A stretch of 64,000 nucleotides of DNA, from NCBI RefSeq assembly GCF_000420265.1, contig NZ_ATUP01000001.1:1302001-1366000 (forward strand), written 5' to 3'. Origin of the DNA: Oceanicaulis alexandrii DSM 11625. GTDB taxonomy: Bacteria > Pseudomonadota > Alphaproteobacteria > Caulobacterales > Maricaulaceae. Position numbers and translations under genes: made by a program. The stretch's first letter is position 1, and every line of letters begins with the position of its first letter. The notes below the pieces were generated by a model. That model was not told the DNA's origin and searched no databases. It saw only the letters and a list, made by a program, of their open reading frames with translations. Of this stretch, positions 1 to 64,000 are shown piece after piece.

Positions 1-103
1 CGCCTGCAAAAACGCGCCACCCCTTGTCTGACAAGTATTTAGCGCTGGCATAACCGATGCCAGTGGAAGCGCCTGTAATCAGAACGCTGTGGTTTTCAGA
101 CAT
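1..103 (-). CDS. Short-chain dehydrogenase/reductase, N-terminal fragment
   Basis: Reading the minus strand from the ATG at 103 gives MSENHSVLITGASTGIGYAS and onward to the window edge, 34 residues. The TGASTGIG stretch at residues 10-17 is the TGxxxGxG cofactor-binding turn of the classical SDR superfamily, at the usual distance from the start. The gene runs out of the window, so the catalytic YxxxK motif cannot be seen and the substrate is unknown. It is divergent from sdhC, with a 190-bp shared upstream region. Confidence 0.8.
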   Translation of the reverse strand, partial: MSENHSVLITGASTGIGYASAKYLSDKGWRVFAG

Positions 104-209
104 GCTCTCTCCCCAATCGCCGGGCCTGCAGGGCAAGTCCAGTTCGCGCACAGGGCGCGCAACTAAGAACCGTTTGCAAACACAGCAGCATTCCACACTT
201 TGGTGTGCG

Positions 210-237
210 TTGACGTTAACCCGGTGCGGATTATTGT
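210..237 (+). promoter_or_regulatory. Putative sigma-70-type promoter of the sdh operon
   Basis: TTGACG at 210-215 and TATTGT at 232-237 are separated by 16 bp and lie 57 bp before the sdhC start. The match to the -35 hexamer is good and to the -10 hexamer moderate. A small inverted repeat (CACACTTTGGTGTG, 196-208 region) sits just upstream. Position and spacing are seen; promoter function is inferred. Confidence 0.4.
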
Positions 238-293
238 CACGCCCGAGTTCCGAGCTGACGGGGCTAATGATTTAAATTAGTGGGGGCCCTTCC

Positions 294-698
294 ATGGCCA
301 ATCAATCCGTCGATCCACGACCCTTGTCGCCGCATCTTCAAGTCTGGCGCTGGCACGCCACCATGGCGTCCTCGATTTTTCACCGCGCCAGCGGCTCCAT
401 CAATTATATCGGCGCCATTCTGATCACCGTCTGGCTGGTGCTTCTGGCCGCCGGGCCTGACGCCTACGCTGTGTTTGAAAACCTGATGGCCGGCCCTGTG
501 GGTCTTCTGGTCAAGCTGGCCCTGTTCGGCTTCACCCTGTCGCTGGTCTATCACCTGTTTAACGGCGTCCGGCATCTGGTCTGGGATCTGGGCAAGGGTT
601 TCGACCCCAAAGGCTCCAATCAGCGCTCAATGATCATCATCGTCGCCGCCATCGTGGTGACGGTGGGCATCTGGATCCTGGCTGGAGGGATTATCTGA
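294..698 (+). CDS. sdhC: Succinate dehydrogenase cytochrome b556 subunit
   Basis: One of the two haem b and quinone-binding membrane anchors of complex II (succinate:ubiquinone oxidoreductase) in the inner membrane. The 134-residue protein has three hydrophobic helices. Residues 27-34 (SIFHRASG) match the SxxHRxSG quinone-site signature, and HLFNGVRH at 87-94 is the family HxxxGxRH motif whose first His is the expected haem ligand. A GGGGG ribosome-binding stretch precedes the ATG. The stop overlaps the sdhD start by one base, so the two are translationally coupled. First gene of sdhCDAB. Confidence 0.95.
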   Translation: MANQSVDPRPLSPHLQVWRWHATMASSIFHRASGSINYIGAILITVWLVLLAAGPDAYAVFENLMAGPVGLLVKLALFGFTLSLVYHLFNGVRHLVWDLGKGFDPKGSNQRSMIIIVAAIVVTVGIWILAGGII

Positions 699-1075
699 TG
701 AGCGATTTTCGCACCCCGCTCGCCCGCGCTCGCGGTCTCGGCTCCGCCAAATCCGGCGTCGGCCACTTCATCGCCCAACGCGTCTCCGCCCTGGCGCTGG
801 TGGTTCTGATCCCGCTGTTCGTCTGGTCCATCGCCAGCCTGCCCAGCGCTGATTATGAAACCGCTCGCGCCTGGATCGGCTCGCCCCTCGGCGCCATCCT
901 GACGCTTCTGACCCTGACTGCGACATTCTATCACATGCGCCTGGGTCTCCAGACGTTGATCGAGGACTACATCCATAAACCGGTGACCAAGGCCCTTCTG
1001 CTGAGCGCGAACACGCTGATCGCAGCCGGCCTGTGGATCGCCGCCCTTTACGCCGTGCTGGCGATCGCAAGTTAA
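698..1075 (+). CDS. sdhD: Succinate dehydrogenase hydrophobic anchor subunit
   Basis: Second membrane anchor of complex II, 125 residues with three predicted transmembrane helices. Residues 15-30 (GSAKSGVGHFIAQRVS) resemble the N-terminal segment of alphaproteobacterial SdhD, and HMRLGLQTLIEDYIH near residues 79-93 carries the histidine and the acidic/aromatic residues expected at the haem and quinone site. SdhD proteins diverge strongly, so the call rests mainly on position between sdhC and sdhA, size and hydrophobic profile. It starts one base inside sdhC and ends 15 bp before sdhA. Confidence 0.92.
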   Translation: MSDFRTPLARARGLGSAKSGVGHFIAQRVSALALVVLIPLFVWSIASLPSADYETARAWIGSPLGAILTLLTLTATFYHMRLGLQTLIEDYIHKPVTKALLLSANTLIAAGLWIAALYAVLAIAS

Positions 1076-1090
1076 GAAGGACGATAATCA

Positions 1091-2878
1091 ATGTCCGCAT
1101 ATGAATGGATTGATCACACTTTCGACGTCGTCGTGGTCGGCGCAGGCGGGTCCGGCCTGCGTGCGGCGCTCGGCGCGGCGCAGGAAGGTCTGAAGACCGC
1201 CTGCATCTCGAAAGTGTTTCCCACCCGCTCGCACACCGTTGCGGCCCAGGGCGGCATCTCCGCCTCGCTCGGCAATATGGGTGAAGATGACTGGCGCTGG
1301 CACATGTATGACACCGTCAAGGGGTCAGACTGGCTGGGCGATCAGGATTCCATCGAATATCTGTGCCGCCACGCGCCGAAAGCCGTGTACGAGCTTGAGC
1401 ACTGGGGCGTGCCCTTCTCGCGCACCGAAGACGGCAAGATCTATCAGCGCGCCTTTGGCGGCATGACCAAGAATTTCGGCGAAGGCCCGGTGCAGCGCAC
1501 CTGCGCCGCCGCCGACCGCACCGGTCACGCCATCCTGCACACGCTGTATGGTCAGTCCCTGCGCCACGCGACCGAGTTCTTCATCGAGTATTTCGTGCTC
1601 GACCTGATCATGGATGATGACGGCGCCTGCGTCGGCGTCACCGCCTGGAAACTTGACGACGGCACGCTGCACCGCTTCCGCGCCCAGAAAACCATTCTGG
1701 CGACGGGCGGTTATGGCCGGGCCTATTTCTCCGCCACCTCCGCGCACACCTGCACGGGCGACGGCAACGCCATGGTCCTGCGCGCGGGCCTGCCGCTGCA
1801 GGACATGGAGTTCGTCCAGTTCCACCCCACCGGCATTTACGGCGCGGGCTGCCTGATCACCGAAGGCGCACGCGGCGAGGGCGGCTATCTGACCAACTCC
1901 AAGGGCGAGCGCTTCATGGAGCGGTATGCGCCCAGCGCCAAGGATCTCGCCAGCCGTGACGTGGTTTCGCGCTCCATGACCATGGAGATCCGCGAAGGCC
2001 GCGGCGTGGGCGAGCATGGCGACCATATCCACCTGCACCTCGATCACCTTGATCCCGCCATTCTGGCCCAGCGTCTGCCGGGCATTTCAGAAAGCGCGAA
2101 GATCTTCGCAGGCGTGGACGTGACCAAGGAGCCGATCCCGGTGATCCCGACCGTCCACTATAATATGGGCGGCATCCCGACCAATTATCACGGCGAAGTG
2201 CTGACCAAGGTCGGCGGCGATCCCGACAAGGTCGTCAAAGGCCTGATGGCGGTGGGCGAAGCGGCCTGCGTGTCCGTTCACGGCGCCAACCGTCTGGGCT
2301 CGAACTCGCTGATCGACCTCGTGGTGTTCGGCCGCGCCGCCGGTCTGCGCTGCGGCGAGACGGTGGAGGCCGGCGCCAGCCAGCCTGAGCTGTCTGAAAA
2401 CGCCGGCGCCGACACGCTCGCGCGCTTTGACAAGATGCGTCACGCCGATGGCGGCACCAAGACCGCGACCCTGCGCCTCGACATGCAGCGCGCCATGCAG
2501 GAAAACTGCGCCGTGTTCCGCACCCAGGACATCCTGGATGAGGGCGTCAAGCGCATCGCCGACGTCTATCAGGGCGCAAGCGACATCCGCATCAATGACC
2601 GCTCCATGATCTGGAACACCGATCTCGTTGAAGCGCTGGAGTTTGAAAACCTCATCGCCCAGGCGTCCGTCACGGTGAATTCCGCGGCGGCGCGTCCGGA
2701 AAGCCGCGGCGCCCATGCGCGAGAGGACTTCCCGGATCGCGACGATGAGAACTGGATGAAGCACACCCTGGCGTGGATCAATGAAGACGGCTCGGTCAAA
2801 CTTGATGACCGTCCGGTTCACGAACACACCCTGTCCAACGACATCGCCTATATCGAGCCGAAGGCGCGGGTCTACTAA
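1091..2878 (+). CDS. sdhA: Succinate dehydrogenase flavoprotein subunit
   Basis: Oxidises succinate to fumarate on the cytoplasmic side of complex II with covalently bound FAD. The 595-residue length is normal. Near the N-terminus [16 protein letters not shown] is the dinucleotide-binding GxGxxG motif; [13 protein letters not shown] contains the His that carries the 8-alpha-histidyl-FAD bond; GARGEGGYL and [19 protein letters not shown] are conserved substrate-site blocks. The gene follows sdhD by 15 bp with an AAGAAGGA ribosome-binding site, and sdhB follows after 45 bp. Nothing unusual. Confidence 0.98.
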
Positions 2879-2923
2879 GACCCCGCCAACGCTCACAGGC
2901 TTCAAGAAAGCGGGAACGACCCC

Positions 2924-3709
2924 ATGGTCCAACTGACGCTGCCGAAAAATTCTCAGGTGAAAAAGGGCAAGGTGTGGCCGAAGCCCGACGACGCCGACCC
3001 GAAGAACCTGCGCGCCTTCAAGGTGTATCGCTACGATCCCGAGACCGGTGAAAATCCGTCCTGGGACACGTATTACGTCGACACCTCCAAGTGCGGACCG
3101 ATGATCCTGGACGCCTTGTTCTTCATCAAGAACGAGATCGACACCACTTTGGCCTTCCGGCGCTCCTGCCGCGAGGGCATTTGCGGCTCCTGCGCCATGA
3201 ATATCGGCGGGCGCAACACCATCGCCTGCACCAACGGCATCGACGAGCACAAGGGCGCCATCACCATCGCCCCGCTGCCGCACCAGCCGGTGGTCCGCGA
3301 CCTGATCCCGGATCTGACGCAATTCTACGCCCAGCTTGAATCCATCAATCCCTACCTCAAGACCGATACGCCGGAACCTGAGAAGGAATGGAAGCAGAGC
3401 CAGGAAGACCGCGAAGAGCTTGATGGTCTGTATGAGTGCATTCTGTGCGCCTCATGCTCGACTTCCTGCCCGTCCTACTGGTGGAACTCGGACAAGTATC
3501 TGGGACCGGCCGCCTTGCTGCAGGCCTATCGCTGGATCGCCGACAGCCGCGATGAAGCGACCGGCGAGCGTCTCGATGATCTTGAAGATCCCTTCAAGCT
3601 CTATCGCTGCCACACCATCATGAACTGCACCAATGTCTGCCCGAAAGGCCTGAATCCGGCCAAGGCCATTGGCAAGATCAAGGAATTGATGGTCGAACGT
3701 CAGGCCTAA
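2924..3709 (+). CDS. sdhB: Succinate dehydrogenase iron-sulfur subunit
   Basis: Passes electrons from SdhA flavin through three iron-sulfur clusters to the membrane quinone. In this 261-residue protein the [2Fe-2S] ligands are in [13 protein letters not shown] plus the following Cys, the [4Fe-4S] and [3Fe-4S] ligands are in [16 protein letters not shown] and in [17 protein letters not shown]. All expected cysteines are present. It is the last gene of the operon; a strong terminator begins 24 bp after the stop. Confidence 0.98.
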
Positions 3710-3732
3710 GGCCTGCGCCATCGCTGATGATC

Positions 3733-3767
3733 AAACGCCCCGGTCTGATGATCGGGGCGTTTTTTTA
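3733..3767 (+). terminator. Rho-independent terminator of sdhCDAB
   Basis: AAACGCCCC (3733-3741) pairs perfectly with GGGGCGTTT (3754-3762) and is followed by more T residues (3760-3766). The converging gene on the other strand ends at 3769, so the element may serve both directions. Confidence 0.85.
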
Positions 3768-3768
3768 T

Positions 3769-4506
3769 CTAGGCGTCGCGCTCTAATGTCAGTCGGGGCC
3801 CGGTCAGGCTGTCATACAGACGCTGACCATCCAGATAGAGCCCCTTGATCACGGCCTCACCCGTTTCAGAGACGGACAGGATTACCCCGTACTCTGGAAT
3901 GTCCGCCCGAGGTTCATCGGCAAGGTCAAAATCCTCGCACATCCAGGACTGTTCGAACCGGTCAGGCGCGGTTTGCTGGAGGTCCCGGCAGGTTTCCCAC
4001 CGATCCCGCCGACCTTGCATCGCGTTCGCCGTTTGAAAGTCGGTCTGCAGAGCGATCGCCGTTTCGGGGTCGGCGAAATACTGGCTAGGCAGGTCAAAAC
4101 GGACCCAAAAGACCTCAGGCTCTTCGCCTTCAGGGGCGTAGGCTTCGACCAGTTCCGCTTTCAGGAACGGCGCGCCGGCCGCTGCCGCCGCTTCGCGTGT
4201 TGCGAAGACAGCGCCGGGCATCGCGAACAACTCTGAGGGATTGAGCGCCACATAAACGGTTTCGCCGGTCTGAAAGTCTCGCGGGTCTCGCCTAGGCACG
4301 GACACGTCCCGATCACCAAAGTCGCGATAGTTCAAGATGGCGTAATGGCCAAAGAACACGTCGCGCGGATCCACCGGATTGGTCTGCAGGATGACTTCAC
4401 GCCCTGATGACCGAGCCGTTTCATGGGTAAGGGTCATCCAGCCCAGACCCCCCAGGATCACAGCCAGACCAATCGCGGCGCGCGCAAGGAAAGAGACCTT
4501 GATCAT
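3769..4506 (-). CDS. GDYXXLXY-domain membrane-anchored protein
   Basis: A 245-residue protein with an N-terminal transmembrane segment (about residues 8-26) and an exported domain. The block GREVILQTNPVDPRDVFFGH followed by YAILNY matches the GDYXXLXY family (PVDPRD..RGDYVxLxY), with His in place of the usual Asp of the name-giving GD. The family commonly sits next to DUF2157 membrane proteins, as here: its ATG overlaps the stop of the upstream DUF2157 gene by four bases, so the two are cotranslated. The biochemical role of the family is not established. Converges on the sdhB terminator. Confidence 0.75.
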   Translation of the reverse strand: MIKVSFLARAAIGLAVILGGLGWMTLTHETARSSGREVILQTNPVDPRDVFFGHYAILNYRDFGDRDVSVPRRDPRDFQTGETVYVALNPSELFAMPGAVFATREAAAAAGAPFLKAELVEAYAPEGEEPEVFWVRFDLPSQYFADPETAIALQTDFQTANAMQGRRDRWETCRDLQQTAPDRFEQSWMCEDFDLADEPRADIPEYGVILSVSETGEAVIKGLYLDGQRLYDSLTGPRLTLERDA

Positions 4507-5627
4507 GATCCAGGCTCCCGGGCTTTCGCCAGCATTCGGTTGGTCACGATCAACAATGCGGTCAACGCGCCGCCGAACACAATCAGGGTCAAACCGGCCG
4601 TGACCAGGTTTGTGGAATAGGTGAAGATGATGATCGCGGCGCCGATGAAACCGAACACGCCGGCGCCGCGTAGCCAGCGTCGGCCGGGCGCCGCGCCGTA
4701 CGCGGTCAGACCCGCGAAAATCGCCAGGCTGAACGCAGCGATCACCATCATGATGTCACTATTGAGCACCCGCTCAGTTCCCAGCCCGGCCAGCAAGAAC
4801 CCCATGGCGGCCCAGCTTGCCCAGCCCGCAAAACTCCTCAAGGCGAAGACCGTTTTAGAGCGGGCGAGCGCCTCTGAAACAAGGGCGAGACCCGCCCACA
4901 GAGCCGCCAGGGCATAGGCCACCCGGATATCGTCTTCTGCTCTGAACTCATCCAGAAACAGCTCAACGACATTCCAGCTGACCCAGACGATCACCGTCAG
5001 GAACACAACATTGAGCAGACCCAAGGATCGCCATGTCCATCCCAGCGCGCCTAGACCGACCAGCACGGGGATCACCCAGATCGGTTCAGGCAGGCGCGTG
5101 AGTTCACCGGCTTCACCAAAGTGAAACAGGCTCCACAGCAAGGCCAGAAGCGCTGTCCCCGCGCCCGCCAGGGGCGAGCGCAGCATCACTGTGATCAACA
5201 GGCCGATCAGGGTCCACAGACTCAGGAACGCCGAGCTGGTGGAACTGGCGTGATAGAGCTGGCCGATGACAATCACGCCCCCACCCGCCAGCAAAACGGC
5301 GATGGCGGCGGTGATGTTGGACGCCAGATACAGTGCGCGATCGCGCAGGTAACCGGCTGCAAGCATGGCGGCGCTGATCAGAAAAGCGGCCAGCCCAAGC
5401 CGTATGATACCGGTCAGTGCAGACCAGTTCGCAGCTATTACGGTGATGACGCCCAGTCCGATGACCAGCCCGGCCAGACTGGCCAGTATGGGAGAGGACG
5501 GAGTCGATGGGGATTGCGCACGGGCATGATCACCGAGCGCTTTCGCAGTCTGCGCATCAATGAGCCCATCCTGAACCCAACGATCAAGGTCCGCCATCAA
5601 ACGCTTGAGATAGCTATCTGCACGCAT
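4503..5627 (-). CDS. DUF2157 polytopic membrane protein
   Basis: About 374 residues. The cytoplasmic N-terminus (LDRWVQDGLIDAQTAKAL) is the DUF2157 signature, a short helical segment seen before a run of many transmembrane helices; roughly ten hydrophobic segments follow. I chose the ATG at 5627 because GGGAGACAGTC gives a ribosome-binding site just before it and the domain begins there; a longer reading frame from 5747 adds a low-complexity Arg/Pro-rich leader with no such site. Overlaps the downstream GDYXXLXY gene (ATGA). Function unknown; the pair probably forms a membrane complex. Confidence 0.75.
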   Translation of the reverse strand: MRADSYLKRLMADLDRWVQDGLIDAQTAKALGDHARAQSPSTPSSPILASLAGLVIGLGVITVIAANWSALTGIIRLGLAAFLISAAMLAAGYLRDRALYLASNITAAIAVLLAGGGVIVIGQLYHASSTSSAFLSLWTLIGLLITVMLRSPLAGAGTALLALLWSLFHFGEAGELTRLPEPIWVIPVLVGLGALGWTWRSLGLLNVVFLTVIVWVSWNVVELFLDEFRAEDDIRVAYALAALWAGLALVSEALARSKTVFALRSFAGWASWAAMGFLLAGLGTERVLNSDIMMVIAAFSLAIFAGLTAYGAAPGRRWLRGAGVFGFIGAAIIIFTYSTNLVTAGLTLIVFGGALTALLIVTNRMLAKAREPGS

Positions 5628-5682
5628 GACTGTCTCCCTCGCGGGGGAGTTTAGATCAACTGGACCAAAAGAGAACGGATTT

Positions 5683-6519
5683 TCAGGCGGTGCGGGCGAG
5701 CCCCTGGCTGCACAGCCGCAAGGTCTCGCTCGCCACCTGTTCGTCACCGGCCAGAGTCAGCGGATCCAGCGGCGCTCCGAAATTCAACCGGTAGTGCGCG
5801 CCTTTCTTGGCCAGAAGTTCGTGAAACACGGTCATATGGCGCAGTTCTTCGTGGATCAGACCCAGGCCGTAAAACCACAGCGACATGCGCTGTTTCACCC
5901 CCAGCGAGATGATCGGCGCCTTGAATTTGCGCGCCAGGCTAACGGCGGTGGGCTGCCAGCTATCATCGCGCAGCGACAGGGTGCGCCAATCCCACATCGA
6001 CATCCGCCCCGCCGGAAACACCACCACGCACCGCCCGTCCTGAAAGGCGGTGATGGCGCGTTTGAGCGTATCGCGGGTCTTCTCGCGGTTGCGGTGGCCT
6101 TCGCGCCACTCCACCGGGATCACCACATCCGCCAGACCTTCGCAGACCCGGATCGCGTCGCGGTTGGCGAAAAACACCATGTCCGGACGGCGGGCTTTCA
6201 GCGCCTGCCACACGGCGATCCCATCTGAAATACCGCCGGGATGGTTCGCCGTGATCACGCAGGGGCCGGTCTCGGGCACATGATCGAGACCGTCCACACT
6301 GGCGCTCATGCTGAGGAAATCCTGCGCCCAGTCCATCGCCTCGCGACCCGATTTCTCGACCAGGGCGTCGGCGATCGAGCGCGCCCTTTGATACCCCAGC
6401 AAGGGATAGAAGACGCGTTTGATCAGCGGCCACGCCCAGGGATTGGCGGACAGGCGCACCGCCCGCTCTTCAATCAGCTGGTCCACCACATGGCTTTGGG
6501 TCAGGTCCGTCCCGGTCAT
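5683..6519 (-). CDS. PlsC-like glycerol/lysophospholipid acyltransferase
   Basis: A 278-residue member of the 1-acyl-glycerol-phosphate acyltransferase superfamily. ANHPGGISDG (91-100) supplies the catalytic His93 and Asp99; the spacing is one residue longer than the canonical HxxxxD, as in a subgroup with NHPxGIxDG. VVFPAGRMSMWD is the later substrate-binding block corresponding to FPEGTR. No signal peptide; probably membrane-associated and acting on glycerolipid. Lies 14 bp downstream of arsR on the same strand, perhaps cotranscribed by read-through; no metabolic link to arsenic is evident. Confidence 0.75.
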   Translation of the reverse strand: MTGTDLTQSHVVDQLIEERAVRLSANPWAWPLIKRVFYPLLGYQRARSIADALVEKSGREAMDWAQDFLSMSASVDGLDHVPETGPCVITANHPGGISDGIAVWQALKARRPDMVFFANRDAIRVCEGLADVVIPVEWREGHRNREKTRDTLKRAITAFQDGRCVVVFPAGRMSMWDWRTLSLRDDSWQPTAVSLARKFKAPIISLGVKQRMSLWFYGLGLIHEELRHMTVFHELLAKKGAHYRLNFGAPLDPLTLAGDEQVASETLRLCSQGLARTA

Positions 6520-6533
6520 CTGGGCATGGACGC

Positions 6534-6893
6534 CTAGCAGGCCTCTTTATGCAAGCCCGTCAGTTCAGACACCTGCAAGTCGCACACGTCCGGATTGCCG
6601 TCGCAGCATTCCATGATCAGGAAATTGAGCAGACCGCGCACCGCCGACAGCGCCGCGAAATAGTATCGCCGCCGTCCATCCCGACGCACATCCAGCAAGC
6701 CCGCAGATACCAGAACCGTCAAATGGGCGGACAGATTGCTGGGCGTCACTTGCGCCTTGACCGCCAGATCACCCGCTGACACGCCCTCTGGACCCGCATT
6801 CATCACGGTACGGAAGACTATCAGGCGCGTTTCATGCGCCAGGGCGGCGAACTGGCTGGCGGCGATCTCTGAGGCCAAGGTCGACTCTTTCAC
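6534..6893 (-). CDS. arsR: ArsR-family metalloregulator
   Basis: A 119-residue winged-helix repressor. ALAHETRLIVFRTVMNAGPE and the following VTPSNLSAHLTVLVSAGLL carry the ArsR helix-turn-helix, and RRDGRRRYY the wing. A CC pair (about 95-96) plus Cys at about 102 and the C-terminal Cys119 could form an arsenite site; the classical ELCVCDL motif in helix 3 is absent, so the metal site would be of the C-terminal type. It is divergent from arsC-acr3 across 72 bp, where its operator should lie. Confidence 0.88.
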   Translation of the reverse strand: MKESTLASEIAASQFAALAHETRLIVFRTVMNAGPEGVSAGDLAVKAQVTPSNLSAHLTVLVSAGLLDVRRDGRRRYYFAALSAVRGLLNFLIMECCDGNPDVCDLQVSELTGLHKEAC

Positions 6894-6965
6894 TTCAACT
6901 ATTCCTGAAATATAAGAGGATCGATCATAAACCCTCTCCTGCTTCGCGCAAATCGGGATCCTGCG

Positions 6966-7451
6966 ATGAACCTTCTCGTCCTCTGCACCGGCAATTCCGC
7001 TCGCTCAATCCTGGCGGAGGCGCTCTGGGAGTCACTGAGCGGCGAACAGCTTACCGCGTATTCCGCTGGCTCAAAACCCACGGGAAGCCCCAACGCGTAC
7101 GCGCTGTCGACCTTGCGCCGCCACGGCCTCAAAGCTGAAGGATTGCGCTCCAAAAGCTGGTCTGAATTTGAGGGTGAAGATGCACCCGAAATTGATGTGG
7201 TGATCACGGTTTGCGACAGCGCCGCTTCTGAAGCCTGCCCGATCTGGCCCGGCGCGCCAGTGAGAGCGCATTGGGGCTTGCCGGATCCCGCAACCGCCCC
7301 GGATGGTCCACAGGCGGAAGCCGCCTTCGAAGCGACGTTCCAGGCGCTCAAATCCCGCATCCAGGCCTGTCTGGCCGCCGGACTCATGACAGCTGACCCC
7401 AAAGACCGGCTCGCCATACTGTGCGCCGCTCATGAAGGCGCGTCGTCATGA
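6966..7451 (+). CDS. arsC: Thioredoxin-coupled-type arsenate reductase
   Basis: Reduces arsenate to arsenite in the cytoplasm. The 161-residue protein belongs to the low-molecular-weight tyrosine-phosphatase fold: [10 protein letters not shown] (5-14) is the oxyanion loop with nucleophile Cys7. Cys83 and Cys91 ([10 protein letters not shown]) are placed like the resolving cysteines of thioredoxin-linked ArsC, though one residue further apart than in the Staphylococcus enzyme. LPDPA is the conserved loop with the general acid Asp. Its stop overlaps the start of acr3, so reduction and export are coupled. Confidence 0.9.
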
Positions 7452-8527
7452 GCATGGATCAGACACCGGCAGAGACCGCACCGGGCGGTATCGGGTTTTT
7501 CGAAGCCTGGCTGTCAGTCTGGGTCGGCGGCGCCATCGTGTGCGGCGTCAGTCTCGGCGTCGTGTTTCCGCAAGGATTCGCCTGGCTCGCCAGCCTCCAG
7601 ATCGCCAATGTGAATCTGCCGGTGGCGGTTCTGATCTGGCTGATGGTCTTTCCGATGATGGTGAATATTGATCTGGCGAGCTTGCGTCAGATCGGCGACC
7701 GCCCCAAAGGCCTCGCCATCACGCTGGTCGTGAACTGGCTGATCAAGCCCTTCACCATGGCGGGCCTCGCAGTGGTGTTCTTTGAGTTTGTGTTCGCCCC
7801 CTTCCTCAACCCTGCTGACGCCCAGGCCTATATCGCCGGGCTGATCATTCTCGGCGCGGCGCCCTGCACGGCGATGGTCTTTGTCTGGTCGCAACTGACC
7901 AAAGGCGACGCGAACTACACCCTGGTTCAGGTCGCGGCCAATGACGTCATCATGGTGTTCGCCTTCGCCCCCCTCGTCGCGCTGTTGCTGGGTGTGACCG
8001 AGGTGAGCGTGCCCTGGAGCACGCTGCTGCTTTCCGTCGGGCTTTATGTGGTCGCGCCCCTGACCGCAGGCGCGCTGGTGCGATACGTCCTGACCCGAAA
8101 GCGTCCGCCCATGGAAGGCGATGCGGCGGTCCGCGCTTTCACAGCCCGCGTCAAGCCGCTCTCCATTTCAGGGCTGATCGCCACAATGGTGATCCTGTTC
8201 GGTTTTCAGGGACAGACCTTGCTCGCGCAACCCGTCGTGATCGCCATGATCGCGGTTCCATTGCTGATCCAGTCTTATGGAATTTTCGCGCTGGCCTACG
8301 CTGCGGCCTATGTCGCGCGGGTGCCGTTCAACATCGCCGCCCCCTGCGCGCTGATCGGCACGTCAAACTTCTTTGAGCTCGCCGTGGCGGTGGCGATCTC
8401 GCTCTTCGGGCTGAACTCCGGCGCGGCGCTGGCGACCGTCGTGGGCGTACTGGTGGAGGTTCCGGTCATGCTGTCGCTGGTCGCCCTGGCCAATCGCACA
8501 CAGGCCTGGTTCCCCAGCTCCAGGTAA
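7448..8527 (+). CDS. acr3: ACR3-type arsenite efflux permease
   Basis: A 359-residue inner-membrane carrier with about ten transmembrane helices that exports arsenite. [20 protein letters not shown] carries the conserved Cys in the fourth helix, and [13 protein letters not shown] and [18 protein letters not shown] are typical ACR3 blocks. It overlaps arsC by four bases (ATGA) and completes a minimal arsR-arsC-acr3 module. No separate methyltransferase or second reductase gene is present. Confidence 0.92.
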
Positions 8528-8649
8528 TCCGGGTACGGACCTTCCAGGCCCGCATCGCCTTTATGGTCCTGTCGGGTGACTCTGGCAGCGGCTCTGATAC
8601 GATGAATTCACAAGCCATCCGGCCAGATTTTGTGCACCAGGAGCGTTTC

Positions 8650-9000
8650 ATGCTGTTCGCCTTCATCAGTCTCAGCCTGCTCCTGCAAGCGGCCCCGCCC
8701 GAGGGCGGCGTCTATACGCTGTCAACAGCGTCGCAAAGCTGCGAGATCTTGCTGGACGCGACCGCCGCGCCCCTGCCGGAAACCAATCTTGATCAACGTG
8801 ACGCTTCAGGCTTTGCGACCGCCATGCCCAATTGCCCGTCTGGCGTGTCCGCCACGGCGTTCTGGAGCTATTCTGACACGGCGCACACGCTGAGCCTGTT
8901 CGACCCGAGCGGCGCGACAGTGTTCTCCGGCGTTTTCGCCGAAGAGGGCTGGAGTGGAGAGACCGCCCAGGGACAACCCGCCAGCCTGTCGACCCGCTAG
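8650..9000 (+). CDS. Small secreted protein, AprI/Inh metalloprotease-inhibitor-like
   Basis: From the ATG at 8650, preceded by CAGGAGCG, a 116-residue protein with a short signal peptide (MLFAFISLSLLLQA) is encoded. The mature part has the layout of the AprI/Inh inhibitor family: a Y/W-T-L-S start, two cysteines (about 29 and 57) that could form the single disulfide, a Trp, and the closing LSLFDPSGATVFSG block. The inhibitor role is inferred from this pattern only; no partner protease lies nearby. Confidence 0.5.
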   Translation: MLFAFISLSLLLQAAPPEGGVYTLSTASQSCEILLDATAAPLPETNLDQRDASGFATAMPNCPSGVSATAFWSYSDTAHTLSLFDPSGATVFSGVFAEEGWSGETAQGQPASLSTR

Positions 9001-9115
9001 CGCTCACATCCTCTGCTGGACGCTCGACAAGCCGCCCTGCCGGGCGTTAAACCCAGCCCAGATCATAACCACACGCGCCGGCGTCCACCCAAGACCGGCC
9101 GATGGAGGAAGCCTC

Positions 9116-10621
9116 ATGTCCGCACACCGCGATATTCACCATTTCATCAATGGCAAGGCCGCGCCCGGCGGCTCAAACCGCTTTGGCGATGTCTATGATC
9201 CCAATACAGGCGAGATCCAGGCCAAGGTCGCGCTCGCCAGCGTCAAGGAAATGGACGAGGCGGTCGCCATCGCCAAGGCGGCGCAACCGGCCTGGGCTGC
9301 GGTGAACCCCCAGCGCCGCGCCCGCGTCATGTTCAAGTTCAAGCAACTGCTTGAAGAGAACATGGAGGAGCTCGCGGTCCTGCTGTCCACCGAACACGGC
9401 AAGGTCGTCGCCGACGCCAAGGGCGACATTCAGCGCGGCCTGGAAGTGATCGAATTCGCCTGCGGCGTGCCGCATCTGATGAAGGGCGAGTACACCGAAG
9501 GCGCCGGCCCCGGCATCGACGTCTATTCCATGCGTCAGGCTTTGGGCGTGGTGGCGGGGATCACCCCGTTCAACTTCCCCGCCATGATCCCGATGTGGAT
9601 GTTCGGCGTAGCCATCGCCTGCGGCAACGCCTTCATCCTCAAGCCGTCCGAGAAAGACCCCTCCGTTCCGGTGCGCCTGGCTGAACTGATGACCGAAGCG
9701 GGCCTGCCCGACGGCATCCTGAATGTGGTCCATGGCGACAAGGAAGCGGTGGACGCCATCCTCGATCACCCCGACATCAAGGCGGTCAGCTTTGTGGGCT
9801 CTTCCGATATCGCCCAGTATGTCTATTCGCGCGGCACCGCTAACGCCAAGCGCGTGCAGGCCATGGGCGGCGCCAAGAACCACGGCATCATCCTGCCCGA
9901 CGCTGATCTGGATCAGGTCGTGCAAGACCTTGTGGGCTCAGCCTATGGCTCGGCCGGCGAGCGTTGCATGGCGCTGCCCGTCGCGGTTCCCGTGGGCGAT
10001 GACACCGCCGATCGCTTGCTGGAAAAGCTGATCCCCGAGATCGAGAAGCTGACCCCCGGCGCTTCCACGGATCCCGACGCCCAGTACGGCCCGGTCGTGT
10101 CGCAGGCGCACAAGGACAAGGTCGAAGGCTATATCCAGATGGGCGTCGACGAAGGCGCGAAGCTCCTCATCGACGGCCGGAACTTCAAACTGCAAGGCCA
10201 TGAGAAGGGCTATTTCATCGGCCCGTCCCTGTTTGACCATGTCACCGCCGACATGAAGACCTATCGCGAAGAAATCTTCGGCCCGGTGCTGCAGATCGTG
10301 CGCGCCAAGGACCTCGAGGAAGCCGCCAAGCTGCCCAGCGAACACCAGTACGGCAATGGCGTGGCGATCTTCACCCGCAACGGCCTGGCGGCGCGGGAAT
10401 TCGCCTCCAAGGTCAATGTGGGCATGGTGGGCGTGAACGTGCCGATCCCGGTGCCGGTGGCCTATCACACCTTCGGCGGCTGGAAGCGGTCCTCCTTCGG
10501 CGACGCCAACCAGCACGGCATGGAAGGCGTGCGCTTCTTCACCAAGATCAAGACGGTGACCCAGCGCTGGCCCACCGGCGAAGTGTCTGACCAGGCCTTC
10601 ATCATCCCGACGATGGAGTAG
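9116..10621 (+). CDS. mmsA: CoA-acylating methylmalonate-semialdehyde dehydrogenase
   Basis: Converts (methyl)malonate semialdehyde with NAD+ and CoA to propionyl- or acetyl-CoA in valine, pyrimidine and inositol breakdown. The start at 9116 is set by GGAGG at 9104-9108. The 501-residue length fits. Residue Cys284 in GSAGERCMALPVAV is the catalytic cysteine in the exact MMSDH context, ITPFNFPAMIPMWMFGVAIA is the cofactor/substrate block typical of this subfamily, and FVGSSDIAQYVY the NAD site. It stands alone and ends in a very strong hairpin. Confidence 0.95.
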   Translation: MSAHRDIHHFINGKAAPGGSNRFGDVYDPNTGEIQAKVALASVKEMDEAVAIAKAAQPAWAAVNPQRRARVMFKFKQLLEENMEELAVLLSTEHGKVVADAKGDIQRGLEVIEFACGVPHLMKGEYTEGAGPGIDVYSMRQALGVVAGITPFNFPAMIPMWMFGVAIACGNAFILKPSEKDPSVPVRLAELMTEAGLPDGILNVVHGDKEAVDAILDHPDIKAVSFVGSSDIAQYVYSRGTANAKRVQAMGGAKNHGIILPDADLDQVVQDLVGSAYGSAGERCMALPVAVPVGDDTADRLLEKLIPEIEKLTPGASTDPDAQYGPVVSQAHKDKVEGYIQMGVDEGAKLLIDGRNFKLQGHEKGYFIGPSLFDHVTADMKTYREEIFGPVLQIVRAKDLEEAAKLPSEHQYGNGVAIFTRNGLAAREFASKVNVGMVGVNVPIPVPVAYHTFGGWKRSSFGDANQHGMEGVRFFTKIKTVTQRWPTGEVSDQAFIIPTME

Positions 10622-10629
10622 GGCCTGCC

Positions 10630-10687
10630 AGCCGTGACCACAAGAAAGCCCCGGTGAAAACGCCGGGGCTTTCTTGTGGTCACGGCT
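10630..10687. terminator. Long perfect hairpin after mmsA
   Basis: Positions 10630-10654 and 10663-10687 are perfect inverted copies (25 bp arms, 8-base loop). The core AAAGCCCCGG...CCGGGGCTTT ends in only a short T run, so it may act as a terminator or as an mRNA 3'-end stabiliser for mmsA. Confidence 0.7.
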
Positions 10688-10697
10688 CAACCCGCAT

Positions 10698-10780
10698 CTC
10701 TTCCCCGGCGAAAGCCGGGGCCCAGAGCCGGATGCGTAGCGCTTGATGATCTCTGGATCCCGGCCTGCGCCGGGAAAGAG
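10698..10780. repeat. Dispersed palindromic repeat, family A, copy 1
   Basis: An 83-bp element with outer ends CTCTTCCCCGGCG and GCGCCGGGAAAGAG, each arm containing its own small hairpin (CCCCGGCgaaaGCCGGGG). It matches 18231-18314 in both arms while the central 30 bp differ. It belongs to the palindromic intergenic repeats common in alphaproteobacterial genomes. Confidence 0.7.
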
Positions 10781-10804
10781 AAAGACGTCTAAACCTCTCA
10801 TGCC

Positions 10805-10835
10805 TGTCATCCCCCGGATGAACCGGTGAATGACA
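10805..10835 (-). repeat. Dispersed palindromic repeat, family B, copy 1
   Basis: A 31-bp imperfect palindrome (TGTCAT..CCGG..CCGG..ATGACA). On the minus strand it reads nearly the same as 18179-18209, including the asymmetric centre, so it is a repeat family and not a chance hairpin. Confidence 0.65.
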
Positions 10836-10845
10836 TGACTGCAAA

Positions 10846-10950
10846 AGCTGAAACCCCGGCCAAGCGAAGCGCAGAGCCGGGGCCTCCATCACGATGTGGC
10901 GCCTATAGCGGAGGGAGGTCCCGGGTCTCGTCATGCTCGCCCGGGAATTC
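10846..10950 (+). repeat. Dispersed repeat, family C, copy 1
   Basis: About 105 bp from AGCTGAAACCCCGG to CCCGGGAATTC. The reverse complement of 33919-34024 matches it along most of its length. It contains two hairpins, CCCCGGcc..agCCGGGG and GTCCCGGG..CCCGGGA. It fills the last part of the gene-free stretch 10622-10960, which holds only this and the preceding repeats. Confidence 0.75.
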
Positions 10951-10960
10951 AGAAAACTAC

Positions 10961-12073
10961 CTACCGCTTATGCGCCTCACGAATGGCTTCCATGTGCGCC
11001 ACCGCGCGGGGTTTGCCCTTGCCGCCGCAGAATTTGTATTCCTGCGTGCCTTCGGTGACGATCACATCGGTGTCGAGGGCGGCAGTGGTCGCGTAGGTGA
11101 AGCCCGCGGGCAGCTTCTTGTAGATTGGCGTGAAGTCGCGCCCGGCGGTGCTTTCATACAGCGCCTTGATGGAATCCACGACGAAGTAGGTTTCCTGAAA
11201 ATCGCTGATCACATAGTCCGTCCGCATGACGCGCTCAGGCACCATCTTGATCCGGTGCGGGCTGTCTGAGTACAGCGAGAACAGGGTCTCGTCCGGGCTC
11301 GACAAGATGCCGGCGCCGTAAACGCGCAATTCGCCCTCTTCCATGATCAGGCCGAACTCGACGGTGTACCAGTAGACCGAGCCGAAATTCTTCAGCCGGT
11401 TATACTCGATCGCCCGACGGCCGCCCGCGCCATAGGCCTGGATGTAATCGGCGAAAAACGGGTTCATCAGCATCGGCACATGGCCGAAGATGTCGTGGAA
11501 GGTGTCCGGCTCCTGCAGGTAGAAGAGGTCGTCCTCCACCGCGGTGTATTCGACAAATTCCGGCGCACGGCCCTGATTGGCGTCCTTGACCTTCTTGGTC
11601 TTGGGATTACCGCCGCGAATGAAGACGCCCGCCGGGAAGCGGCGGTTTTCCAGATGCCAGAAGAAGATATTGTCCGGGATCAGCTCGGGCACCGGCACCA
11701 CCGTCCAGCCCGTGGCCGGTTTCAGGATGGCGTTGATGTCGTCAAAGCTCGGGATGCCGTCCTTGAACAGATGCTCTAGTTGCTCGAACCCCTCCATGAA
11801 GTCCTTGCAGGCCCGACCGGGCAGCATCTTGCGCTGGTTCTCAAACAGGAGCCGCCAGCGGGCGTGTTCGGCCGGAGTGTAGTCAGGCTGGCGCTTGAGC
11901 TGCCAGCTCTCGGAGATGAAATCCTCATCGCCCAGACGATAGCCTTCAGGACGGATCGCGTAGCGGTGCAGCGCCCCGCCCGGCCCGGTCAGGCCATTGC
12001 CTGAATCCTGCACGAGGGGGTCATAATAGGCGCGCCCCATATCCGGTATCGATGTGGAAACTTCGTCGAGCAT
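10961..12073 (-). CDS. phhA: Phenylalanine-4-hydroxylase
   Basis: Pterin- and iron-dependent aromatic amino acid hydroxylase converting phenylalanine to tyrosine. The ATG at 12073 is preceded by AGGAGG at good distance and gives 370 residues, longer than the roughly 260-300 of many bacterial PhhA. DTFHDIFGHVPMLMNPFFAD contains the two iron-ligand histidines and YWYTVEFGLIMEEG the ligand Glu. No pterin carbinolamine dehydratase (phhB) lies next to it. Divergent from the iron alcohol dehydrogenase gene; the spacer holds an inverted repeat. Confidence 0.92.
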   Translation of the reverse strand: MLDEVSTSIPDMGRAYYDPLVQDSGNGLTGPGGALHRYAIRPEGYRLGDEDFISESWQLKRQPDYTPAEHARWRLLFENQRKMLPGRACKDFMEGFEQLEHLFKDGIPSFDDINAILKPATGWTVVPVPELIPDNIFFWHLENRRFPAGVFIRGGNPKTKKVKDANQGRAPEFVEYTAVEDDLFYLQEPDTFHDIFGHVPMLMNPFFADYIQAYGAGGRRAIEYNRLKNFGSVYWYTVEFGLIMEEGELRVYGAGILSSPDETLFSLYSDSPHRIKMVPERVMRTDYVISDFQETYFVVDSIKALYESTAGRDFTPIYKKLPAGFTYATTAALDTDVIVTEGTQEYKFCGGKGKPRAVAHMEAIREAHKR

Positions 12074-12118
12074 CGTCGCCTCCTCTGGCTGGCCGGTCAG
12101 GCTGGTCTGCGCGCAAAG

Positions 12119-12139
12119 AACAGGCATACTGTGCCTGTT
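12119..12139. promoter_or_regulatory. Inverted repeat in the phhA upstream region, possible operator
   Basis: AACAGGCA (12119-12126) and TGCCTGTT (12132-12139) are perfect inverted arms around TACTG, 46 bp before the phhA start and 88 bp before the divergent gene. A second repeat, AGGGTCT..AGACCCT, lies at 12143-12164. Either could be a regulator site; the regulator is not identified. Confidence 0.4.
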
Positions 12140-12226
12140 TCAAGGGTCTGCTGAAAGAGACCCTGTTCATATCACACGCGACGCATCCGCGCAGTCCGAG
12201 CCCGCATACGGGAGGAGCCGACCGCC

Positions 12227-13369
12227 ATGACCACCGCTTTCACCTTCACCACGGTCCCCAAAACCCTGTTTGAAGCAGGTTCAAGCGCGCGCCTGGCCGA
12301 AACCGCCGCCCCGGCGCTGAAAGGCGCGAAACGCATCCTGTTCGTCACCGATCAGGGCGTTTTGAAGGCCGGGCTGGCGGATGCGGCGCTGGCGGGGCTC
12401 AAAGACGCCGGGCTCAAGGTGCATGTCTATGACAAGGTGGTCGCCGACCCGCCTGAAAGCACGGTGTTTGAAGCGGTGCAGGAAGGCCAGGAATTCGGCG
12501 CCGAGGCCGTGATCGGCTTTGGCGGCGGCAGCCCGATGGACACGGCGAAAGTCGTCGCAGTCCTGCTGTCAGGCGAACAATCGCTGTCGGGCATGTATGG
12601 CGTGCAACAGGTGCGCGCGTCTCGCCCGCCGCTGATCCTGCTGCCCACCACCGCCGGGACCGGTTCGGAAGTGACCAATGTGGCGGTTCTGACCACGGGC
12701 GCGACCTCCAAACGTGGGATCGCAGCCGATCCTCTGTATGCGGACATGGCGATCCTGGACCCCGATCTGACGCTGGGCCTGCCCAAGCACCCCACCGCCT
12801 ATACCGGCATCGACGCTATGGTCCATGCGATCGAGGCTTTCACCAATCGCCGCTCTAAAAACCCGATGTCGGACGCGCTGGCGCTGACCGCGCTCAAGCT
12901 CTTGCACGGCTCGATCCTGCGCGCGTGTGAAGATGGCTCGGATCGCGAAGCGCGCGGCGACATGCTACTGGGCGCCATGCTGGCGGGTCAGGCCTTCTCC
13001 AACTCGCCCTGCGCCGGGGTGCACGCCATGGCCTATCCGCTGGGCGGCATGTTCCATGTGCCGCACGGGCTTTCAAACGCCGTCGTGCTGCCGCCGGTGC
13101 TACGCTATAACGCACCCTCCGCCGAGGATCAGTATGCGGAGATTTCCGCGCATCTGGGCCTGAAGCCGGGCTCGACCGGCCTGATCGACGAGATGGACCG
13201 CATCGCCGAGGCCGTGGGCATTGAGCGTCGCCTCTCGCAACTCGGCATCAGCCATAATGACGTGCCGACCATGGCCGAGGACGTGGCCGCCAATGATCGC
13301 CTGCTGCCCAACAATCCGCGCGAGATGACCTACGCCTCCATCGTGGCGATGTATGAGGAAATCCTGTGA
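12227..13369 (+). CDS. Iron-containing (group III) alcohol dehydrogenase
   Basis: A 380-residue NAD(P)-dependent dehydrogenase. VIGFGGGSPMDTAK is the nucleotide-binding GGGSxxD motif of the family; the metal ligands are supplied by GIDAMVHAIEAF (Asp and His) and VHAMAYPLGGMFHVPHG (two His). GGAG precedes the ATG. The stop TGA overlaps a GTG start of the next gene, a thioesterase, so the pair is cotranslated. Substrate unknown; maleylacetate-reductase-like or short-chain alcohol roles are possible. Confidence 0.88.
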   Translation: MTTAFTFTTVPKTLFEAGSSARLAETAAPALKGAKRILFVTDQGVLKAGLADAALAGLKDAGLKVHVYDKVVADPPESTVFEAVQEGQEFGAEAVIGFGGGSPMDTAKVVAVLLSGEQSLSGMYGVQQVRASRPPLILLPTTAGTGSEVTNVAVLTTGATSKRGIAADPLYADMAILDPDLTLGLPKHPTAYTGIDAMVHAIEAFTNRRSKNPMSDALALTALKLLHGSILRACEDGSDREARGDMLLGAMLAGQAFSNSPCAGVHAMAYPLGGMFHVPHGLSNAVVLPPVLRYNAPSAEDQYAEISAHLGLKPGSTGLIDEMDRIAEAVGIERRLSQLGISHNDVPTMAEDVAANDRLLPNNPREMTYASIVAMYEEIL

Positions 13370-13818
13370 GCGCAGAGCGTCAGGCCCCGGCGACGCGGGC
13401 GGAGTTCAACCAGTTCGAACCCATCGAGACCCGGTGGGCGGACAACGACGTCTACGGTCACGTCAACAATGTCGTCTATTATGGCTTCTTTGATACGGCG
13501 GTGAACCGTCGGCTTGCGAGGGCGGGCCTGTTGGACATCGAGCACGGCGAGACCATTGGCCTGGTGGTGGAGACCGGCTGCCGCTATCACGCCGCCACCG
13601 CCTTCCCCGATCAGCTGGAAGCGGGCGTGCGCGTGGCGCGCATCGGCTCCAGCTCGGTGCGCTATGAAATCGCCATCTTCAAGCACGGCGAGGACAGCGC
13701 CGCCGCCGAAGGCTTCTTTGTCCATGTCTATGTGGACCGGCAGACGCGCAGGCCGAAGCCGCTGCCCGATGCGTGGCGGGCGGAGCTTGAAGGCTGGAGG
13801 GGTCAGCAAACCGGCTGA
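13366..13818 (+). CDS. Hot-dog-fold acyl-CoA thioesterase
   Basis: A 150-residue protein starting with GTG inside the stop codon of the upstream gene (GTGA). TRWADNDVYGHVNNVVYYGFF carries the Asp-x-x-GHVNN active-site block of the 4-hydroxybenzoyl-CoA thioesterase/YbgC family. It probably hydrolyses a short or aromatic acyl-CoA; coupling to the alcohol dehydrogenase suggests a shared degradation step, but the substrate cannot be read from sequence. Confidence 0.85.
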   Translation: MSAERQAPATRAEFNQFEPIETRWADNDVYGHVNNVVYYGFFDTAVNRRLARAGLLDIEHGETIGLVVETGCRYHAATAFPDQLEAGVRVARIGSSSVRYEIAIFKHGEDSAAAEGFFVHVYVDRQTRRPKPLPDAWRAELEGWRGQQTG

Positions 13819-13865
13819 CAACACGCCGTCATCGCCTCGCAATCCTTCTGCAACCTCATAATGCT

Positions 13866-14009
13866 ATGACCGCGACCATCTTGGCGGGACGGGCGCATCG
13901 GGGTATCGAAGCGCCCATGCGCACCCTCAAACGTCCCGCTTGTGTCTGGCTCGCCGCCGCAATCAGCTTTGCGCTGATCGCCGCGGCGGCTTTGGTCTGG
14001 AGCCTTTAA
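13866..14009 (+). CDS. Possible small membrane protein upstream of zapE
   Basis: An ATG at 13866 opens a 47-codon frame, with an internal ATG at 13917 that would give 30 residues. The C-terminal part (WLAAAISFALIAAAALVWSL) is a clean transmembrane segment after a basic stretch, as in small single-pass proteins. The stop ends three bases before the zapE start. No strong ribosome-binding site is visible, so it may be an unexpressed frame. Confidence 0.35.
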   Translation: MTATILAGRAHRGIEAPMRTLKRPACVWLAAAISFALIAAAALVWSL

Positions 14010-14012
14010 CCC

Positions 14013-15116
14013 ATGGGTCCTGTGGACAGCCTGAAACAGGCGGTGGCTGAAGGCCGACTGCAACCCGACCCTGGCCAGGCCGAAATCGCTGAGCACCTGC
14101 AAGCGCTCTGCGAGGCGCTGGCCGAGTGGAATGAAGGCAAGTCGAGCTTTTTCAGCAAATCCAAACCCGCGCCCAAGGGGATGTACCTGTATGGCGGCGT
14201 GGGAACCGGCAAATCCCTGATGATGGATCTGTTTTTTGACGCCGCCCCGGTGTCGAAAAAGCGCCGCGTGCACTTTCACCAGTTCCTGCAAGAGATCCAG
14301 GCGCGCATCACCCATGAGCGCGAGAAAAAGGATTCCGATCCTTTGCCGCGTGTCGCCAAGGCGCTCGCCAAGCAGACGCGGCTGTTATGCTTTGACGAAC
14401 TGCAGGTCACTGATGTGGGCGACGCGATGATCTTGGGCCGTCTGTTCGAAGGCCTGTTCGCGGAAGGGGTGGTGATGGTCGCCACCTCAAACCGTCACCC
14501 TGACGATCTGTATAAAAACGGTCTGAACCGTCAGCTGTTTGAGCCTTTCATAGACCTGATCAAGGACACGCTCGACGTTCAGGAGCTGGATTCCGGCCGC
14601 GATTATCGCCTGGAGCAGCTGGAAGCTGCGCCGGTTTATTATCACCCGCTGGGATCGGAAGCGGATTCAGCGATGGACACCGCCTTCAAGCGCCTGACCC
14701 GCGGCGCCAAGGTGCAGACCTGCATTCTTGATGTTCAGGGTCGCGAATTGGTGGTCCCGCGCCAGGCCGCCGGCGTGGCGCGCTTCAGCTTTGAAGAATT
14801 ATGCGCCAAACCGCTGGGCCCGGCGGATTACCTGATGGTGGCGGAAACCTTCCACACGGTGATGATCGACCGGGCGCCGCTTCTGACCCCGGACAAACGC
14901 GATCAGGCCAAGCGTTTCGTCACCTTGATCGACGCGCTCTACGAGGTCAAAACCAAGCTGGTCATGAGCGCGGCGGTGGAAGCGGCGAACCTCTATCCTG
15001 AAGGGGATTTCGCGTTTGAGTTCCAGCGCACCGTCTCGCGTCTGTTCGAGATGAGCGGGCACGCCTATCTGGCCGCTGAACGCCGGACGGGAGACACGGA
15101 TACGCAATCTGAATGA
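14013..15116 (+). CDS. zapE: Cell-division AAA+ ATPase ZapE
   Basis: A 367-residue AFG1-like ATPase. GGVGTGKS (61-68) is Walker A, LLCFDELQVTDVGDAMIL is Walker B with the following family block, and MVATSNRHPDDLYKNGLNR is sensor-1 plus the AFG1 signature. In E. coli ZapE associates with the Z-ring late in division and under stress; that role is taken from the family. It stands between unrelated genes and is close to mdh, as in several proteobacteria. Confidence 0.92.
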   Translation: MGPVDSLKQAVAEGRLQPDPGQAEIAEHLQALCEALAEWNEGKSSFFSKSKPAPKGMYLYGGVGTGKSLMMDLFFDAAPVSKKRRVHFHQFLQEIQARITHEREKKDSDPLPRVAKALAKQTRLLCFDELQVTDVGDAMILGRLFEGLFAEGVVMVATSNRHPDDLYKNGLNRQLFEPFIDLIKDTLDVQELDSGRDYRLEQLEAAPVYYHPLGSEADSAMDTAFKRLTRGAKVQTCILDVQGRELVVPRQAAGVARFSFEELCAKPLGPADYLMVAETFHTVMIDRAPLLTPDKRDQAKRFVTLIDALYEVKTKLVMSAAVEAANLYPEGDFAFEFQRTVSRLFEMSGHAYLAAERRTGDTDTQSE

Positions 15117-15165
15117 CGCATCACAGTTAACAGGGCACACTGGTCATTATTGTCTGGGGAGACGT

Positions 15166-15738
15166 ATGATGATCCGTGAATTGCTTGCCCTGAGCGCCAG
15201 CGCGCTAATGGTGACGGGATGCTCTGAAGCCCGCATGCCCGCTGCGTCAAACACCGACACAGACGCCGAAACAGCCCAAACGGCCTCGTTTGACGTCAGT
15301 GTCAGTTTTGAGCCTGGCGGTTACTTTCTGCCCAATGGCGGGCTGACGGCCGGCGGATGGGATGTGGACCATCTGTTTGTCGGACACCGGATGGATTTTG
15401 ACGCCTGGCGGGAGTCCGGCGCCGCGGCGGACAACATTCCGGTCTGGCTGAGCCTGAACCCGGTTGATGGCGAAACGGCCGTGAACGAGCTGGGCCAGAC
15501 CTACTGGCTTGATAATCGCCGCATCCGCCCGAGCAGCCTGACCCTGACAGACGGAGCGTTTGAGTTCCGCGCCCAGGATGAAATCCTCGGCCTGATCCTG
15601 ATTTCAGGTCAGATCCAGCCAGACTATCTGCACACGAGCGTCTCGCCGCAACCGGACGCGCCCGCCCTTATCGGCGGCGCAGAGATCGGCGGAGACCGCA
15701 TTCGCAATGTCAGTTTCATGCACTGGCTGGGCGATTGA
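15166..15738 (+). CDS. Putative lipoprotein of unknown function
   Basis: A 190-residue protein with a signal peptide ending in the lipobox MVTGC (Cys near residue 19), so it should be lipid-anchored in the envelope. The mature part is acidic with several Trp/Tyr and no cysteine after the anchor. GGGGAGAC precedes the ATG (two adjacent ATG codons, 15166 and 15169). I do not recognise the family. Confidence 0.7.
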   Translation: MMIRELLALSASALMVTGCSEARMPAASNTDTDAETAQTASFDVSVSFEPGGYFLPNGGLTAGGWDVDHLFVGHRMDFDAWRESGAAADNIPVWLSLNPVDGETAVNELGQTYWLDNRRIRPSSLTLTDGAFEFRAQDEILGLILISGQIQPDYLHTSVSPQPDAPALIGGAEIGGDRIRNVSFMHWLGD

Positions 15739-15771
15739 CGGTCGTGTGAGCGGTCTTCTCCCGTCTGTGCA

Positions 15772-16835
<1,064 letters not shown>

Positions 16836-16860
16836 ACGTCTGGTCTATCCGGTGTGAAAA

Positions 16861-16896
16861 CCCCCGGGGCCAGACTGGCCCCGGGGGTTTTTCTTT
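16861..16896 (+). terminator. Rho-independent terminator of mdh
   Basis: CCCCCGGGGCC (16861-16871) pairs with GGCCCCGGGGG (16877-16887), followed by TTTTTCTTT. Confidence 0.88.
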
Positions 16897-17050
16897 AAGG
16901 CTCTTCATCAGACCGGTCATACCGGTCCATCACCATGCAGAACCTGATGGCGACGGACACCAGCACACCCAGCATGATCGCCGTAAAACCGGTCTGAACA
17001 AGAGCAAGAATAGCTGCAAAACCACCCATCAGGGGAATGTAGCCAAACAT
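16895..17050 (-). CDS. Possible small membrane protein (51 residues)
   Basis: On the minus strand an ATG at 17050 opens a 51-codon frame ending at 16895. It begins MFGYIPLMGGFAAILALVQT, continues with two hydrophobic stretches (about 5-20 and 22-38) and ends in the charged tail MDRYDRSDEEP, the profile of a small two-pass membrane protein. The ribosome-binding site is weak. It fills the gap between mdh and asd on the opposite strand and its stop overlaps the T run of the mdh terminator. Confidence 0.4.
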   Translation of the reverse strand: MFGYIPLMGGFAAILALVQTGFTAIMLGVLVSVAIRFCMVMDRYDRSDEEP

Positions 17051-17083
17051 AAATCAACCGTCAGCTGAAATCGAGGAAGCATT

Positions 17084-18109
17084 ATGGGTCTCAACGTCGC
17101 CGTTCTGGGCGCTACGGGCGCTGTCGGTCAGGAAATGCTGACCATTCTGGAAGAACGCCTCTTCCCCGCCGAAACCGTCTATGCCCTGGCCAGCCGTAAA
17201 TCGGTCGGCCGCGAAGTCTCTTATGGCGACAAGACCCTCGTCATCAAGGACGCCGACACGTTTGATTTTTCCACCGTGGATATCGTGTTGATGAGCGCGG
17301 GCGGAGATGTCTCACGCGAGATGTCGCCCAAGATCGCCAAGGCCGGCGCGCTGGTGATTGATAATTCCAGCGCCTGGCGCATGGACCCGGATGTGCCGCT
17401 GGTGGTGCCGGAAGTGAACCCGGACACGCTCAATGAGCGCCCGAAGAAGAACATCATCGCCAATCCCAACTGCTCCACCATCCAGACCGTGGTGGCGCTG
17501 AAACCCATCCATGATGCGGCGGGGATCATCCGGGCCAATTGCTCGACCTATCAGTCCACGTCGGGCGGCGGCCGCGAGGCGATGGACGAGCTGTGGAACC
17601 AGACCAAGGCGATCTACGTCAACGACCCCATCGAGCCTGAGATCTTCCCCAAGCAGATCGCCTTCAACGTCATTCCGAAGATCGACGTCTTCATGGAGGA
17701 CGGCGCCACCAAGGAAGAGTGGAAGATGACGGTGGAGACCAAGAAGATCCTTGATCCCAAGATCAAGCTCTTCGCCACCTGCGCCCGCGTGCCGGTCTTT
17801 GTCGGCCATTGCGTCGCCGCCCACCTGGAGCTGGAACGCGAGCTCAGCGCAGAAGACGCCCGCAACCTGCTGCGTGAAGCGCCGGGCCTGATGGTGATCG
17901 ACCGCGCCGACGAGGACGAGCCGCAATTCGTCACCCCGGTGGAAAGCGTCGGCGAGTTCGCCACTTTCGTCAGCCGCATCCGCAACGACCCCACCGTCGA
18001 GAACGGCCTGGCCATGTGGATCGTGTCCGACAATCTGCGCAAGGGCGCAGCGCTCAACGCCGTCCAGATCGCCGAAGTGGTGGTCAACAAGGGCTGGCTG
18101 AAGAGGTAG
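17084..18109 (+). CDS. asd: Aspartate-semialdehyde dehydrogenase
   Basis: Reduces aspartyl phosphate to aspartate semialdehyde for lysine, diaminopimelate, threonine and methionine synthesis. In 341 residues: GATGAVGQEML is the NADP-binding turn, Cys130 in NPNCSTIQ is the catalytic nucleophile, QSTSGGGREAM is the substrate/phosphate block and RVPVFVGHCVAAHLE contains the conserved Arg and His. A GAGGAAG ribosome-binding site lies before the ATG. Single-gene unit. Confidence 0.97.
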   Translation: MGLNVAVLGATGAVGQEMLTILEERLFPAETVYALASRKSVGREVSYGDKTLVIKDADTFDFSTVDIVLMSAGGDVSREMSPKIAKAGALVIDNSSAWRMDPDVPLVVPEVNPDTLNERPKKNIIANPNCSTIQTVVALKPIHDAAGIIRANCSTYQSTSGGGREAMDELWNQTKAIYVNDPIEPEIFPKQIAFNVIPKIDVFMEDGATKEEWKMTVETKKILDPKIKLFATCARVPVFVGHCVAAHLELERELSAEDARNLLREAPGLMVIDRADEDEPQFVTPVESVGEFATFVSRIRNDPTVENGLAMWIVSDNLRKGAALNAVQIAEVVVNKGWLKR

Positions 18110-18124
18110 GCGAGCAATCTTATC

Positions 18125-18150
18125 CCTCTCCCCCTTTCCAGGGGGAGAGG
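18125..18150. terminator. Hairpin after asd
   Basis: CCTCTCCCCCT (18125-18135) and AGGGGGAGAGG (18140-18150) form an 11-bp perfect stem with a four-base loop, 15 bp after asd. There is no T run, so it may be a 3'-stabilising hairpin or a repeat end. Confidence 0.45.
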
Positions 18151-18178
18151 TCGGGTTTCAGCTTTCATCCTCTCTGAT

Positions 18179-18209
18179 TGTCATTCACCGGTTTATCCGG
18201 GAAATGACA
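18179..18209 (+). repeat. Dispersed palindromic repeat, family B, copy 2
   Basis: A 31-bp imperfect palindrome that matches the reverse strand of 10805-10835 nearly base for base, including TGTCATTCACCGG at its left end. Confidence 0.65.
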
Positions 18210-18230
18210 TGTGAGGTAAAACGTTGGTCG

Positions 18231-18314
18231 CTCTTTCCCCGCGCAGGCGGGGACCCAGTGATCATGGAGCACTGCGTTGGCGACTCTGGATCCCGGCTTG
18301 AGGCCGGGAAAGAG
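18231..18314. repeat. Dispersed palindromic repeat, family A, copy 2
   Basis: An 84-bp element with ends CTCTTTCCCCG and CCGGGAAAGAG and the shared block CTCTGGATCCCGGC. It matches 10698-10780 in the arms; families A and B lie side by side at both places, in opposite relative order. Confidence 0.7.
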
Positions 18315-18334
18315 GGGAAGACATCAGGCGCTTC

Positions 18335-19087
18335 CTACCGCACCTTGGACAGCGCCAGATCACGCGCCGCTCGCAATTCCGGATCCGCGGTGTTTTCCAG
18401 CACGAAATGATCGACGCTGAGATCCAGCCCCAGCGCGCGGATGGCGGCGGATTGCGCTTCCCACTGGCCGCCCACGGGCCAGCCGCAGCCTTCGGACGGG
18501 AAAGCCGAGACTCGCAAGGGCAGAGAGCCCGTCAGGCAGGCATAGGCTTCAAACGCATTCTCGACCGCTTCGGGCACATGGATCGGGCTGATCGGCACGC
18601 CGTCATAGATCTCGCCGCGGTCTTCGGTGCCGTTCATGATGGCGTAGTCGCGCGTCGTCAGAAGCGTCGCCCAGACCCGAACCGAGCCGCCGGGGCGCTC
18701 CACCAAAGTCGCCGGGATCGAGCCATAGACCGCGATGCGGTTGGCGTAGGCGACCACATGGTCCGGCACGTTGATCTGAATGACGGGAATGGCGACGTCA
18801 TCGAGATGATCGCGGAACTTGCGGCGCAGCTGGGCCGGCGCGGCGTTTGAACCGACCGCCGCAACGGCGTGATAGGCGCCGCGGTCGAACTCGGCGAGCC
18901 GTTGTTCGCCCAGCGCATCGGCCATGCGCACAGGTCCCTTGGCGTGATCAATGATCCAGTCGCCAAACCCGCCGCTCGTCTGCATCAAGGGCCAGGTTGC
19001 GCCGTCGAGAAAGATGAAGGGCGTTTGCGGACGCGGGAACGGATAGCTGAGCGCCCATTGCAGGTGCAGGGTGTCGGTGTCGATCAT
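18335..19087 (-). CDS. Conserved hypothetical protein with a GSNAAP motif
   Basis: A 250-residue soluble protein with no signal peptide. The block AVGSNAAPAQLRRKF followed by VYGSIPATL recalls the short Y-GSN turn of gamma-glutamylcyclotransferase-like folds, but I cannot assign it to a described family with confidence. The coding strand is clear from normal composition and conserved-looking hydrophobic spacing. It stands alone, convergent with asd across the repeat-filled gap, and its 3' end reaches close to the family A repeat. Confidence 0.6.
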   Translation of the reverse strand: MIDTDTLHLQWALSYPFPRPQTPFIFLDGATWPLMQTSGGFGDWIIDHAKGPVRMADALGEQRLAEFDRGAYHAVAAVGSNAAPAQLRRKFRDHLDDVAIPVIQINVPDHVVAYANRIAVYGSIPATLVERPGGSVRVWATLLTTRDYAIMNGTEDRGEIYDGVPISPIHVPEAVENAFEAYACLTGSLPLRVSAFPSEGCGWPVGGQWEAQSAAIRALGLDLSVDHFVLENTADPELRAARDLALSKVR

Positions 19088-19179
19088 CGCGGCGCGCCTC
19101 CTTGACGTGGTGTCTTACTATCATGAATCCGGTGTCAAAACCCCATCGCTCATTATAGCGGGATTGATCCGAGCTCGGA

Positions 19180-19216
19180 CTATAAGTGCATAAAATAATT
19201 ACATAAATTTTTCAAT
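19180..19216. other. AT-rich tract upstream of the TonB-dependent receptor
   Basis: The stretch from TATAAGTGCATAAAATAATT to AATTTTTCAATC is almost entirely A/T in an otherwise GC-rich region, about 140-175 bp before the receptor start. It probably contains the promoter or a regulator/nucleoid-protein site. I could not fix a clean -35/-10 pair. Confidence 0.35.
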
Positions 19217-19353
19217 CTGTCGCCGAAGCATCGCTGTTCCGTCACACGCCGCCCCTAACCATTCACGGTCGACGCCGCCACCACATTTGAGCGGACGCGT
19301 TGCGGTGCATGGGGTCCCGCAGCGTCATCGACGCGTTTTTGGAGGGACAATTC

Positions 19354-21768
19354 ATGCGCATCCTGCTTCTTGCCGGCGCTGCCGCCGCAGCTCTGGCTCA
19401 TCCAGCCTTCGCCCAGACACAATCCGAAGCGGACACCAGCGCCGCCGCACGCGATGACATCATCGTCGTGACCGGCACGCGCCGTGAAGGCCGGACAGCT
19501 CTGGATTCTCTGGCGCCCGTAGACGTGATCTCCGGCGTGGCCCTCGACAGCGTGGTGTCTGATGAACTGATGGATTCCCTAGCCGTTCTGAACCCGGCCT
19601 TCTCCATCCAGCGCCTGCCGATGGCGGACGGCGCCATTTTCATTCGCCCGGCGCGTCTGCGCACCCTGTCACCTGACCAGACCCTGGTTCTGGTCAATGG
19701 CAAGCGTCGCCACCGGGCGGCTTTGCTCGGCTCGCGCGGCGCCCAGTCCACAGACATGGCCGCGTTGCCTGCGTTCGCGGTGAGCCGGGTTGAAGTTCTG
19801 CGCGACGGCGCCTCGGCGCAATATGGCTCTGACGCGATCGCCGGCGTGATCAATGTGATCCTGGACGAGACGGTTGGACTGCGCGCCTTCGCCCAGGCCT
19901 CCCAGTATTACGAAGGGGACGGCGAAGAATATCAGATCGGCGCCCAGCTGGGCTTTGAACTGGGAGACGGCGGCTTCGCCACGGCGACGCTTGAGCATGT
20001 GACCGCCGAGCGCACCTCGCGGTCGCGCCAGCGCCCGGACGCCATCGCGTTCGAACAAGCGACCGGCATTCAGGTCGCCGACCCGGTGCAGAACTGGGGT
20101 CAGCCTGAACGTGAGGTCGTGCGCTTCGCCCTGAACGCCGCCGCTCCGATCACCGACTTTGTTGAAGGCTACAGCCACGCCACCTTCACTCAAGGCCAGG
20201 GCGTCAGCGACTTCAACTGGCGCAACCCGGCTTTCACCAGCGCCTACCGCACCAGCCCGCTGGACCCCGCTTATGATCTGAGCGCCATTTTCCCGGCCGG
20301 TTTCTCCCCGCAGTTCGGGTCCGAGGATCAAGACTATGAGGTTGTGGCCGGTCTGCGCGGCGACCTGGATTTCGGGCTGAGCTGGGATTTCAGCGCGTCT
20401 CGCGGCCGCAATGAAGTCGATTACTTCATCTACAACACCATCAACGCTTCGCTGGGTTCGCAAAGCCCGACCAGCTTCAACGCCGGCGTGCTGGCCCAGC
20501 AGGAAACCAATTTCAATCTCGACTTCGTCTATGGCTGGGCGGTCGACGCCTTCGCAGCACCCGTCAACGTCGCTTTCGGCGTGGAAGCGCGTGAAGAGAC
20601 GTATGAAATCGAAGCCGGCGACGAAGCGTCCTACGCCGTCGGTCCGCTCGCTGTTGACGGCCTGCCGTCAGGCTCCAACGGGTTTCCGGGTTATTCTGAT
20701 CGGCAGGCGGGAAGCTTCTCTCAGGACAGCTATGCCGGTTATGTCGATCTGGAAGCGCCTGTCACGGATCGTCTGACGCTGGCTGCGGCGCTGCGTTTTG
20801 AAGACTTCTCGGAGTTCGGCTCCACCACTGACTACAAGCTGTCAGGCCGGTATGAGCTGACCGAGGCTCTGGCGATCCGCGCCACCACCTCCACCGGCTT
20901 CCGCGCCCCGACCCCCGGTCAGCTGCGCTCTGAACGCACCTCGCAAGGGCTGGACAGCACGACGCTGAACCTTGTCACCTCAGGGCGTTTCAGCCCAGTC
21001 GGTCCGGTGGCGGACATCATCAACGCCCGCGCAACCGGTCCTGAGATCACGGCGCTGGACGCTGAAACCTCCCAGAACTATTCGCTGGGTCTGACCTACC
21101 AGCATGCCAGCGGTTTCACCCTGACAGCCGATCTGTATCAGATCGACGTGGAAGACCGCTTTTCGACGCTTGGCAGCTTCACCCTGACCGATGCCGAACG
21201 GGCCCAGCTGGCGGCGCTCGGGGTTCCGGGCGGAGAGAGCATCACCCGCGTCTCCTTCTTCCAGAACCAGTTTGACACCCGCACCCGCGGTCTCGATCTG
21301 GTGGCGAGCTATGGCTTTGATCTGGGCGAAGGCGCCGTCACGCTGACGGGCGCGTATAACTACAACGAGACCGAGGTCACCGGTGAAGCCGCCAGCGGCG
21401 TGTTCAACGATGTGTCGCGCACCGTGTTCGAGCAGGGTCTGCCTCAGCACAACGCCGTTCTCAGCGCCGATTACGCTCTGGGCCGGTACAGCGTGAACGC
21501 TCGCGCCCGATATTATGGCGAATGGACGGACACCGATGACAGCGCCAACGTCATCTATCAGGACTTCGGGGCGGAAATCTTCGTGGATCTCGGTCTTCGC
21601 GTCGAGCTGAACGAAAACTTCGCCATGCGCGTCGGGGCCGAAAACATCTTCGACGCCTATCCCGATGAATCGCGCCGCCAGGCCAATCGCGGCCTGATCT
21701 ACTCACGCAACGCCCCGTACGACACCGACGGCGGCAAGTACTATCTGCGCCTGGAAGCCAATTTCTAG
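19354..21768 (+). CDS. TonB-dependent outer-membrane receptor
   Basis: An 804-residue ligand-gated outer-membrane transporter. The ATG at 19354 follows GGAGGGACA and opens a classic signal peptide (MRILLLAGAAAAALAHPAFA). A TonB-box-like DDIIVVTGTR comes next, then the plug domain with VLVNGKRRH and VEVLRDGASAQYGSDAIAG, then the barrel with alternating Tyr/Phe strands and a final aromatic residue (LRLEANF). The plug motif resembles receptors of the large alphaproteobacterial TBDT families; ligand unknown. The next gene, a PLP enzyme with an export signal, follows after 78 bp, which hints at amino-acid or peptide-derived ligands. Confidence 0.92.
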   Translation: MRILLLAGAAAAALAHPAFAQTQSEADTSAAARDDIIVVTGTRREGRTALDSLAPVDVISGVALDSVVSDELMDSLAVLNPAFSIQRLPMADGAIFIRPARLRTLSPDQTLVLVNGKRRHRAALLGSRGAQSTDMAALPAFAVSRVEVLRDGASAQYGSDAIAGVINVILDETVGLRAFAQASQYYEGDGEEYQIGAQLGFELGDGGFATATLEHVTAERTSRSRQRPDAIAFEQATGIQVADPVQNWGQPEREVVRFALNAAAPITDFVEGYSHATFTQGQGVSDFNWRNPAFTSAYRTSPLDPAYDLSAIFPAGFSPQFGSEDQDYEVVAGLRGDLDFGLSWDFSASRGRNEVDYFIYNTINASLGSQSPTSFNAGVLAQQETNFNLDFVYGWAVDAFAAPVNVAFGVEAREETYEIEAGDEASYAVGPLAVDGLPSGSNGFPGYSDRQAGSFSQDSYAGYVDLEAPVTDRLTLAAALRFEDFSEFGSTTDYKLSGRYELTEALAIRATTSTGFRAPTPGQLRSERTSQGLDSTTLNLVTSGRFSPVGPVADIINARATGPEITALDAETSQNYSLGLTYQHASGFTLTADLYQIDVEDRFSTLGSFTLTDAERAQLAALGVPGGESITRVSFFQNQFDTRTRGLDLVASYGFDLGEGAVTLTGAYNYNETEVTGEAASGVFNDVSRTVFEQGLPQHNAVLSADYALGRYSVNARARYYGEWTDTDDSANVIYQDFGAEIFVDLGLRVELNENFAMRVGAENIFDAYPDESRRQANRGLIYSRNAPYDTDGGKYYLRLEANF

Positions 21769-21789
21769 GACTGCAAATCTGCACAGGCA

Positions 21790-21817
21790 CAGGGGCGCCG
21801 TTGATGCGGCGCCCCTG
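21790..21817 (+). terminator. Hairpin between the receptor gene and the PLP-enzyme gene
   Basis: CAGGGGCGCCG (21790-21800) pairs with CGGCGCCCCTG (21807-21817). The T run afterwards is weak (TTGCGTTT), so it may attenuate expression of the downstream gene relative to the receptor. Confidence 0.5.
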
Positions 21818-21846
21818 TTGCGTTTCCCAGCTGAGACGAGTTCCCG

Positions 21847-23112
21847 ATGCCGCTTATGACCCGCCGATCAATCTTCTCCGCCGCCGCCGGCTTGTCTCTG
21901 ACCGGAGCAGCTCGCGCTTTGCCCGCTGTCAGCGCCAACCCGCTTGACGCCGCGCAAGATGAAACATTCTGGGCTGAAGTATCCGGGCTCTACGATGTCA
22001 CTGATGAGATCATTCACCTGGAACACGGCAATTGGGGGATGATGGCGCGGCCGGTGCAAAGCGCCTATCTCGCGCATGTGGAGACCGTGAACCGCCGCAA
22101 TTCCTATTATGCGCGGCGCGAATTCTGGGCCGAGGCGCGCGCCATCAAGGACCAGATCGCCTGGACTCTGGGCTGTGACGCGGACGAAATCGTCCTGACT
22201 CGCAACGCCACCGAAGCGCTGCAAGCGTTGATCGGCGGCTATAACAAACTCTCATCGGGCGATGGCGTGCTGTACGCGGATCTCGATTACGGCTCCATGC
22301 AGACCGCCATGGGCTGGCTGCGCGAGCGGCGCGGCGCGGATCTTGTGACTATCAACCTGCCCGAACCCGCCACGCGCCAGGGCCTGATCGACGCCTATGA
22401 ACAGGCGCTGATCGCCAATCCGCACGTTCGCCTGATGCTGCTCACCCATCTCAGCCATCGCACCGGGCTGGTCCTGCCGGTGTCTGAGATTTGCGCCATG
22501 GCGCGCGCCCGGCAGGTGGATGTGATTGTGGATGCGGCCCATTCCTGGGGGCAGATCGACTTTCAGGCCGCTGATCTTGGCGCTGATTTCATCGGCTTCA
22601 ACCTGCACAAATGGATCGGCGCGCCGCTGGGCGTCGGCCTGATGTATGTGCGCAAAGACCGGATCGAGGATATTGATCCGTTCATGGGCGAAGCCGTGCG
22701 CGGCCCCGGCGACCTGTCGGCGCGCGTCCACACCGGAACGACCAATTTCGCCGCCATTCTCGCCATTCCTGCAGCCCTCGATCTGCACGCCGCCATTGGC
22801 CCGGCGCGCAAGGCGGCGCGTCTGAGATATCTGCGCAGCCTCTGGGTGGACGCCGCGCGGGAGGCGGGGTTTGAGGTGCTCACCCCTGATGAGCCGGGGC
22901 TGCACGCCGCCATCACCTCGTTCAGAGCGCCCGGCCAAACAAGCCCTGAAGACAATATCACCCTGGCGCGCCGCCTGCTGGAGGAGCACCGGATCTTCAC
23001 CGTCCATCGCACAGGCGTCGCCCAAGGGGCGTGCGTGCGCGTGACGCCGGGCGTCTTCACATCACCAGACGATGTGCGCGCGCTGGCGGACGCCCTGCCG
23101 CGACTGATCTGA
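21847..23112 (+). CDS. Tat-signal-bearing class V aminotransferase (isopenicillin-N-epimerase-like)
   Basis: A 421-residue fold-type I PLP enzyme. Lys255 in GFNLHKWIGAPLG is the Schiff-base lysine, VDAAHSWGQID gives the ring-stacking/Asp block, and ARVHTGTTNFA is the phosphate-binding region. The N-terminus (TRRSIFSAAAGLSLTGAARA) is a twin-arginine signal with an AxA-like end, so the enzyme should be folded with its cofactor and exported to the periplasm. Starts at 21847 or the second ATG at 21856. Family relatives act as epimerases, desulfurases or lyases; the reaction here is open. It directly follows a TonB-dependent receptor. Confidence 0.82.
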   Translation: MPLMTRRSIFSAAAGLSLTGAARALPAVSANPLDAAQDETFWAEVSGLYDVTDEIIHLEHGNWGMMARPVQSAYLAHVETVNRRNSYYARREFWAEARAIKDQIAWTLGCDADEIVLTRNATEALQALIGGYNKLSSGDGVLYADLDYGSMQTAMGWLRERRGADLVTINLPEPATRQGLIDAYEQALIANPHVRLMLLTHLSHRTGLVLPVSEICAMARARQVDVIVDAAHSWGQIDFQAADLGADFIGFNLHKWIGAPLGVGLMYVRKDRIEDIDPFMGEAVRGPGDLSARVHTGTTNFAAILAIPAALDLHAAIGPARKAARLRYLRSLWVDAAREAGFEVLTPDEPGLHAAITSFRAPGQTSPEDNITLARRLLEEHRIFTVHRTGVAQGACVRVTPGVFTSPDDVRALADALPRLI

Positions 23113-23124
23113 GTGAAGCGGGCG

Positions 23125-24069
23125 TCATGCCCGCTTGGCTTCCACCCAGTCGATCAAAAGCGCTGACACGTCGACGCCGGAAAAGCGGCGCAATTCCTGG
23201 ATGCCGGTCGGCGAGGTGACGTTGATCTCGGTCAGATAATCGCCGATCACGTCAATGCCGACAAAGACCAGGCCGCGGCGTTTCAGCTCCGGGCCGATGA
23301 TGCGGCAAATCTCAAGATCGCGCTCGGTGAGGTCGGACTTCACCGCCTTGCCGCCCACATGCATGTTGGCGCGCACCTCGCCCTCGGCCGGCACGCGGTT
23401 GATCGCGCCCACCGGTTCGCCATCCACCAGGATGACGCGCTTGTCGCCATTGCGGACATCGGGAACAAAGGCCTGGACCATCAAGGGGTCGCGGCTGAGT
23501 TGCTGGAACAATTCCACCAGCGAGGCGAGGTTCTCCGCCGTCTCGCGAATGCGGAACACTCCCGCCCCGCCATTGCCGAACAGCGGCTTGACCACGATGT
23601 CGCGATTATGGCGCTCGAAGAAGTCGCGGATATCCTTTTCCGAGGACGTGATCAGGGTGGGCGGCATGACACCTTCAAAATGGGTGACGAAGAGTTTTTC
23701 CGGCGCATCGCGCACATGACGCGGATCATTGACCACCAGCACCTGGTCCATGACATGCTCAAGCATGTGGGTGGTGGTGATATAGCTCATGTCAAAAGGC
23801 GGGTCCTGACGCAGGAAGATCGCGTCCACCCCATGCAGATCCAGCCCTTCAGGCTCTGACAGAGTCACATGCGCGCCTTGCACCCGCTCCAGCGTTTTCA
23901 CCCGCTGCGCCATGGCGCGGACCTTGCCGTTCTCAAGGCTGAGATCCTTCGGCTCATACACCCAGATTTCATGGCCGCGCCCGAACGCCTCCAGCGCAAT
24001 GTCGAAGGTGGAGTCCGCGTTCACATCGACACCGGTGATCGGGTCCATCTGGAAAGCAATCGTCAGCAT
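23125..24069 (-). CDS. gshB: Glutathione synthetase
   Basis: ATP-grasp ligase joining gamma-glutamylcysteine and glycine. The 314-residue protein from the ATG at 24069 begins MLTIAFQMDPI, typical of GshB (xxIAFQMDPI). VVKPLFGNGGAGVFRI is the ATP-grasp glycine-rich loop, PLMVQAFVPDVRNGDKRVILVDGEP the ATP/metal block and GIDVIGDYLTEINVTSPTGI the C-terminal metal-ligand block with Glu and Asn. A longer frame to 24165 has no site for ribosome binding. Converges with the PLP-enzyme gene. Confidence 0.95.
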   Translation of the reverse strand: MLTIAFQMDPITGVDVNADSTFDIALEAFGRGHEIWVYEPKDLSLENGKVRAMAQRVKTLERVQGAHVTLSEPEGLDLHGVDAIFLRQDPPFDMSYITTTHMLEHVMDQVLVVNDPRHVRDAPEKLFVTHFEGVMPPTLITSSEKDIRDFFERHNRDIVVKPLFGNGGAGVFRIRETAENLASLVELFQQLSRDPLMVQAFVPDVRNGDKRVILVDGEPVGAINRVPAEGEVRANMHVGGKAVKSDLTERDLEICRIIGPELKRRGLVFVGIDVIGDYLTEINVTSPTGIQELRRFSGVDVSALLIDWVEAKRA

Positions 24070-24211
24070 GAAAGGCCTTTCGGGCAATGGCGGGGTCACT
24101 GCGCAGACAGGTAGGGGATCACGGGGCGGAATGGAAGATGGGCGCCAAGACTTCACAGACCACACACGATCTGGTTGTGTTCATAGACCATGGCGAAAGC
24201 CGCAATCTGAG

Positions 24212-26020
24212 ATGGTTGTCTTGATGACTGTAAACCGGTCCATATCTCAAGCGCGAGCCTTCGAAAAACGCGGCGATGTGCAAACCGCTGCGCGCATATA
24301 TGAATCCATTCTGGACTCTCATCCTGGCAATGCGCGCGCACGGCGGGCCCTTCAAAAACTGAAGGAGGCTCCAGCCCCTGACCAATCTCAAGCACCTGAC
24401 GCGGGACTGTCAGACCTTTTTTCGGGGGTGGCGTCCGGTCAGGCGGCGGACGTCGTCAAACGGGCCTTGGCGCAACAAGCGCGATACGCAAAAACGCCCC
24501 TCTACTGGGTCTTGCTTGCGGATGCGCAGAAACGTCTCCGGCAGTTGGACGCGGCGCTGGACAGCTTTCGCAAGGCCGTTCGCCTGAATCCCGATTTTGC
24601 GCCTGCACAGTATAATCTGGCGAACACCTTGTTTGACCTTGAACGTTTCGATGAGGCGGAGCCTGTTTACCAGCACGCCCTGACCCTGACGCCGCCACAC
24701 GCCCCTGCGCTGAACAATCTGGGCGTCATTCAGGCCTCCCGGCGCGAATACGCCCTGTCCGTAGAGACCTTTCGCCAGGCGATCCGCATCAACCCCGGTT
24801 TGAGCGAAGCGCACTTCAATCTGGGCAGTAGTCTCTATGAACTCAGCCTGTGGCGCGAAGCAGCGGAGAGTCTCGAACAGGCTGTCAGACTGGCGCCCCG
24901 ACACCACCGAGCATTCAAGCTGCTCGGCGACGCTCATCTCAAGCTGGGTGATTTCGAGGCTGCCGAGGCCGCCTTCCGGAAGGCCATTTCGGCGAAACCC
25001 GATTTCGTGGACGCCTACAGATCACTCGGCCTGATGCGCGCATACGCGGCGGATGACCCAATGCTGAGCCGACTTGAAACGCTGGAGGGGCGGCCAGACC
25101 TCTCCCTGGACAGTCGGTGTCAGCTGCACTTCACTCTGGCGAAAGCCTATGACGACCAGCGCAAGGACAATCTGGCGTTCGACCATTACGTGAAAGGCAA
25201 TGCGACACGCAGCGACATCACGAACTATGACATCGCTGAAGATCAGGCGCTGTTTGAAGCGCTGACCGCTGCGGCCAAACACCTGGCGGCGCTCGCGCCG
25301 GCTACGCGCGACACGACGCTCAAGCCGACCCCCATATTCATTCTGGGAATGCCACGCTCGGGCACGACCCTGGTTGAGCAGATTCTGGCGTCGCATTCAG
25401 CTGTCAGCGACGGCGGCGAACTTCCCTATGCTCTTGAGTTCGGGTTGCAGCTGGCCAGAGGACAGGTCCCGGCAAGCCCGGACGCGTTGCTGGACTTCCA
25501 AACCCAGTATCTCGAAGCTGTTGGCGAACACGATCAGGGTCTGGCCTGCGTCACAGACAAAACGCCCCACAACTTCCTTCTCACCGCGCTGATTTGCAGC
25601 GCGCTGCCGCACGCCAGGATTGTTCACACCCGGCGCAAGGCCGAAGCCGTTTGCTGGTCGAACTTCACCCGATACTTCACGTCAAAACATACAGGCTACA
25701 GTAATGATCTGGAGGATACGGTCGCCTATTACCGGCTGTACCGGACATTCATGGATCAGATGGGCGCCTTGTTCCCCGGCAGAATTCATGAGCTGGATTA
25801 TGACCAGCTGACCGAAAATCCTGAGAAGCTGATCCGCGGTCTGCTGGACAGTCTCGACCTGCCGTGGGAGCCGGCGTGCCTGACGCCAGAAGAGAACAGG
25901 CGCAGCGTCGCAACCGCCTCATTCCGTCAGGTCAGGGCTCCCATCTACACAGGGAGCTCGCAGGCCTGGCGACGGTTTGAGCCCTTCATCGGCGATGCAT
26001 TCGCCGCTTTCCAGCAATAG
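24212..26020 (+). CDS. TPR-repeat sulfotransferase-domain protein
   Basis: A roughly 602-residue two-part protein. The N-terminal half (about residues 10-270) holds several 34-residue TPR units, seen as repeated pieces such as NPDFAPAQYNLANTLFDLER, ALNNLGVIQASRREY and AHFNLGSSLYELSLW. The C-terminal half has the sulfotransferase 5'-phosphosulfate loop GMPRSGTTLVEQIL (from residue 379) and a later RRKAEAVCWSNFTRYF block resembling the 3'-phosphate site. Such fusions are common in marine alphaproteobacteria; the acceptor (glycan, lipid or protein) is unknown. ATG at 24212 or 24224; neither has a strong ribosome-binding site. Confidence 0.82.
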   Translation: MVVLMTVNRSISQARAFEKRGDVQTAARIYESILDSHPGNARARRALQKLKEAPAPDQSQAPDAGLSDLFSGVASGQAADVVKRALAQQARYAKTPLYWVLLADAQKRLRQLDAALDSFRKAVRLNPDFAPAQYNLANTLFDLERFDEAEPVYQHALTLTPPHAPALNNLGVIQASRREYALSVETFRQAIRINPGLSEAHFNLGSSLYELSLWREAAESLEQAVRLAPRHHRAFKLLGDAHLKLGDFEAAEAAFRKAISAKPDFVDAYRSLGLMRAYAADDPMLSRLETLEGRPDLSLDSRCQLHFTLAKAYDDQRKDNLAFDHYVKGNATRSDITNYDIAEDQALFEALTAAAKHLAALAPATRDTTLKPTPIFILGMPRSGTTLVEQILASHSAVSDGGELPYALEFGLQLARGQVPASPDALLDFQTQYLEAVGEHDQGLACVTDKTPHNFLLTALICSALPHARIVHTRRKAEAVCWSNFTRYFTSKHTGYSNDLEDTVAYYRLYRTFMDQMGALFPGRIHELDYDQLTENPEKLIRGLLDSLDLPWEPACLTPEENRRSVATASFRQVRAPIYTGSSQAWRRFEPFIGDAFAAFQQ

Positions 26021-26065
26021 AGCTTTCTCCTTGCCGGGATTTTGCGCGCCCCATAAACTCGCCCA

Positions 26066-26569
26066 ATGCGCGAGTTTTTCTCACCTCTGCTTGGTCTGCT
26101 GGCTCTGGTCGCCTGCGCCCCGCTGGAGCCGCATCAACAGCGCATACTGGACGCCTGCGGCACGCTGGAGCGCGATTACACGCGGTCTGTCCAGGCGGCA
26201 GAACGCGGAGACCTCGCCGCGATAGACTGCGAGATTGCGGTCGCCGATGGCGTGTTCATGGGGCCGGACGACCCGCCCAACGCCATCACCAGCGTCAGCT
26301 ATCGCTATCTTCGCTGGATCGTCACAGGTGAACAGCCCGCAGACATCGCCGAACTGGCCGGGCTTCTCGACCAGCAAGCCCTCGAAGCCAACCTGTCGCT
26401 GATTTTCACCCATCATCTGGAAGCGACCGGCCAGCTTTATGCCGGACGCTATGACGCGGCGGGGTGCTTCCTGCGCCCGCCGCGCATGGATCAGCTCTAC
26501 CAACGCGCCCAGCCGCACCCTGACATGGCGGCGTGCGAGACCGCCGTGCGGGACCATCCGTTTGGCTAG
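26066..26569 (+). CDS. Lipoprotein, tandem paralogue 1
   Basis: A 167-residue protein with a signal peptide and the lipobox LVAC (Cys near residue 17). The mature protein contains EPHQQRILDACGTLE, DCEIAVADGVFMGP, YRYLRWIVTGEQP and the end FLRPPRMDQLYQRAQPHPD...AVRDHPFG. All four blocks recur in the next gene, so the two are products of a tandem duplication. Four further cysteines are shared between the copies and may form disulfides. Family not recognised; an envelope role is inferred from the lipobox. Confidence 0.72.
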   Translation: MREFFSPLLGLLALVACAPLEPHQQRILDACGTLERDYTRSVQAAERGDLAAIDCEIAVADGVFMGPDDPPNAITSVSYRYLRWIVTGEQPADIAELAGLLDQQALEANLSLIFTHHLEATGQLYAGRYDAAGCFLRPPRMDQLYQRAQPHPDMAACETAVRDHPFG

Positions 26570-26590
26570 AGGGCAGGAAAGGCTGGAAAG

Positions 26591-27097
26591 ATGCGTATGA
26601 TCCTCGTCTGCATGGCTCTGGCTCTCGTTCTGACGGGCTGCAGCCGTCTTGAACCCCATGAGCAGCGCATACTGGAGGCGTGCGGGACGCTAGATCCAGA
26701 TTTTGACGCCACGCGTCAGGCCGCCTATCGCGGCAAGCTCGCCGCCATTGATTGTGAGATCGCCATCGCCGACGGCGTTTTCATGGGGCCGTATGATGAC
26801 CCGCCCGATGCCCTGTTCAGCGTGACCTTCCGCTATCTGCGCTGGATCGTGACAGGCGAGCAGCCCGACGACATTCTCGAACTCGCCGCCCTCTGCGACC
26901 AGTTCTATCTGATCAATCGTCTGACCATTCACTATGATCAGTATCTGATCAAGACGGGGCAGTCCTATTCAGGGCTTTTTGACAAAAACGGCTGTTTCCT
27001 GCGCCCGCCCCGCATGGACCAGCTCTATCGCGCCGCCCAGCCCCATCCGGACTTGGCGGCGTGCGAGAGCGCGGTGCGGGACCATCCCTTCGGTTAG
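26591..27097 (+). CDS. Lipoprotein, tandem paralogue 2
   Basis: A 168-residue paralogue of the preceding gene, with lipobox LTGC (Cys near residue 17) and the same EPHEQRILEACGTL, DCEIAIADGVFMGP, RYLRWIVTGEQPDD and CFLRPPRMDQLYRAAQPHPD blocks. The middle (about residues 95-125) is the divergent part: copy 1 has DQQALEANLSLIF, copy 2 CDQFYLINRLTIH. A GGAAAG site precedes the ATG. The gene ends just before the GC shift that marks the SIR2-HerA block. Confidence 0.72.
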   Translation: MRMILVCMALALVLTGCSRLEPHEQRILEACGTLDPDFDATRQAAYRGKLAAIDCEIAIADGVFMGPYDDPPDALFSVTFRYLRWIVTGEQPDDILELAALCDQFYLINRLTIHYDQYLIKTGQSYSGLFDKNGCFLRPPRMDQLYRAAQPHPDLAACESAVRDHPFG

Positions 27098-27177
27098 GTC
27101 AGGCGGCGGCGCGTGCGCGTTTAGGGCAGGAAGAATAAAAAGAGGCCTTCCACTCATCGAGTGCCAGTTCCTCTCTC

Positions 27178-27206
27178 TTGCTTTGAAATCCCCTATAAAG
27201 AATATT
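27178..27206 (+). promoter_or_regulatory. Candidate promoter of the SIR2-HerA operon
   Basis: TTGCTT (27178-27183) and AATATT (27201-27206) are 17 bp apart, 20 bp before the first ATG of the SIR2 gene, in an A/T-rich spacer that also contains TATAAA at 27194. Hexamer agreement is only partial. Confidence 0.3.
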
Positions 27207-27225
27207 CCTCCACACGCTTTCCCCA

Positions 27226-28263
27226 ATGAGAGATCGCATGGAACTAGAAACTCTTGCTCGGCTCTGCCAAGATTGCGTACAGAAAAATCCAGTGATCGTA
27301 CTCGGCAGTGGGGCTTCTATCCCCCATGGCATTCGCGGTATGGGCGACCTCGCTACATGGCTTCGCGATTCTGTAATCACGGAGGGGGACGAGGAGAGAG
27401 ACGCGTGGCTGCTTGTCAGAACGGCACTCGCCAACGGAGACCATTTGGAAGCCGCACTTGATGGCAAACAACTTCCCCCATCTTTGGTGGTAAAGATCGT
27501 CCGTTCGACGTGGGACTTCATTGCACAAGACGACTATGAGCTATTGAAATCCGCCATCAAGTCAGAAACTATCTTCCCCCTTCGATCATTGTTTCGTGGC
27601 CTCTTTCGAAGTACTAATCGCAATATTCACGTAGTAACCACCAATTATGACCGAGTGGCAGAATACGCTTCTGATTCTGGTGGGTACATCCACAGTACAG
27701 GCTTCCTCCCAGGATACCTTCGACGGGCGGATGGTGCTGAAAACCTACTATTCAAACAGGGCAACCAGCCAGCTCGAACGGTGTCAATTTGGAAGGTTCA
27801 TGGTTCGTTAGATTGGTTTATTGACCCAAGTGGTGGCGTTCTGTCGCTCCCGATGACGAGTGAACTCCCAGAAGGCCTCACCCCACTCATCGTGACTCCT
27901 GGCGTAAGCAAGTACCAACGGACTCACGACGAGCCTTTCCGTAGCGCCATCCAGGGTGCGGATCGCGTTCTTCAATCTGCCTCGGCATTTGTTTGTTTGG
28001 GGTATGGATTCCGGGATAGTCACATACACCCGAAGCTGGAGAATCGATGCCGCGTACATGATGCGCCGATACTGGTGGCCGCGCGGACTCTGACGCCAGA
28101 AGCTAAGAATTTCCTCCGAAACAACGCTGGACGGCATTATCTCGCGCTTGAACACGATGTTGATGGAACAAAAGTCTATAATCGAGACCATCCAGATGGG
28201 GTCATAGTGTCCGGCGGAAATTATTGGGATTTATACGAACTCAATCAATTAGTCGGTTTCTAG
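27226..28263 (+). CDS. SIR2-domain protein of a SIR2-HerA defence module
   Basis: A 345-residue SIR2_2-type protein. VLGSGAS (25-31) is the nucleotide-binding turn, VVTTNYDRVAE (136-146) holds the catalytic Asn140, IWKVHGSLDW (188-197) the catalytic His192, and CLGYGFRDSHIHP (257-269) the closing family block. Known SIR2-HerA systems use this domain to destroy NAD+ on phage infection; that activity is inferred here from the intact motifs and the partner gene. Start 27226 is the longest; the ATG at 27238 (MELETL) with AGAGA just before it is equally possible. Base composition is clearly lower in GC than in the flanks (27 of 60 bases G/C at 27241-27300 against 39 of 60 at 26221-26280), suggesting transfer. 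Confidence 0.9.
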   Translation: MRDRMELETLARLCQDCVQKNPVIVLGSGASIPHGIRGMGDLATWLRDSVITEGDEERDAWLLVRTALANGDHLEAALDGKQLPPSLVVKIVRSTWDFIAQDDYELLKSAIKSETIFPLRSLFRGLFRSTNRNIHVVTTNYDRVAEYASDSGGYIHSTGFLPGYLRRADGAENLLFKQGNQPARTVSIWKVHGSLDWFIDPSGGVLSLPMTSELPEGLTPLIVTPGVSKYQRTHDEPFRSAIQGADRVLQSASAFVCLGYGFRDSHIHPKLENRCRVHDAPILVAARTLTPEAKNFLRNNAGRHYLALEHDVDGTKVYNRDHPDGVIVSGGNYWDLYELNQLVGF

Positions 28264-28272
28264 GGGGTACTT

Positions 28273-30018
28273 ATGAGCATTCTGGATTTCAATGATGACG
28301 AGAGCCTCGGCAAGATCATAGCCGTCGACACAGCGACTGTAACGGTGCGCGTTGATGAGCTGGAAAGACTAAAAAGAATTCAGGTCAATCGACTCGCAGC
28401 ACTCCGAAGCTCAAAAGCTGGCCAGCACCTCATCGGTATCGTTTCAAAAATTACACGCAAACCCGGCCTTGAACTCGAAGAGACTGAACAAGTTGATGAT
28501 CCGGACACAGCGCCTCCAGAAAACAATTTAGTCCGTGTAGCTCTAATAGGGACGCTAGCGGACAAAGACGGCCTTAAAGAAAACGTCTTTAAGCGAACGC
28601 TCGAAACCGTTCCCGAAATTGACGCTGATTGCTTTGCTCTTGAAGGAGAACGCCTCACGAACTTCATGAAGGTCATCTCACAGGTCTCTGGGGATGGCCC
28701 GCAACTTGATCTTGGCCGATATGCTCTTGATGAGGGTGCGCAAGCGTATCTGAACGGAAATCGATTGTTTCAGCGACACGCCATTGTCGTTGGCAGCACG
28801 GGATCGGGAAAGTCTTACACAACTGCACGGCTCTTGGACCAAATTGCAGAGTTGCCGCAGGCTAATGTGATCGTGTTTGACATCCACGGCGAATATCAAA
28901 CCCTAACCAGCGACGAATTTCGGCATTTTCGGATCGCTGGGCCAGGAGACATTGGCCAAGATCGGGGACTAGCTGATGGTGTGCTGCATTTGCCGTACTG
29001 GCTCCTTGGGTATGAAGCGCTTGTCTCATTATTCGTAGATAGATCCGACCAAAATGCGCCTAATCAATCGATGCTTATGACTCGCTGCATCACGGATGCG
29101 AAGAGGGCTAACCTAGACGCAACAGATCATGCGGATATTTTAGCGAACTTCACGATCGATAGCCCAGTTCCGTTTGACATCGATACAGTTCATCAAGCGC
29201 TGATTGATCTTAATACGAAGATGGTTCCAGGGGCCGGCACCAAAGAAAAGCAAGGACCATACTTCGACAAACTAAGTCGCCTTATTGCTAGGTTCGAAGC
29301 CAAACGAAGCGACCGGCGCTTAGGGTTCCTTTTTCAACCCCCAGCAGCTTGCATGGAATTGTCGTGGTTAACTGAAGTTACGCACCTCTTAGTCGGCGGC
29401 CGTGGCTCGCAAGCCGACAATAAGGGGGGAATAAAAATTATCGATTTTTCTGAGGTTCCGTCCGACATACTGCCATTAATGGTAAGCCTAGTTGCAAGGC
29501 TGATCTTCACAGTCAGTCAATGGACCCGTCCCGAAAAGCGCCACCCAATTGCATTGTTCTGTGACGAAGCACACCTCTACATCCCCGAACGAACCTCCTC
29601 TGACTCAGTGGACGAAATTTCTGTCGGTATTTTTGAGCGTATTGCCAAGGAAGGTCGCAAGTACGGTGTAGGCCTTGTGGTCATTAGTCAGCGGCCCTCT
29701 GAGGTTAACCGAACCGTCCTTAGCCAGTGCAACAATGTTATCGCTATGCGGCTAACCAATGGAGACGATCAGTCTGTCATCAGAAGACTGCTGCCAGATA
29801 GCCTTGGAGGTTTCGGTGACCTCTTGCCTGTCCTCGACATTGGCGAGGCTCTAGTGGTTGGGGATGCAAGCTTGTTACCTACGAGGGTTATGGTCTCAGA
29901 GCCTCGCTTTAAGCCCAGTAGCGCAACTATCGATTTTTGGGACCATTGGCGTGGGGAAGTCCCAGAGTCTGATACGGAGAGCGCAGTGAAATCTTGGAGA
30001 CGACAAAGTAACCAGTAA
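28273..30018 (+). CDS. HerA-type FtsK/HerA-superfamily ATPase of a SIR2-HerA defence module
   Basis: A 581-residue hexameric-translocase-type ATPase. The N-terminal part (1-100) fits a HAS-barrel; GSTGSGKS (174-181) is Walker A, VIVFDIHGEYQ (199-209) the HerA-specific block after it, IALFCDEAHLYIP (426-438) Walker B with Asp431-Glu432, and VVISQRPSEVNRTVLSQCNN (469-488) the sensor/arginine-finger region. It follows the SIR2 gene by nine bases with GGGGG before the ATG, in the same low-GC block, so both proteins are likely made together and assemble as in described SIR2-HerA complexes. No nuclease of the NurA type is adjacent, which separates it from the archaeal DNA-repair HerA operon. Confidence 0.9.
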   Translation: MSILDFNDDESLGKIIAVDTATVTVRVDELERLKRIQVNRLAALRSSKAGQHLIGIVSKITRKPGLELEETEQVDDPDTAPPENNLVRVALIGTLADKDGLKENVFKRTLETVPEIDADCFALEGERLTNFMKVISQVSGDGPQLDLGRYALDEGAQAYLNGNRLFQRHAIVVGSTGSGKSYTTARLLDQIAELPQANVIVFDIHGEYQTLTSDEFRHFRIAGPGDIGQDRGLADGVLHLPYWLLGYEALVSLFVDRSDQNAPNQSMLMTRCITDAKRANLDATDHADILANFTIDSPVPFDIDTVHQALIDLNTKMVPGAGTKEKQGPYFDKLSRLIARFEAKRSDRRLGFLFQPPAACMELSWLTEVTHLLVGGRGSQADNKGGIKIIDFSEVPSDILPLMVSLVARLIFTVSQWTRPEKRHPIALFCDEAHLYIPERTSSDSVDEISVGIFERIAKEGRKYGVGLVVISQRPSEVNRTVLSQCNNVIAMRLTNGDDQSVIRRLLPDSLGGFGDLLPVLDIGEALVVGDASLLPTRVMVSEPRFKPSSATIDFWDHWRGEVPESDTESAVKSWRRQSNQ

Positions 30019-30039
30019 GCCAGCGAATCCCGCTTTCCC

Positions 30040-30068
30040 TTGACTCTTCCCCGCCCCCCGCGTAAACG
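30040..30068 (+). promoter_or_regulatory. Candidate promoter upstream of ffh
   Basis: TTGACT (30040-30045) and TAAACG (30063-30068) are 17 bp apart in the 242-bp spacer between herA and ffh. The -35 match is good, the -10 poor. A leader of about 190 bases would follow; hairpin-forming stretches lie in it (CGCCCGGAGGCGGGCG, 30141-30156). Confidence 0.3.
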
Positions 30069-30260
30069 CCCACGCTTCAGTGCAAGCGCCACTCGCTTGC
30101 CTTACCCGCACACGGCGTCCTGCAATGATCAGGATAAAACGCCCGGAGGCGGGCGAGGTCTCCCGCTCGACGAAGGCTCGTCCAGTGGGATGGTTGCGGC
30201 GTGCGCGCTTGATCCACACCTTATCGGTGTGACCAGAAGCGAAACGAGGCAGGCGAACAC

Positions 30261-31808
30261 ATGTTCGACTCACTTTCAGAACGGCTTTCCGGCGTCTTTG
30301 ACAGCCTGACCGGGCGCGGCGCGCTGTCGGAAAAGGATGTGGACGCCGCCCTGCGCGAGATCCGCGTCGCCCTTCTGGAAGCCGATGTCGCCCTGCCTGC
30401 GGTGAAGGACTTCACGTCCAAGGTCCGCGAAAAGGCGATCGGCGAAGACGTCATCCGCTCGGTCAGCCCCGGCCAGCAAGTCATCAAGATCGTCCATGAC
30501 GGTCTGGTGGAGCTGCTTGGCGGCGAAGGCGAGCCCGAGGGCCTGAACCTCACCGGCGAGCCGCCCGTGGCGATTCTGATGGCGGGTCTTCAGGGCTCGG
30601 GTAAAACCACCACCACCGCCAAGCTCGCCAAACGCATTTCCGAGCGCGAGAAGAAAAAAGTCCTCGTCGCCTCGCTCGACACCCGCCGCCCGGCGGCGAT
30701 GGAGCAGCTGGCGCAGATGGCGGAAAAGGCCGGCGTTGCCTGCCTGCCCATCGTCAAGGGTCAGTCCGCCGTCGAGATCGCCAAGCGCGCCATGAGCGCG
30801 GGTCGCCTGCAAGGCTATGACGTGGTGATCCTGGATACCGCGGGCCGCACCTCCATCGATGAAGAGATGATGGGCGAAGCCGCCAAGATCGCCGATGTGG
30901 CGCGGCCGCGTGAAACCCTTCTGGTGGCTGACAGCCTGACCGGTCAGGATGCGGTGGAGACCGCCAAGCGCTTTGACGAGCGTCTGAAGCTGACCGGCCT
31001 GGTGCTGACCCGGATGGATGGCGATGGCCGCGGCGGCGCTGCGCTGTCCATGCGCTGGGTCACCGGCCTGCCGATCAAGTTCCTGGGCGTCTCTGAAAAG
31101 GTCGACGGGCTGGACGCGTTCGACGCGAAACGCCTGGCGGGCCGTATTTTGGGGCGCGGCGACATCGTCTCGCTGGTGGAAAAAGCCGCCGCCGAGGTCG
31201 ATCACGAGAAAGCCGAGCGCCTCGCCAAGAAAATGGCGAAGGGCAAGTTCGACCTTGAAGACATGGCCGACCAGCTGCGCCAGCTTCAGAAAATGGGCGG
31301 CATTTCCGGCATGATGGGTTTCCTGCCGGGCATGAACAAGGCGGCGAAGGCCCAGATGGCCAATGCCGGGTTCGACGACAAGGCGCTGAAGCGCCAGGAA
31401 GCGATCATCCTGTCGATGACCCGCGAGGAGCGCGCCAAGCCTGACCTCCTCAAAGCCAGCCGCAAGCGCCGCATCGCCATGGGCGCCGGCGTCGCTGTGC
31501 CGGAGGTGAACAAGCTTTTGAAAATGCACCGCCAGATGGCGGACATGATGAAGAAGATGGGCAAGAAGGGCAAAAAGGGCGGCATGCCCGGAATGCCTGG
31601 AATGCCCGGAATGGGCGGCGGCATGCCGGGCATGGGCGGCGGAATGCCCCCCGGTCTCGGCGATGCGGCCTCTGATCTTCTCAAAGGACACGCGCCCAAG
31701 GGCGCCGACCTGCCGGGGCTGGGCGGCCCAGGCGACCAGGGATTGCCGGGTATCGGCGGACCACTGGGGCCAGACGGCCTTCCGCTCGGCCTCTCGAAGA
31801 AAAAATGA
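30261..31808 (+). CDS. ffh: Signal recognition particle protein Ffh
   Basis: GTPase that binds signal sequences at the ribosome together with 4.5S RNA and docks on FtsY. In 515 residues: N domain 1-95, G domain with GLQGSGKTTTTAKLAKR, DTRRPAAMEQL, DTAGR and TRMDGDGRGGAAL, then the Met-rich M domain (GGISGMMGFLPGMNK, RKRRIAMGAG for RNA binding). The C-terminus is extended by a Gly/Met/Pro repeat tail (GMPGMPGMGGGMPGM) common in alphaproteobacterial Ffh. It opens the ffh-rpsP-rimM-trmD-rplS cluster. Confidence 0.97.
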   Translation: MFDSLSERLSGVFDSLTGRGALSEKDVDAALREIRVALLEADVALPAVKDFTSKVREKAIGEDVIRSVSPGQQVIKIVHDGLVELLGGEGEPEGLNLTGEPPVAILMAGLQGSGKTTTTAKLAKRISEREKKKVLVASLDTRRPAAMEQLAQMAEKAGVACLPIVKGQSAVEIAKRAMSAGRLQGYDVVILDTAGRTSIDEEMMGEAAKIADVARPRETLLVADSLTGQDAVETAKRFDERLKLTGLVLTRMDGDGRGGAALSMRWVTGLPIKFLGVSEKVDGLDAFDAKRLAGRILGRGDIVSLVEKAAAEVDHEKAERLAKKMAKGKFDLEDMADQLRQLQKMGGISGMMGFLPGMNKAAKAQMANAGFDDKALKRQEAIILSMTREERAKPDLLKASRKRRIAMGAGVAVPEVNKLLKMHRQMADMMKKMGKKGKKGGMPGMPGMPGMGGGMPGMGGGMPPGLGDAASDLLKGHAPKGADLPGLGGPGDQGLPGIGGPLGPDGLPLGLSKKK

Positions 31809-31826
31809 CCTTAAAGGACCACATCC

Positions 31827-32246
31827 ATGTCTGTTAAAATTCGTCTCGCCCGTGGCGGCGCCAAGAAGCGTCCGTACTACCGCATCGTCGTCACCGACTC
31901 GCGCATGCCGCGCGATGGCCGCTTCATCGAGAAAATCGGTCACTACAACCCGATGCTCCCGAAAGACCACGACAACCGCGTGGCTGTGGACACCGAGAAA
32001 GCCGCCGAGTGGATCAAGAAAGGCGCCCAGCCGACCGATCGCGTGGCGCGCTTCCTGAAAGACGCCGGCGTCTATGAGTGGACCCACGGCAACAACCCGA
32101 AAAAAGCCGAGCCGGGCGAAAAAGCCAAAGAGCGCGCTGCCGAGCGTCTCGAAAAGGAAGAAGCCAAGAAGGCCGCCGCCGCTGAAGCTGAAGAAGCCAA
32201 AGCCGCTGCCGCCGCCGCTCCGGCTGAAGAAGAAAAGTCCGAATAG
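31827..32246 (+). CDS. rpsP: Small-subunit ribosomal protein bS16
   Basis: A 139-residue bS16. The conserved core is [39 protein letters not shown] and the following strand region. The core ends near residue 85; the rest is a low-complexity Lys/Glu/Ala tail ([20 protein letters not shown]), an extension found in alphaproteobacterial bS16 proteins. It follows ffh by 18 bp and ends in a terminator, so rimM downstream needs its own promoter or read-through. Confidence 0.96.
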
Positions 32247-32271
32247 GACTTTCTTTTCCAGGCATTTGATC

Positions 32272-32302
32272 AACCCCGCCGTGGAAACGCGGCGGGGTTT
32301 TT
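32272..32302 (+). terminator. Rho-independent terminator after rpsP
   Basis: AACCCCGCCG (32272-32281) and CGGCGGGGTT (32290-32299) form a 10-bp stem followed by TTTTT. It separates ffh-rpsP from the SOS-controlled genes. Confidence 0.85.
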
Positions 32303-32366
32303 CACATCTGGAGTCAGCGCATTCGACGCCGGTGTGACTCTTTCGGGTTTTTCCCTGAATGCATTT

Positions 32367-32381
32367 GTTCTATCTTTGTTC
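32367..32381. promoter_or_regulatory. LexA (SOS) box of the Y-family polymerase gene
   Basis: GTTC (32367-32370), seven bases (TATCTTT), GTTC (32378-32381) is an exact match to the alphaproteobacterial LexA consensus GTTCN7GTTC. It lies 31 bp before the ATG at 32413 and inside the longer frame from 32359, so it both predicts SOS control and rules out the upstream start. Confidence 0.85.
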
Positions 32382-32412
32382 CAAAGCGGACAGCCGCCTG
32401 CGGAACAGACAC

Positions 32413-33660
32413 ATGCGCAAACCCGACACCATCGAGCAGCTCTATCTCGACTTTGACAGCTTCTTCGCCAGCGTCGAGCAATACGCCGATCCGCGCCTGC
32501 GGGGGCGCCCCGTCGGGGTGATCCCCATGAAGGGCGCGCGCAATACCTGCATCATCGCCGCCTCGAAAGAAGCCAAGGCGAAGGGCGCAAGCTCTGTCAT
32601 GACCGTGCGCGAGGCGCGCGAGGCCGTGCCCGACATGATCCTGGTGGATCAAAAGCCCGACCTCTATCGCCGCATGCACGCCGTGATGCTCGCCGAGATC
32701 CGGGCCGTGCTGCCCATCGGGGCGGTGAAATCCATCGACGAGTTGACCTGCAAGCTCGACGCCCGCGCCATCGCCGACCCCGAAGGCGTGTCGGACGCGA
32801 TCAAGGCGCGCATCGCGGCGGAAACCGACGGCGTGGTCACCGCCTCCATCGGCATGGCGCCCAACCGCTTCCTCGCCAAAATGGCCTGCAAGCTGGGCAA
32901 GCCCGACGGCTTGACCATCTGGCGCCCTGAAGACCTGCCGGGGCCCTTGCTCAAGCGCCCGATCGAGGAAGCGCCCGGCATCGGCTCGTCCATGCGCAAG
33001 CGCCTTCTGAAGGCGGGCGTGGCGGACATGAAAGCGCTGTGGGCGCTGCAGCCCAAACAGATGCGCGCCCTGTGGCGCAATGTGGCGGGCGAGCGCTTCT
33101 GGTACGCGCTGCACGGTTACGACATCCACGCCGAAGCCGCCCAGCGCCGCATGTATGGCCATGGCCGCGTCCTGCCGCCCAGCCATCGCAGCTGGCCCAG
33201 CGCCTATGACTGCGCGCGGCTTTTGACGGTTAAGGCCGCCCGCCGCATGCGCCGCGATGGCCGCACCGCCGGGCGCATGGGGCTGTGGCTGCGCCACATT
33301 GACGGCGGCTGGAGCGGCGAGCTTCCCCTGCACAGCGCCCGCACCGACCGCGACTGTCTGAAAGCGCTGGATGCGCTCTGGGCGGCGGCGCAACGCTCTG
33401 ACCCCCGCGCGCGGCCCATGCGGGCGGGCATGTATCTGTGCGATCTCGATGATCCCGGCGTCACTCAGACCGACTGGTTGGTGGAGGATAACGCTGAAGA
33501 CCGCGCCCGCCGCAACGCGCTGCAGGACGCCATCGACTCGCTTAACAGCCGCTACGCCAAGTCGCTTGTCACCCAAGGGGTCTGGACCCCGCCGCCGGGC
33601 GGCTATGCGGGCGGCAAGATCGCCTTCACACGTATTCCCTATGCCGAGGACTTCTGGTGA
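32413..33660 (+). CDS. Y-family (DinB/UmuC-like) translesion DNA polymerase
   Basis: A 415-residue error-prone polymerase. YLDFDSFFASVEQ (11-23) carries metal-binding Asp13 and the steric-gate Phe, and KSIDEL (106-111) the catalytic Asp109-Glu110 pair, so the active site looks complete. CIIAASKEAKAKGASSVMTV is the finger region and EEAPGIGSSMRKRLLKAGV the thumb helix-hairpin-helix. The segment after SIDE (LTCKL) and the C-terminal half do not look like standard DinB or UmuC, and I see no QLxLF clamp-binding motif at the end. An SOS box lies in front. Its stop overlaps the ATG of a Zn-ribbon protein. Confidence 0.85.
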   Translation: MRKPDTIEQLYLDFDSFFASVEQYADPRLRGRPVGVIPMKGARNTCIIAASKEAKAKGASSVMTVREAREAVPDMILVDQKPDLYRRMHAVMLAEIRAVLPIGAVKSIDELTCKLDARAIADPEGVSDAIKARIAAETDGVVTASIGMAPNRFLAKMACKLGKPDGLTIWRPEDLPGPLLKRPIEEAPGIGSSMRKRLLKAGVADMKALWALQPKQMRALWRNVAGERFWYALHGYDIHAEAAQRRMYGHGRVLPPSHRSWPSAYDCARLLTVKAARRMRRDGRTAGRMGLWLRHIDGGWSGELPLHSARTDRDCLKALDALWAAAQRSDPRARPMRAGMYLCDLDDPGVTQTDWLVEDNAEDRARRNALQDAIDSLNSRYAKSLVTQGVWTPPPGGYAGGKIAFTRIPYAEDFW

Positions 33661-33911
33661 TGACCTGGAAAACCGAACTTCGCCTTGACGATCTGCCGCC
33701 GCAGAGTCGGCTGGAGGCGTTTTGCAAGACCTGCAGCGCGGCGCGCTATTACACCGCGCAGGAATTGCTGGCCCGCCGCGCCCTCCAGCACGCCCATCTT
33801 GATCAGGTGGAGACCGCGCTTCGATGCGTTCAGCCCGGCTGTGGCGGGGCTGTCGCGCTCTATGAAGCCAGCTCGGGCGAGACCGAAGCCTTTCAGGGCG
33901 GCATGCCGTAG
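33657..33911 (+). CDS. Small zinc-ribbon-like protein coupled to the Y-family polymerase
   Basis: An 84-residue protein whose first ATG overlaps the polymerase stop codon (ATGATGA; the second ATG at 33660 is also possible). FCKTC (22-26) and CVQPGC (57-62) supply four cysteines in two knuckles, consistent with one structural zinc ion. Translational coupling and the shared SOS box suggest it works with the polymerase. I do not recognise a named family. Confidence 0.65.
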   Translation: MMTWKTELRLDDLPPQSRLEAFCKTCSAARYYTAQELLARRALQHAHLDQVETALRCVQPGCGGAVALYEASSGETEAFQGGMP

Positions 33912-33918
33912 GGAGTTT

Positions 33919-34024
33919 GAATTCCCGGGCGAGCATCGCGAAGACCCGGGACCTCCCTCCGCGTAAAGCGCCTTATCCTGATGGAGACCCCGGCTCTGCG
34001 CTGCGCTTGGCCGGGGTTTCAGCT
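33919..34024 (-). repeat. Dispersed repeat, family C, copy 2
   Basis: About 106 bp, the reverse complement of which matches 10846-10950 from AGCTGAAACCCCGG to CGGGAATTC. It occupies most of the 197-bp gap before rimM. Confidence 0.75.
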
Positions 34025-34108
34025 AAACCGAAAAGAGAGCGCGCGCAGCGCCCGTCTTGAGCTGGAGCGCTCTTCAGGGCAGACAGAGCGCCAGAAAAGG
34101 ATCCCGCC

Positions 34109-34639
34109 ATGCCCGCACCTGAAGAAGAGCTTGTCGTCATCGCCGCTGTCGCGGGCGCCCATGGGGTGCGCGGGGATGTGAAGATCAAGCCCTTCGGCGA
34201 CGCTGCCCAAGTCTGCAGCTATGGCCCGTTCCTGGATAAATCCGGCGCGGTGATCCTGACCCCGACGCAAGCCAAACCCGGCCCCAACGGCACCGTGACG
34301 ATCCGGCTGAAGGAAAACCTCACCCGCGAGCAGGTGCAGGCGATGAAGGGCACGCTCCTGCACGCCCCGCGCAGCGCCCTGCCGGAGCTTGAGGAAGACG
34401 AGTTCTATTATTCAGACCTGATCGGGCTGAATGTGGAAGACCTTGAGGGAGAAGCGCTTGGCAAGGTGAAGTCGGTGCAGGATTTCGGCGCCGGTGATCT
34501 TCTGGAAATCTCAGGCCCTGACGGCGTCTGGTTTCTGCCCTTCACCAAGGCGGCGGTCCCGCATATGGACCTCGCCGCCGGCAAACTCGTCGCCAACCCG
34601 CCGGAAACCATTGAAGGCGATGAAGACAAAGACCAATAA
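34109..34639 (+). CDS. rimM: 16S rRNA maturation factor RimM
   Basis: Assists late assembly of the 30S head and binds protein uS19. In 176 residues, VIAAVAGAHGVRGDVKIKPF is the RimM N-terminal block, YYSDLIGLNVEDLEGEALGK starts the PRC-barrel domain and VWFLPFTKAAVPHMDL is its conserved end (LIP-like F-x-x-A-V). Normally followed directly by trmD; here two exported-protein genes and a long spacer intervene. Confidence 0.94.
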   Translation: MPAPEEELVVIAAVAGAHGVRGDVKIKPFGDAAQVCSYGPFLDKSGAVILTPTQAKPGPNGTVTIRLKENLTREQVQAMKGTLLHAPRSALPELEEDEFYYSDLIGLNVEDLEGEALGKVKSVQDFGAGDLLEISGPDGVWFLPFTKAAVPHMDLAAGKLVANPPETIEGDEDKDQ

Positions 34640-34703
34640 GCGCGAACTCGCTTGATGAGCGAGAAAGGCTGGGGCACCCTCTCTTTAAAAGAGGGGGATA
34701 TCC

Positions 34704-35321
34704 ATGATCTGGCTCGCCGCGCTGGCATTGGCTGCGCAGGACCCACAAAGCGTTGAGTGCGGCCTGCGCGGCGTCTCCGAACGCGATGATCCCAGACGCG
34801 CGCCAGAGCAGATCACGGCTCAATGCCCGGAAGGTCATGACGGATTGCAGGCTGAAGCCGACAGAGTATTGGCCCAGATTGACTTGCCGTCACGACGACT
34901 AGCCAGATTTTCCAGCTATAACCTCGCCGACAGGCTAGCCTTCCAGCGAGATGGCGCGGGCTGGCAGGCCCTTCCGGGCCAATGGCTCCTGAAAACGGAC
35001 ATCCTCTTTCCCATGCGCGCAGCCGAGCATGGCGCAACGCACATGGTCTGCACCTTTGCAGCGCGCCCGACCAGTAACGGGGCGCTCAATGACCCCGATG
35101 TAGCTTGCCTATCCGATGTTGATCGCGCAGAGCGCACCTTGAGTCATGCATTGCATCAGGAGCTGCAAAACTGGCGCCTGGCGCCGGCGCCCTACGAATA
35201 CTGCATGAATGAGCAACTTTATGTGGGTGCACAGATCTTCTCACCTTCAGGGGCGCAACCCGCAACTCAGATGCCTGACCCGGCCCGCCTGCCTGTTTTG
35301 TGCCGCGAGGGCGAGGACTAA
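34704..35321 (+). CDS. Secreted protein of unknown function
   Basis: A 205-residue protein with a very short signal peptide (MIWLAALALAAQ). The mature part has six cysteines and reads as a single globular domain without a family I can name. The ribosome-binding site AGAGGGGG lies in the right arm of a small hairpin (CCCTCT 34677-34682 with AGAGGG 34690-34695), so initiation may be modulated by RNA structure. It is followed after 6 bp by a lipoprotein gene; both lie between rimM and trmD. Confidence 0.65.
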   Translation: MIWLAALALAAQDPQSVECGLRGVSERDDPRRAPEQITAQCPEGHDGLQAEADRVLAQIDLPSRRLARFSSYNLADRLAFQRDGAGWQALPGQWLLKTDILFPMRAAEHGATHMVCTFAARPTSNGALNDPDVACLSDVDRAERTLSHALHQELQNWRLAPAPYEYCMNEQLYVGAQIFSPSGAQPATQMPDPARLPVLCREGED

Positions 35322-35327
35322 GCCCCC

Positions 35328-36029
35328 ATGCCCCGCCTGATCGCCCTCCTCACACTTCTGTTCCTCACAGCCTGCGCCAGCGCGCCGGATCGGCGGGCGG
35401 ATCGCGACTGTGCGGTGACGACAGCGGTGCTGAGTCCGATTCTGGGGGCGGCTGCTGAAAGCGGCGACAGCGCCGAGCTGGCGCAGCGCACCGGGCTTTG
35501 GCCCGAAGCGGGCTCTGACCGGTGGGCCTATGTGCGGCAGATGGGATTTTCGCCGACCTGGCGCTCTAGCGCGACAGATCAGGCCCTGCGCAGCGCCTAT
35601 TGGCGAGCCTACAGCCCCCTGCAGCGCGATGTCGGCCTGAGCCAAGCCGAACGCGAAATGCGCGCCTGGGAGGCGGCCTATGAAGAAGTCGGCGATGACC
35701 GGCTCTACGCCGATGCGGCGTTGTGGTCAGCGTTTCTCGCCGACAATCAATCCCGACGCGCCACGCCCTGCGCCCAAGCGCTCGCCGAGCAGTATGGGGC
35801 GGAACGGGTGCGCGCCTCAGCCCCGCGCGCAGCCAAAGCCGTCCGCATCGAACCGAGCCGCCCTGTGTTCAGCGCCAATGGCGACCGCGCCCTGATCGCC
35901 GCGCGCACCGTCTATCCTGAACTGAACCCCGGCGACGGCGCGCGCGTCACCGGCACGGTCTGGCTGCTCAATCCCCGAACCGACGGCAGCTGGCGCGTGA
36001 TCAGCGCCCGGCGCACGGATCTGCAGTAA
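35328..36029 (+). CDS. Putative lipoprotein
   Basis: A 233-residue protein with lipobox LTAC (Cys near residue 16). The mature part is rich in Ala, Arg and Trp; the C-terminal third (VRIEPSRPVFSANGDRALIA ... GSWRVISARRTDLQ) looks like a small beta-rich domain ending in a W-x-V pattern also found in NTF2-like accessory domains, but that is only a resemblance. Follows the secreted protein by 6 bp, so the two form a transcription unit inserted in the rimM-trmD interval. Confidence 0.65.
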   Translation: MPRLIALLTLLFLTACASAPDRRADRDCAVTTAVLSPILGAAAESGDSAELAQRTGLWPEAGSDRWAYVRQMGFSPTWRSSATDQALRSAYWRAYSPLQRDVGLSQAEREMRAWEAAYEEVGDDRLYADAALWSAFLADNQSRRATPCAQALAEQYGAERVRASAPRAAKAVRIEPSRPVFSANGDRALIAARTVYPELNPGDGARVTGTVWLLNPRTDGSWRVISARRTDLQ

Positions 36030-36556
36030 GGCATGGTCTGAAACGCCGCATGGGCCTCCGGATCAAGTCCGAAGGCCGAGAGGGTTCTACTCTACATCTC
36101 GGTCCTCGGGCTTGACCCGGGGACCCATAAACCGCCAGCCCCGCGCGCAAACGCAAGGGTGAGCCAAATGACGGGTGGCGCGGGAGCGGGCCGTTTGAAG
36201 GTGAACGATAAGTCTTGGAAGCCAAACCCGGCTCCCGCGCTGGAGATGTTTTATCGGGATCACCGCGCGGAGACTTCTGCGCTGTCGCGCCGCCGGTGCA
36301 GTCACCGTCTCATCAGACGCCGCTGCCCTGGACCGCTCGGTGATGATCCGCCTTTTCGGCCAGAGCGTGCGTTAAACGCCTTGTCCTCGGGACATCCCGC
36401 CCCTCCCAGCCTGAACGCGCCGGCCGCCCGTCATGGGAGGAACGGATGAGAGTATGGCTCAGCTTTGGGAGGGGGCGGATAAGTTTGCGGCTATCCCTGC
36501 CCCTGACTCCCTTCTCTCCTTGCGTCACAGGGTTTGGCGCCCCATAAGCGCGCGCC
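36030..36556. other. Gene-free spacer with palindromic repeats before trmD
   Basis: Short open frames here have no family features and no ribosome-binding sites. The stretch 36056-36133 (ending CGGGCTTGACCCGGGGACCC) resembles repeat-associated sequence, and GCGCGGGAGC (36178-36187) is perfectly inverted at 36231-36240 (GCTCCCGCGC). A possible promoter TTGCGT-17-CATAAG lies at 36520-36548, with the trmD ATG only 9 bp later, which would give a nearly leaderless mRNA. Confidence 0.5.
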
Positions 36557-37261
36557 ATGACGTTTAACGCTTCGGTTCTCACCCTCTATCCGGACGCTTT
36601 TCCGGGTCCGCTTGGGGTCTCATTGCTCGAGACTGCAAGAAAGAACGGACTCTGGGCGCTTGAGACGGTGGACATCCGGTCGTTTTCCCGTCATAAGCAC
36701 GCCTCCGTTGACGACACGCCGGCTGGCGGCGGCCCAGGAATGGTGCTGCGCCCTGACGTATCGGCGGCGGCGATCGACAGTCTGCCCAGAGAGGGACGGC
36801 CGTTGATCTATCTGACGCCTCGGGGCAAGCCGCTCACTCAAGCCATGGTGCGAGAGTGGTCGGCGGGTCCGGGCGTTATTGTCTTTTGCGGCCGCTTCGA
36901 AGGTCTCGACCAACGGGTCATCGAAGCGCGCGGCATGGACGAGGTGAGTGTCGGCGACGCCGTGCTCGCCGGGGGGGAAGCCCCCGCCATGGTCCTCATC
37001 GAGGCCTGTGTGCGGCTGATCCCCGGCGTGCTTGGCAAGATCGAGAGCACCGAAGACGAGAGTTTTGAGGGTGATCTGCTCGAATACCCCCATTATACGC
37101 GACCGCGTGAATGGGAAGAGCGTGAAATACCCGACGTTTTGCTGTCAGGCGATCATGGCCGGATCGCCCGGTGGCGTAAGGAACAGGCCGAAGATATAAC
37201 GCGACTGCGCCGACCCGATCTCTGGAAGAGATATCAGCGGCGTCAAGGAGAAGAGCCATGA
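36557..37261 (+). CDS. trmD: tRNA (guanine-N1)-methyltransferase
   Basis: Makes m1G37 in tRNAs reading codons that start with C or with G in the third anticodon neighbour, preventing frameshifts. In 234 residues: [13 protein letters not shown] opens the SPOUT fold, [16 protein letters not shown] is the conserved glycine-rich block and [14 protein letters not shown] plus [15 protein letters not shown] the knot region that binds AdoMet. No clear ribosome-binding site precedes the ATG. It overlaps rplS by four bases (ATGA). Confidence 0.95.
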
Positions 37262-37656
37262 ACCTGATCCAACAGCTCGAGCAGGAAGAAGCCGTCCGCG
37301 TGCTCGGCGACAAGAAAATCCCCGAGTTCTCTCCGGGTGACACGCTGACCGTGAACGTGTGGATCCGCGAAGGCGACCGCCAGCGGGTTCAGCGTTTCGA
37401 AGGCGTCTGCATCGCGCGCTCCGGCGGCGGTCTGAACGAGAACTTCACCGTGCGTAAAATCAGCTTCGGCGAAGGCGTGGAACGCGTCTGGCCGGTGCAC
37501 TCTCCGCTGATCGAGTCCATCGAGATCAAGCGCAAGGGTAAAGTGCGTCGCGCCAAGCTGTATTATCTGCGTGATCGCCGCGGCAAGTCCGCGCGTATCG
37601 CCGAGCGCACCACCGGTCGCGGCATCGAGCCGCGCGGCAAGAAGAAACAAGGCTAA
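37258..37656 (+). CDS. rplS: Large-subunit ribosomal protein bL19
   Basis: A 132-residue bL19 of normal size with [40 protein letters not shown] and [15 protein letters not shown]. Cotranslated with trmD. Ends the cluster and is followed by a strong terminator. Confidence 0.97.
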
Positions 37657-37688
37657 GGCCTTACCCCTCTTCTTGAGCGACAAGATAA

Positions 37689-37722
37689 CGCCCGCCGGAG
37701 CAATCCGGCGGGCGCTTTTTGT
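37689..37722 (+). terminator. Rho-independent terminator of trmD-rplS
   Basis: CGCCCGCCGG (37689-37698) pairs with CCGGCGGGCG (37705-37714), followed by CTTTTTGTT. Confidence 0.85.
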
Positions 37723-37738
37723 TGTGAAGTTTTACGAG

Positions 37739-37880
37739 GCCCTGCGGGCTTTTGATCCTCGCTTCGCTGCGGGCGCGCTTTGCGCTTGCGGCCCTGACGG
37801 GCTGTTTGTTTCTCAAGCCCTGCGGGCTGTTATCCTCGCTGACGCTGCGAACGGCCTTTGGCCTTGCGGCCCTGACGGGC
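37739..37880. repeat. Two-copy tandem repeat downstream of rplS
   Basis: Two 64-bp units, 37739-37802 and 37817-37880, begin with GCCCTGCGGGCT and end with TTGCGGCCCTGACGGGC. Period is 78 bp with a 14-bp linker; the central parts differ by substitutions. Each unit can fold (GCCCTGCGGGC). Confidence 0.7.
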
Positions 37881-37913
37881 CGGGGCGCAGAGCCTGGACC
37901 TGCTTCAGATCAG

Positions 37914-38936
37914 CTATTCGTTCGCCATCTCTTCGCGCACCGCGACCGCCGTTGCGGGGAAGTCGGTGAAGACGCCGTCGACACCGACTGAATACAGCGC
38001 ACGCAACTCGTCCTGCACGGTGTCGCCGGTCAGCGGCTCGCGATCATCGCGCACGGTCCACACATGGACCTCAAGCCCCAGATCATGCGCCTGCTCGACA
38101 AAGCCCGTGCTGTCGCCCGTCGGCGTGAGCAACAGGGTTTTGTAGGCGCCAATGCCGTCCGCGAACTGGGCGATCTCCTCCAGGCTCAGCCCGCCGGCGT
38201 TTGCGCCCTCCGCATCCGGACCCGCATACAGCATGGCGAGCGGAAGCTCTGACACAGCGTTGAGGCGCTGCAGGAACGGGGCGTCAAAGGACTGGATGAC
38301 CACCGGCGCATCCGCCCGGTTCAGATCATGCGCCTCGAGCGCCGCCAGCAATGCCGGGAGCGGATCAAGACCCATCGCCGTGAATTCCGCCGGCAGTTTC
38401 ACCTCGGGCTCAATGGCGATCTCGCAGGCGCAACGCTCTTGCTCGGCGGCCACAAAGTCCAGGAAATCCTCAAACGTCATAACCGGGTATTGTCCGTTAT
38501 AGGACTGGTCGCGATCGTCCATGGTCTGGCTTGCCGTCAGGGTGCGGAGCTCCGCTGCGGTGAAGGTCGGAACCCACCAATCCTCGCGCCCCAGGATCAC
38601 GCTGCGGCGATCCGCGAATTCAGGCCGATTGGCGATATCGGTGGAGTGCGACAGATACGGATCATGGCGCACGATCAGAACGCCGTCCGACGACATGACC
38701 AGATCCGGCTCGATCACATCCGCGCCCTGTTCAAGCGCCAGCTGATAGGCGGCCTGGCTGTGTTCAGGACGCAAACCCGACGCGCCGCGATGGGCGATCA
38801 CCTGCGGGGGCTGACCGTCCAGCGTGGTCCAGGCTGAGGTTCCAGCTTCCGGCCCGGCGCCCGTCTGCGGCGCATCCGATTGGGAACAGGCGCTCGCCAG
38901 CAGCGGCGCGATCACAAGAGCGGCAATACGGTTCAT
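37914..38936 (-). CDS. Glycerophosphodiester phosphodiesterase, lipoprotein
   Basis: Hydrolyses glycerophosphodiesters to glycerol 3-phosphate and an alcohol. The ATG at 38936 lies six bases after GAGGGG; an ATG at 38942 touches the site and is less likely. Lipobox LLASAC (about residues 12-17) anchors it in the envelope. QVIAHRGASGLRPEHS has the catalytic His-Arg, ADVIEPDLVMSSDGVLIVRH the metal-binding Glu-x-Asp and second His, and GVDGVFTDFP the family end. 340 residues, similar to periplasmic GlpQ. Confidence 0.9.
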   Translation of the reverse strand: MNRIAALVIAPLLASACSQSDAPQTGAGPEAGTSAWTTLDGQPPQVIAHRGASGLRPEHSQAAYQLALEQGADVIEPDLVMSSDGVLIVRHDPYLSHSTDIANRPEFADRRSVILGREDWWVPTFTAAELRTLTASQTMDDRDQSYNGQYPVMTFEDFLDFVAAEQERCACEIAIEPEVKLPAEFTAMGLDPLPALLAALEAHDLNRADAPVVIQSFDAPFLQRLNAVSELPLAMLYAGPDAEGANAGGLSLEEIAQFADGIGAYKTLLLTPTGDSTGFVEQAHDLGLEVHVWTVRDDREPLTGDTVQDELRALYSVGVDGVFTDFPATAVAVREEMANE

Positions 38937-39020
38937 GGTCATCCCCTCGCCATGTCCAACACAGGAGGCGGACTGTAATCCGCGCCGCACAAATTCAGAG
39001 TGATGTTTTCGTGACGGCGC

Positions 39021-39230
39021 TTAGCCGCGCACGCCGCGCCCTGTGGGGTCAATCGGGTCATCGGCCGGGCCCGGTCCGCCGGGCTCTGACGGCGCGCAAT
39101 AGGGCCAGCTGCCTGAATTGGGGCCCTGGCCCGTACACACGGAATCGCCTTCCGGGATCATGGCGCAGCCCGAAACGGCCAGCAGAACGGCCAGCGACGC
39201 GCTCAGACTCACAAGACGGCGAATAGACAT
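39021..39230 (-). CDS. Small lipoprotein
   Basis: A 69-residue protein from the ATG at 39230, preceded by GGAGGGG. The signal peptide ends in the lipobox AVSGC (Cys near 22), and the short mature part is Gly/Pro-rich with two more cysteines. A small envelope lipoprotein of unknown role; it starts 151 bp from the divergent PBP gene. Confidence 0.65.
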   Translation of the reverse strand: MSIRRLVSLSASLAVLLAVSGCAMIPEGDSVCTGQGPNSGSWPYCAPSEPGGPGPADDPIDPTGRGVRG

Positions 39231-39381
39231 GATGAAACCCCTCCACGCCCGGCCTGATCCGGGCATGACAAGCTTCCCCCGCCTTCCAAGCAGACGCAAC
39301 CCGGCCCTCGCGCTTTTATAGTTCACGCAGCCTTAACGCCGCATCGGGCATCAAGGCGGGGTCTCAAGTCTGGACGCTGTC

Positions 39382-41361
39382 ATGGCTCGCACACACCGCC
39401 CCGCCCGATCCCGCAAAGGCCGCATGCCGGTCTGGTTGCGCGTGCTCGCCATACTGGTGATCGCCGGCGGATTGCTGACCACAGGCGTCGTCGTGCATCT
39501 GGCGCGCACCCTGCCCGATCTCAGCGCCATAGAACCCGCGCCGCACACGGGTGAAACCGTTCTGCTGGATCGCGATGGCCGCACCATTGCGCGCCGGGGT
39601 CAGTCCACCAGCGCCGTGATCACCGCCGACGCCTTGCCGCAAAACCTCGCTGACGCGGTGCTGGCGGTCGAGGACCGGCGCTTTTACAGCCATTTCGGCA
39701 TAGACCTGATCGGCACGGCGCGCGCCCTTATGGCCAATATCCGCGCAGGCCGCGTGGTTCAGGGCGGCTCCACCATCACCCAGCAATTGGCCAAGAACCT
39801 GTTTCTCAGCTCCGAGCGCACCTATGAGCGCAAGGCGCAGGAAGTGCTGCTGGCGCTCTGGCTGGAGCATCGTTTCACCAAGGACGAAATCCTCGCCCTC
39901 TATCTCAACCGCGTCTATTTCGGCGCTGGCGCCTGGGGGGCGGAGGCTGCATCCCGGCGTTACTTCAGCAAGCCCGCCGACGATCTGAGCATTGGCGAAG
40001 CCGCCTTGCTGGCCGGGCTTCTGAAAGCGCCGTCCCGGTACGCGCCGACCAACGATTCCCGACGCGCATCGGTGCGCGCCACGGTGGTTCTGGATCTGAT
40101 GTACGCCACTGGACGGATCAGCCAGAGCGAACGCATCGACGCCGCCTCCACCCCGATCCGGGTCTCGCGCGGCAGCTCCAGCCCCGGCGCGGGCTGGTTC
40201 GCCGACTGGGTGATGACCCAGGTGCGCGAGCTGGCGCCGGGGCATCAGGGCGATCTGATCGTCCGCACCACGCTGGATGTAGACGCCCAGCGCGCCGCTG
40301 AAACCGCGTTGACGCAAGGGCTTGAAAACCCCGATTGGGCCCGCGGCGCAAGTGAAGGCGCGCTGATCGCGCTTGATAGCCAGGGCGGGGTGCGCGCCAT
40401 GGTGGGCGGGCATGATTATGCGCAAGCGCCGTTCAATCGCGCCGTGAACGCCCGGCGTCAGCCCGGCTCCGCCTTTAAACCCTTTGTCTACGCCGCCGCC
40501 TTTGAAGGCGGTCTGAGCCCCGAAGACGTCTTTGTCGATGCGCCCATCTCCTATGGCGACTGGGCGCCCCAGAACTATGGCGATCGCTATGAAGGCGAGA
40601 TGAGCCTCGAGCGCGCCTTCGCCCGCTCGTCCAACGCCGTCGCCGTGCAGGTGGCTGAAGCCACGGGGCGGGGCTGGGTGATGCGCACCGCGCGCCGCAT
40701 GGGCATTCACAGCCCGCTTGAAAACACCCACGCCCTGTCGCTGGGCGCGTATGAAGTCACGCCGCTGGAGCTGGGCCAGGCCTATCTGCCCTTCATGAAT
40801 GGCGGCCGCAGCGCCGACGCCTATGCGATTTTATCGGTGCGCACGGCTGAGGGCGACATCCTGTTCGAGCATCAACCCCAGCAGGGCGAGAGGGTGCTGG
40901 CGGATCGTATTTTACGACAGATGGATCAGCTGTTTGACGCCGCAGTCAGCTATGGCACCGCCCGCAGCGCCCGTGTGGACGGACGGCTTGTGCGCGGCAA
41001 GACCGGCACCACCAACGACAATCGCGACGCCTGGTTCGCCGGCTGGATGGATGGACTGACCGCGGTCGTCTGGATGGGCAATGACGATTATTCCGCCACG
41101 ACGGACGCCGTGGGCGGCGCCGGACCCGCCCGGGTTTTCGCCGCCTTCATGAGCGCCGCGCCCGTGCCGCCGCGGGGGCTGGACGCCGTGCTGGCGGATG
41201 CGCCGCGCCGTGATGACCCCATCGCCAACCTGCTCAGCCCGCCTGTGCAAACCCAGCCGACAGGAGACGCCGCACCTCAGCCAGACGAGGCGGAAGAAAC
41301 GCCGTCTGAAGATGGTGACCCGATTGCGGACCTGTTGGGCCGTCTGGGCGGCGCACAATAA
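39382..41361 (+). CDS. Class A penicillin-binding protein (PBP1-type)
   Basis: Bifunctional peptidoglycan synthase of 659 residues. One N-terminal transmembrane helix (about 17-38) is followed by the glycosyltransferase domain: AVEDRRFYSHFGID with catalytic Glu97, GGSTITQQLAKNLF and the RKAQEVLLALWLEHRFTKDE block. The transpeptidase domain has SAFKP with nucleophile Ser363, SSN, and KTGTT (540-544). A disordered acidic C-terminal tail follows. It is shorter than PBP1A of E. coli and lacks its extra domain. The small-lipoprotein gene lies divergent upstream. Confidence 0.92.
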   Translation: MARTHRPARSRKGRMPVWLRVLAILVIAGGLLTTGVVVHLARTLPDLSAIEPAPHTGETVLLDRDGRTIARRGQSTSAVITADALPQNLADAVLAVEDRRFYSHFGIDLIGTARALMANIRAGRVVQGGSTITQQLAKNLFLSSERTYERKAQEVLLALWLEHRFTKDEILALYLNRVYFGAGAWGAEAASRRYFSKPADDLSIGEAALLAGLLKAPSRYAPTNDSRRASVRATVVLDLMYATGRISQSERIDAASTPIRVSRGSSSPGAGWFADWVMTQVRELAPGHQGDLIVRTTLDVDAQRAAETALTQGLENPDWARGASEGALIALDSQGGVRAMVGGHDYAQAPFNRAVNARRQPGSAFKPFVYAAAFEGGLSPEDVFVDAPISYGDWAPQNYGDRYEGEMSLERAFARSSNAVAVQVAEATGRGWVMRTARRMGIHSPLENTHALSLGAYEVTPLELGQAYLPFMNGGRSADAYAILSVRTAEGDILFEHQPQQGERVLADRILRQMDQLFDAAVSYGTARSARVDGRLVRGKTGTTNDNRDAWFAGWMDGLTAVVWMGNDDYSATTDAVGGAGPARVFAAFMSAAPVPPRGLDAVLADAPRRDDPIANLLSPPVQTQPTGDAAPQPDEAEETPSEDGDPIADLLGRLGGAQ

Positions 41362-41461
41362 TCCTCTGACGCTCCCACCTGACACGGCCATCAACGTCTC
41401 TGGGTTTGCGCCGGGTCTTGCGATAGGCTCGCCGGACCAAAGCTTCGCCAAAGGATGGATC

Positions 41462-42991
41462 ATGGCCCTACAGACCCACCGCGCCCCGCTCGCTGTCGTG
41501 CTCGCTCTGGGATTGGGCCTCGCGGCCTGCGCTCCCGAGGCGGGTCAGGGCGACCGCGCTGAAACGCGTACGCGCCCCGTCAGCGAAGCCCAGGCCCAGT
41601 CCGCGCTGGCCGATTTCGGGCTCGAGGAGCAAGGTCGCGCCAGCTGGTCCGAACGCCGGTTTGAACGCGGCGCCTACATCTTCACAGATTTCGCCATGAC
41701 GCTGGAAGATGGCCGCCTGACGGCGAGCGAACTGATTTTGACCGGTCCGCAAAGGCTGGAAGACCAGCCCTTTTTCACCGCCCTGGAACTGCAAAACGCC
41801 GTGATCGAAGCGCCTGACGGCGAACTGAGCACTCACGTTCTGAGCTTGGTCGAACCGTCTGAAACTCTGGCGCGCAAGATCGCAGACCTGCTCCGCGGTG
41901 AGGACAGCCTTGGGGATCTGGACGAAGACCGCTCGGGGTTCGGCTTCGCCCGGTTCGAAATGGCCGAACTGGCGATGCAATTTGAAGATACGCCGTCCAG
42001 CGCGTTGTCCCTGACGCTTGGAGCGGTGGTGCTTGAAGGCTTTGAAGAGGGTGAAACCCTGCAAACGGGTCAGCTGAGCGCGCTGACGCTGGATGGTCGT
42101 GACGAACAAGGCGGCCCCCTGTCCCTGCGCCTGGGCGAGATGCAGGTTTCGGGCGTGAAACTGGACGGTCTTGATGAGGGCTCGCCCTTCGGCGCCAGCC
42201 TGATGTCGCCCGATCAGGCTCCTTATGAGACGCTGACCCTGAATGATCTGCTGGTTTCAGTGGGCGGGATCGCCATCACCCTGCCCGAATTGACCGCCAG
42301 CGTGGAGTCGCTGGGAAGCGGCGTGTTGTCCTCGCAGTTGAACCTGCCTTCACTGACCCTGAGCCCGGCCCCCGGTCATCCGCAAAGCGCTGATATCGTC
42401 CGTAGCTTTGACATGCTGGGCTATGATCAGCTTGAGCTTAGCGCGTCAGGGGAAAGCCGTTACGACCCTGAGACGGACCGCGCCTGGACGGAAGACGAAA
42501 ATATCATTCGCCTCGTGGACGGCCTCACCCTCAGCTTTGAGCAGGACGTGTCGGGCCTGAGCGCCTATGCGGAACAAGCCGAGGGTCTGACGGCTGACAA
42601 ACCCGGCGCGACGCCGGATCCCGCTCAACTGATGGCGCCCTTGATGATCCATCGATTCAGGCTGCAGCTGACTGACGAATCCCTGATGGAGCGCATCACC
42701 AGCCAGATCGCCCAGAGCTCCGGCGTCAGCGAGCAACAGGCCCGCGTTCAGCTTGGCGCGATGTCACGGATGGGACTGGCGTTCGCAGGCGCGCAACTGC
42801 CCGCGGGTCTTGTGGATCAGGCTGGACCGGCGCTGGACCGCTTCATCAGCTCGGGCGGCGTGCTGACCCTTGAAATGAACCCCGAAGCCCCCGTGTCCGC
42901 GGCGGCGTTCGCGGCGTATCCGGCTCCGGATGCGCAGACCCTGGGTTTGCGCATCACCCATGAGGGCGGCGACGCGCCGGCTCCGAAATAA
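41462..42991 (+). CDS. Large lipoprotein of unknown function
   Basis: A 509-residue protein from the ATG at 41462, with AAAGGATGG before it. The signal peptide ends in lipobox LGLAAC (about residues 18-23). The mature part has repeated beta-rich segments such as LTLGAVVLEGFEEGE, LSLRLGEMQVSGVKL and LNLPSLTLSPAPG, so it may form a long beta structure on the envelope. No family recognised. It follows the PBP gene by 100 bp. Confidence 0.65.
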   Translation: MALQTHRAPLAVVLALGLGLAACAPEAGQGDRAETRTRPVSEAQAQSALADFGLEEQGRASWSERRFERGAYIFTDFAMTLEDGRLTASELILTGPQRLEDQPFFTALELQNAVIEAPDGELSTHVLSLVEPSETLARKIADLLRGEDSLGDLDEDRSGFGFARFEMAELAMQFEDTPSSALSLTLGAVVLEGFEEGETLQTGQLSALTLDGRDEQGGPLSLRLGEMQVSGVKLDGLDEGSPFGASLMSPDQAPYETLTLNDLLVSVGGIAITLPELTASVESLGSGVLSSQLNLPSLTLSPAPGHPQSADIVRSFDMLGYDQLELSASGESRYDPETDRAWTEDENIIRLVDGLTLSFEQDVSGLSAYAEQAEGLTADKPGATPDPAQLMAPLMIHRFRLQLTDESLMERITSQIAQSSGVSEQQARVQLGAMSRMGLAFAGAQLPAGLVDQAGPALDRFISSGGVLTLEMNPEAPVSAAAFAAYPAPDAQTLGLRITHEGGDAPAPK

Positions 42992-43012
42992 CCTCAGGCG
43001 GACAAAGGGGCG

Positions 43013-44281
43013 TTACGCCCCTTTGTCATGCTCGGCCATGAAGGCTTTCATTTTCGGCGCGATCTCTTCGCGGAACCGGCGGCCATTGAAGACGCCGTAA
43101 TGACCGACGCCGGGCTGGACATGGTCCAGACGCAGCGATTCAGGCAGGTTCGAGCACAGGGTGTGCGCCGCCTGGGTCTGGCCGATGCCGGAAATATCGT
43201 CGTTCTCGCCCTCGACCGTCAGAAGCGCGACATCGGTGATCGTTTCCGGTCGCACCAGACGCTCGCCCACATGCATCTCACCCCGCGCCAGCGTATGCGC
43301 CTGGAAGACCTCGTGGATGGTCTGAAGGTAGAATTCCTCGGTCAGGTCCATCACGGACAGGTATTCATCATAGAACTGACGATGACGGTCGGCGCTGTCG
43401 CCGTCGCCCTCCACCATGTGTTGGAAGAAGTCCCAATGGGCGTCCACATGGCGTTCGAAATTCATGTTGATGAAGCCGGTCAGCTGCAGGAAGCCCGGAT
43501 ACACCCGGCGCATCGCGCCCGGATACACGGCCGGCACCGTCTGGATCAGATTGTCCCGGAACCATTCATACGGACGCTCTTCAGCCAGTTTATTGGGCAC
43601 GGTGGGGGATTTTCGCGCATCAATGGGCGAGCCCATGAAGGTCATCGAGGACGGACGTTTCGGGTCCTCATCCTCAGCCATCAGCGCAATCGCCGCCAGG
43701 GTCGGCGGGCCAGGCTGACAGACCGCCACCACATGGGGGTTGTCGCCCAGCGCCGTGATCATCTCGCGCACATAGAGCACGTAATCACCGAGATCGAAGC
43801 GTCCGTCATTGACCGCAACCCTGCGCGCATCCGTCCAGTCGGTGATGTAGACCTCGTGATCAGGCAAAAAGGCCTCGACCGTGCCGCGCAGCAAGGTCGC
43901 GTGATGGCCCGACATGGGCGCCACGATCAGGACGGAGCGATCCTTGAGTTCTGTCACCTTCACGCCGCGCGCCTTCGCGAGCGCCGCCCGGTCGCGCTTA
44001 AAATGAAGCAGCGAACAAAACGGTTTGCTCCAGACGGTGTCGGTCACGACGTCCACAGGCTGGTCATTGACCAGAACCGGGCTCAGCTCCCATTCGGGCT
44101 TGCCGTAATAGCGCGTCAGGCTTTCAAACAGGTCCGCAGCGGCGGCCGTGGTGCGGCCCGCCAGGGTGTCGAAGGCCGGATGGAGCGGAGAGCGCAGCGA
44201 CTGCCGGGTCATATTGGCGGCGGCGCGCCAGGGCATCATCGCCGCCCGGCTCATTTCCAGAAAAGAGTAAAGCATAGCCAT
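43013..44281 (-). CDS. phaZ: Intracellular polyhydroxyalkanoate depolymerase
   Basis: Mobilises stored PHB granules. The 422-residue protein matches the PhaZ1-type: the nucleophile is Cys188 in VAVCQPGPPTLAAIAL, typical of this family instead of a lipase Ser, with SVLIVAPMSGHHATLLRG near the N-terminal core and DHVQPGVGHYGVFNGRRF supplying the catalytic His. No signal peptide. PHA synthase genes are not in the window. Convergent with the large lipoprotein gene. Confidence 0.93.
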   Translation of the reverse strand: MAMLYSFLEMSRAAMMPWRAAANMTRQSLRSPLHPAFDTLAGRTTAAAADLFESLTRYYGKPEWELSPVLVNDQPVDVVTDTVWSKPFCSLLHFKRDRAALAKARGVKVTELKDRSVLIVAPMSGHHATLLRGTVEAFLPDHEVYITDWTDARRVAVNDGRFDLGDYVLYVREMITALGDNPHVVAVCQPGPPTLAAIALMAEDEDPKRPSSMTFMGSPIDARKSPTVPNKLAEERPYEWFRDNLIQTVPAVYPGAMRRVYPGFLQLTGFINMNFERHVDAHWDFFQHMVEGDGDSADRHRQFYDEYLSVMDLTEEFYLQTIHEVFQAHTLARGEMHVGERLVRPETITDVALLTVEGENDDISGIGQTQAAHTLCSNLPESLRLDHVQPGVGHYGVFNGRRFREEIAPKMKAFMAEHDKGA

Positions 44282-44335
44282 TATCCTCCACGCCGGGAGC
44301 TCGGCAGAGCCCGCAGCGTTGTCAGCTCATCGCAA

Positions 44336-44992
44336 TTATGCCGGGTTATTCTCTAAAAACTGTTGAAGTCGTGACGCGATCTGATCCGGCGTCGCTTGAT
44401 GTGGAAAGACTTCAACAAATTCTCCCTCGCGCCCCATCAAGTAGATGAGCGAGGAATGGTCCATGGTGTACTCCGCCAGCGTGCCGTCATCTTCCACACG
44501 GCGATAATAAACGCGGTAGGCGCGCGCCGCTTCACGGACCTGGTCTTCACTGCCGGTCAACCCCGTCAACCCTTCGGGAAAGGCGGGCGAATCCACGTAG
44601 GAGGCCAGCGCTTCAGGCGTATCGCGTTCGGGATCGACGGTAATCAGAAGCGGTTGAAACTGCGCCCGCTGCGCCTCTGGCAAACGGTCCAGCGCCGCCG
44701 CCATGACCTGCAGCGAGGTCGGACAGATGTCCGGGCAATAGGTGAAGCCAAAATAGATCAGCATCGGGCGACCGGCGAAATCGGCGTCGGTCACGGTCTG
44801 TCCGGTCTGGTCGACCAGGGTGAACGCGCCGCCGATATCCGCTTCCCCAGACATGCGCACGGGCGCTGCGCCCGGCGACCCGGATCGCGCCGGGTTCTGG
44901 CCTGAGAGCGTCAAAAGAAGAATCGCAGCCAGCCCGGCCAGAACAGCGGCGATCACCGGGAAAAGCCAGATCGGTCGATTTTTCAAGTCCAT
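44336..44992 (-). CDS. senC: SCO1/SenC/PrrC-family copper chaperone
   Basis: A 218-residue membrane-anchored thioredoxin-fold protein. One transmembrane helix (about 8-28) is followed by the SCO domain with FGFTYCPDICPTSLQ (Cys86, Cys90) and the third copper ligand His179 in TMDHSSLIYLMG. It delivers copper to cytochrome oxidase CuA and can affect RegBA signalling. Divergent from regB across 247 bp, so together they form the regB-senC-regA gene set of photosynthetic and related alphaproteobacteria in altered orientation. Confidence 0.9.
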   Translation of the reverse strand: MDLKNRPIWLFPVIAAVLAGLAAILLLTLSGQNPARSGSPGAAPVRMSGEADIGGAFTLVDQTGQTVTDADFAGRPMLIYFGFTYCPDICPTSLQVMAAALDRLPEAQRAQFQPLLITVDPERDTPEALASYVDSPAFPEGLTGLTGSEDQVREAARAYRVYYRRVEDDGTLAEYTMDHSSLIYLMGREGEFVEVFPHQATPDQIASRLQQFLENNPA

Positions 44993-45239
44993 GAAGAATC
45001 CTGTGTGTGGCTGTGCGCTGGCGCAGCGCGAACCATCCCATTGATCTACGACATTCTTGTGTCAGATGCGAGCCCTGGCTATGGCGGTGCAGCATAAGTG
45101 ATGACCGAATACAGCCTAAGCGGGCGAACACCCCGCCTTCCGCGAGATGGCGGAGCCGCAGCGCGTCAGAACGTCCCGTTGACGGGTTGGGCGGTCATGG
45201 ATCAGCTGCTTGGCTGACGATCTGGGGAAGAACAACACC

Positions 45240-46598
45240 GTGCGCGACACCAATACTGAGCCTGACTGGTCAGAGCTTGACGCTGACCCGAACCTGACGC
45301 CGGTGTTCGGGCGTGTGCGCTTGCGGACCTTGATCCTGCTGCGCTGGCTGGCGGTGACAGGCCAGACCATGGCCGTCATCGTGGTGTATTACGGGCTGGG
45401 GTTTGACTTGCCGCTGGGCGCCTGTCTGGGCGTGATCGCGGCCAGCGCCTGGGTGAACGCCTGGTTGTCGCTGGCCATGCCGACCCAGCGCTTCGCCAAG
45501 GATTGGGAAGCTTTCCTGCAGCTGGCCTATGACGTGATCCAGCTGATGGTCCTGCTGGCCCTGACCGGCGGTCTGACCAATCCGTTCTCGGTCATGCTGG
45601 TCGGGCCGGTGGTCATCGCCGTCGCCGCCCTGCCCGGTCGCTGGTGGCTGACGCTGGCCGCCATCGCCATCGTCGGCTCGATCTCGCTGAGCATCTGGCA
45701 TTTGCCTCTGCCCTGGTCGGACGCCGAGGCCGTGGTGCTGCCCTCCACATACCGGGCCGGGATCTGGGTGGCGCTGGCGATCGCCATCGCCTTCACCGCC
45801 GTCTACGCCTGGCGCGTCGGGTTTGAAGCCCAGCGCATGGGCGCCGCCCTCGCCGCCACCCAGAGCGTTCTGGCGCGTGAACAGCGTTTGTCGGCCCTGG
45901 GCGCGCTCGCCGCCGCCGCAGCGCACGAGCTGGGCACCCCGCTCGCCACCATCCAGCTGACCGCAAAAGAAATGCTGCGCGCCGCCCAGGATGATCTCTC
46001 GCGCGAGGATGCGGACCTGATCATCTCCCAGGCGCAACGGTGCCGGGACATCCTGCAACGCCTGTCGCAATCGTCTCACAACACCGCCGACAAAATGCAC
46101 GAGCGCATCGGCTTGCGTGAATTGATGGAGGAAGCCGCCGCACCGCTCAAAGGGCTGGACGCCCATGTGGTGGTGAAGCTCGCGCCCACCCCCGAGCATC
46201 CCGACGCCCCCGTCCTGAAACGTCAGACCGAGCTGTTATACGGACTTGGCAACTTCATTGAAAACGCTGTGGATTTTGCCCAAACCGAAGTCCAGATCAT
46301 CGGCGCCTGGAGCGACACCCAGCTCAATATCATCGTTCAGGATGACGGGCCGGGCTTTCCGCCCGACATCCTCGCCAAGCTGGGCGAGCCCTATGTGACC
46401 ACGCGGCGCAGCCAGCCCGGCTATGGCGGGCTGGGGCTGGGGGTCTTCATCGCCGTCACCTTGATCGAACGCATTGGCGGCACGGTCGACCTGACCAATG
46501 CCATGGACGGCGGCGCACGCGTGTCTCTCACCCTGCCGCGCGCAGCGCTGGAGGCCGAACCGATGAGCGATGTGGGCGCATCCGATTTATCGCCCTAA
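45240..46598 (+). CDS. regB: Redox-sensing histidine kinase RegB/PrrB
   Basis: Senses the quinone pool and thiol redox state and phosphorylates RegA. The GTG at 45240 has GGGGAAG before it and gives 452 residues; a TTG at 45210 is the alternative. About six transmembrane helices occupy residues 28-190. GGLTNPF (110-116) is the ubiquinone-binding motif; the H-box AAAAAHELGTPLATIQ has phospho-acceptor His229; AQRCRDILQRLS contains the conserved redox-active Cys268. The ATPase domain has DDGPGFP and GGLGLGVFIA. All RegB-specific residues are intact. Confidence 0.93.
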   Translation: MRDTNTEPDWSELDADPNLTPVFGRVRLRTLILLRWLAVTGQTMAVIVVYYGLGFDLPLGACLGVIAASAWVNAWLSLAMPTQRFAKDWEAFLQLAYDVIQLMVLLALTGGLTNPFSVMLVGPVVIAVAALPGRWWLTLAAIAIVGSISLSIWHLPLPWSDAEAVVLPSTYRAGIWVALAIAIAFTAVYAWRVGFEAQRMGAALAATQSVLAREQRLSALGALAAAAAHELGTPLATIQLTAKEMLRAAQDDLSREDADLIISQAQRCRDILQRLSQSSHNTADKMHERIGLRELMEEAAAPLKGLDAHVVVKLAPTPEHPDAPVLKRQTELLYGLGNFIENAVDFAQTEVQIIGAWSDTQLNIIVQDDGPGFPPDILAKLGEPYVTTRRSQPGYGGLGLGVFIAVTLIERIGGTVDLTNAMDGGARVSLTLPRAALEAEPMSDVGASDLSP

Positions 46599-46709
46599 AT
46601 CTGATCCGTAAAAGCTGCTCTGATCTCATTGCGCCCTTTGCAGACAGGGGGCGAATGGGGCTAAATCATGGGCCTGATTTCTCGACCCGGTTAAAGGAGC
46701 CCCTCGGCC

Positions 46710-47267
46710 GTGACCGAACACACTGAACTGGACCTGCCCGAAGACAAGACCTTGCTGCTGGTCGACGATGACGAGCCGCTTCGCAATCGCCTGGCGCGCG
46801 CGATGTCGAGCCGCGGTTTTGACGTGATCGACGCCGTCGGCACCGTGGCGGAGGCGATGAGCATCGCCCGCAATAATCCGCCCGCCTTCGCGGTCGTGGA
46901 TTTGCGTCTGGATGACGGGGACGGGCTGGACGTGGTGCGGGCGCTGCACGAAACCCGCGAGGATTGCCGCGTCATCATGCTGACCGGATATGGCAATATC
47001 GCCACCGCCGTCGCGGCGGTGAAATCAGGCGCCGTGGATTATCTAGCCAAACCCGCCGACGCCGATGACGTCATGAAAGCCCTGCTCGCCCGGCCCGACG
47101 CCAAGCCGGCCCCGCCGGAAAATCCCATGAGCGCGGATCGCGTCCGCTGGGAGCACATCCAGCGCGTCTTCGAGCTGTGCAATCACAATGTGTCGGAGAC
47201 CGCGCGTCGGCTGAACATGCATCGCCGCACCCTGCAGCGCATTCTCGCCAAACGCGCGCCCCGCTAG
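46710..47267 (+). CDS. regA: Response regulator RegA/PrrA/ActR
   Basis: DNA-binding partner of RegB that controls respiration, carbon and nitrogen fixation genes in relatives. The 185-residue protein has the receiver acid pocket at Asp19-21, phospho-acceptor Asp64 in VVDLRLDDG, Thr92 and Lys114. The C-terminus holds the Fis-type helix-turn-helix NHNVSETARRLNMHRRTLQR, nearly invariant in this family. It lies 111 bp downstream of regB, with AAAGGAGC before the ATG... the start codon reads GTG/ATG context at 46710. Confidence 0.93.
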   Translation: MTEHTELDLPEDKTLLLVDDDEPLRNRLARAMSSRGFDVIDAVGTVAEAMSIARNNPPAFAVVDLRLDDGDGLDVVRALHETREDCRVIMLTGYGNIATAVAAVKSGAVDYLAKPADADDVMKALLARPDAKPAPPENPMSADRVRWEHIQRVFELCNHNVSETARRLNMHRRTLQRILAKRAPR

Positions 47268-47297
47268 CGCGACGGCGAGCGGCGATGGAGGTCGATC

Positions 47298-47978
47298 ATG
47301 GGACTGACCGTCGGGTTCTTGCTTTTTGACGATCTGACCCAGCTCGACTTCACCGGGCCGTTGCAGGTCCTGAACCGATTGCCGGATGCCGAGATCGCCT
47401 TGATCGCCAAGTCCGAGGGGCCGGTGCGCACGGATTGCGGCCCCTTCATCCTGCCCAATCACACGCTCGAAACCGCCCCCGATCTCGATCTGTTGTGCGT
47501 TCCCGGCGGGTATGGCGTCGACGCGGTGATGCAGGACGCCGCCATGCTGGACTTTGTCCGTCGCCAGGCCGCGCAGGCGCAATACGTCACCTCGGTCTGC
47601 ACCGGCGCCTTCATTCTGGGCGCCGCGGGTCTGTTGCGCGGTGTGCGCGCCACGACGCACTGGCGCTATCACGACCATCTCAAAGCCTTCGGCGCGATCC
47701 CTGTGAAAGACCGCGTCGTCCATGACGGCCGCATCATCACGGGCGGCGGCGTGACGGCGGGCATTGATTTCGCGCTGAGCCTGGTGCGCGAAATCGCAGG
47801 CGAAGACCACGCCAGCGCGGTACAGTTGAGCCTAGAATACGATCCCGCTCCGCCTCTGCAAGCGGGCCGCCCCGAACTGGCCTCCGCACAGGTTCGTGAC
47901 GCGGTCGAATCGCGGATGGGGCCAAGGCTGGAAGCGTTCAAGACTGTTCTGGAGTCGCTGGATCTGCCGAACGGCTAG
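47298..47978 (+). CDS. DJ-1/PfpI-family protein (isonitrile-hydratase-like)
   Basis: A 226-residue class I glutamine-amidotransferase-like protein. FLLFDDLTQLDFTGPLQVL is the N-terminal block with an acidic residue, and TSVCTGAFILGAAGLL the nucleophile elbow with its Cys; GGGVTAGIDFALSLV follows. The block pattern is closest to the isonitrile hydratase/transcription-regulator-like branch, but with no AraC DNA-binding domain. GGAGG precedes the ATG. Its last 41 bases overlap the end of the convergent gene. Confidence 0.82.
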   Translation: MGLTVGFLLFDDLTQLDFTGPLQVLNRLPDAEIALIAKSEGPVRTDCGPFILPNHTLETAPDLDLLCVPGGYGVDAVMQDAAMLDFVRRQAAQAQYVTSVCTGAFILGAAGLLRGVRATTHWRYHDHLKAFGAIPVKDRVVHDGRIITGGGVTAGIDFALSLVREIAGEDHASAVQLSLEYDPAPPLQAGRPELASAQVRDAVESRMGPRLEAFKTVLESLDLPNG

Positions 47979-48651
47979 ACCCGCCTGCCCAATAGAGCCG
48001 TTTGCGATCGATATCAGACAAGCCAGAGGCAAGCCCCTGCATCATCAGATCGGATTTCACGGTGCGCACCGGCCCGTTCGGAGCGCCGGATCCGTCCAGC
48101 GGCGTGATCTGGGTCAGCCCCGATCCCAATTGATGACGCCACAGCGCCAGCGACACCCAAGGCGCATTATCGCGCAAGCCGTCATGGATCGCTTCATACA
48201 GCGCCGCCAGAGCCGGGTCGGAATTGGTGACATACAGGCTGTCGAGATTGCCCATCAGCTTGCTGCGCTCCATCTGGCGCGTCGCATACTGGCTCTGATT
48301 GGTCTTGGTCTCGATCAGGCAGGCGCGCCAGAGCGATCCCTCTGGACGCACGAAAATCCCATCTATCCCCTGGGGTCCGGCGCCGGGCTTGCCGTTCAAT
48401 ACCGTCCAGCCTTGCGAGGCCATCATCAGGGTGGTCAGCGCTTCGCCGAACGCGCCCTGGTCGTTTGAAGAGACAAAATCATGGGCCCGAACGCCAGAAA
48501 AGGCCGGCAAACCCAGAGCGGGCGGCGGAGACACCGGGCGCGGAATGATCTTTGGCTTCATGCCCAGCAAGACGCGCCAAGCCCAGTGCGCCAGCATCCC
48601 GCCAGCGACCGCCAGTCCCGCGCTCAGCCCCGCCAGCCAGATCACACCCAT
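47938..48651 (-). CDS. Membrane-anchored PD-(D/E)XK nuclease-like protein
   Basis: A 237-residue protein from the ATG at 48651. An N-terminal transmembrane helix (about 3-28) and a proline-rich linker are followed by a restriction-endonuclease-like core: GAFGE (Glu70), GPQGIDGIFV (Asp97) and CLIETKTN (Glu114-x-Lys116), the E...D...ExK pattern of the nuclease superfamily. The combination of a membrane helix with such a core is found in the NERD/Mrr-like groups. Role unknown; mmcB, another protein of this fold, lies 55 bp upstream on the same strand. Its end overlaps the DJ-1 gene by 41 bases. Confidence 0.65.
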   Translation of the reverse strand: MGVIWLAGLSAGLAVAGGMLAHWAWRVLLGMKPKIIPRPVSPPPALGLPAFSGVRAHDFVSSNDQGAFGEALTTLMMASQGWTVLNGKPGAGPQGIDGIFVRPEGSLWRACLIETKTNQSQYATRQMERSKLMGNLDSLYVTNSDPALAALYEAIHDGLRDNAPWVSLALWRHQLGSGLTQITPLDGSGAPNGPVRTVKSDLMMQGLASGLSDIDRKRLYWAGGSSRSADPATPEQS

Positions 48652-48706
48652 AGCTTCGCCCCCGCATCCAATGGGCACGCTAGCGCGCCTTGGCGGTGCG
48701 ATCAGC

Positions 48707-49162
48707 TCAAATCGCCCTGAGCGCGCGTTCAGCCGCGTTGCGGGCGAATTTCAGGGTCAACGCCTTGCGCCGGGCGGGGGCGAGCTTGGCGACCGGGCTT
48801 TCACGCACCACGGCGCCGCCAAATCCATCAGCGATGATCAGGCCCGTCTGTTCGGGCAGCATCTCGGCAGGGAAACGCTCAGACACCGCGAAGTAGAACC
48901 GGTCGCACCAGGCGAAATAATCAGGCCATTTTTCATCGGTGCGAAAGTCTTGCACGCCGGATTTCACCTCGACGATCACCATCTCGCCCTTGGGGCCAAG
49001 ACCCGCCAGATCCGCGCGGCGCCCGCACGGCAGGGTGAACTCGGCGATGGCCGTGATCCCGAGATCCAGCAGCAAACGCGCCGTGCCGCGCATCAGAAGG
49101 CGCGCGTCATCGATTGCGGGATTGCTGGCGCGGGCGGTCGGGAGGGGATCTGAAACAGCCAT
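48707..49162 (-). CDS. mmcB: MmcB-family DNA repair protein
   Basis: A 151-residue PD-(D/E)XK-fold protein. CGRRADLAGL (Asp51) and MVIVEVKSGVQDFRTDEKW (Glu65-x-Lys67) form the core, and the following CDRFYFAVSERFP is characteristic of MmcB. In Caulobacter the family is part of the SOS response and helps survive mitomycin C. An exact LexA box lies 12 bp before the ATG, in line with that role. Confidence 0.88.
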   Translation of the reverse strand: MAVSDPLPTARASNPAIDDARLLMRGTARLLLDLGITAIAEFTLPCGRRADLAGLGPKGEMVIVEVKSGVQDFRTDEKWPDYFAWCDRFYFAVSERFPAEMLPEQTGLIIADGFGGAVVRESPVAKLAPARRKALTLKFARNAAERALRAI

Positions 49163-49173
49163 CAGCGCATTTT

Positions 49174-49188
49174 GTTCAACTTATGTTC
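49174..49188. promoter_or_regulatory. LexA (SOS) box of mmcB
   Basis: GTTC (49174-49177), AACTTAT, GTTC (49185-49188) matches GTTCN7GTTC exactly and sits 12 bp upstream of mmcB. It is also 58 bp upstream of the divergent metallopeptidase gene, which could share the control. Confidence 0.85.
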
Positions 49189-49245
49189 CAATGACAAGCC
49201 CTGCGGCCACTGGCGACCCGGTCTCGATCATCCTATTTGTCATCC

Positions 49246-49662
49246 ATGTTCAAACCCGCCGACCTCTCACGCCTCACCGCGCCCGATGAAAGCCTCTTCC
49301 TCGAGATCGCCCAGAGCGCCTGGGACGGCTTGCCCGCACAGTTTCGGGCCCTGTGCGGCAATGTGGTGATCCAGACGCCAGACTTTGCGGACGCAGCGAC
49401 GCTGAAGCATTTTTCGATGGAGAGCCCGTATGAGCTGACCGGGCTCTATCACGGGGTGGAGCTGACCCAGAAATCCCTGCTCGACCCTGTGGGCGGGCCT
49501 GACTATGTCTTCCTGTATCGCCTGCCGATCCTGTTTGAGTGGTGCGAGCGGGGCGATGTGACCCTGTCAGAGATCATCACCCATGTGCTGGTCCATGAGA
49601 TCGGGCATCATTTCGGCCTGTCCGATGATGACATGCACGCCATAGAGGACGCCGCGGACTGA
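49246..49662 (+). CDS. Small zincin-like metallopeptidase-family protein
   Basis: A 138-residue protein of the family with the C-terminal motif HVLVHEIGHHFGLSDDDMHA, where HExxH and the later Asp/His would bind zinc. Starting with MFKPADLSRL at the ATG 49246; a TTG nine bases earlier is unlikely. Common next to DNA-repair or division genes in alphaproteobacteria; substrate unknown. Confidence 0.82.
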   Translation: MFKPADLSRLTAPDESLFLEIAQSAWDGLPAQFRALCGNVVIQTPDFADAATLKHFSMESPYELTGLYHGVELTQKSLLDPVGGPDYVFLYRLPILFEWCERGDVTLSEIITHVLVHEIGHHFGLSDDDMHAIEDAAD

Positions 49663-49683
49663 TCTCGCTATGAGCGGAGGGTG

Positions 49684-50532
49684 ATGGAGACGATCCCGCC
49701 CCTCGCCGCGCTCGCTGCGCTTGTCTCGGCCATGGCCCATGCCGGCATGGCGCTGTTCACCAAGCAAGCTGACGACACGCTCACCTTCCGGGCAGTCTCG
49801 ATGGTGTTTTCCGCGCTCTGGCTCAGCCCGGTCCTGTTTCTGTTCCCGGTTCCCGGCTGGGAGGTCTGGCGGTTCCTGCTGATGGGCGCAGGCCTCATCT
49901 GGGCGTTCAACATGCTGATGATCGCCGCCTTCCAACGCGGATCGATGAATCTGGTCTATCCGGTCATGCGCGGCGCCGCGCCCGCCATCGCCGGCCTGTT
50001 CGCGTTTTTCATCCTGGGCGAGCCCTTGAGCCCGCTGGCGATTTTGGGCCTGTCGGTCGCCTCCGCCGCCATCATCGCCTTCGCCTGGCCTGAAAAGGGC
50101 GGCGCGCCCAAGGCGGCTGCGCTGGGCTTTGCGCTCTCGGCTGCCGTGATGACGGCGAGCTATACGGTCAATGACGCCTCGGGCGTGCGCGCGGCGGGGT
50201 CCGCGCTGATCTACGCGGCCTGGTTCTTCGTGCTCAGCGCCCTGTCGCTGGGCCTGACCGCCTGGGTGCGGCGCGGCGATCAGGTGTTAGGCGTCGCGCG
50301 CGCCGAGCTGCGGCGCGGATTTTTCGCGTCCTTTTTCAACATCACCACATACGGCCTCGCGCTTTACGCCTACGCCAACGCCCCGGTCGCGCCGATGGCG
50401 GCGCTGCGGGAGACATCCGTAGTGTTCGGCGCCATCGTGGCGGCGGTGATCCTGAAAGAGCCGCTGGGACGGCGACGCATCGTGCTGGCGGGCGTTCTGG
50501 CGCTCGGGCTCGCCGCCATTCAGCTGGGTTAA
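49684..50532 (+). CDS. EamA/DMT-family transporter
   Basis: About 282 residues with ten hydrophobic helices in two EamA halves: the first ends with FAFFILGEPLSPLAILGLSV, the second with AAVILKEPLGRRRIVLAGVL, each holding the conserved acidic-Pro motif. Probably a metabolite exporter; substrate cannot be predicted. GGAGG at 49676-49680 directly precedes a GTG at 49681 and the ATG at 49684. Confidence 0.85.
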   Translation: METIPPLAALAALVSAMAHAGMALFTKQADDTLTFRAVSMVFSALWLSPVLFLFPVPGWEVWRFLLMGAGLIWAFNMLMIAAFQRGSMNLVYPVMRGAAPAIAGLFAFFILGEPLSPLAILGLSVASAAIIAFAWPEKGGAPKAAALGFALSAAVMTASYTVNDASGVRAAGSALIYAAWFFVLSALSLGLTAWVRRGDQVLGVARAELRRGFFASFFNITTYGLALYAYANAPVAPMAALRETSVVFGAIVAAVILKEPLGRRRIVLAGVLALGLAAIQLG

Positions 50533-50609
50533 GTCGATCCGACTTTCACTGACCGTCGTATTAGGGCAGTAAGAGAGTTCCACCCTCGCCATTGCGGACA
50601 CAGATTTTC

Positions 50610-51299
50610 ATGTCAGACGCCACGCCCGACACCTCCTCCAGCAAGACCATCGGCCAGGGCTCCAAGCTTCTGGTGGATGTGGGGCCCGCCGCGATCTTCA
50701 TGATCAGCTACAATGTGGCCAAGCGCCTCGCAGAAGATCAGGCGATTTACTGGGCGACGGGCATTTTCATGATCGCGACCGCCGCCGCCGTGGTCTACGC
50801 GGTGATCACGCAAAAGCGCTTCCCGCCCATGCTGGCGGTTACCTTCGTCATCGTCACCCTGTTCGGCGGCATGACGATCTATCTGCAAGACCCGATCTTC
50901 ATCTTCATCAAGCCCACCATCATCAACTTGATCTTCTGCTTCGCCATCCTGTTCAGCTTCGCGCTCGGCTTTAACGTCTGGAAGCGCCTGTTCGGCTCGA
51001 TCTATTCCATGCCCGACCACGCCTGGGTCATGCTGGGCATTCGCTGGGCGCTGTTCTTCGCCTTCCTGGCGCTGCTGAACGAAGTGATGTGGCGGCATAT
51101 CGTGGACGCAGACGTGCCTGAAACCATGCGCTGGTTTGCGGGGCTGGAGCTGACCGAAGGCTTCTGGGTCAATTTCCGCTTCTTCGGCACCTTCCCGCTC
51201 TTCTTCCTGTTCGTGCTGGCCAATGTGCCCATGACGCTGAAATACGCCAAGGCGACCGACGAGGACGGCGACAGCGAAGCTGAAAAGCAGGACGCCTGA
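50610..51299 (+). CDS. yciB: Inner-membrane-spanning protein YciB (septation protein A family)
   Basis: A 229-residue polytopic protein (five to six helices). LLVDVGPAAIFMISYNV, DPIFIFIKPTIINLIFCFAI and WRHIVDADVP...WVNFRFFG match the IspZ/YciB family, which links envelope synthesis and division. A charged C-terminal tail (about 215-229) is longer than usual. The ATG at 50610 is chosen over a TTG 18 bases earlier. Confidence 0.9.
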   Translation: MSDATPDTSSSKTIGQGSKLLVDVGPAAIFMISYNVAKRLAEDQAIYWATGIFMIATAAAVVYAVITQKRFPPMLAVTFVIVTLFGGMTIYLQDPIFIFIKPTIINLIFCFAILFSFALGFNVWKRLFGSIYSMPDHAWVMLGIRWALFFAFLALLNEVMWRHIVDADVPETMRWFAGLELTEGFWVNFRFFGTFPLFFLFVLANVPMTLKYAKATDEDGDSEAEKQDA

Positions 51300-51358
51300 A
51301 ACAGGCCATAACGGCCCTGTGATTATCACCTGAGCGGGATATGGGGTAGTAAGCATTT

Positions 51359-52075
51359 ATGCTGACCTGGTTCTCCGTTCTGGCCCTTCTGTTTCAGGCC
51401 CATTCCACCCCGCCCGCACCGGCGGCGGACGCATCCGTGCGTGCGGCGCCGGACGCGGTGATCGTGGTGGAGCTCTTTACCTCGCAAGGCTGCCCGCTCT
51501 GCCCCGCCGCCAATCAGCTGCTGGCGGATTTCGGCGCTCGCGAGGACGTGATCGCCCTGGCCTGGGGGGTGAATTACTGGGACGCCTATGGCTGGGCGGA
51601 CCAGTTCGCCATGCCGGAGTTTGTTGATCGTCAGAAGGCCTATGTGGACGCCGGCGAGGCCATGCGGGTCTACACCCCGCACTTCGTCATCAATGGCGCG
51701 CCCGAACAGCTCCGCTTTGATCCCGCGCGCATCACCGCGGCGCTTGAAGACAGCGCGCCGCTGCCCACAGCGGAGATCCGCGAAACCGAAGACGGCGCAT
51801 ACAGCCTGTCCCTTGAGGGCGCGCGCACGACGCCCGCCGAACTCTGGCTGGTGCAGTACATGCCGGGCATTGAAGAGCGCCAGATCGAAAGCGGCCGCAA
51901 CGCCGGCCTGCGCATGACCCATTTCAACATGGTGCGCTCGGTTGAGAAGCTGGCGGACTGGACCGGGGGAGACGCAGCCTATGGGCTGCCTGAACCCGCT
52001 GAGGGCCTCAACGCCGTGGTGCTCGTGCAGGATGGCCCGGGCGGCCGCATCCTCACCGCCGCCCGGCTGCCCTGA
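51359..52075 (+). CDS. DUF1223 thioredoxin-fold secreted protein
   Basis: A 238-residue protein with a short signal peptide (MLTWFSVLALLFQA). VVELFTSQGCPLCPAANQLL is the DUF1223 signature with the CxxC-like CPLC, and TPHFVINGAPEQLRFD the following strand region. Probably a periplasmic redox protein; partner unknown. Normal length. Confidence 0.85.
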   Translation: MLTWFSVLALLFQAHSTPPAPAADASVRAAPDAVIVVELFTSQGCPLCPAANQLLADFGAREDVIALAWGVNYWDAYGWADQFAMPEFVDRQKAYVDAGEAMRVYTPHFVINGAPEQLRFDPARITAALEDSAPLPTAEIRETEDGAYSLSLEGARTTPAELWLVQYMPGIEERQIESGRNAGLRMTHFNMVRSVEKLADWTGGDAAYGLPEPAEGLNAVVLVQDGPGGRILTAARLP

Positions 52076-52078
52076 CGC

Positions 52079-52639
52079 CTAGTTGGCGGGGGCGTAGTCC
52101 TGATCGAAATAGAGCGACCAGCTCTCGCCGCGATCCGCGCTCATATAAATGTCGAATTCATGCCCGTCCGCATGGGTGAAATCATAGACCAGCTTGAAAT
52201 GAAGCTGTCCGCCCTCAATGGGATAGGACGTGTCGGGTCGCAGATTGGTGGCGACCAGCCGCCCCTCGTCATCGAAATCACCCTCATAGATGTCCAGCAG
52301 CCCGTAGGCGTCATCCATGACGCTCAAACGGTAGAGCTCGCGATAGGGATCATAGCTGAACAGGGTGCGCAGATGGGTGGATCCGTCGGCGCCCAGATCG
52401 ATATGGGCGTTCTCCTCCAGGCCGCGATCATTGAACACGAACCGGGTTTGGGCCTCGCCTGGATCAAGCGCCTGCATGCCATCCGGGCCCATGACTTGTC
52501 CGGTCACCACCCAATCGCCGGCCAAAGGCGCGAGCCGCGCCATCGCCTCGATCTGACGGTCAGAGACGCCATCCTGCGCCTGCGCGCCCGCGCTCAGCAC
52601 GCACAAGGCGGCCCCCAACAGACTGTATTTGAACCCCAT
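52079..52639 (-). CDS. Secreted DUF1579-like protein
   Basis: A 186-residue protein with a signal peptide ending in AGAQAQ, chosen at the ATG 52639 because GGGAGG precedes it. The mature part begins LAPLAGDWVVTGQV and continues with repeated strand pairs (TRFVFNDRGLEENAHIDLG, THLRTLFSYDPYRELYRLSV), the up-and-down beta pattern of DUF1579/lipocalin-like proteins that measure 'L..L.G.W.G'. No function known. Convergent with the DUF1223 gene, 3 bp apart. Confidence 0.6.
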   Translation of the reverse strand: MGFKYSLLGAALCVLSAGAQAQDGVSDRQIEAMARLAPLAGDWVVTGQVMGPDGMQALDPGEAQTRFVFNDRGLEENAHIDLGADGSTHLRTLFSYDPYRELYRLSVMDDAYGLLDIYEGDFDDEGRLVATNLRPDTSYPIEGGQLHFKLVYDFTHADGHEFDIYMSADRGESWSLYFDQDYAPAN

Positions 52640-52709
52640 CAACGCCTCCCGACCGATTGTCCTGCGGTCACTGTGGCGCAGGCCTGAAGCGGTCAAAAGT
52701 TAATAGGGG

Positions 52710-53741
52710 TTAATTCGTGGGCTCCGCCACCTGATCAAGGCCGCGGGTCAGGCGCTCATAGGCGTCTTCGCTGACCAGAAACGCCCAACCCTGGACCTGC
52801 GCATTGAAATGATCGGCGCGCGGCGCGGCATCATCCGCCAAAGCCGCCAGCTCGATGGTCACCCAGCGCGCCTCACCCTCGGCAAAGAACAGCATTTCAT
52901 AGGCGAGGCCCGAAAACGTCACCGCGGCGTGGCGGGAGACATAGGCGCCCACCAGTTCCTGATCGGGTTTGACGTCGCGAAAGCGCAATTGCGCGCCCGC
53001 CGTCGCCACGCCATTGGCGGCCCCGGCGGTCACCAGACGCCAGCCTGTCGGCTCGCGCAGCTCGTAATAGCGCTGCGCCTCGCCGGCTCGCATCACCCGC
53101 CAGCTCGAGCCGAACTCAGGCTGGATCTCGGCGCGCGCAATCGCTGACGCCTCATGGCTCCAGAACTCAAGCCCCATCCAGCGCCCCGGATCACCCAACA
53201 GCGCCGGGTCAATCACCGGGCCGGACGCCGCATAGGCGCGCGCGCCGCCGGGCCGCCGCACATAAACGCCGCCCTCGTCGCGCAAGCGCCCGGTGATCAG
53301 ATCAGCGATCAGCCCCCCCTCAGCGTCAGAGACGGTAATCCGCACCCCGGCGCCGCCGGTTTCAGGATCGCCCAGCCCAAGCCGGTCAAACTTGTCCGCA
53401 TCGCGGGTCATGGCTTCGGTAAAGCTCAAGCCTTGCAGCATGGCGTCCAGCTCGGCGATGCGTTCGGCGCGGACGGGATAATCCCCGCGGCTCGCCATCA
53501 CCCAGCTCGCGCCGCGCTTTTCCATCACGAAATTTGCGCCCGCGGTTTCAATCTGGATACGCGCCGCTGCGCTCGCTTGCGCAGCCCAGCCTTCAACGAC
53601 CGGGCCGGACACCTCCGGCGTCTGTCCGATGCGAGCGTCGCGCCAGACTACCACGCCGCCCAGCCCCAGTAAGGACAAGGCCAGCACCAGCGCGATCAGG
53701 GCCTGAAGGCCGCGGCGTTTATGGGGGGTGTGACCGCTCAT
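52710..53741 (-). CDS. DUF4340 protein of a Gld-type ABC transporter operon
   Basis: A 343-residue protein with one N-terminal transmembrane helix (about 14-34) and a large extracytoplasmic domain with LTAGAANGVATAG-like repeats of the DUF4340 family. Its start overlaps the stop of the gldG-like gene (ATGA), so it is the last of four coupled genes and probably an accessory subunit of the transporter. Confidence 0.78.
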   Translation of the reverse strand: MSGHTPHKRRGLQALIALVLALSLLGLGGVVVWRDARIGQTPEVSGPVVEGWAAQASAAARIQIETAGANFVMEKRGASWVMASRGDYPVRAERIAELDAMLQGLSFTEAMTRDADKFDRLGLGDPETGGAGVRITVSDAEGGLIADLITGRLRDEGGVYVRRPGGARAYAASGPVIDPALLGDPGRWMGLEFWSHEASAIARAEIQPEFGSSWRVMRAGEAQRYYELREPTGWRLVTAGAANGVATAGAQLRFRDVKPDQELVGAYVSRHAAVTFSGLAYEMLFFAEGEARWVTIELAALADDAAPRADHFNAQVQGWAFLVSEDAYERLTRGLDQVAEPTN

Positions 53742-55585
53742 GCGCGACGCCTCCTGCGCACGAGCGCCGCGATGACGCCAAACGCCAGAACGACCAGCGG
53801 CGGCAGCCACAGGGTCCACAGCAAGAGCCGGTTTTCCAGCGCATCGATCTCTACCCGGAACCCGCGCTCGATCTCCCGCAGGCGTTCCCGCGCATCCAGA
53901 ATCTGCAGGCGTAGGGCGTCCGCCTCGGCCGCGTCATCGCTGCCTGCGCCGCCCAGCGCCGAAGCCCGACCCAGACGGGTCAGCTCGTCCAGCCGGCCTT
54001 CCGCCTCGCTCAGCTCGGCTTGAAGCGTGTCCTGAAGCGTCAGATAGCGCGCCTCGGCCCGGGTGCGCAGATCATCCACCCGGGTCATGGGACGGTTCGA
54101 ACTGGACCGGGACCGCAGCGAGACCAGCGCGCGGTCGCCCGCCAACCGATCCACCAGATTGAGCACCAGCGCCAGATTGTCCGCCACCACCTGTTCGCCC
54201 TGCACCGGATCGGCGCGCAGGAAAAAGGCGGGATCAAACAGATCCACATCGGCCAGCACGATCACTTCGCCGGGGCCCGTGCTTTCATCAAGATGGGCTC
54301 GATTAAGCGGTGCGCCGTCTTCGGCGGGCGGCCCGTCCGAAAATGCGGTCGCCAAAACTCCGTCCAGCAGCAAGCCCAGCCGCAAGGGCGCATCCGGATC
54401 CGCCTCGAAACCGCGCATCAGCTCTTCCGGCGACGGGCTGGACGCGGCGATGTCCGCATCCAGACGCGCTCCTTGGGCGCTGGTGGTCAGAAGCGGCGTC
54501 GCGCTCAATTCGGACTGGCCGTCAAAACCCAAGACCCCCGGCGCGCCCAGATTGACCGAGCGCGACAAGCCCGCAAGGCTCGGCAAGGTCTGGTTCAGCC
54601 CCGAGGGCGGAACCGAAAACCACAACGGATAGGCGCGCATACGCGTGCGACCGCCTTCTATGATCTGCACGGGCAGCCCGGTTTCAGCGTCCATCGCCAC
54701 GGCGTTGCGGTCGTAAAGCACACCCCAGCTGGCGAACAGGCGCCCCAGATCGGTCGCCCGCTGGGCGTTCAGCGGAGGCAAGCCGTCAGGCCCCGGTTTG
54801 AGCGCCAGATGCGCCATCGGGTCCACCGCGACCAGAGCCCGCCCCCGCGCCAGAATGAACTGGTCGACCAGATAAAGCTGGGTCTCGCTCATCATCGGCG
54901 GATGGATCACCAACAGGGCGTCGGCGTCGTCTGGAATGGCGTCAAAATCAGGCTCGAGCCAGCTCAGCTGATAGGTCGCGCCCAGCTCGTCGATGATGCG
55001 GTTACCGCTGCGACCCTCGCGATCCGGCGCAAAGGGCAGGTCGGAAATGATCGCCAGATGGGGCGTGCGCGCGCGTTCCAGCTCGGCGATCAGGCGCACG
55101 ATCTCGTATTCCAGCCGGGCTTCGTCCTGGGGGTCGAAGAAAGCGATGATGCGCGCATCATCCACCGCGTTGCGGCCCACCAGGCCAAAAAAGATCTGCC
55201 CGCCGCCCTCAACCGGAACCGGCTGCAAGCCGGACGCGATGGCCGCGTCTTCATCCGGCGAGAACGGGGCGGGATCAATCTCTTCAAGGCGCAGGGCCCC
55301 GCCCGAGCGTGCGGCCAGGGTTCGCAAAAGCTCGCGCACCCGCGCGCCATAAGCGCGCACTTCGGGATAGCCCGCGGCGTCCGCGCGCGAATAGTAAAAA
55401 TCAAGGCTCATCGGCTCGTCCAGCCGGTCGAGAACGTCCTGCGTCCCTTCCGAGAGCTGATAGAGACCGCGTTCGGTAAGGTCGATCCGGGCGCCGTCCA
55501 GCAGAATGCGAGAGGCCATGTTCAACCCGGCGAAGCCCAGGATCAGGCTGACGATCATGGCCCAGAGGAAGCGCGTGCGGTTCAT
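53738..55585 (-). CDS. gldG: GldG-like ABC transporter auxiliary subunit
   Basis: A 615-residue protein with a transmembrane helix at each end (about 8-28 and near 585-610) and a long extracytoplasmic part between. DLTERGLYQLSEGTQDVLDR and DFYYSRADA are the DUF7088/GldG N-terminal signature, VLVIHPPMMSETQLYLVDQF and ALVAVDPMAH the ABC-type gliding (DUF4350-like) core. A coiled-coil region with Leu/Glu heptads lies near 520-580. Overlaps neighbours by four bases on both sides. Confidence 0.85.
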   Translation of the reverse strand: MNRTRFLWAMIVSLILGFAGLNMASRILLDGARIDLTERGLYQLSEGTQDVLDRLDEPMSLDFYYSRADAAGYPEVRAYGARVRELLRTLAARSGGALRLEEIDPAPFSPDEDAAIASGLQPVPVEGGGQIFFGLVGRNAVDDARIIAFFDPQDEARLEYEIVRLIAELERARTPHLAIISDLPFAPDREGRSGNRIIDELGATYQLSWLEPDFDAIPDDADALLVIHPPMMSETQLYLVDQFILARGRALVAVDPMAHLALKPGPDGLPPLNAQRATDLGRLFASWGVLYDRNAVAMDAETGLPVQIIEGGRTRMRAYPLWFSVPPSGLNQTLPSLAGLSRSVNLGAPGVLGFDGQSELSATPLLTTSAQGARLDADIAASSPSPEELMRGFEADPDAPLRLGLLLDGVLATAFSDGPPAEDGAPLNRAHLDESTGPGEVIVLADVDLFDPAFFLRADPVQGEQVVADNLALVLNLVDRLAGDRALVSLRSRSSSNRPMTRVDDLRTRAEARYLTLQDTLQAELSEAEGRLDELTRLGRASALGGAGSDDAAEADALRLQILDARERLREIERGFRVEIDALENRLLLWTLWLPPLVVLAFGVIAALVRRRRRA

Positions 55586-56322
55586 CGCCCGCCTCCCCGG
55601 CGCGCATCAATCAGCGCCATGGCGAGCCCGAGCCCAAGGCCCATCAGGGAGAGAAAGTAGAGAATGTCCGCCAGGCTGATCACGCCCCGGCGCAGGCTGT
55701 CAAACCGCGCAAGCGCCGACAGATCCGCCAGCGCCTCAGCCACGGCGCCGGGCAGGTGCGCGGACAATGCGTCCAGCACGAAGGGCGCGCCCGAAACCGT
55801 CACCAGAAAACACGCGCCGGCGCCCAGAACGAACGCGATCACCTGATTGGGCGTGGAGGCGGAAAGGGCCTGTCCCAGCGCCAGATACCCGCCCGCCAGC
55901 AAGAGCGCGCCCAGATAGGCGGTGGCGATGGCGGCGTTATCGGGACTGCCGAGATAATTCATCGCTCCCCACATGGGGAAGGTCAGGATCAGGGCCAGAC
56001 AGGCGACGCTGAGCGCGGCGAGAAACTTGCCCAGCACCATTTCATAAAGCGCGATCGGGCTGGCGAGCAGCACCTCGAGCGTGCCCCGGTCACGTTCTTC
56101 CGCCCAGGCGCGCATGGCGAGCGCCGGCATCAACACAAGCAACAGCCAGGGCATGTAATCAAAAAGCGGGCTGAGATCGGCGCGGCCGGTGTCAAACAAG
56201 CGTCCCACCCGCCAGGCGAAGGCGGGGGCCGCGAAGGCGAAGACCGACAGGAACACGTAAGCCAGAGGCGTCTCGAAATACGCCGCCACTTCACGCCGAT
56301 AGACCGCGATCAGACCCGTCAT
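55582..56322 (-). CDS. gldF: GldF-like ABC transporter permease
   Basis: A 246-residue ABC-2-type permease from the ATG at 56322 (a longer frame is out of register with the composition and overlaps the ATPase gene). About six helices; YRREVAAYFETPLAYVFLS and MRAWAEERDRGTLEVLLASP are the ABC-2 family blocks. The start overlaps the ATPase stop (ATGA). Confidence 0.88.
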   Translation of the reverse strand: MTGLIAVYRREVAAYFETPLAYVFLSVFAFAAPAFAWRVGRLFDTGRADLSPLFDYMPWLLLVLMPALAMRAWAEERDRGTLEVLLASPIALYEMVLGKFLAALSVACLALILTFPMWGAMNYLGSPDNAAIATAYLGALLLAGGYLALGQALSASTPNQVIAFVLGAGACFLVTVSGAPFVLDALSAHLPGAVAEALADLSALARFDSLRRGVISLADILYFLSLMGLGLGLAMALIDARRGGGR

Positions 56323-57071
56323 GAGCGAGGCTCCGCAGCGTCGCTGATCACAGGGTCTGTCAGGGGGCGGGTGAGCACGCGGAACGCGCTTTCGAGACTG
56401 CCGCCCGCCATCCGCGCGACCTCGGCGGGCGTTCCATCCATCTTGATGCGGCCGTCGGCGATCACCACGGCGCGTGAACACATCGCCTCCACCTCATCCA
56501 GCAGGTGCGTGGAGATCAGAATGGCCTTCTTGGGCGCCATCTCGGAGATCAGGGCGCGCACGCCGTCCTTCTGGTTGGGGTCGAGCCCGTCGGTGGGTTC
56601 ATCCAGGATCAGAACGGGCGGATCATGGGCGATGGCCGCCGCCAGCGCAGCGCGGCGCTTATAGCCCTTGGACAAGGCGCCGATCGGTTTGTCCGCCATG
56701 GCGCCCAGGCGCGCCCGGTCCAGCGCAACCCGGGTCGCCTCGTCGAGATTGGCGCCCGAATAGCCGCGCGCCCGCAACCCGAAGCGGACAAAGCCGCGCG
56801 CCGTCATGGACGGATACGCAGGCGCGCCTTCAGGCAGATAACCCAGATGGCTCTGCGCCGTGCGCCGGTTCAGATGACAATCGAAATCGGCGATCAGCGC
56901 CTGACCGGAGTCAGGCTCCAGGCAGCCTGCCAGCATGCGCATGGTTGTGGATTTGCCGGCGCCGTTAGGGCCGAGAAACGCGACCACCTCGCCGCGCTCG
57001 ACCTGAAACGACACCTCGTCCACGGCCAGATGGCCGGCAAAGCGTTTGATCAGGCGATCGGCGCGGATCAT
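56319..57071 (-). CDS. gldA: GldA-like ABC transporter ATP-binding protein
   Basis: A 250-residue ATPase. LGPNGAGKST (33-42) is Walker A, ALSKGYKRRAALA the signature loop (LSKGY, the usual variant in this subfamily, in place of LSGGQ) and VLILDEPTDGLDPNQ Walker B. First gene of a four-gene operon gldA-gldF-gldG-DUF4340, all overlapping by four bases. In Bacteroidetes relatives act in gliding; in proteobacteria the substrate is unknown. Confidence 0.9.
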   Translation of the reverse strand: MIRADRLIKRFAGHLAVDEVSFQVERGEVVAFLGPNGAGKSTTMRMLAGCLEPDSGQALIADFDCHLNRRTAQSHLGYLPEGAPAYPSMTARGFVRFGLRARGYSGANLDEATRVALDRARLGAMADKPIGALSKGYKRRAALAAAIAHDPPVLILDEPTDGLDPNQKDGVRALISEMAPKKAILISTHLLDEVEAMCSRAVVIADGRIKMDGTPAEVARMAGGSLESAFRVLTRPLTDPVISDAAEPRS

Positions 57072-57401
57072 GGGCGGACTATCATCCCGGCGGCGGCGGA
57101 AAAGAGCGTATCAGGCGTAGCTTACCTCAGCGCCTGACACCAGTGTTCTACAAGGCTCCCGTGACCAAAGCCTGAAGATTTCCAAGTCGCAAACAAGACG
57201 GGAAAGGTGTCGACCGGCGCGAGCCTCCAGACCCGGGGGGCTGGGGGGGCTGTGAATCCAGATCAGGCGGCTTTGTGTGCGCCAGCCGACAGCTTTAAAG
57301 TGCTGACGGGGTTAGGCTGCGCAAGGACGAAAATGAGGCGAGATTGCGGCGCACTGTGAAAACTTCGTAAGGTCCGGACTAAAGGGTAATTCAGAGCAGA
57401 C
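57072..57401. other. Gene-free spacer between gldA and the DUF2794 gene
   Basis: A 330-bp divergent spacer. I see no gene, no clear promoter pair and no repeat of families A-C. It contains two long G runs (57235-57240 and 57243-57249) that could fold as a G-rich structure. Confidence 0.5.
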
Positions 57402-57749
57402 ATGGCATTAACTCCCCTTCCCACGCCCCGCCCCCGCGATGACCGGGTGATGTTTCATCGCATTGAACTGGACCAGATCCTGAGAGTTTACGGGATGATG
57501 GTGGCGGGCGGCGAATGGCGCGACTACGCGATTGACGGGCTGAAGGATCGCGCGGAGTTCTCGATTTTCAGGAACGCCGCCGAGGTCCCGATCTACCGCA
57601 TCGTGAAAACCCCCGCGGACGCCCGCAAACAGGGCGCGTGGAAAGTGGTGGCGCCAGGCGGCGCCATTCTCAAGCGCGGCCATGAGCTGACCAGCGTGCT
57701 GAAGGTGTTCGACAACCAGCTCAAAAAGCTCAGCTGGAGCGGCTCCTGA
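57402..57749 (+). CDS. DUF2794 protein
   Basis: A 115-residue protein nearly confined to alphaproteobacteria. ELDQILRVYGMMVAGGEWRD, SIFRNAAEVPIYRI and GGAILKRGHEL are the family blocks. Soluble, no signal peptide, function unknown. Followed by a strong bidirectional terminator. Confidence 0.88.
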   Translation: MALTPLPTPRPRDDRVMFHRIELDQILRVYGMMVAGGEWRDYAIDGLKDRAEFSIFRNAAEVPIYRIVKTPADARKQGAWKVVAPGGAILKRGHELTSVLKVFDNQLKKLSWSGS

Positions 57750-57761
57750 GGACCAGGCACA

Positions 57762-57792
57762 AAAAACCCCGGAGCAGGGCTCCGGGGTTTTT
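57762..57792. terminator. Bidirectional terminator between DUF2794 and yccA
   Basis: AAAAACCCCGGAGC (57762-57775) and GCTCCGGGGTTTTT (57779-57792) form a 14-bp stem with a three-base loop; the A and T runs at the two ends allow termination on both strands for the convergent genes. Confidence 0.9.
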
Positions 57793-57815
57793 CTCTGTCC
57801 GATCCGCCGGTCCGC

Positions 57816-58577
57816 TTATTCGCGGTTGCCCAGCATCATCAGCACGATCTGGAACATGTTGATGAAGGCGATGTAGAGGTTCAGAGCACCGTAATAGGTC
57901 AGCACGCTCAAGGACCGCTGGTCGCCGCGCGCTTCCACATAGGTCAGCTTCAGCGACTGGGTCTGCCAGGCCACCACGCCGGCCATCAGGCCCAGAATGG
58001 CGAACTGGATGATCCATTGCAGGGCCGAGCTTTCCATGAAGAACACGTTCAGCAGCGAGATCAGCACCACGCCGATCATCGCCATCACCAGGAAGGTGCC
58101 GATGGGCTGCAGGTTCGTCTTGGTGGTGTAGCCATAAAGCGACAGGCCGAAGAAGGCCGCCGCCGTGATGACGAAGGCCTGCGCGATCGTGCCGAAGGTG
58201 ATGTTGATGGAGCCGGTCAGCGTCTCCGCCGTCATGCCCGAGGTCGCCATCAGAACCCAGACGCCAAGGCCTGTACCGATCAGCGAGACCACAGCCCAGT
58301 AGAGGACCGCCGCGCCCAGGGGCGAGGGGTTGCGCATGAAGAACATGGAGCCGAACAGCAAAGCGATCGGGCCGAACTGCACGACCAGGCGCAGCGGCGA
58401 GTTGAACACAAGCGCCGTCACCGGATCCACCGTGCCCGCCACAAAGGCGAGGACCGCAGAGAGCAGCAGGCCGAGGCCCATCTTGTTGTAAACGCCCAGC
58501 ATGAAGCTGCGCAGGCCGGCATCCACAGAGGTGTCGAGCGTCTGTGCGCCGTAAGCAGGGTGCGAGAACTGGTTCAT
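57816..58577 (-). CDS. Bax inhibitor-1/YccA-family membrane protein
   Basis: A 253-residue protein with seven hydrophobic helices from the ATG at 58577 (AAGGAC before it). The last third, including LLNVFFMESSALQWI and YYGALNLYIAFINMFQIVLM with the C-terminal NRE, is typical of BI-1/YccA. In E. coli YccA is a substrate and modulator of FtsH; here the role is inferred. Confidence 0.9.
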   Translation of the reverse strand: MNQFSHPAYGAQTLDTSVDAGLRSFMLGVYNKMGLGLLLSAVLAFVAGTVDPVTALVFNSPLRLVVQFGPIALLFGSMFFMRNPSPLGAAVLYWAVVSLIGTGLGVWVLMATSGMTAETLTGSINITFGTIAQAFVITAAAFFGLSLYGYTTKTNLQPIGTFLVMAMIGVVLISLLNVFFMESSALQWIIQFAILGLMAGVVAWQTQSLKLTYVEARGDQRSLSVLTYYGALNLYIAFINMFQIVLMMLGNRE

Positions 58578-58770
58578 GATGTCCTTCTCAACCAGAGATA
58601 CTATTGCGCGCCTTTGCGCGCTGTCCGGTGTGAATATCGGAGTTTTGCGCTCAGGTTTCAAGTGAAACCGGATGCGAACATGCGCCAATACCCCTTATTC
58701 TAAAAGGGATTTCATCCCTGATGCAGGGCAGATGCTTGACGAATCCGGCTCGGCCATGCCCCCTGCGACC

Positions 58771-59319
58771 ATGTCGCTTCGCATCTTCGCCGCCCTGCCC
58801 TTGCCTGACACCGTCCTGGATCAAGCCTGCGCCGAGATGACCGGCGTGCCCGGCGCCAATTGGCGGCCGCGAGAAAACCTGCACATCACCCTCGCCTATT
58901 ATGGCGAGCTGGACGAGCCCGTCATTGAAGAGCTCGATCTCGCCCTCGGGACAATCCATCTGGCGCCGTTCGAGCTCCGCCTGCAGGGCGCAGGCCGGTT
59001 TGGCGGCGGCGATCCCAGCGCACTCTGGCTCGGCGTCGCGCCAAATCCCGCCCTCAGCGATCTCGCTCGGCGTTGCCGAAAAGCCGCCCTGTCGCTCGGG
59101 ATCAAGATGGAGACGCGCGCCTATCTGCCCCATGTGACCCTCGCTTATCTCAACAAGGATGTTGAGGTGGGCCGCATCCAGCGCTTTGAGCAAAGGCTGG
59201 GCCTGTTCAAGTCCGAACCCTTCACCGCGGACCGCTTCCATTTGTATTCAAGCTGGGCGCGCAAACCCCATACGCCCAATCTCTATCGGATCGAGACCGA
59301 GTATCCGCTGATCGCTTAG
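58771..59319 (+). CDS. thpR: RNA 2',3'-cyclic phosphodiesterase
   Basis: A 2H-phosphoesterase of about 182 residues from MSLRIFAALPLPD. The two HxTx motifs are HITLAYYGEL and HVTLAYLNKD, the expected distance apart. It opens 2',3'-cyclic phosphate ends of RNA and in other species ligates tRNA halves in vitro. In-frame starts at 58756 and 58672 are possible but no ribosome-binding site decides. Confidence 0.87.
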   Translation: MSLRIFAALPLPDTVLDQACAEMTGVPGANWRPRENLHITLAYYGELDEPVIEELDLALGTIHLAPFELRLQGAGRFGGGDPSALWLGVAPNPALSDLARRCRKAALSLGIKMETRAYLPHVTLAYLNKDVEVGRIQRFEQRLGLFKSEPFTADRFHLYSSWARKPHTPNLYRIETEYPLIA

Positions 59320-59390
59320 CAGTGCTAGCCGTGCGCCTTCGCTGATTTCGTAAAAGTCTCCCTATCCCTGCCCAACTCGGACGCTCTGAG

Positions 59391-59437
59391 TTGACAATCA
59401 TGTCAGCATGTCAGATATGAATATGAATTCATATTCA
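59391..59437 (+). promoter_or_regulatory. CPBP-gene promoter with a 20-bp perfect palindromic operator
   Basis: A perfect -35 hexamer TTGACA (59391-59396) is followed about 17-19 bp later by GATATG/TATGAA. The palindrome TGAATATGAATTCATATTCA (59418-59437) is perfect over 20 bp and overlaps the -10/start region, the classical place for a repressor site. It lies 15 bp before the ribosome-binding site/ATG of the CPBP gene. A TetR-type repressor gene follows that gene and is a candidate ligand-responsive regulator. Confidence 0.7.
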
Positions 59438-59452
59438 GTTTGGAGAATGCTC

Positions 59453-60244
59453 ATGCCATCCCCGTCTTCCCCTTTCCCCTCCACGACTGGAATCTGGGAG
59501 GCCATATCGGCGGAGCCCGCCCTGAGTGCGGGCTTTGCAGCCATCCTGATCGCGTTCATTTACGCCGAAATCAGCACACGCGCCGCTCGACGTCGCACCG
59601 AAGCCGGCGCAACGCGGAACACGCTGAAGACCATGACTGAAACCATCCTGATGCTGTGGATGCTCGGCAGTGTCTGCCTTGTGTGCTGGATGGCGTCGGG
59701 TCGGGATCTGGCAGGACTGGGCCTGATCTTGCCTAACCTCAGCGGCCCTGAAGCCTGGCGCGGCTGGCTGAGCTGGGCGGCGGCGATCGCCCTGACGCTG
59801 TTTCTCCTGAGCCAGCTCCTCCCCCTGCGCACTCAGGAAGGTCGCGAAGCCATGGCCAAAGCCCTGTCCGGCATGGAGGGCGTCGACATGATCCAGCCCC
59901 GCACGCCGGTCGAACACCGGCGGTTCCAGCTGATGGCCTTCAGCGCGGGCTGGAATGAAGAGATCATCTTTCGCGGGTTTCTGATGGGGGCGCTGGCGCT
60001 CTACCTGCCGCTGTGGATCGCCGCCCTCGCCTCCATGATCATCTTTATCGGCTTTCATACCTATCAGGGCGTCTCGGGGATGATCCGCATCATTCCCATC
60101 ACCATCGGCATGACAGGTCTGGTCGTGCTGTCCGGCTCGCTCTGGCCGGCTATTGTCGTGCATGTGGCGGCGGATGTGGTCGGCGGGCTGTATCTCTATC
60201 TCAGCCAACCCTCCGCCGAGCGTCTCAGTCGCGCGGCGCCGTAA
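59453..60244 (+). CDS. CPBP-family intramembrane metalloprotease
   Basis: A 263-residue polytopic protein. AGWNEEIIFRGFLMG (Glu169-Glu170) is the EExxxR motif, GFHTYQGVSG the first His motif and VVHVAADVVGG the second His, so all ABI/CAAX-protease residues are present. The ATG at 59453 has GGAG (59442-59445) before it; the upstream ATG codons at 59408 and 59447 lie in the operator or too near. Its end overlaps the convergent TetR gene by 20 bases. Confidence 0.85.
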   Translation: MPSPSSPFPSTTGIWEAISAEPALSAGFAAILIAFIYAEISTRAARRRTEAGATRNTLKTMTETILMLWMLGSVCLVCWMASGRDLAGLGLILPNLSGPEAWRGWLSWAAAIALTLFLLSQLLPLRTQEGREAMAKALSGMEGVDMIQPRTPVEHRRFQLMAFSAGWNEEIIFRGFLMGALALYLPLWIAALASMIIFIGFHTYQGVSGMIRIIPITIGMTGLVVLSGSLWPAIVVHVAADVVGGLYLYLSQPSAERLSRAAP

Positions 60245-60866
60245 GATACCCCCAGGCGAAATCCGCCAACTCTTCCGCCAGCGCCTCAAGGCTCAGGCCC
60301 CGCGGCGCGGGCGGACCGAGATCAGGATAGAGCCCCGCCTCGATCAACGCCGTATTGAGAAAATAGGTCAGGGTTTCAACCGCTATCGTCCGGTCTGACT
60401 GGGTGATCTCGGATGCAAAATGATCATACAAGGCGCCGACAGACTGGCGCCCCGCCTCGGAAATCGCCTCCCAGCCATCTCCGATCAGATCCGGGCGTGT
60501 ATGCGCATAGAGATGCGCGGCCCGCATCAGATGCGCTTCGCGCGCCATGAACTGCGCGCCCACCCGCAAGGTCCGGCGCAACACGCCGCGCAGGCTCTCA
60601 TCATCATCGCTTTGCGCTTCGGCGTACTGTTCCGACTTGTGATCGTCGAGGCGCGCCTTGTAGAGCTCGAACAGGACGGGGATGAAGGCGTCCTTGTTCT
60701 CAAACCTTGTGTAGACCGCGCCCACGGACACGCCCGCCTCGCGGGCGATCTCGGCGACGGAAATGTTCTCAAACGCCTTGTCGCGCAATAATCGCTCAAG
60801 CGCAGCGACCAGCTTGTCGCGCGTCTGCTGGGACCGAGTTTGGAGTGCGGGTTTTGCGCCTTTCAT
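60225..60866 (-). CDS. TetR-family transcriptional regulator
   Basis: A 213-residue repressor from the ATG at 60866. Residues 34-58 (ISVAEIAREAGVSVGAVYTRF) hold the TetR helix-turn-helix, followed by a helical ligand-binding domain. It is 38 bp downstream of recF on the same strand and convergent with the CPBP gene, overlapping its end by 20 bases. The palindrome at 59418-59437 is a plausible target; a TTGACT element at the end of recF could be its promoter. Confidence 0.85.
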   Translation of the reverse strand: MKGAKPALQTRSQQTRDKLVAALERLLRDKAFENISVAEIAREAGVSVGAVYTRFENKDAFIPVLFELYKARLDDHKSEQYAEAQSDDDESLRGVLRRTLRVGAQFMAREAHLMRAAHLYAHTRPDLIGDGWEAISEAGRQSVGALYDHFASEITQSDRTIAVETLTYFLNTALIEAGLYPDLGPPAPRGLSLEALAEELADFAWGYLTAPRD

Positions 60867-60903
60867 GAGAGAGGTTGAACTCCGATCCAGCCGTGATGAC
60901 AAG

Positions 60904-62070
60904 TCAATCCACGCAAACTGCGTGGCCGTCTGACACTTCAATCGCCTGAACGCCTTTCCCAAAGGCGGAGAACAACGAGCGCTCCACCCCGGTCATGAAA
61001 GCCTGCACGCCCAGATCGAGCACAGTCTCCGCCAGCCCTTCACGGCGCGCGGCGTCCAGATGCGCGCAGGCTTCGTCAAAGATCAGCACCGGACCACGTC
61101 CTGACAACCGGCGGATCGCCGCCGCTTGCGCCAGGGCCAGACCCAGAACCATGGATTTTTGTTCGCCCGTCGAGCAATCGGACGCGGGCTGATCCTTGGC
61201 GCGGTGACGGGCTTCCAGCTCAGTGCGGTGCGGACCGGTCAGCGCCCGGCCCGCCGCGCTGTCGCGCGGACGCACCCGAGACAATTCGGCCATGAACCAG
61301 TCTTCCGCCTCGCCGGCTTTCATCCCCTCAGCAAGCTGGGCCTCCACCGCGCCGTCGAGCGCCAGATCCGCTTTTGGAAATTGGCTCTCAGGCCTTGTGT
61401 CGATCTCGTCCTGAAGCCGCGCCAGCGCATCCAGACGCGCCGCCGCCAGCGCCACGCCGGAGGCGGCCATTTCCGCTTCCAGCGCGTTCAGCCAGTCAGG
61501 ATCGGCGCGACCGCCCTCCGCCATGCGGTCCAGAAGCCGCTGACGCTCTTTCATGGACTTCTCATAGGCGCTGGCCGAACTGGCGTGATCTGGCGCCGCA
61601 GCCAGCACCAGCCGATCAAAAAACCGCAGCCTGTCAGATCGCGCCCCGGCCCAGAGCCGGTCTTCGCGCGGGGTCAGCCACAGCATCGGGATCAAACGCG
61701 CCAACTCGGTCTGGGTCGCAGCCGCGCCGTCGAGCCTGGTCCGGCGACGGCTCGGCTGGTTGGGATCCGCGCCCGTGGCCAGGCTCACAGGACCTTCCGG
61801 CGTCACCGCCTCGGCATAGACCGCCCAAAGCGGATCGACGCCTTCAGTGGTGCGTCGGCGCACGGCGTCCGCCCCGGCGGCGCGCAAACCGCGCCCCGGC
61901 CCCAGAAAGGACACCGCTTCAACCAGATTGGTCTTGCCAGACCCGTTCTCTCCGAACAGGGCGACCGGGCGCGCATCCAAGCTCAGATCGAGCCGGGCGT
62001 AATTGCGAAATCCGGTGAGCTTGAGCCGGGTGACGGCCGGCCCACCGGTGTCAGAACCGCCCAGGGTCAC
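60904..62070 (-). CDS. recF: Recombination/repair protein RecF
   Basis: SMC-like ATPase that helps load RecA at gaps. In 388 residues: LKLTGFRNYARLDL is the family start, FGENGSGKTNLVEAV Walker A, GEQKSMVLGLALAQA the signature and PVLIFDEACAHLDAARR Walker B. It starts with GTG overlapping the dnaN stop (GTGA), so the two are cotranslated. Confidence 0.95.
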   Translation of the reverse strand: MTLGGSDTGGPAVTRLKLTGFRNYARLDLSLDARPVALFGENGSGKTNLVEAVSFLGPGRGLRAAGADAVRRRTTEGVDPLWAVYAEAVTPEGPVSLATGADPNQPSRRRTRLDGAAATQTELARLIPMLWLTPREDRLWAGARSDRLRFFDRLVLAAAPDHASSASAYEKSMKERQRLLDRMAEGGRADPDWLNALEAEMAASGVALAAARLDALARLQDEIDTRPESQFPKADLALDGAVEAQLAEGMKAGEAEDWFMAELSRVRPRDSAAGRALTGPHRTELEARHRAKDQPASDCSTGEQKSMVLGLALAQAAAIRRLSGRGPVLIFDEACAHLDAARREGLAETVLDLGVQAFMTGVERSLFSAFGKGVQAIEVSDGHAVCVD

Positions 62071-63185
62071 ACCCGCAGCGGCATCAGCACATATTCCGCA
62101 TCTGTATCGCCAGAGTCCGTCACGCGCGTCGGCGAGCCGGAGTCGGCCAGCTCGAAGATCGCTTCATCGCCTTCGATCTGGCTGGCCACGTCCAGCAGAT
62201 AGCGGGCGTTAAAGCCGATCGTCATCTCATCCGCACTATAGTCGGCGACCAGTTCTTCACTGGCGGCGCCGCTTTCAGGGTTGTTCACCGTGAGCGTGAC
62301 CTGACCGGGCGCGAGCGAAAGCTTCACCGACCGCGATTTTTCCTGGCTGATGGTCGCCACACGGTCCACCGCCTGGGCGAAGGGCCCCCGGTCCACGCGC
62401 ATGATTTTGTCATTGCCGCGCGGGATCACCCGCTCGTAATCGGGGAAGGTGCCGTCGATCAGTTTCGAGGTCAGAACCGCTGCGCCGAGCTGGAAGCGGA
62501 TTTTGCCGTCAGAGACAGACACGTCCACATCACCGTCGAGATCCTCGAGCAGACGGCGCAATTCCTGGATCGGTTTGCGCGGCACGATCACGGCAGGCAT
62601 GCCCGCGGCGCCGTCCGGCAGATCGGTTTCCGCCAGCGCCAGACGATGGCCATCGGTGGCCACGGCGCGCAGGGTCTTGCGACCGTCACGCTCGGCGGCG
62701 TGCAGATGGATGCCGTTCAGGTAATACCGCGTTTCTTCGGTGGAGATCGCAAACCGAGTCTTGTCGATCAGACGGGCGATCTCGCTGGCGGGCGCGGTGA
62801 AGCTGACCGCCAGATCCTCGCTGGGCATCACCGGGAAGTCGCCCGGCGGCAGGATCGGCAGGTTAAAGCGCGACCGTCCCGCTGACAGCAGGATGCGCGG
62901 ATCATCGCCGCCCAGCTCCAGGGTCACCTGACTGCCTTCAGGCAATTTGCGGGCGATCTCATAAAGCGTGTGCGCTGGCGCAGTGATCAAGCCTTCACGC
63001 TCCACCTGCGCTTCCGCTTCCTCCACGATCTCCATATCAAGATCGGTGGCGGTGAACCGGGCAAATCCGTCAGAAGCGTTGATCAGAACGTTGGACAGGA
63101 TCGGAATGGTGTTGCGGCGCTCAACGACGGCCTGAACATGGCCAAGGGCCTTGAGCAGGATCGCGCGCTCGATGGTGAGCTTCAT
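62067..63185 (-). CDS. dnaN: DNA polymerase III sliding clamp (beta subunit)
   Basis: A 372-residue clamp with three similar domains; begins MKLTIERAILLKALGHVQAV and ends YVLMPLRV with the conserved MPLR. VVERRNTIPILSNVLI, AVATDGHRLALAE and TIGFNARYLLDVA are family blocks. It has its own upstream region because a strong terminator separates it from dnaA. Confidence 0.97.
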   Translation of the reverse strand: MKLTIERAILLKALGHVQAVVERRNTIPILSNVLINASDGFARFTATDLDMEIVEEAEAQVEREGLITAPAHTLYEIARKLPEGSQVTLELGGDDPRILLSAGRSRFNLPILPPGDFPVMPSEDLAVSFTAPASEIARLIDKTRFAISTEETRYYLNGIHLHAAERDGRKTLRAVATDGHRLALAETDLPDGAAGMPAVIVPRKPIQELRRLLEDLDGDVDVSVSDGKIRFQLGAAVLTSKLIDGTFPDYERVIPRGNDKIMRVDRGPFAQAVDRVATISQEKSRSVKLSLAPGQVTLTVNNPESGAASEELVADYSADEMTIGFNARYLLDVASQIEGDEAIFELADSGSPTRVTDSGDTDAEYVLMPLRV

Positions 63186-63257
63186 ATGTCGCCTCGAACA
63201 GAAAATTCAAAACACATGGCGAGAATCGCCTGATTTGGGTGCAGCACAATAGCCTAA

Positions 63258-63296
63258 AAAAAACGACCGCAAGAAGGGGTCTTGCGGTCGTTTTTT
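63258..63296. terminator. Terminator between dnaA and dnaN
   Basis: AAAAAACGACCGCAAGA (63258-63274) and TCTTGCGGTCGTTTTTT (63280-63296) form a 17-bp perfect arm pair with a 5-base loop, with A/T runs on both sides. It should stop dnaA transcripts and leave dnaN to a promoter in 63186-63257. Confidence 0.92.
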
Positions 63297-63308
63297 CAAT
63301 TGAACTGC

Positions 63309-64000
63309 TTAACCGCGCAGGCGTCGCCGCAACGCCTCGACATCTTCAGCCAGAACAGCGTCCGATGTGAGGGTCTCGGTGATCTTGTTCACCGCATGAA
63401 TAACGGTGGAATGGTCACGCCCGCCAAAGCGCCGACCAATGTCCGGCAGCGACCGCGTCGTCATGGTTTTCGCCAGATACATGGCGATATGGCGCGGGCG
63501 CACCACGGCTTTTGTGCGGCGCTTGGAGATCAGGTCATCCACCGTGATGGAGAAATAGCTCGCCGCCATTTTCTGGATGTCGTCCACCGTAATGCGGCGC
63601 TCGGCCTTCACCGGCAGCTCGCCCAGCGCCTCCTCCACCGTCTCCATGGTGACGGGACGGTTCATATAGGCGGTGCGCACGATGATGTTGTTCAGAACGC
63701 CTTCAAGCTCTCGCGCGGAACTGGTGACCCGGGCCGCCAGGAAATCCCGCACGGTCTCCGGCACTTCCAGATCCGGACAATGATTGCGCGCCTGGGCGAT
63801 CTTGCAATCGAGGATCTTGCGACGCAGATCGAGATCCGGGCCCTGGAGCGGGCAATTGAATCCCCCCGCCATCACATTGCGCAGACGATCATCGGACACG
63901 CTGAGCTGGGACGGTGCGCAATGAGAGGCGAGCACCACCTGCTTTTCCGCGCTGATGAGGGATGTGACCGTCTGCAGGAACTCGTCTTCGGTGCGAGGCT
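63309..64000 (-). CDS. dnaA: Chromosomal replication initiator DnaA, C-terminal part
   Basis: The frame is open to the right edge of the window, 230 codons. It starts in the AAA+ domain (TEDEFLQTVTSLI, KQVVLASHCAPSQL) and ends with domain IV: AELRHRRI-like ISKRRTKAVVRPRHIAMYLA and FGGRDHSTVIHAVNKI, the DnaA-box-binding signature. The N-terminal half lies outside. DnaA with dnaN and recF places this end in the conserved replication gene cluster. Confidence 0.96.
   Translation of the reverse strand, partial: PRTEDEFLQTVTSLISAEKQVVLASHCAPSQLSVSDDRLRNVMAGGFNCPLQGPDLDLRRKILDCKIAQARNHCPDLEVPETVRDFLAARVTSSARELEGVLNNIIVRTAYMNRPVTMETVEEALGELPVKAERRITVDDIQKMAASYFSITVDDLISKRRTKAVVRPRHIAMYLAKTMTTRSLPDIGRRFGGRDHSTVIHAVNKITETLTSDAVLAEDVEALRRRLRG

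Follow-up and report, generated by a model that had tools for sequence, protein, structure and literature searches.

A probable horizontally acquired SIR2–HerA defence operon upstream of ffh, with a HerA related to those of DUF4297 systems

Just upstream of ffh in the 64-kb stretch of Oceanicaulis alexandrii DNA analysed here (the window) lie two adjacent genes that a first-pass annotation had read as a SIR2–HerA anti-phage module. Does this reading hold, how did the genes come to stand there, and what kind of system would they form? We conclude, with a probability of roughly nine in ten (0.88), that the two genes are a horizontally acquired, NADase-based SIR2–HerA (Nezha-type) defence operon. 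SIR2–HerA as a kind is already known and the window copy is mostly ordinary, its HerA being the one mildly unusual trait. Counting against this reading are the distance of both proteins from the NCBIfam cut-offs, the DUF4297-like character of the HerA, and the existence of two related loci in which no HerA accompanies the SIR2 gene.

The gene pair and its family assignment

Both reading frames are open and intact where they had been placed, on the same strand, with nine bases between the SIR2 stop codon (28261-28263) and the HerA ATG at 28273 (Table 1). The motifs named earlier are all present. Read from the ATG at 27226, the SIR2 product has 345 residues (27226-28263), with GSGAS at 27-31, Asn140 and His192 intact; in HerA, the Walker A sequence GSTGSGKS forms residues 174-181 and Asp431-Glu432 is present. 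The SIR2 frame stands as first drawn, but its start probably has to be moved. The ATG at 27238, which gives 341 residues and makes the catalytic residues Asn136 and His188, is more likely than that at 27226 because the annotated start in Neotabrizicola is the equivalent codon, most near-copy alignments start at residue 5, and GAGAG stands ahead of this ATG. Annotators differ, however: in Ruegeria the start has been set 34 codons downstream.

Table 1. Positions within the window of the two genes, the segment that contains them and the neighbouring landmark
Feature	Positions	Strand	Basis and role
Segment replacing 133 unrelated bases of congener G007; insertion limits	27112..30021		Alignment with locus L018
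SIR2_2-domain protein, 341 aa	27238..28263	+	Pfam, PADLOC, alignment, fold; putative NADase effector
HerA/DUF87 ATPase, 581 aa	28273..30018	+	Pfam, PADLOC, alignment; putative hexameric motor/sensor partner
ffh (SRP54), right-hand landmark, outside the system	30261..31808	+	Pfam SRP54 5.7e-66; host composition

We used profile searches to assign both proteins to families. SIR2 matches Pfam SIR2_2 (1.4e-08, 35.4 bits, cut-off 24.5), and HerA matches DUF87 (1.7e-29, 104 bits, above cut-off) and HerA_C (33.5 bits, cut-off 22). The top-scoring matches are the PADLOC SIR2 model PDLC04087 (E 1e-126, residues 7-343) and HerA model PDLC04105 (E 4.5e-242, residues 1-580), both of which carry no description in PADLOC. 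When the predicted SIR2 structure was compared with known ones, the 10 best entries were all SIR2–HerA systems or their SIR2 part; the HerA monomer model (pLDDT 67.3) was too poor for a fold search. The Pfam and PADLOC results bear out the original SIR2_2 and HerA domain calls, and the best matches by sequence and fold lie with SIR2–HerA rather than with other SIR2 or ATPase families. The NCBIfam anti-phage cut-offs were missed by far, with 27.4 of 500 bits for the equivalog SIR2_antiphage (NF042942), 176.3 of 800 for the equivalog HerA_antiphage (NF042943) and 296.6 of 850 for HerA_antiphage_2 (NF042944). Thus, the pair lies outside those equivalog types.

In the broad sense, a SIR2–HerA (Nezha) system combines a SIR2-type protein bearing the NADase Asn and His, an adjacent same-strand HerA/DUF87 ATPase with intact Walker motifs, and a pairing that is kept among distant homologues, and all of these are found here. 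Our set of SIR2 relatives comprises 41 loci, of which four come from whole genomes, 36 from genome contigs and one from a viral-collection contig; they are not independent, because near-duplicates such as two Primorskyibacter records are included. A HerA match directly follows SIR2 in 39 of the 41, some of them cut by the locus end, which upholds the proposed pairing. We chose 22 SIR2 and 21 HerA proteins for alignment, those of the window among them; all 22 of the former keep the Asn and His, and all 21 of the latter the Walker A and Asp-Glu pair. The two loci where SIR2 has no neighbouring HerA match are L058 and L067. In L047 HerA is split over two frames, and in L068 it breaks off at residue 542, closely followed by an ORF that encodes an IS1595-type transposase zinc ribbon; these four are apparently degraded or orphaned copies.

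The pairing also bears on whether this HerA could be a housekeeping end-resection motor of the HerA–NurA type that has a SIR2 gene as its neighbour by chance. The HerA_C score above its Pfam cut-off would be consistent with such a motor, as would a match to the archaeal HerA model; the latter is below its cut-off, however, at 112.5 of 970 bits. The gene is missing from congeners and its relatives are SIR2-paired in almost all loci, and no NurA was found by Pfam among the scanned neighbours (lipoprotein-like ORFs, SIR2, SRP54/ffh and ribosomal protein S16), as had been noted before. We therefore consider this explanation scarcely credible.

Foreign composition and the insertion site

The G+C content of the pair is 50.7% vs 62.6% for the whole window. 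In 500-base windows it is 0.48-0.52 over the pair and returns to about 0.65 in ffh, and the shorter counts cited in the first-pass annotation are exact (27/60 at 27241-27300 and 39/60 at 26221-26280). Codon use follows the same pattern: SIR2 and HerA, each scoring -1.54, are the most foreign of the 15 window genes scored, with ten reference genes at -0.86 to -1.35 and the lipoprotein genes at -0.94 and -0.95. The sharp drop in composition and the codon shift, together with the host composition of the flanking lipoprotein genes and ffh, are thus as first described.

Besides SRP54 (ffh), the scanned neighbours are ribosomal protein S16, an IMS-family polymerase, glutathione synthetase, a TPR-sulfotransferase, a TonB receptor, a class-V aminotransferase and two lipoprotein-like ORFs. 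The two lipoprotein-like genes stand in tandem (26066-27097) with 72-78% DNA likeness over four aligned stretches; they match no Pfam family, and congener G007 has one copy and congener G014 none.

Across 61 genomes (the own genome, 14 congeners and 46 others of the family or order), a good SIR2 match was found in the own genome only. The pair is carried by one of the 15 genus genomes, and we rejected an orthologous core gene pair because a full-length SIR2 match is missing from 14/14 congeners. This is not the pattern of the same pair at the same place in all relatives with host-like codons. Two weak SIR2 matches were seen, in G013 and G018 (26-27% identity, E 6e-6 and 6e-7). That in congener G013 (26%) covers residues 185-270 only; that in G018 lies near a weak HerA match on contig 2, and the two may form a divergent pair of another type.

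We examined the insertion site in the 12 other genus genomes in which ffh was found (13 of 15 with the own genome included), and in none of their stretches upstream of ffh is the pair present. In G007, whose Ffh is 97% identical (locus L018), the alignment breaks after 27111, just behind a lipoprotein stop, and resumes at 30022. In G014, which is also without the sulfotransferase-like gene and both lipoprotein genes, sequence at 24137 joins that at 30026 with 14 bases between. The presence/absence comparison thus shows the pair to be missing from congeners, with a near-empty site in two of them. Five of the 12 congener loci (L025-L029) have no match to the window upstream of about 30138, and L018, L019 and L022 hold little or nothing else in the interval upstream of ffh. 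Congeners differ in what lies between the glutathione synthetase gene and ffh. The first-pass annotation was right about the position beside ffh, but its word 'core' for the region has to be used with caution. We rejected a defence hot spot beside ffh, as none of the ten ORFs taken from this interval in L020, L021, L023 and L024 had a PADLOC match at 1e-3; among these ORFs are a Na+/H+ exchanger, a Usp protein and an IS110-type transposase.

The 133 bases that G007 carries at this site (L018:11629-11761) are unmatched in the compared part of the window and contain an open stretch of ~40 codons before the shared flank, for which no plasmid match was found. This filler might be the scar of another cargo, and its open stretch perhaps the tail of a lost gene. 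Two further window stretches, about 19100-23130 (TonB receptor and class-V aminotransferase) and 24138-26020 (TPR-sulfotransferase gene), are absent from G007 and G014, although the sequence on either side is shared, and are further strain-specific DNA near the pair.

We also looked for signs of a mobile element. There is no tRNA in the whole 64-kb window, no repeat frames the pair and no SIR2 match at 1e-5 was found among 50,697 phage records, on which grounds a prophage or integrative element was rejected; as a counterpoint, one viral-collection contig, L070, has an 80% identical copy. These results agree with the earlier remark that no tRNA, flanking repeat or integrase is visible, the last for the 11 window ORFs scanned with Pfam, which leaves room for an integrase elsewhere in the window. 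In 13 of the 15 near copies holding both ends, the DNA resembles that of the window from 27232-27265 up to 30008-30026. Because the similarity is bounded about at the SIR2 start and the HerA stop, the shared unit is the gene pair itself.

Near copies occur mostly in Rhodobacterales. The nearest are 79-82% identical and include one from Thiohalocapsa and three on Rhodobacterales plasmids, and the nine whose G+C was measured lie at 0.535-0.561. In a class sample of 385 genomes, the own genome and four others match SIR2 at 1e-20 or better; among plasmids, SIR2 relatives at 1e-5 or better are present in 165 records. We read the plasmid neighbourhoods of two near copies, those of Neotabrizicola shimadae (NZ_CP069374) and Ruegeria (pTHAF33_c). 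Their SIR2 proteins are 80-81% identical to that of the window, the Ruegeria HerA is 85.9% identical to the window's HerA, and both copies keep the gene order and the nine-base gap, whereas outside the pair there is no DNA similarity to the window. Unlike in the window, other defence-type genes lie near these pairs: PtuA- and PtuB-type genes follow on the Neotabrizicola plasmid, and SngC-, SngB- and SngA-type genes on pTHAF33_c. The novelty once attached to the copy beside ffh was therefore overstated, near copies being common in Rhodobacterales contigs and plasmids. Our literature search found no paper on SIR2–HerA in Rhodobacterales and, by title, none for SIR2/HerA in alphaproteobacteria.

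A foreign origin of the pair is supported, and we infer that its foreign composition and patchy presence reflect a recent gain. Alternatively, the pair could be a passenger of foreign origin, decayed or silent, that gives no protection any more. Its restriction to a single genus genome would suit this, as would a promoter scan that found no + strand site ahead of the pair (overall, neither the promoter nor the terminator scan did better than chance). However, the frames are intact, the examined invariant residues are kept, and order and spacing are as in near relatives, all of which makes a silent passenger very unlikely. The probable defence operon thus offers a clear natural example of an abortive-type defence of two genes that is present in one genome, missing from near relatives and closely readable at its borders.

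HerA lineage and proposed function

We compared the HerA with solved structures and with other members of its family. The nearest solved HerAs are 9C1M, 8ZIQ and 8XAU (E 3e-66 to 4e-62), followed by the SIR2-partnered 8WIV (1e-49) and 8J4U (3e-30), the DNA helicase 9X1L (3e-27) and 8YHO (1e-26). The entry groups of the first three carry DUF4297 partners, as is also reported for 8XAU (PMC11291478). In a tree of 34 HerAs, in which long branches were flagged, the window clade groups with the DUF4297 clade at 99/95 (partners confirmed for three of its four members), and seven other SIR2-partnered rows fall outside. The grouping recurs at 99/100 in a reduced tree of 20 rows, from which the longest branch and some family members had been left out; there, five SIR2-partnered rows lie outside. 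The window HerA thus stands next to the DUF4297-partnered clade and outside it. Both trees are unrooted because no archaeal-type HerA outgroup was obtained (0/349 in the phylum sample). Rooting on the DUF4297 branch would make all SIR2-partnered HerAs one clade, so independent pairing is one possible history.

The last 40 or so residues of HerA can be aligned with the termini of DUF4297-type HerA chains, which end in a hook that docks on the adjacent subunit (PMC11291478). This argument is weakened because the SIR2-partnered 8WIV also aligns over that stretch; a SIR2–HerA structure is said in a review to lack the hook (PMC12198126).

DUF4297-HerA systems (the 8XAU, 8ZIQ and 9C1M groups) therefore provide the nearest solved HerA, aligned through its C-terminal end, but their partner is a DUF4297 (Cap4-like) nuclease, whereas that of the window is SIR2_2. 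Among known SIR2–HerA (Nezha) systems, those of E. coli, Paenibacillus (PsSIR2) and V. cholerae come closest. The solved SIR2 proteins are 14-20% identical to the window's by structure alignment and longer (381 and 428 aa vs 341 aa), and the window's HerA falls in another part of the tree. On these sequence comparisons, the HerA is nearer to the DUF4297-HerA type than to solved SIR2-partnered types, which the first-pass annotation had missed, and the pair belongs to a lineage that combines a compact SIR2 (341 aa) with a HerA nearest to DUF4297-HerA systems. This combination suits effector swaps on whether HerA alone sets sensing. A bolder proposal is that the pair represents a separate SIR2–HerA subtype, a compact NADase joined to a DUF4297-type HerA with its C-terminal end, in which one HerA chassis and trigger can drive either effector and which spreads as a bare two-gene cassette. 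We hold this only tentatively and with more doubt than belief; if true, it would link NADase- and nuclease-based HerA defences evolutionarily.

The affinity of the HerA raises the alternative that the main effect is on DNA, as in DUF4297-HerA, with HerA translocating on phage DNA, SIR2 acting as or recruiting a nuclease, and NAD+ hydrolysis being secondary. The tree grouping and the C-terminal alignment could both be taken in this sense, and the review credits Sir2–HerA with nuclease activity too (PMC12198126). However, the SIR2 gene has no nuclease match in Pfam, and the NADase Asn and His are kept throughout the aligned members. An effect chiefly on DNA therefore seems rather unlikely.

For the NADase-based reading that we prefer, the closest guide is the V. 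cholerae SIR2–HerA, for which it is reported that alanine changes of the Asn and the His abolish immunity, that deletion of herA leads to more phage plaquing, and that the system depletes NAD+ (PMC11559045). The review describes Sir2–HerA as 12 Sir2 and 6 HerA subunits and lists its activation as 'Unclear' (PMC12198126). By analogy, complex assembly, NAD+ depletion and phage protection would be expected of the window's pair. SIR2 and HerA would probably be produced jointly and form one large complex; its HerA would sense an infection-linked signal, perhaps DNA, and then switch on the SIR2 NADase. NAD+ would fall and phage replication would stop, with the cell paying the cost.

At 1e-30, HerA-type ATPases 31-43% identical to that of the window turned up in 55 of the 136 other genomes of the family, and in 0/14 congeners. 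The nine best family loci, fetched with about 1.5 kb on each side at most (L089-L097), contain no SIR2 motif; seven of them have an NDUS4-type tail beside the HerA-type gene, and in L090 alone Pfam confirmed NDUS4 and DUF192. At least one of the 55, G018, also has a HerA match near the weak SIR2 match, on contig 2. A relative of this HerA-type protein occurs in 23 of 190 class genomes at 1e-60, and in seven of 12 class loci (L098-L109) a sensor histidine-kinase box, recognized by its sequence pattern, lies just upstream. The family HerA-type ATPases seem to be an unpaired lineage with vertical inheritance, whose ties may be to signalling and not to defence.

A more distant pair is found on the Klebsiella plasmid NZ_CP129749.1 (L081), and its HerA is sister to the window's clade. 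The same-strand run of genes there is annotated as DUF499, hypothetical, SIR2, HerA and DUF1156 (methylase-like), as if the pair were nested in a larger defence operon.
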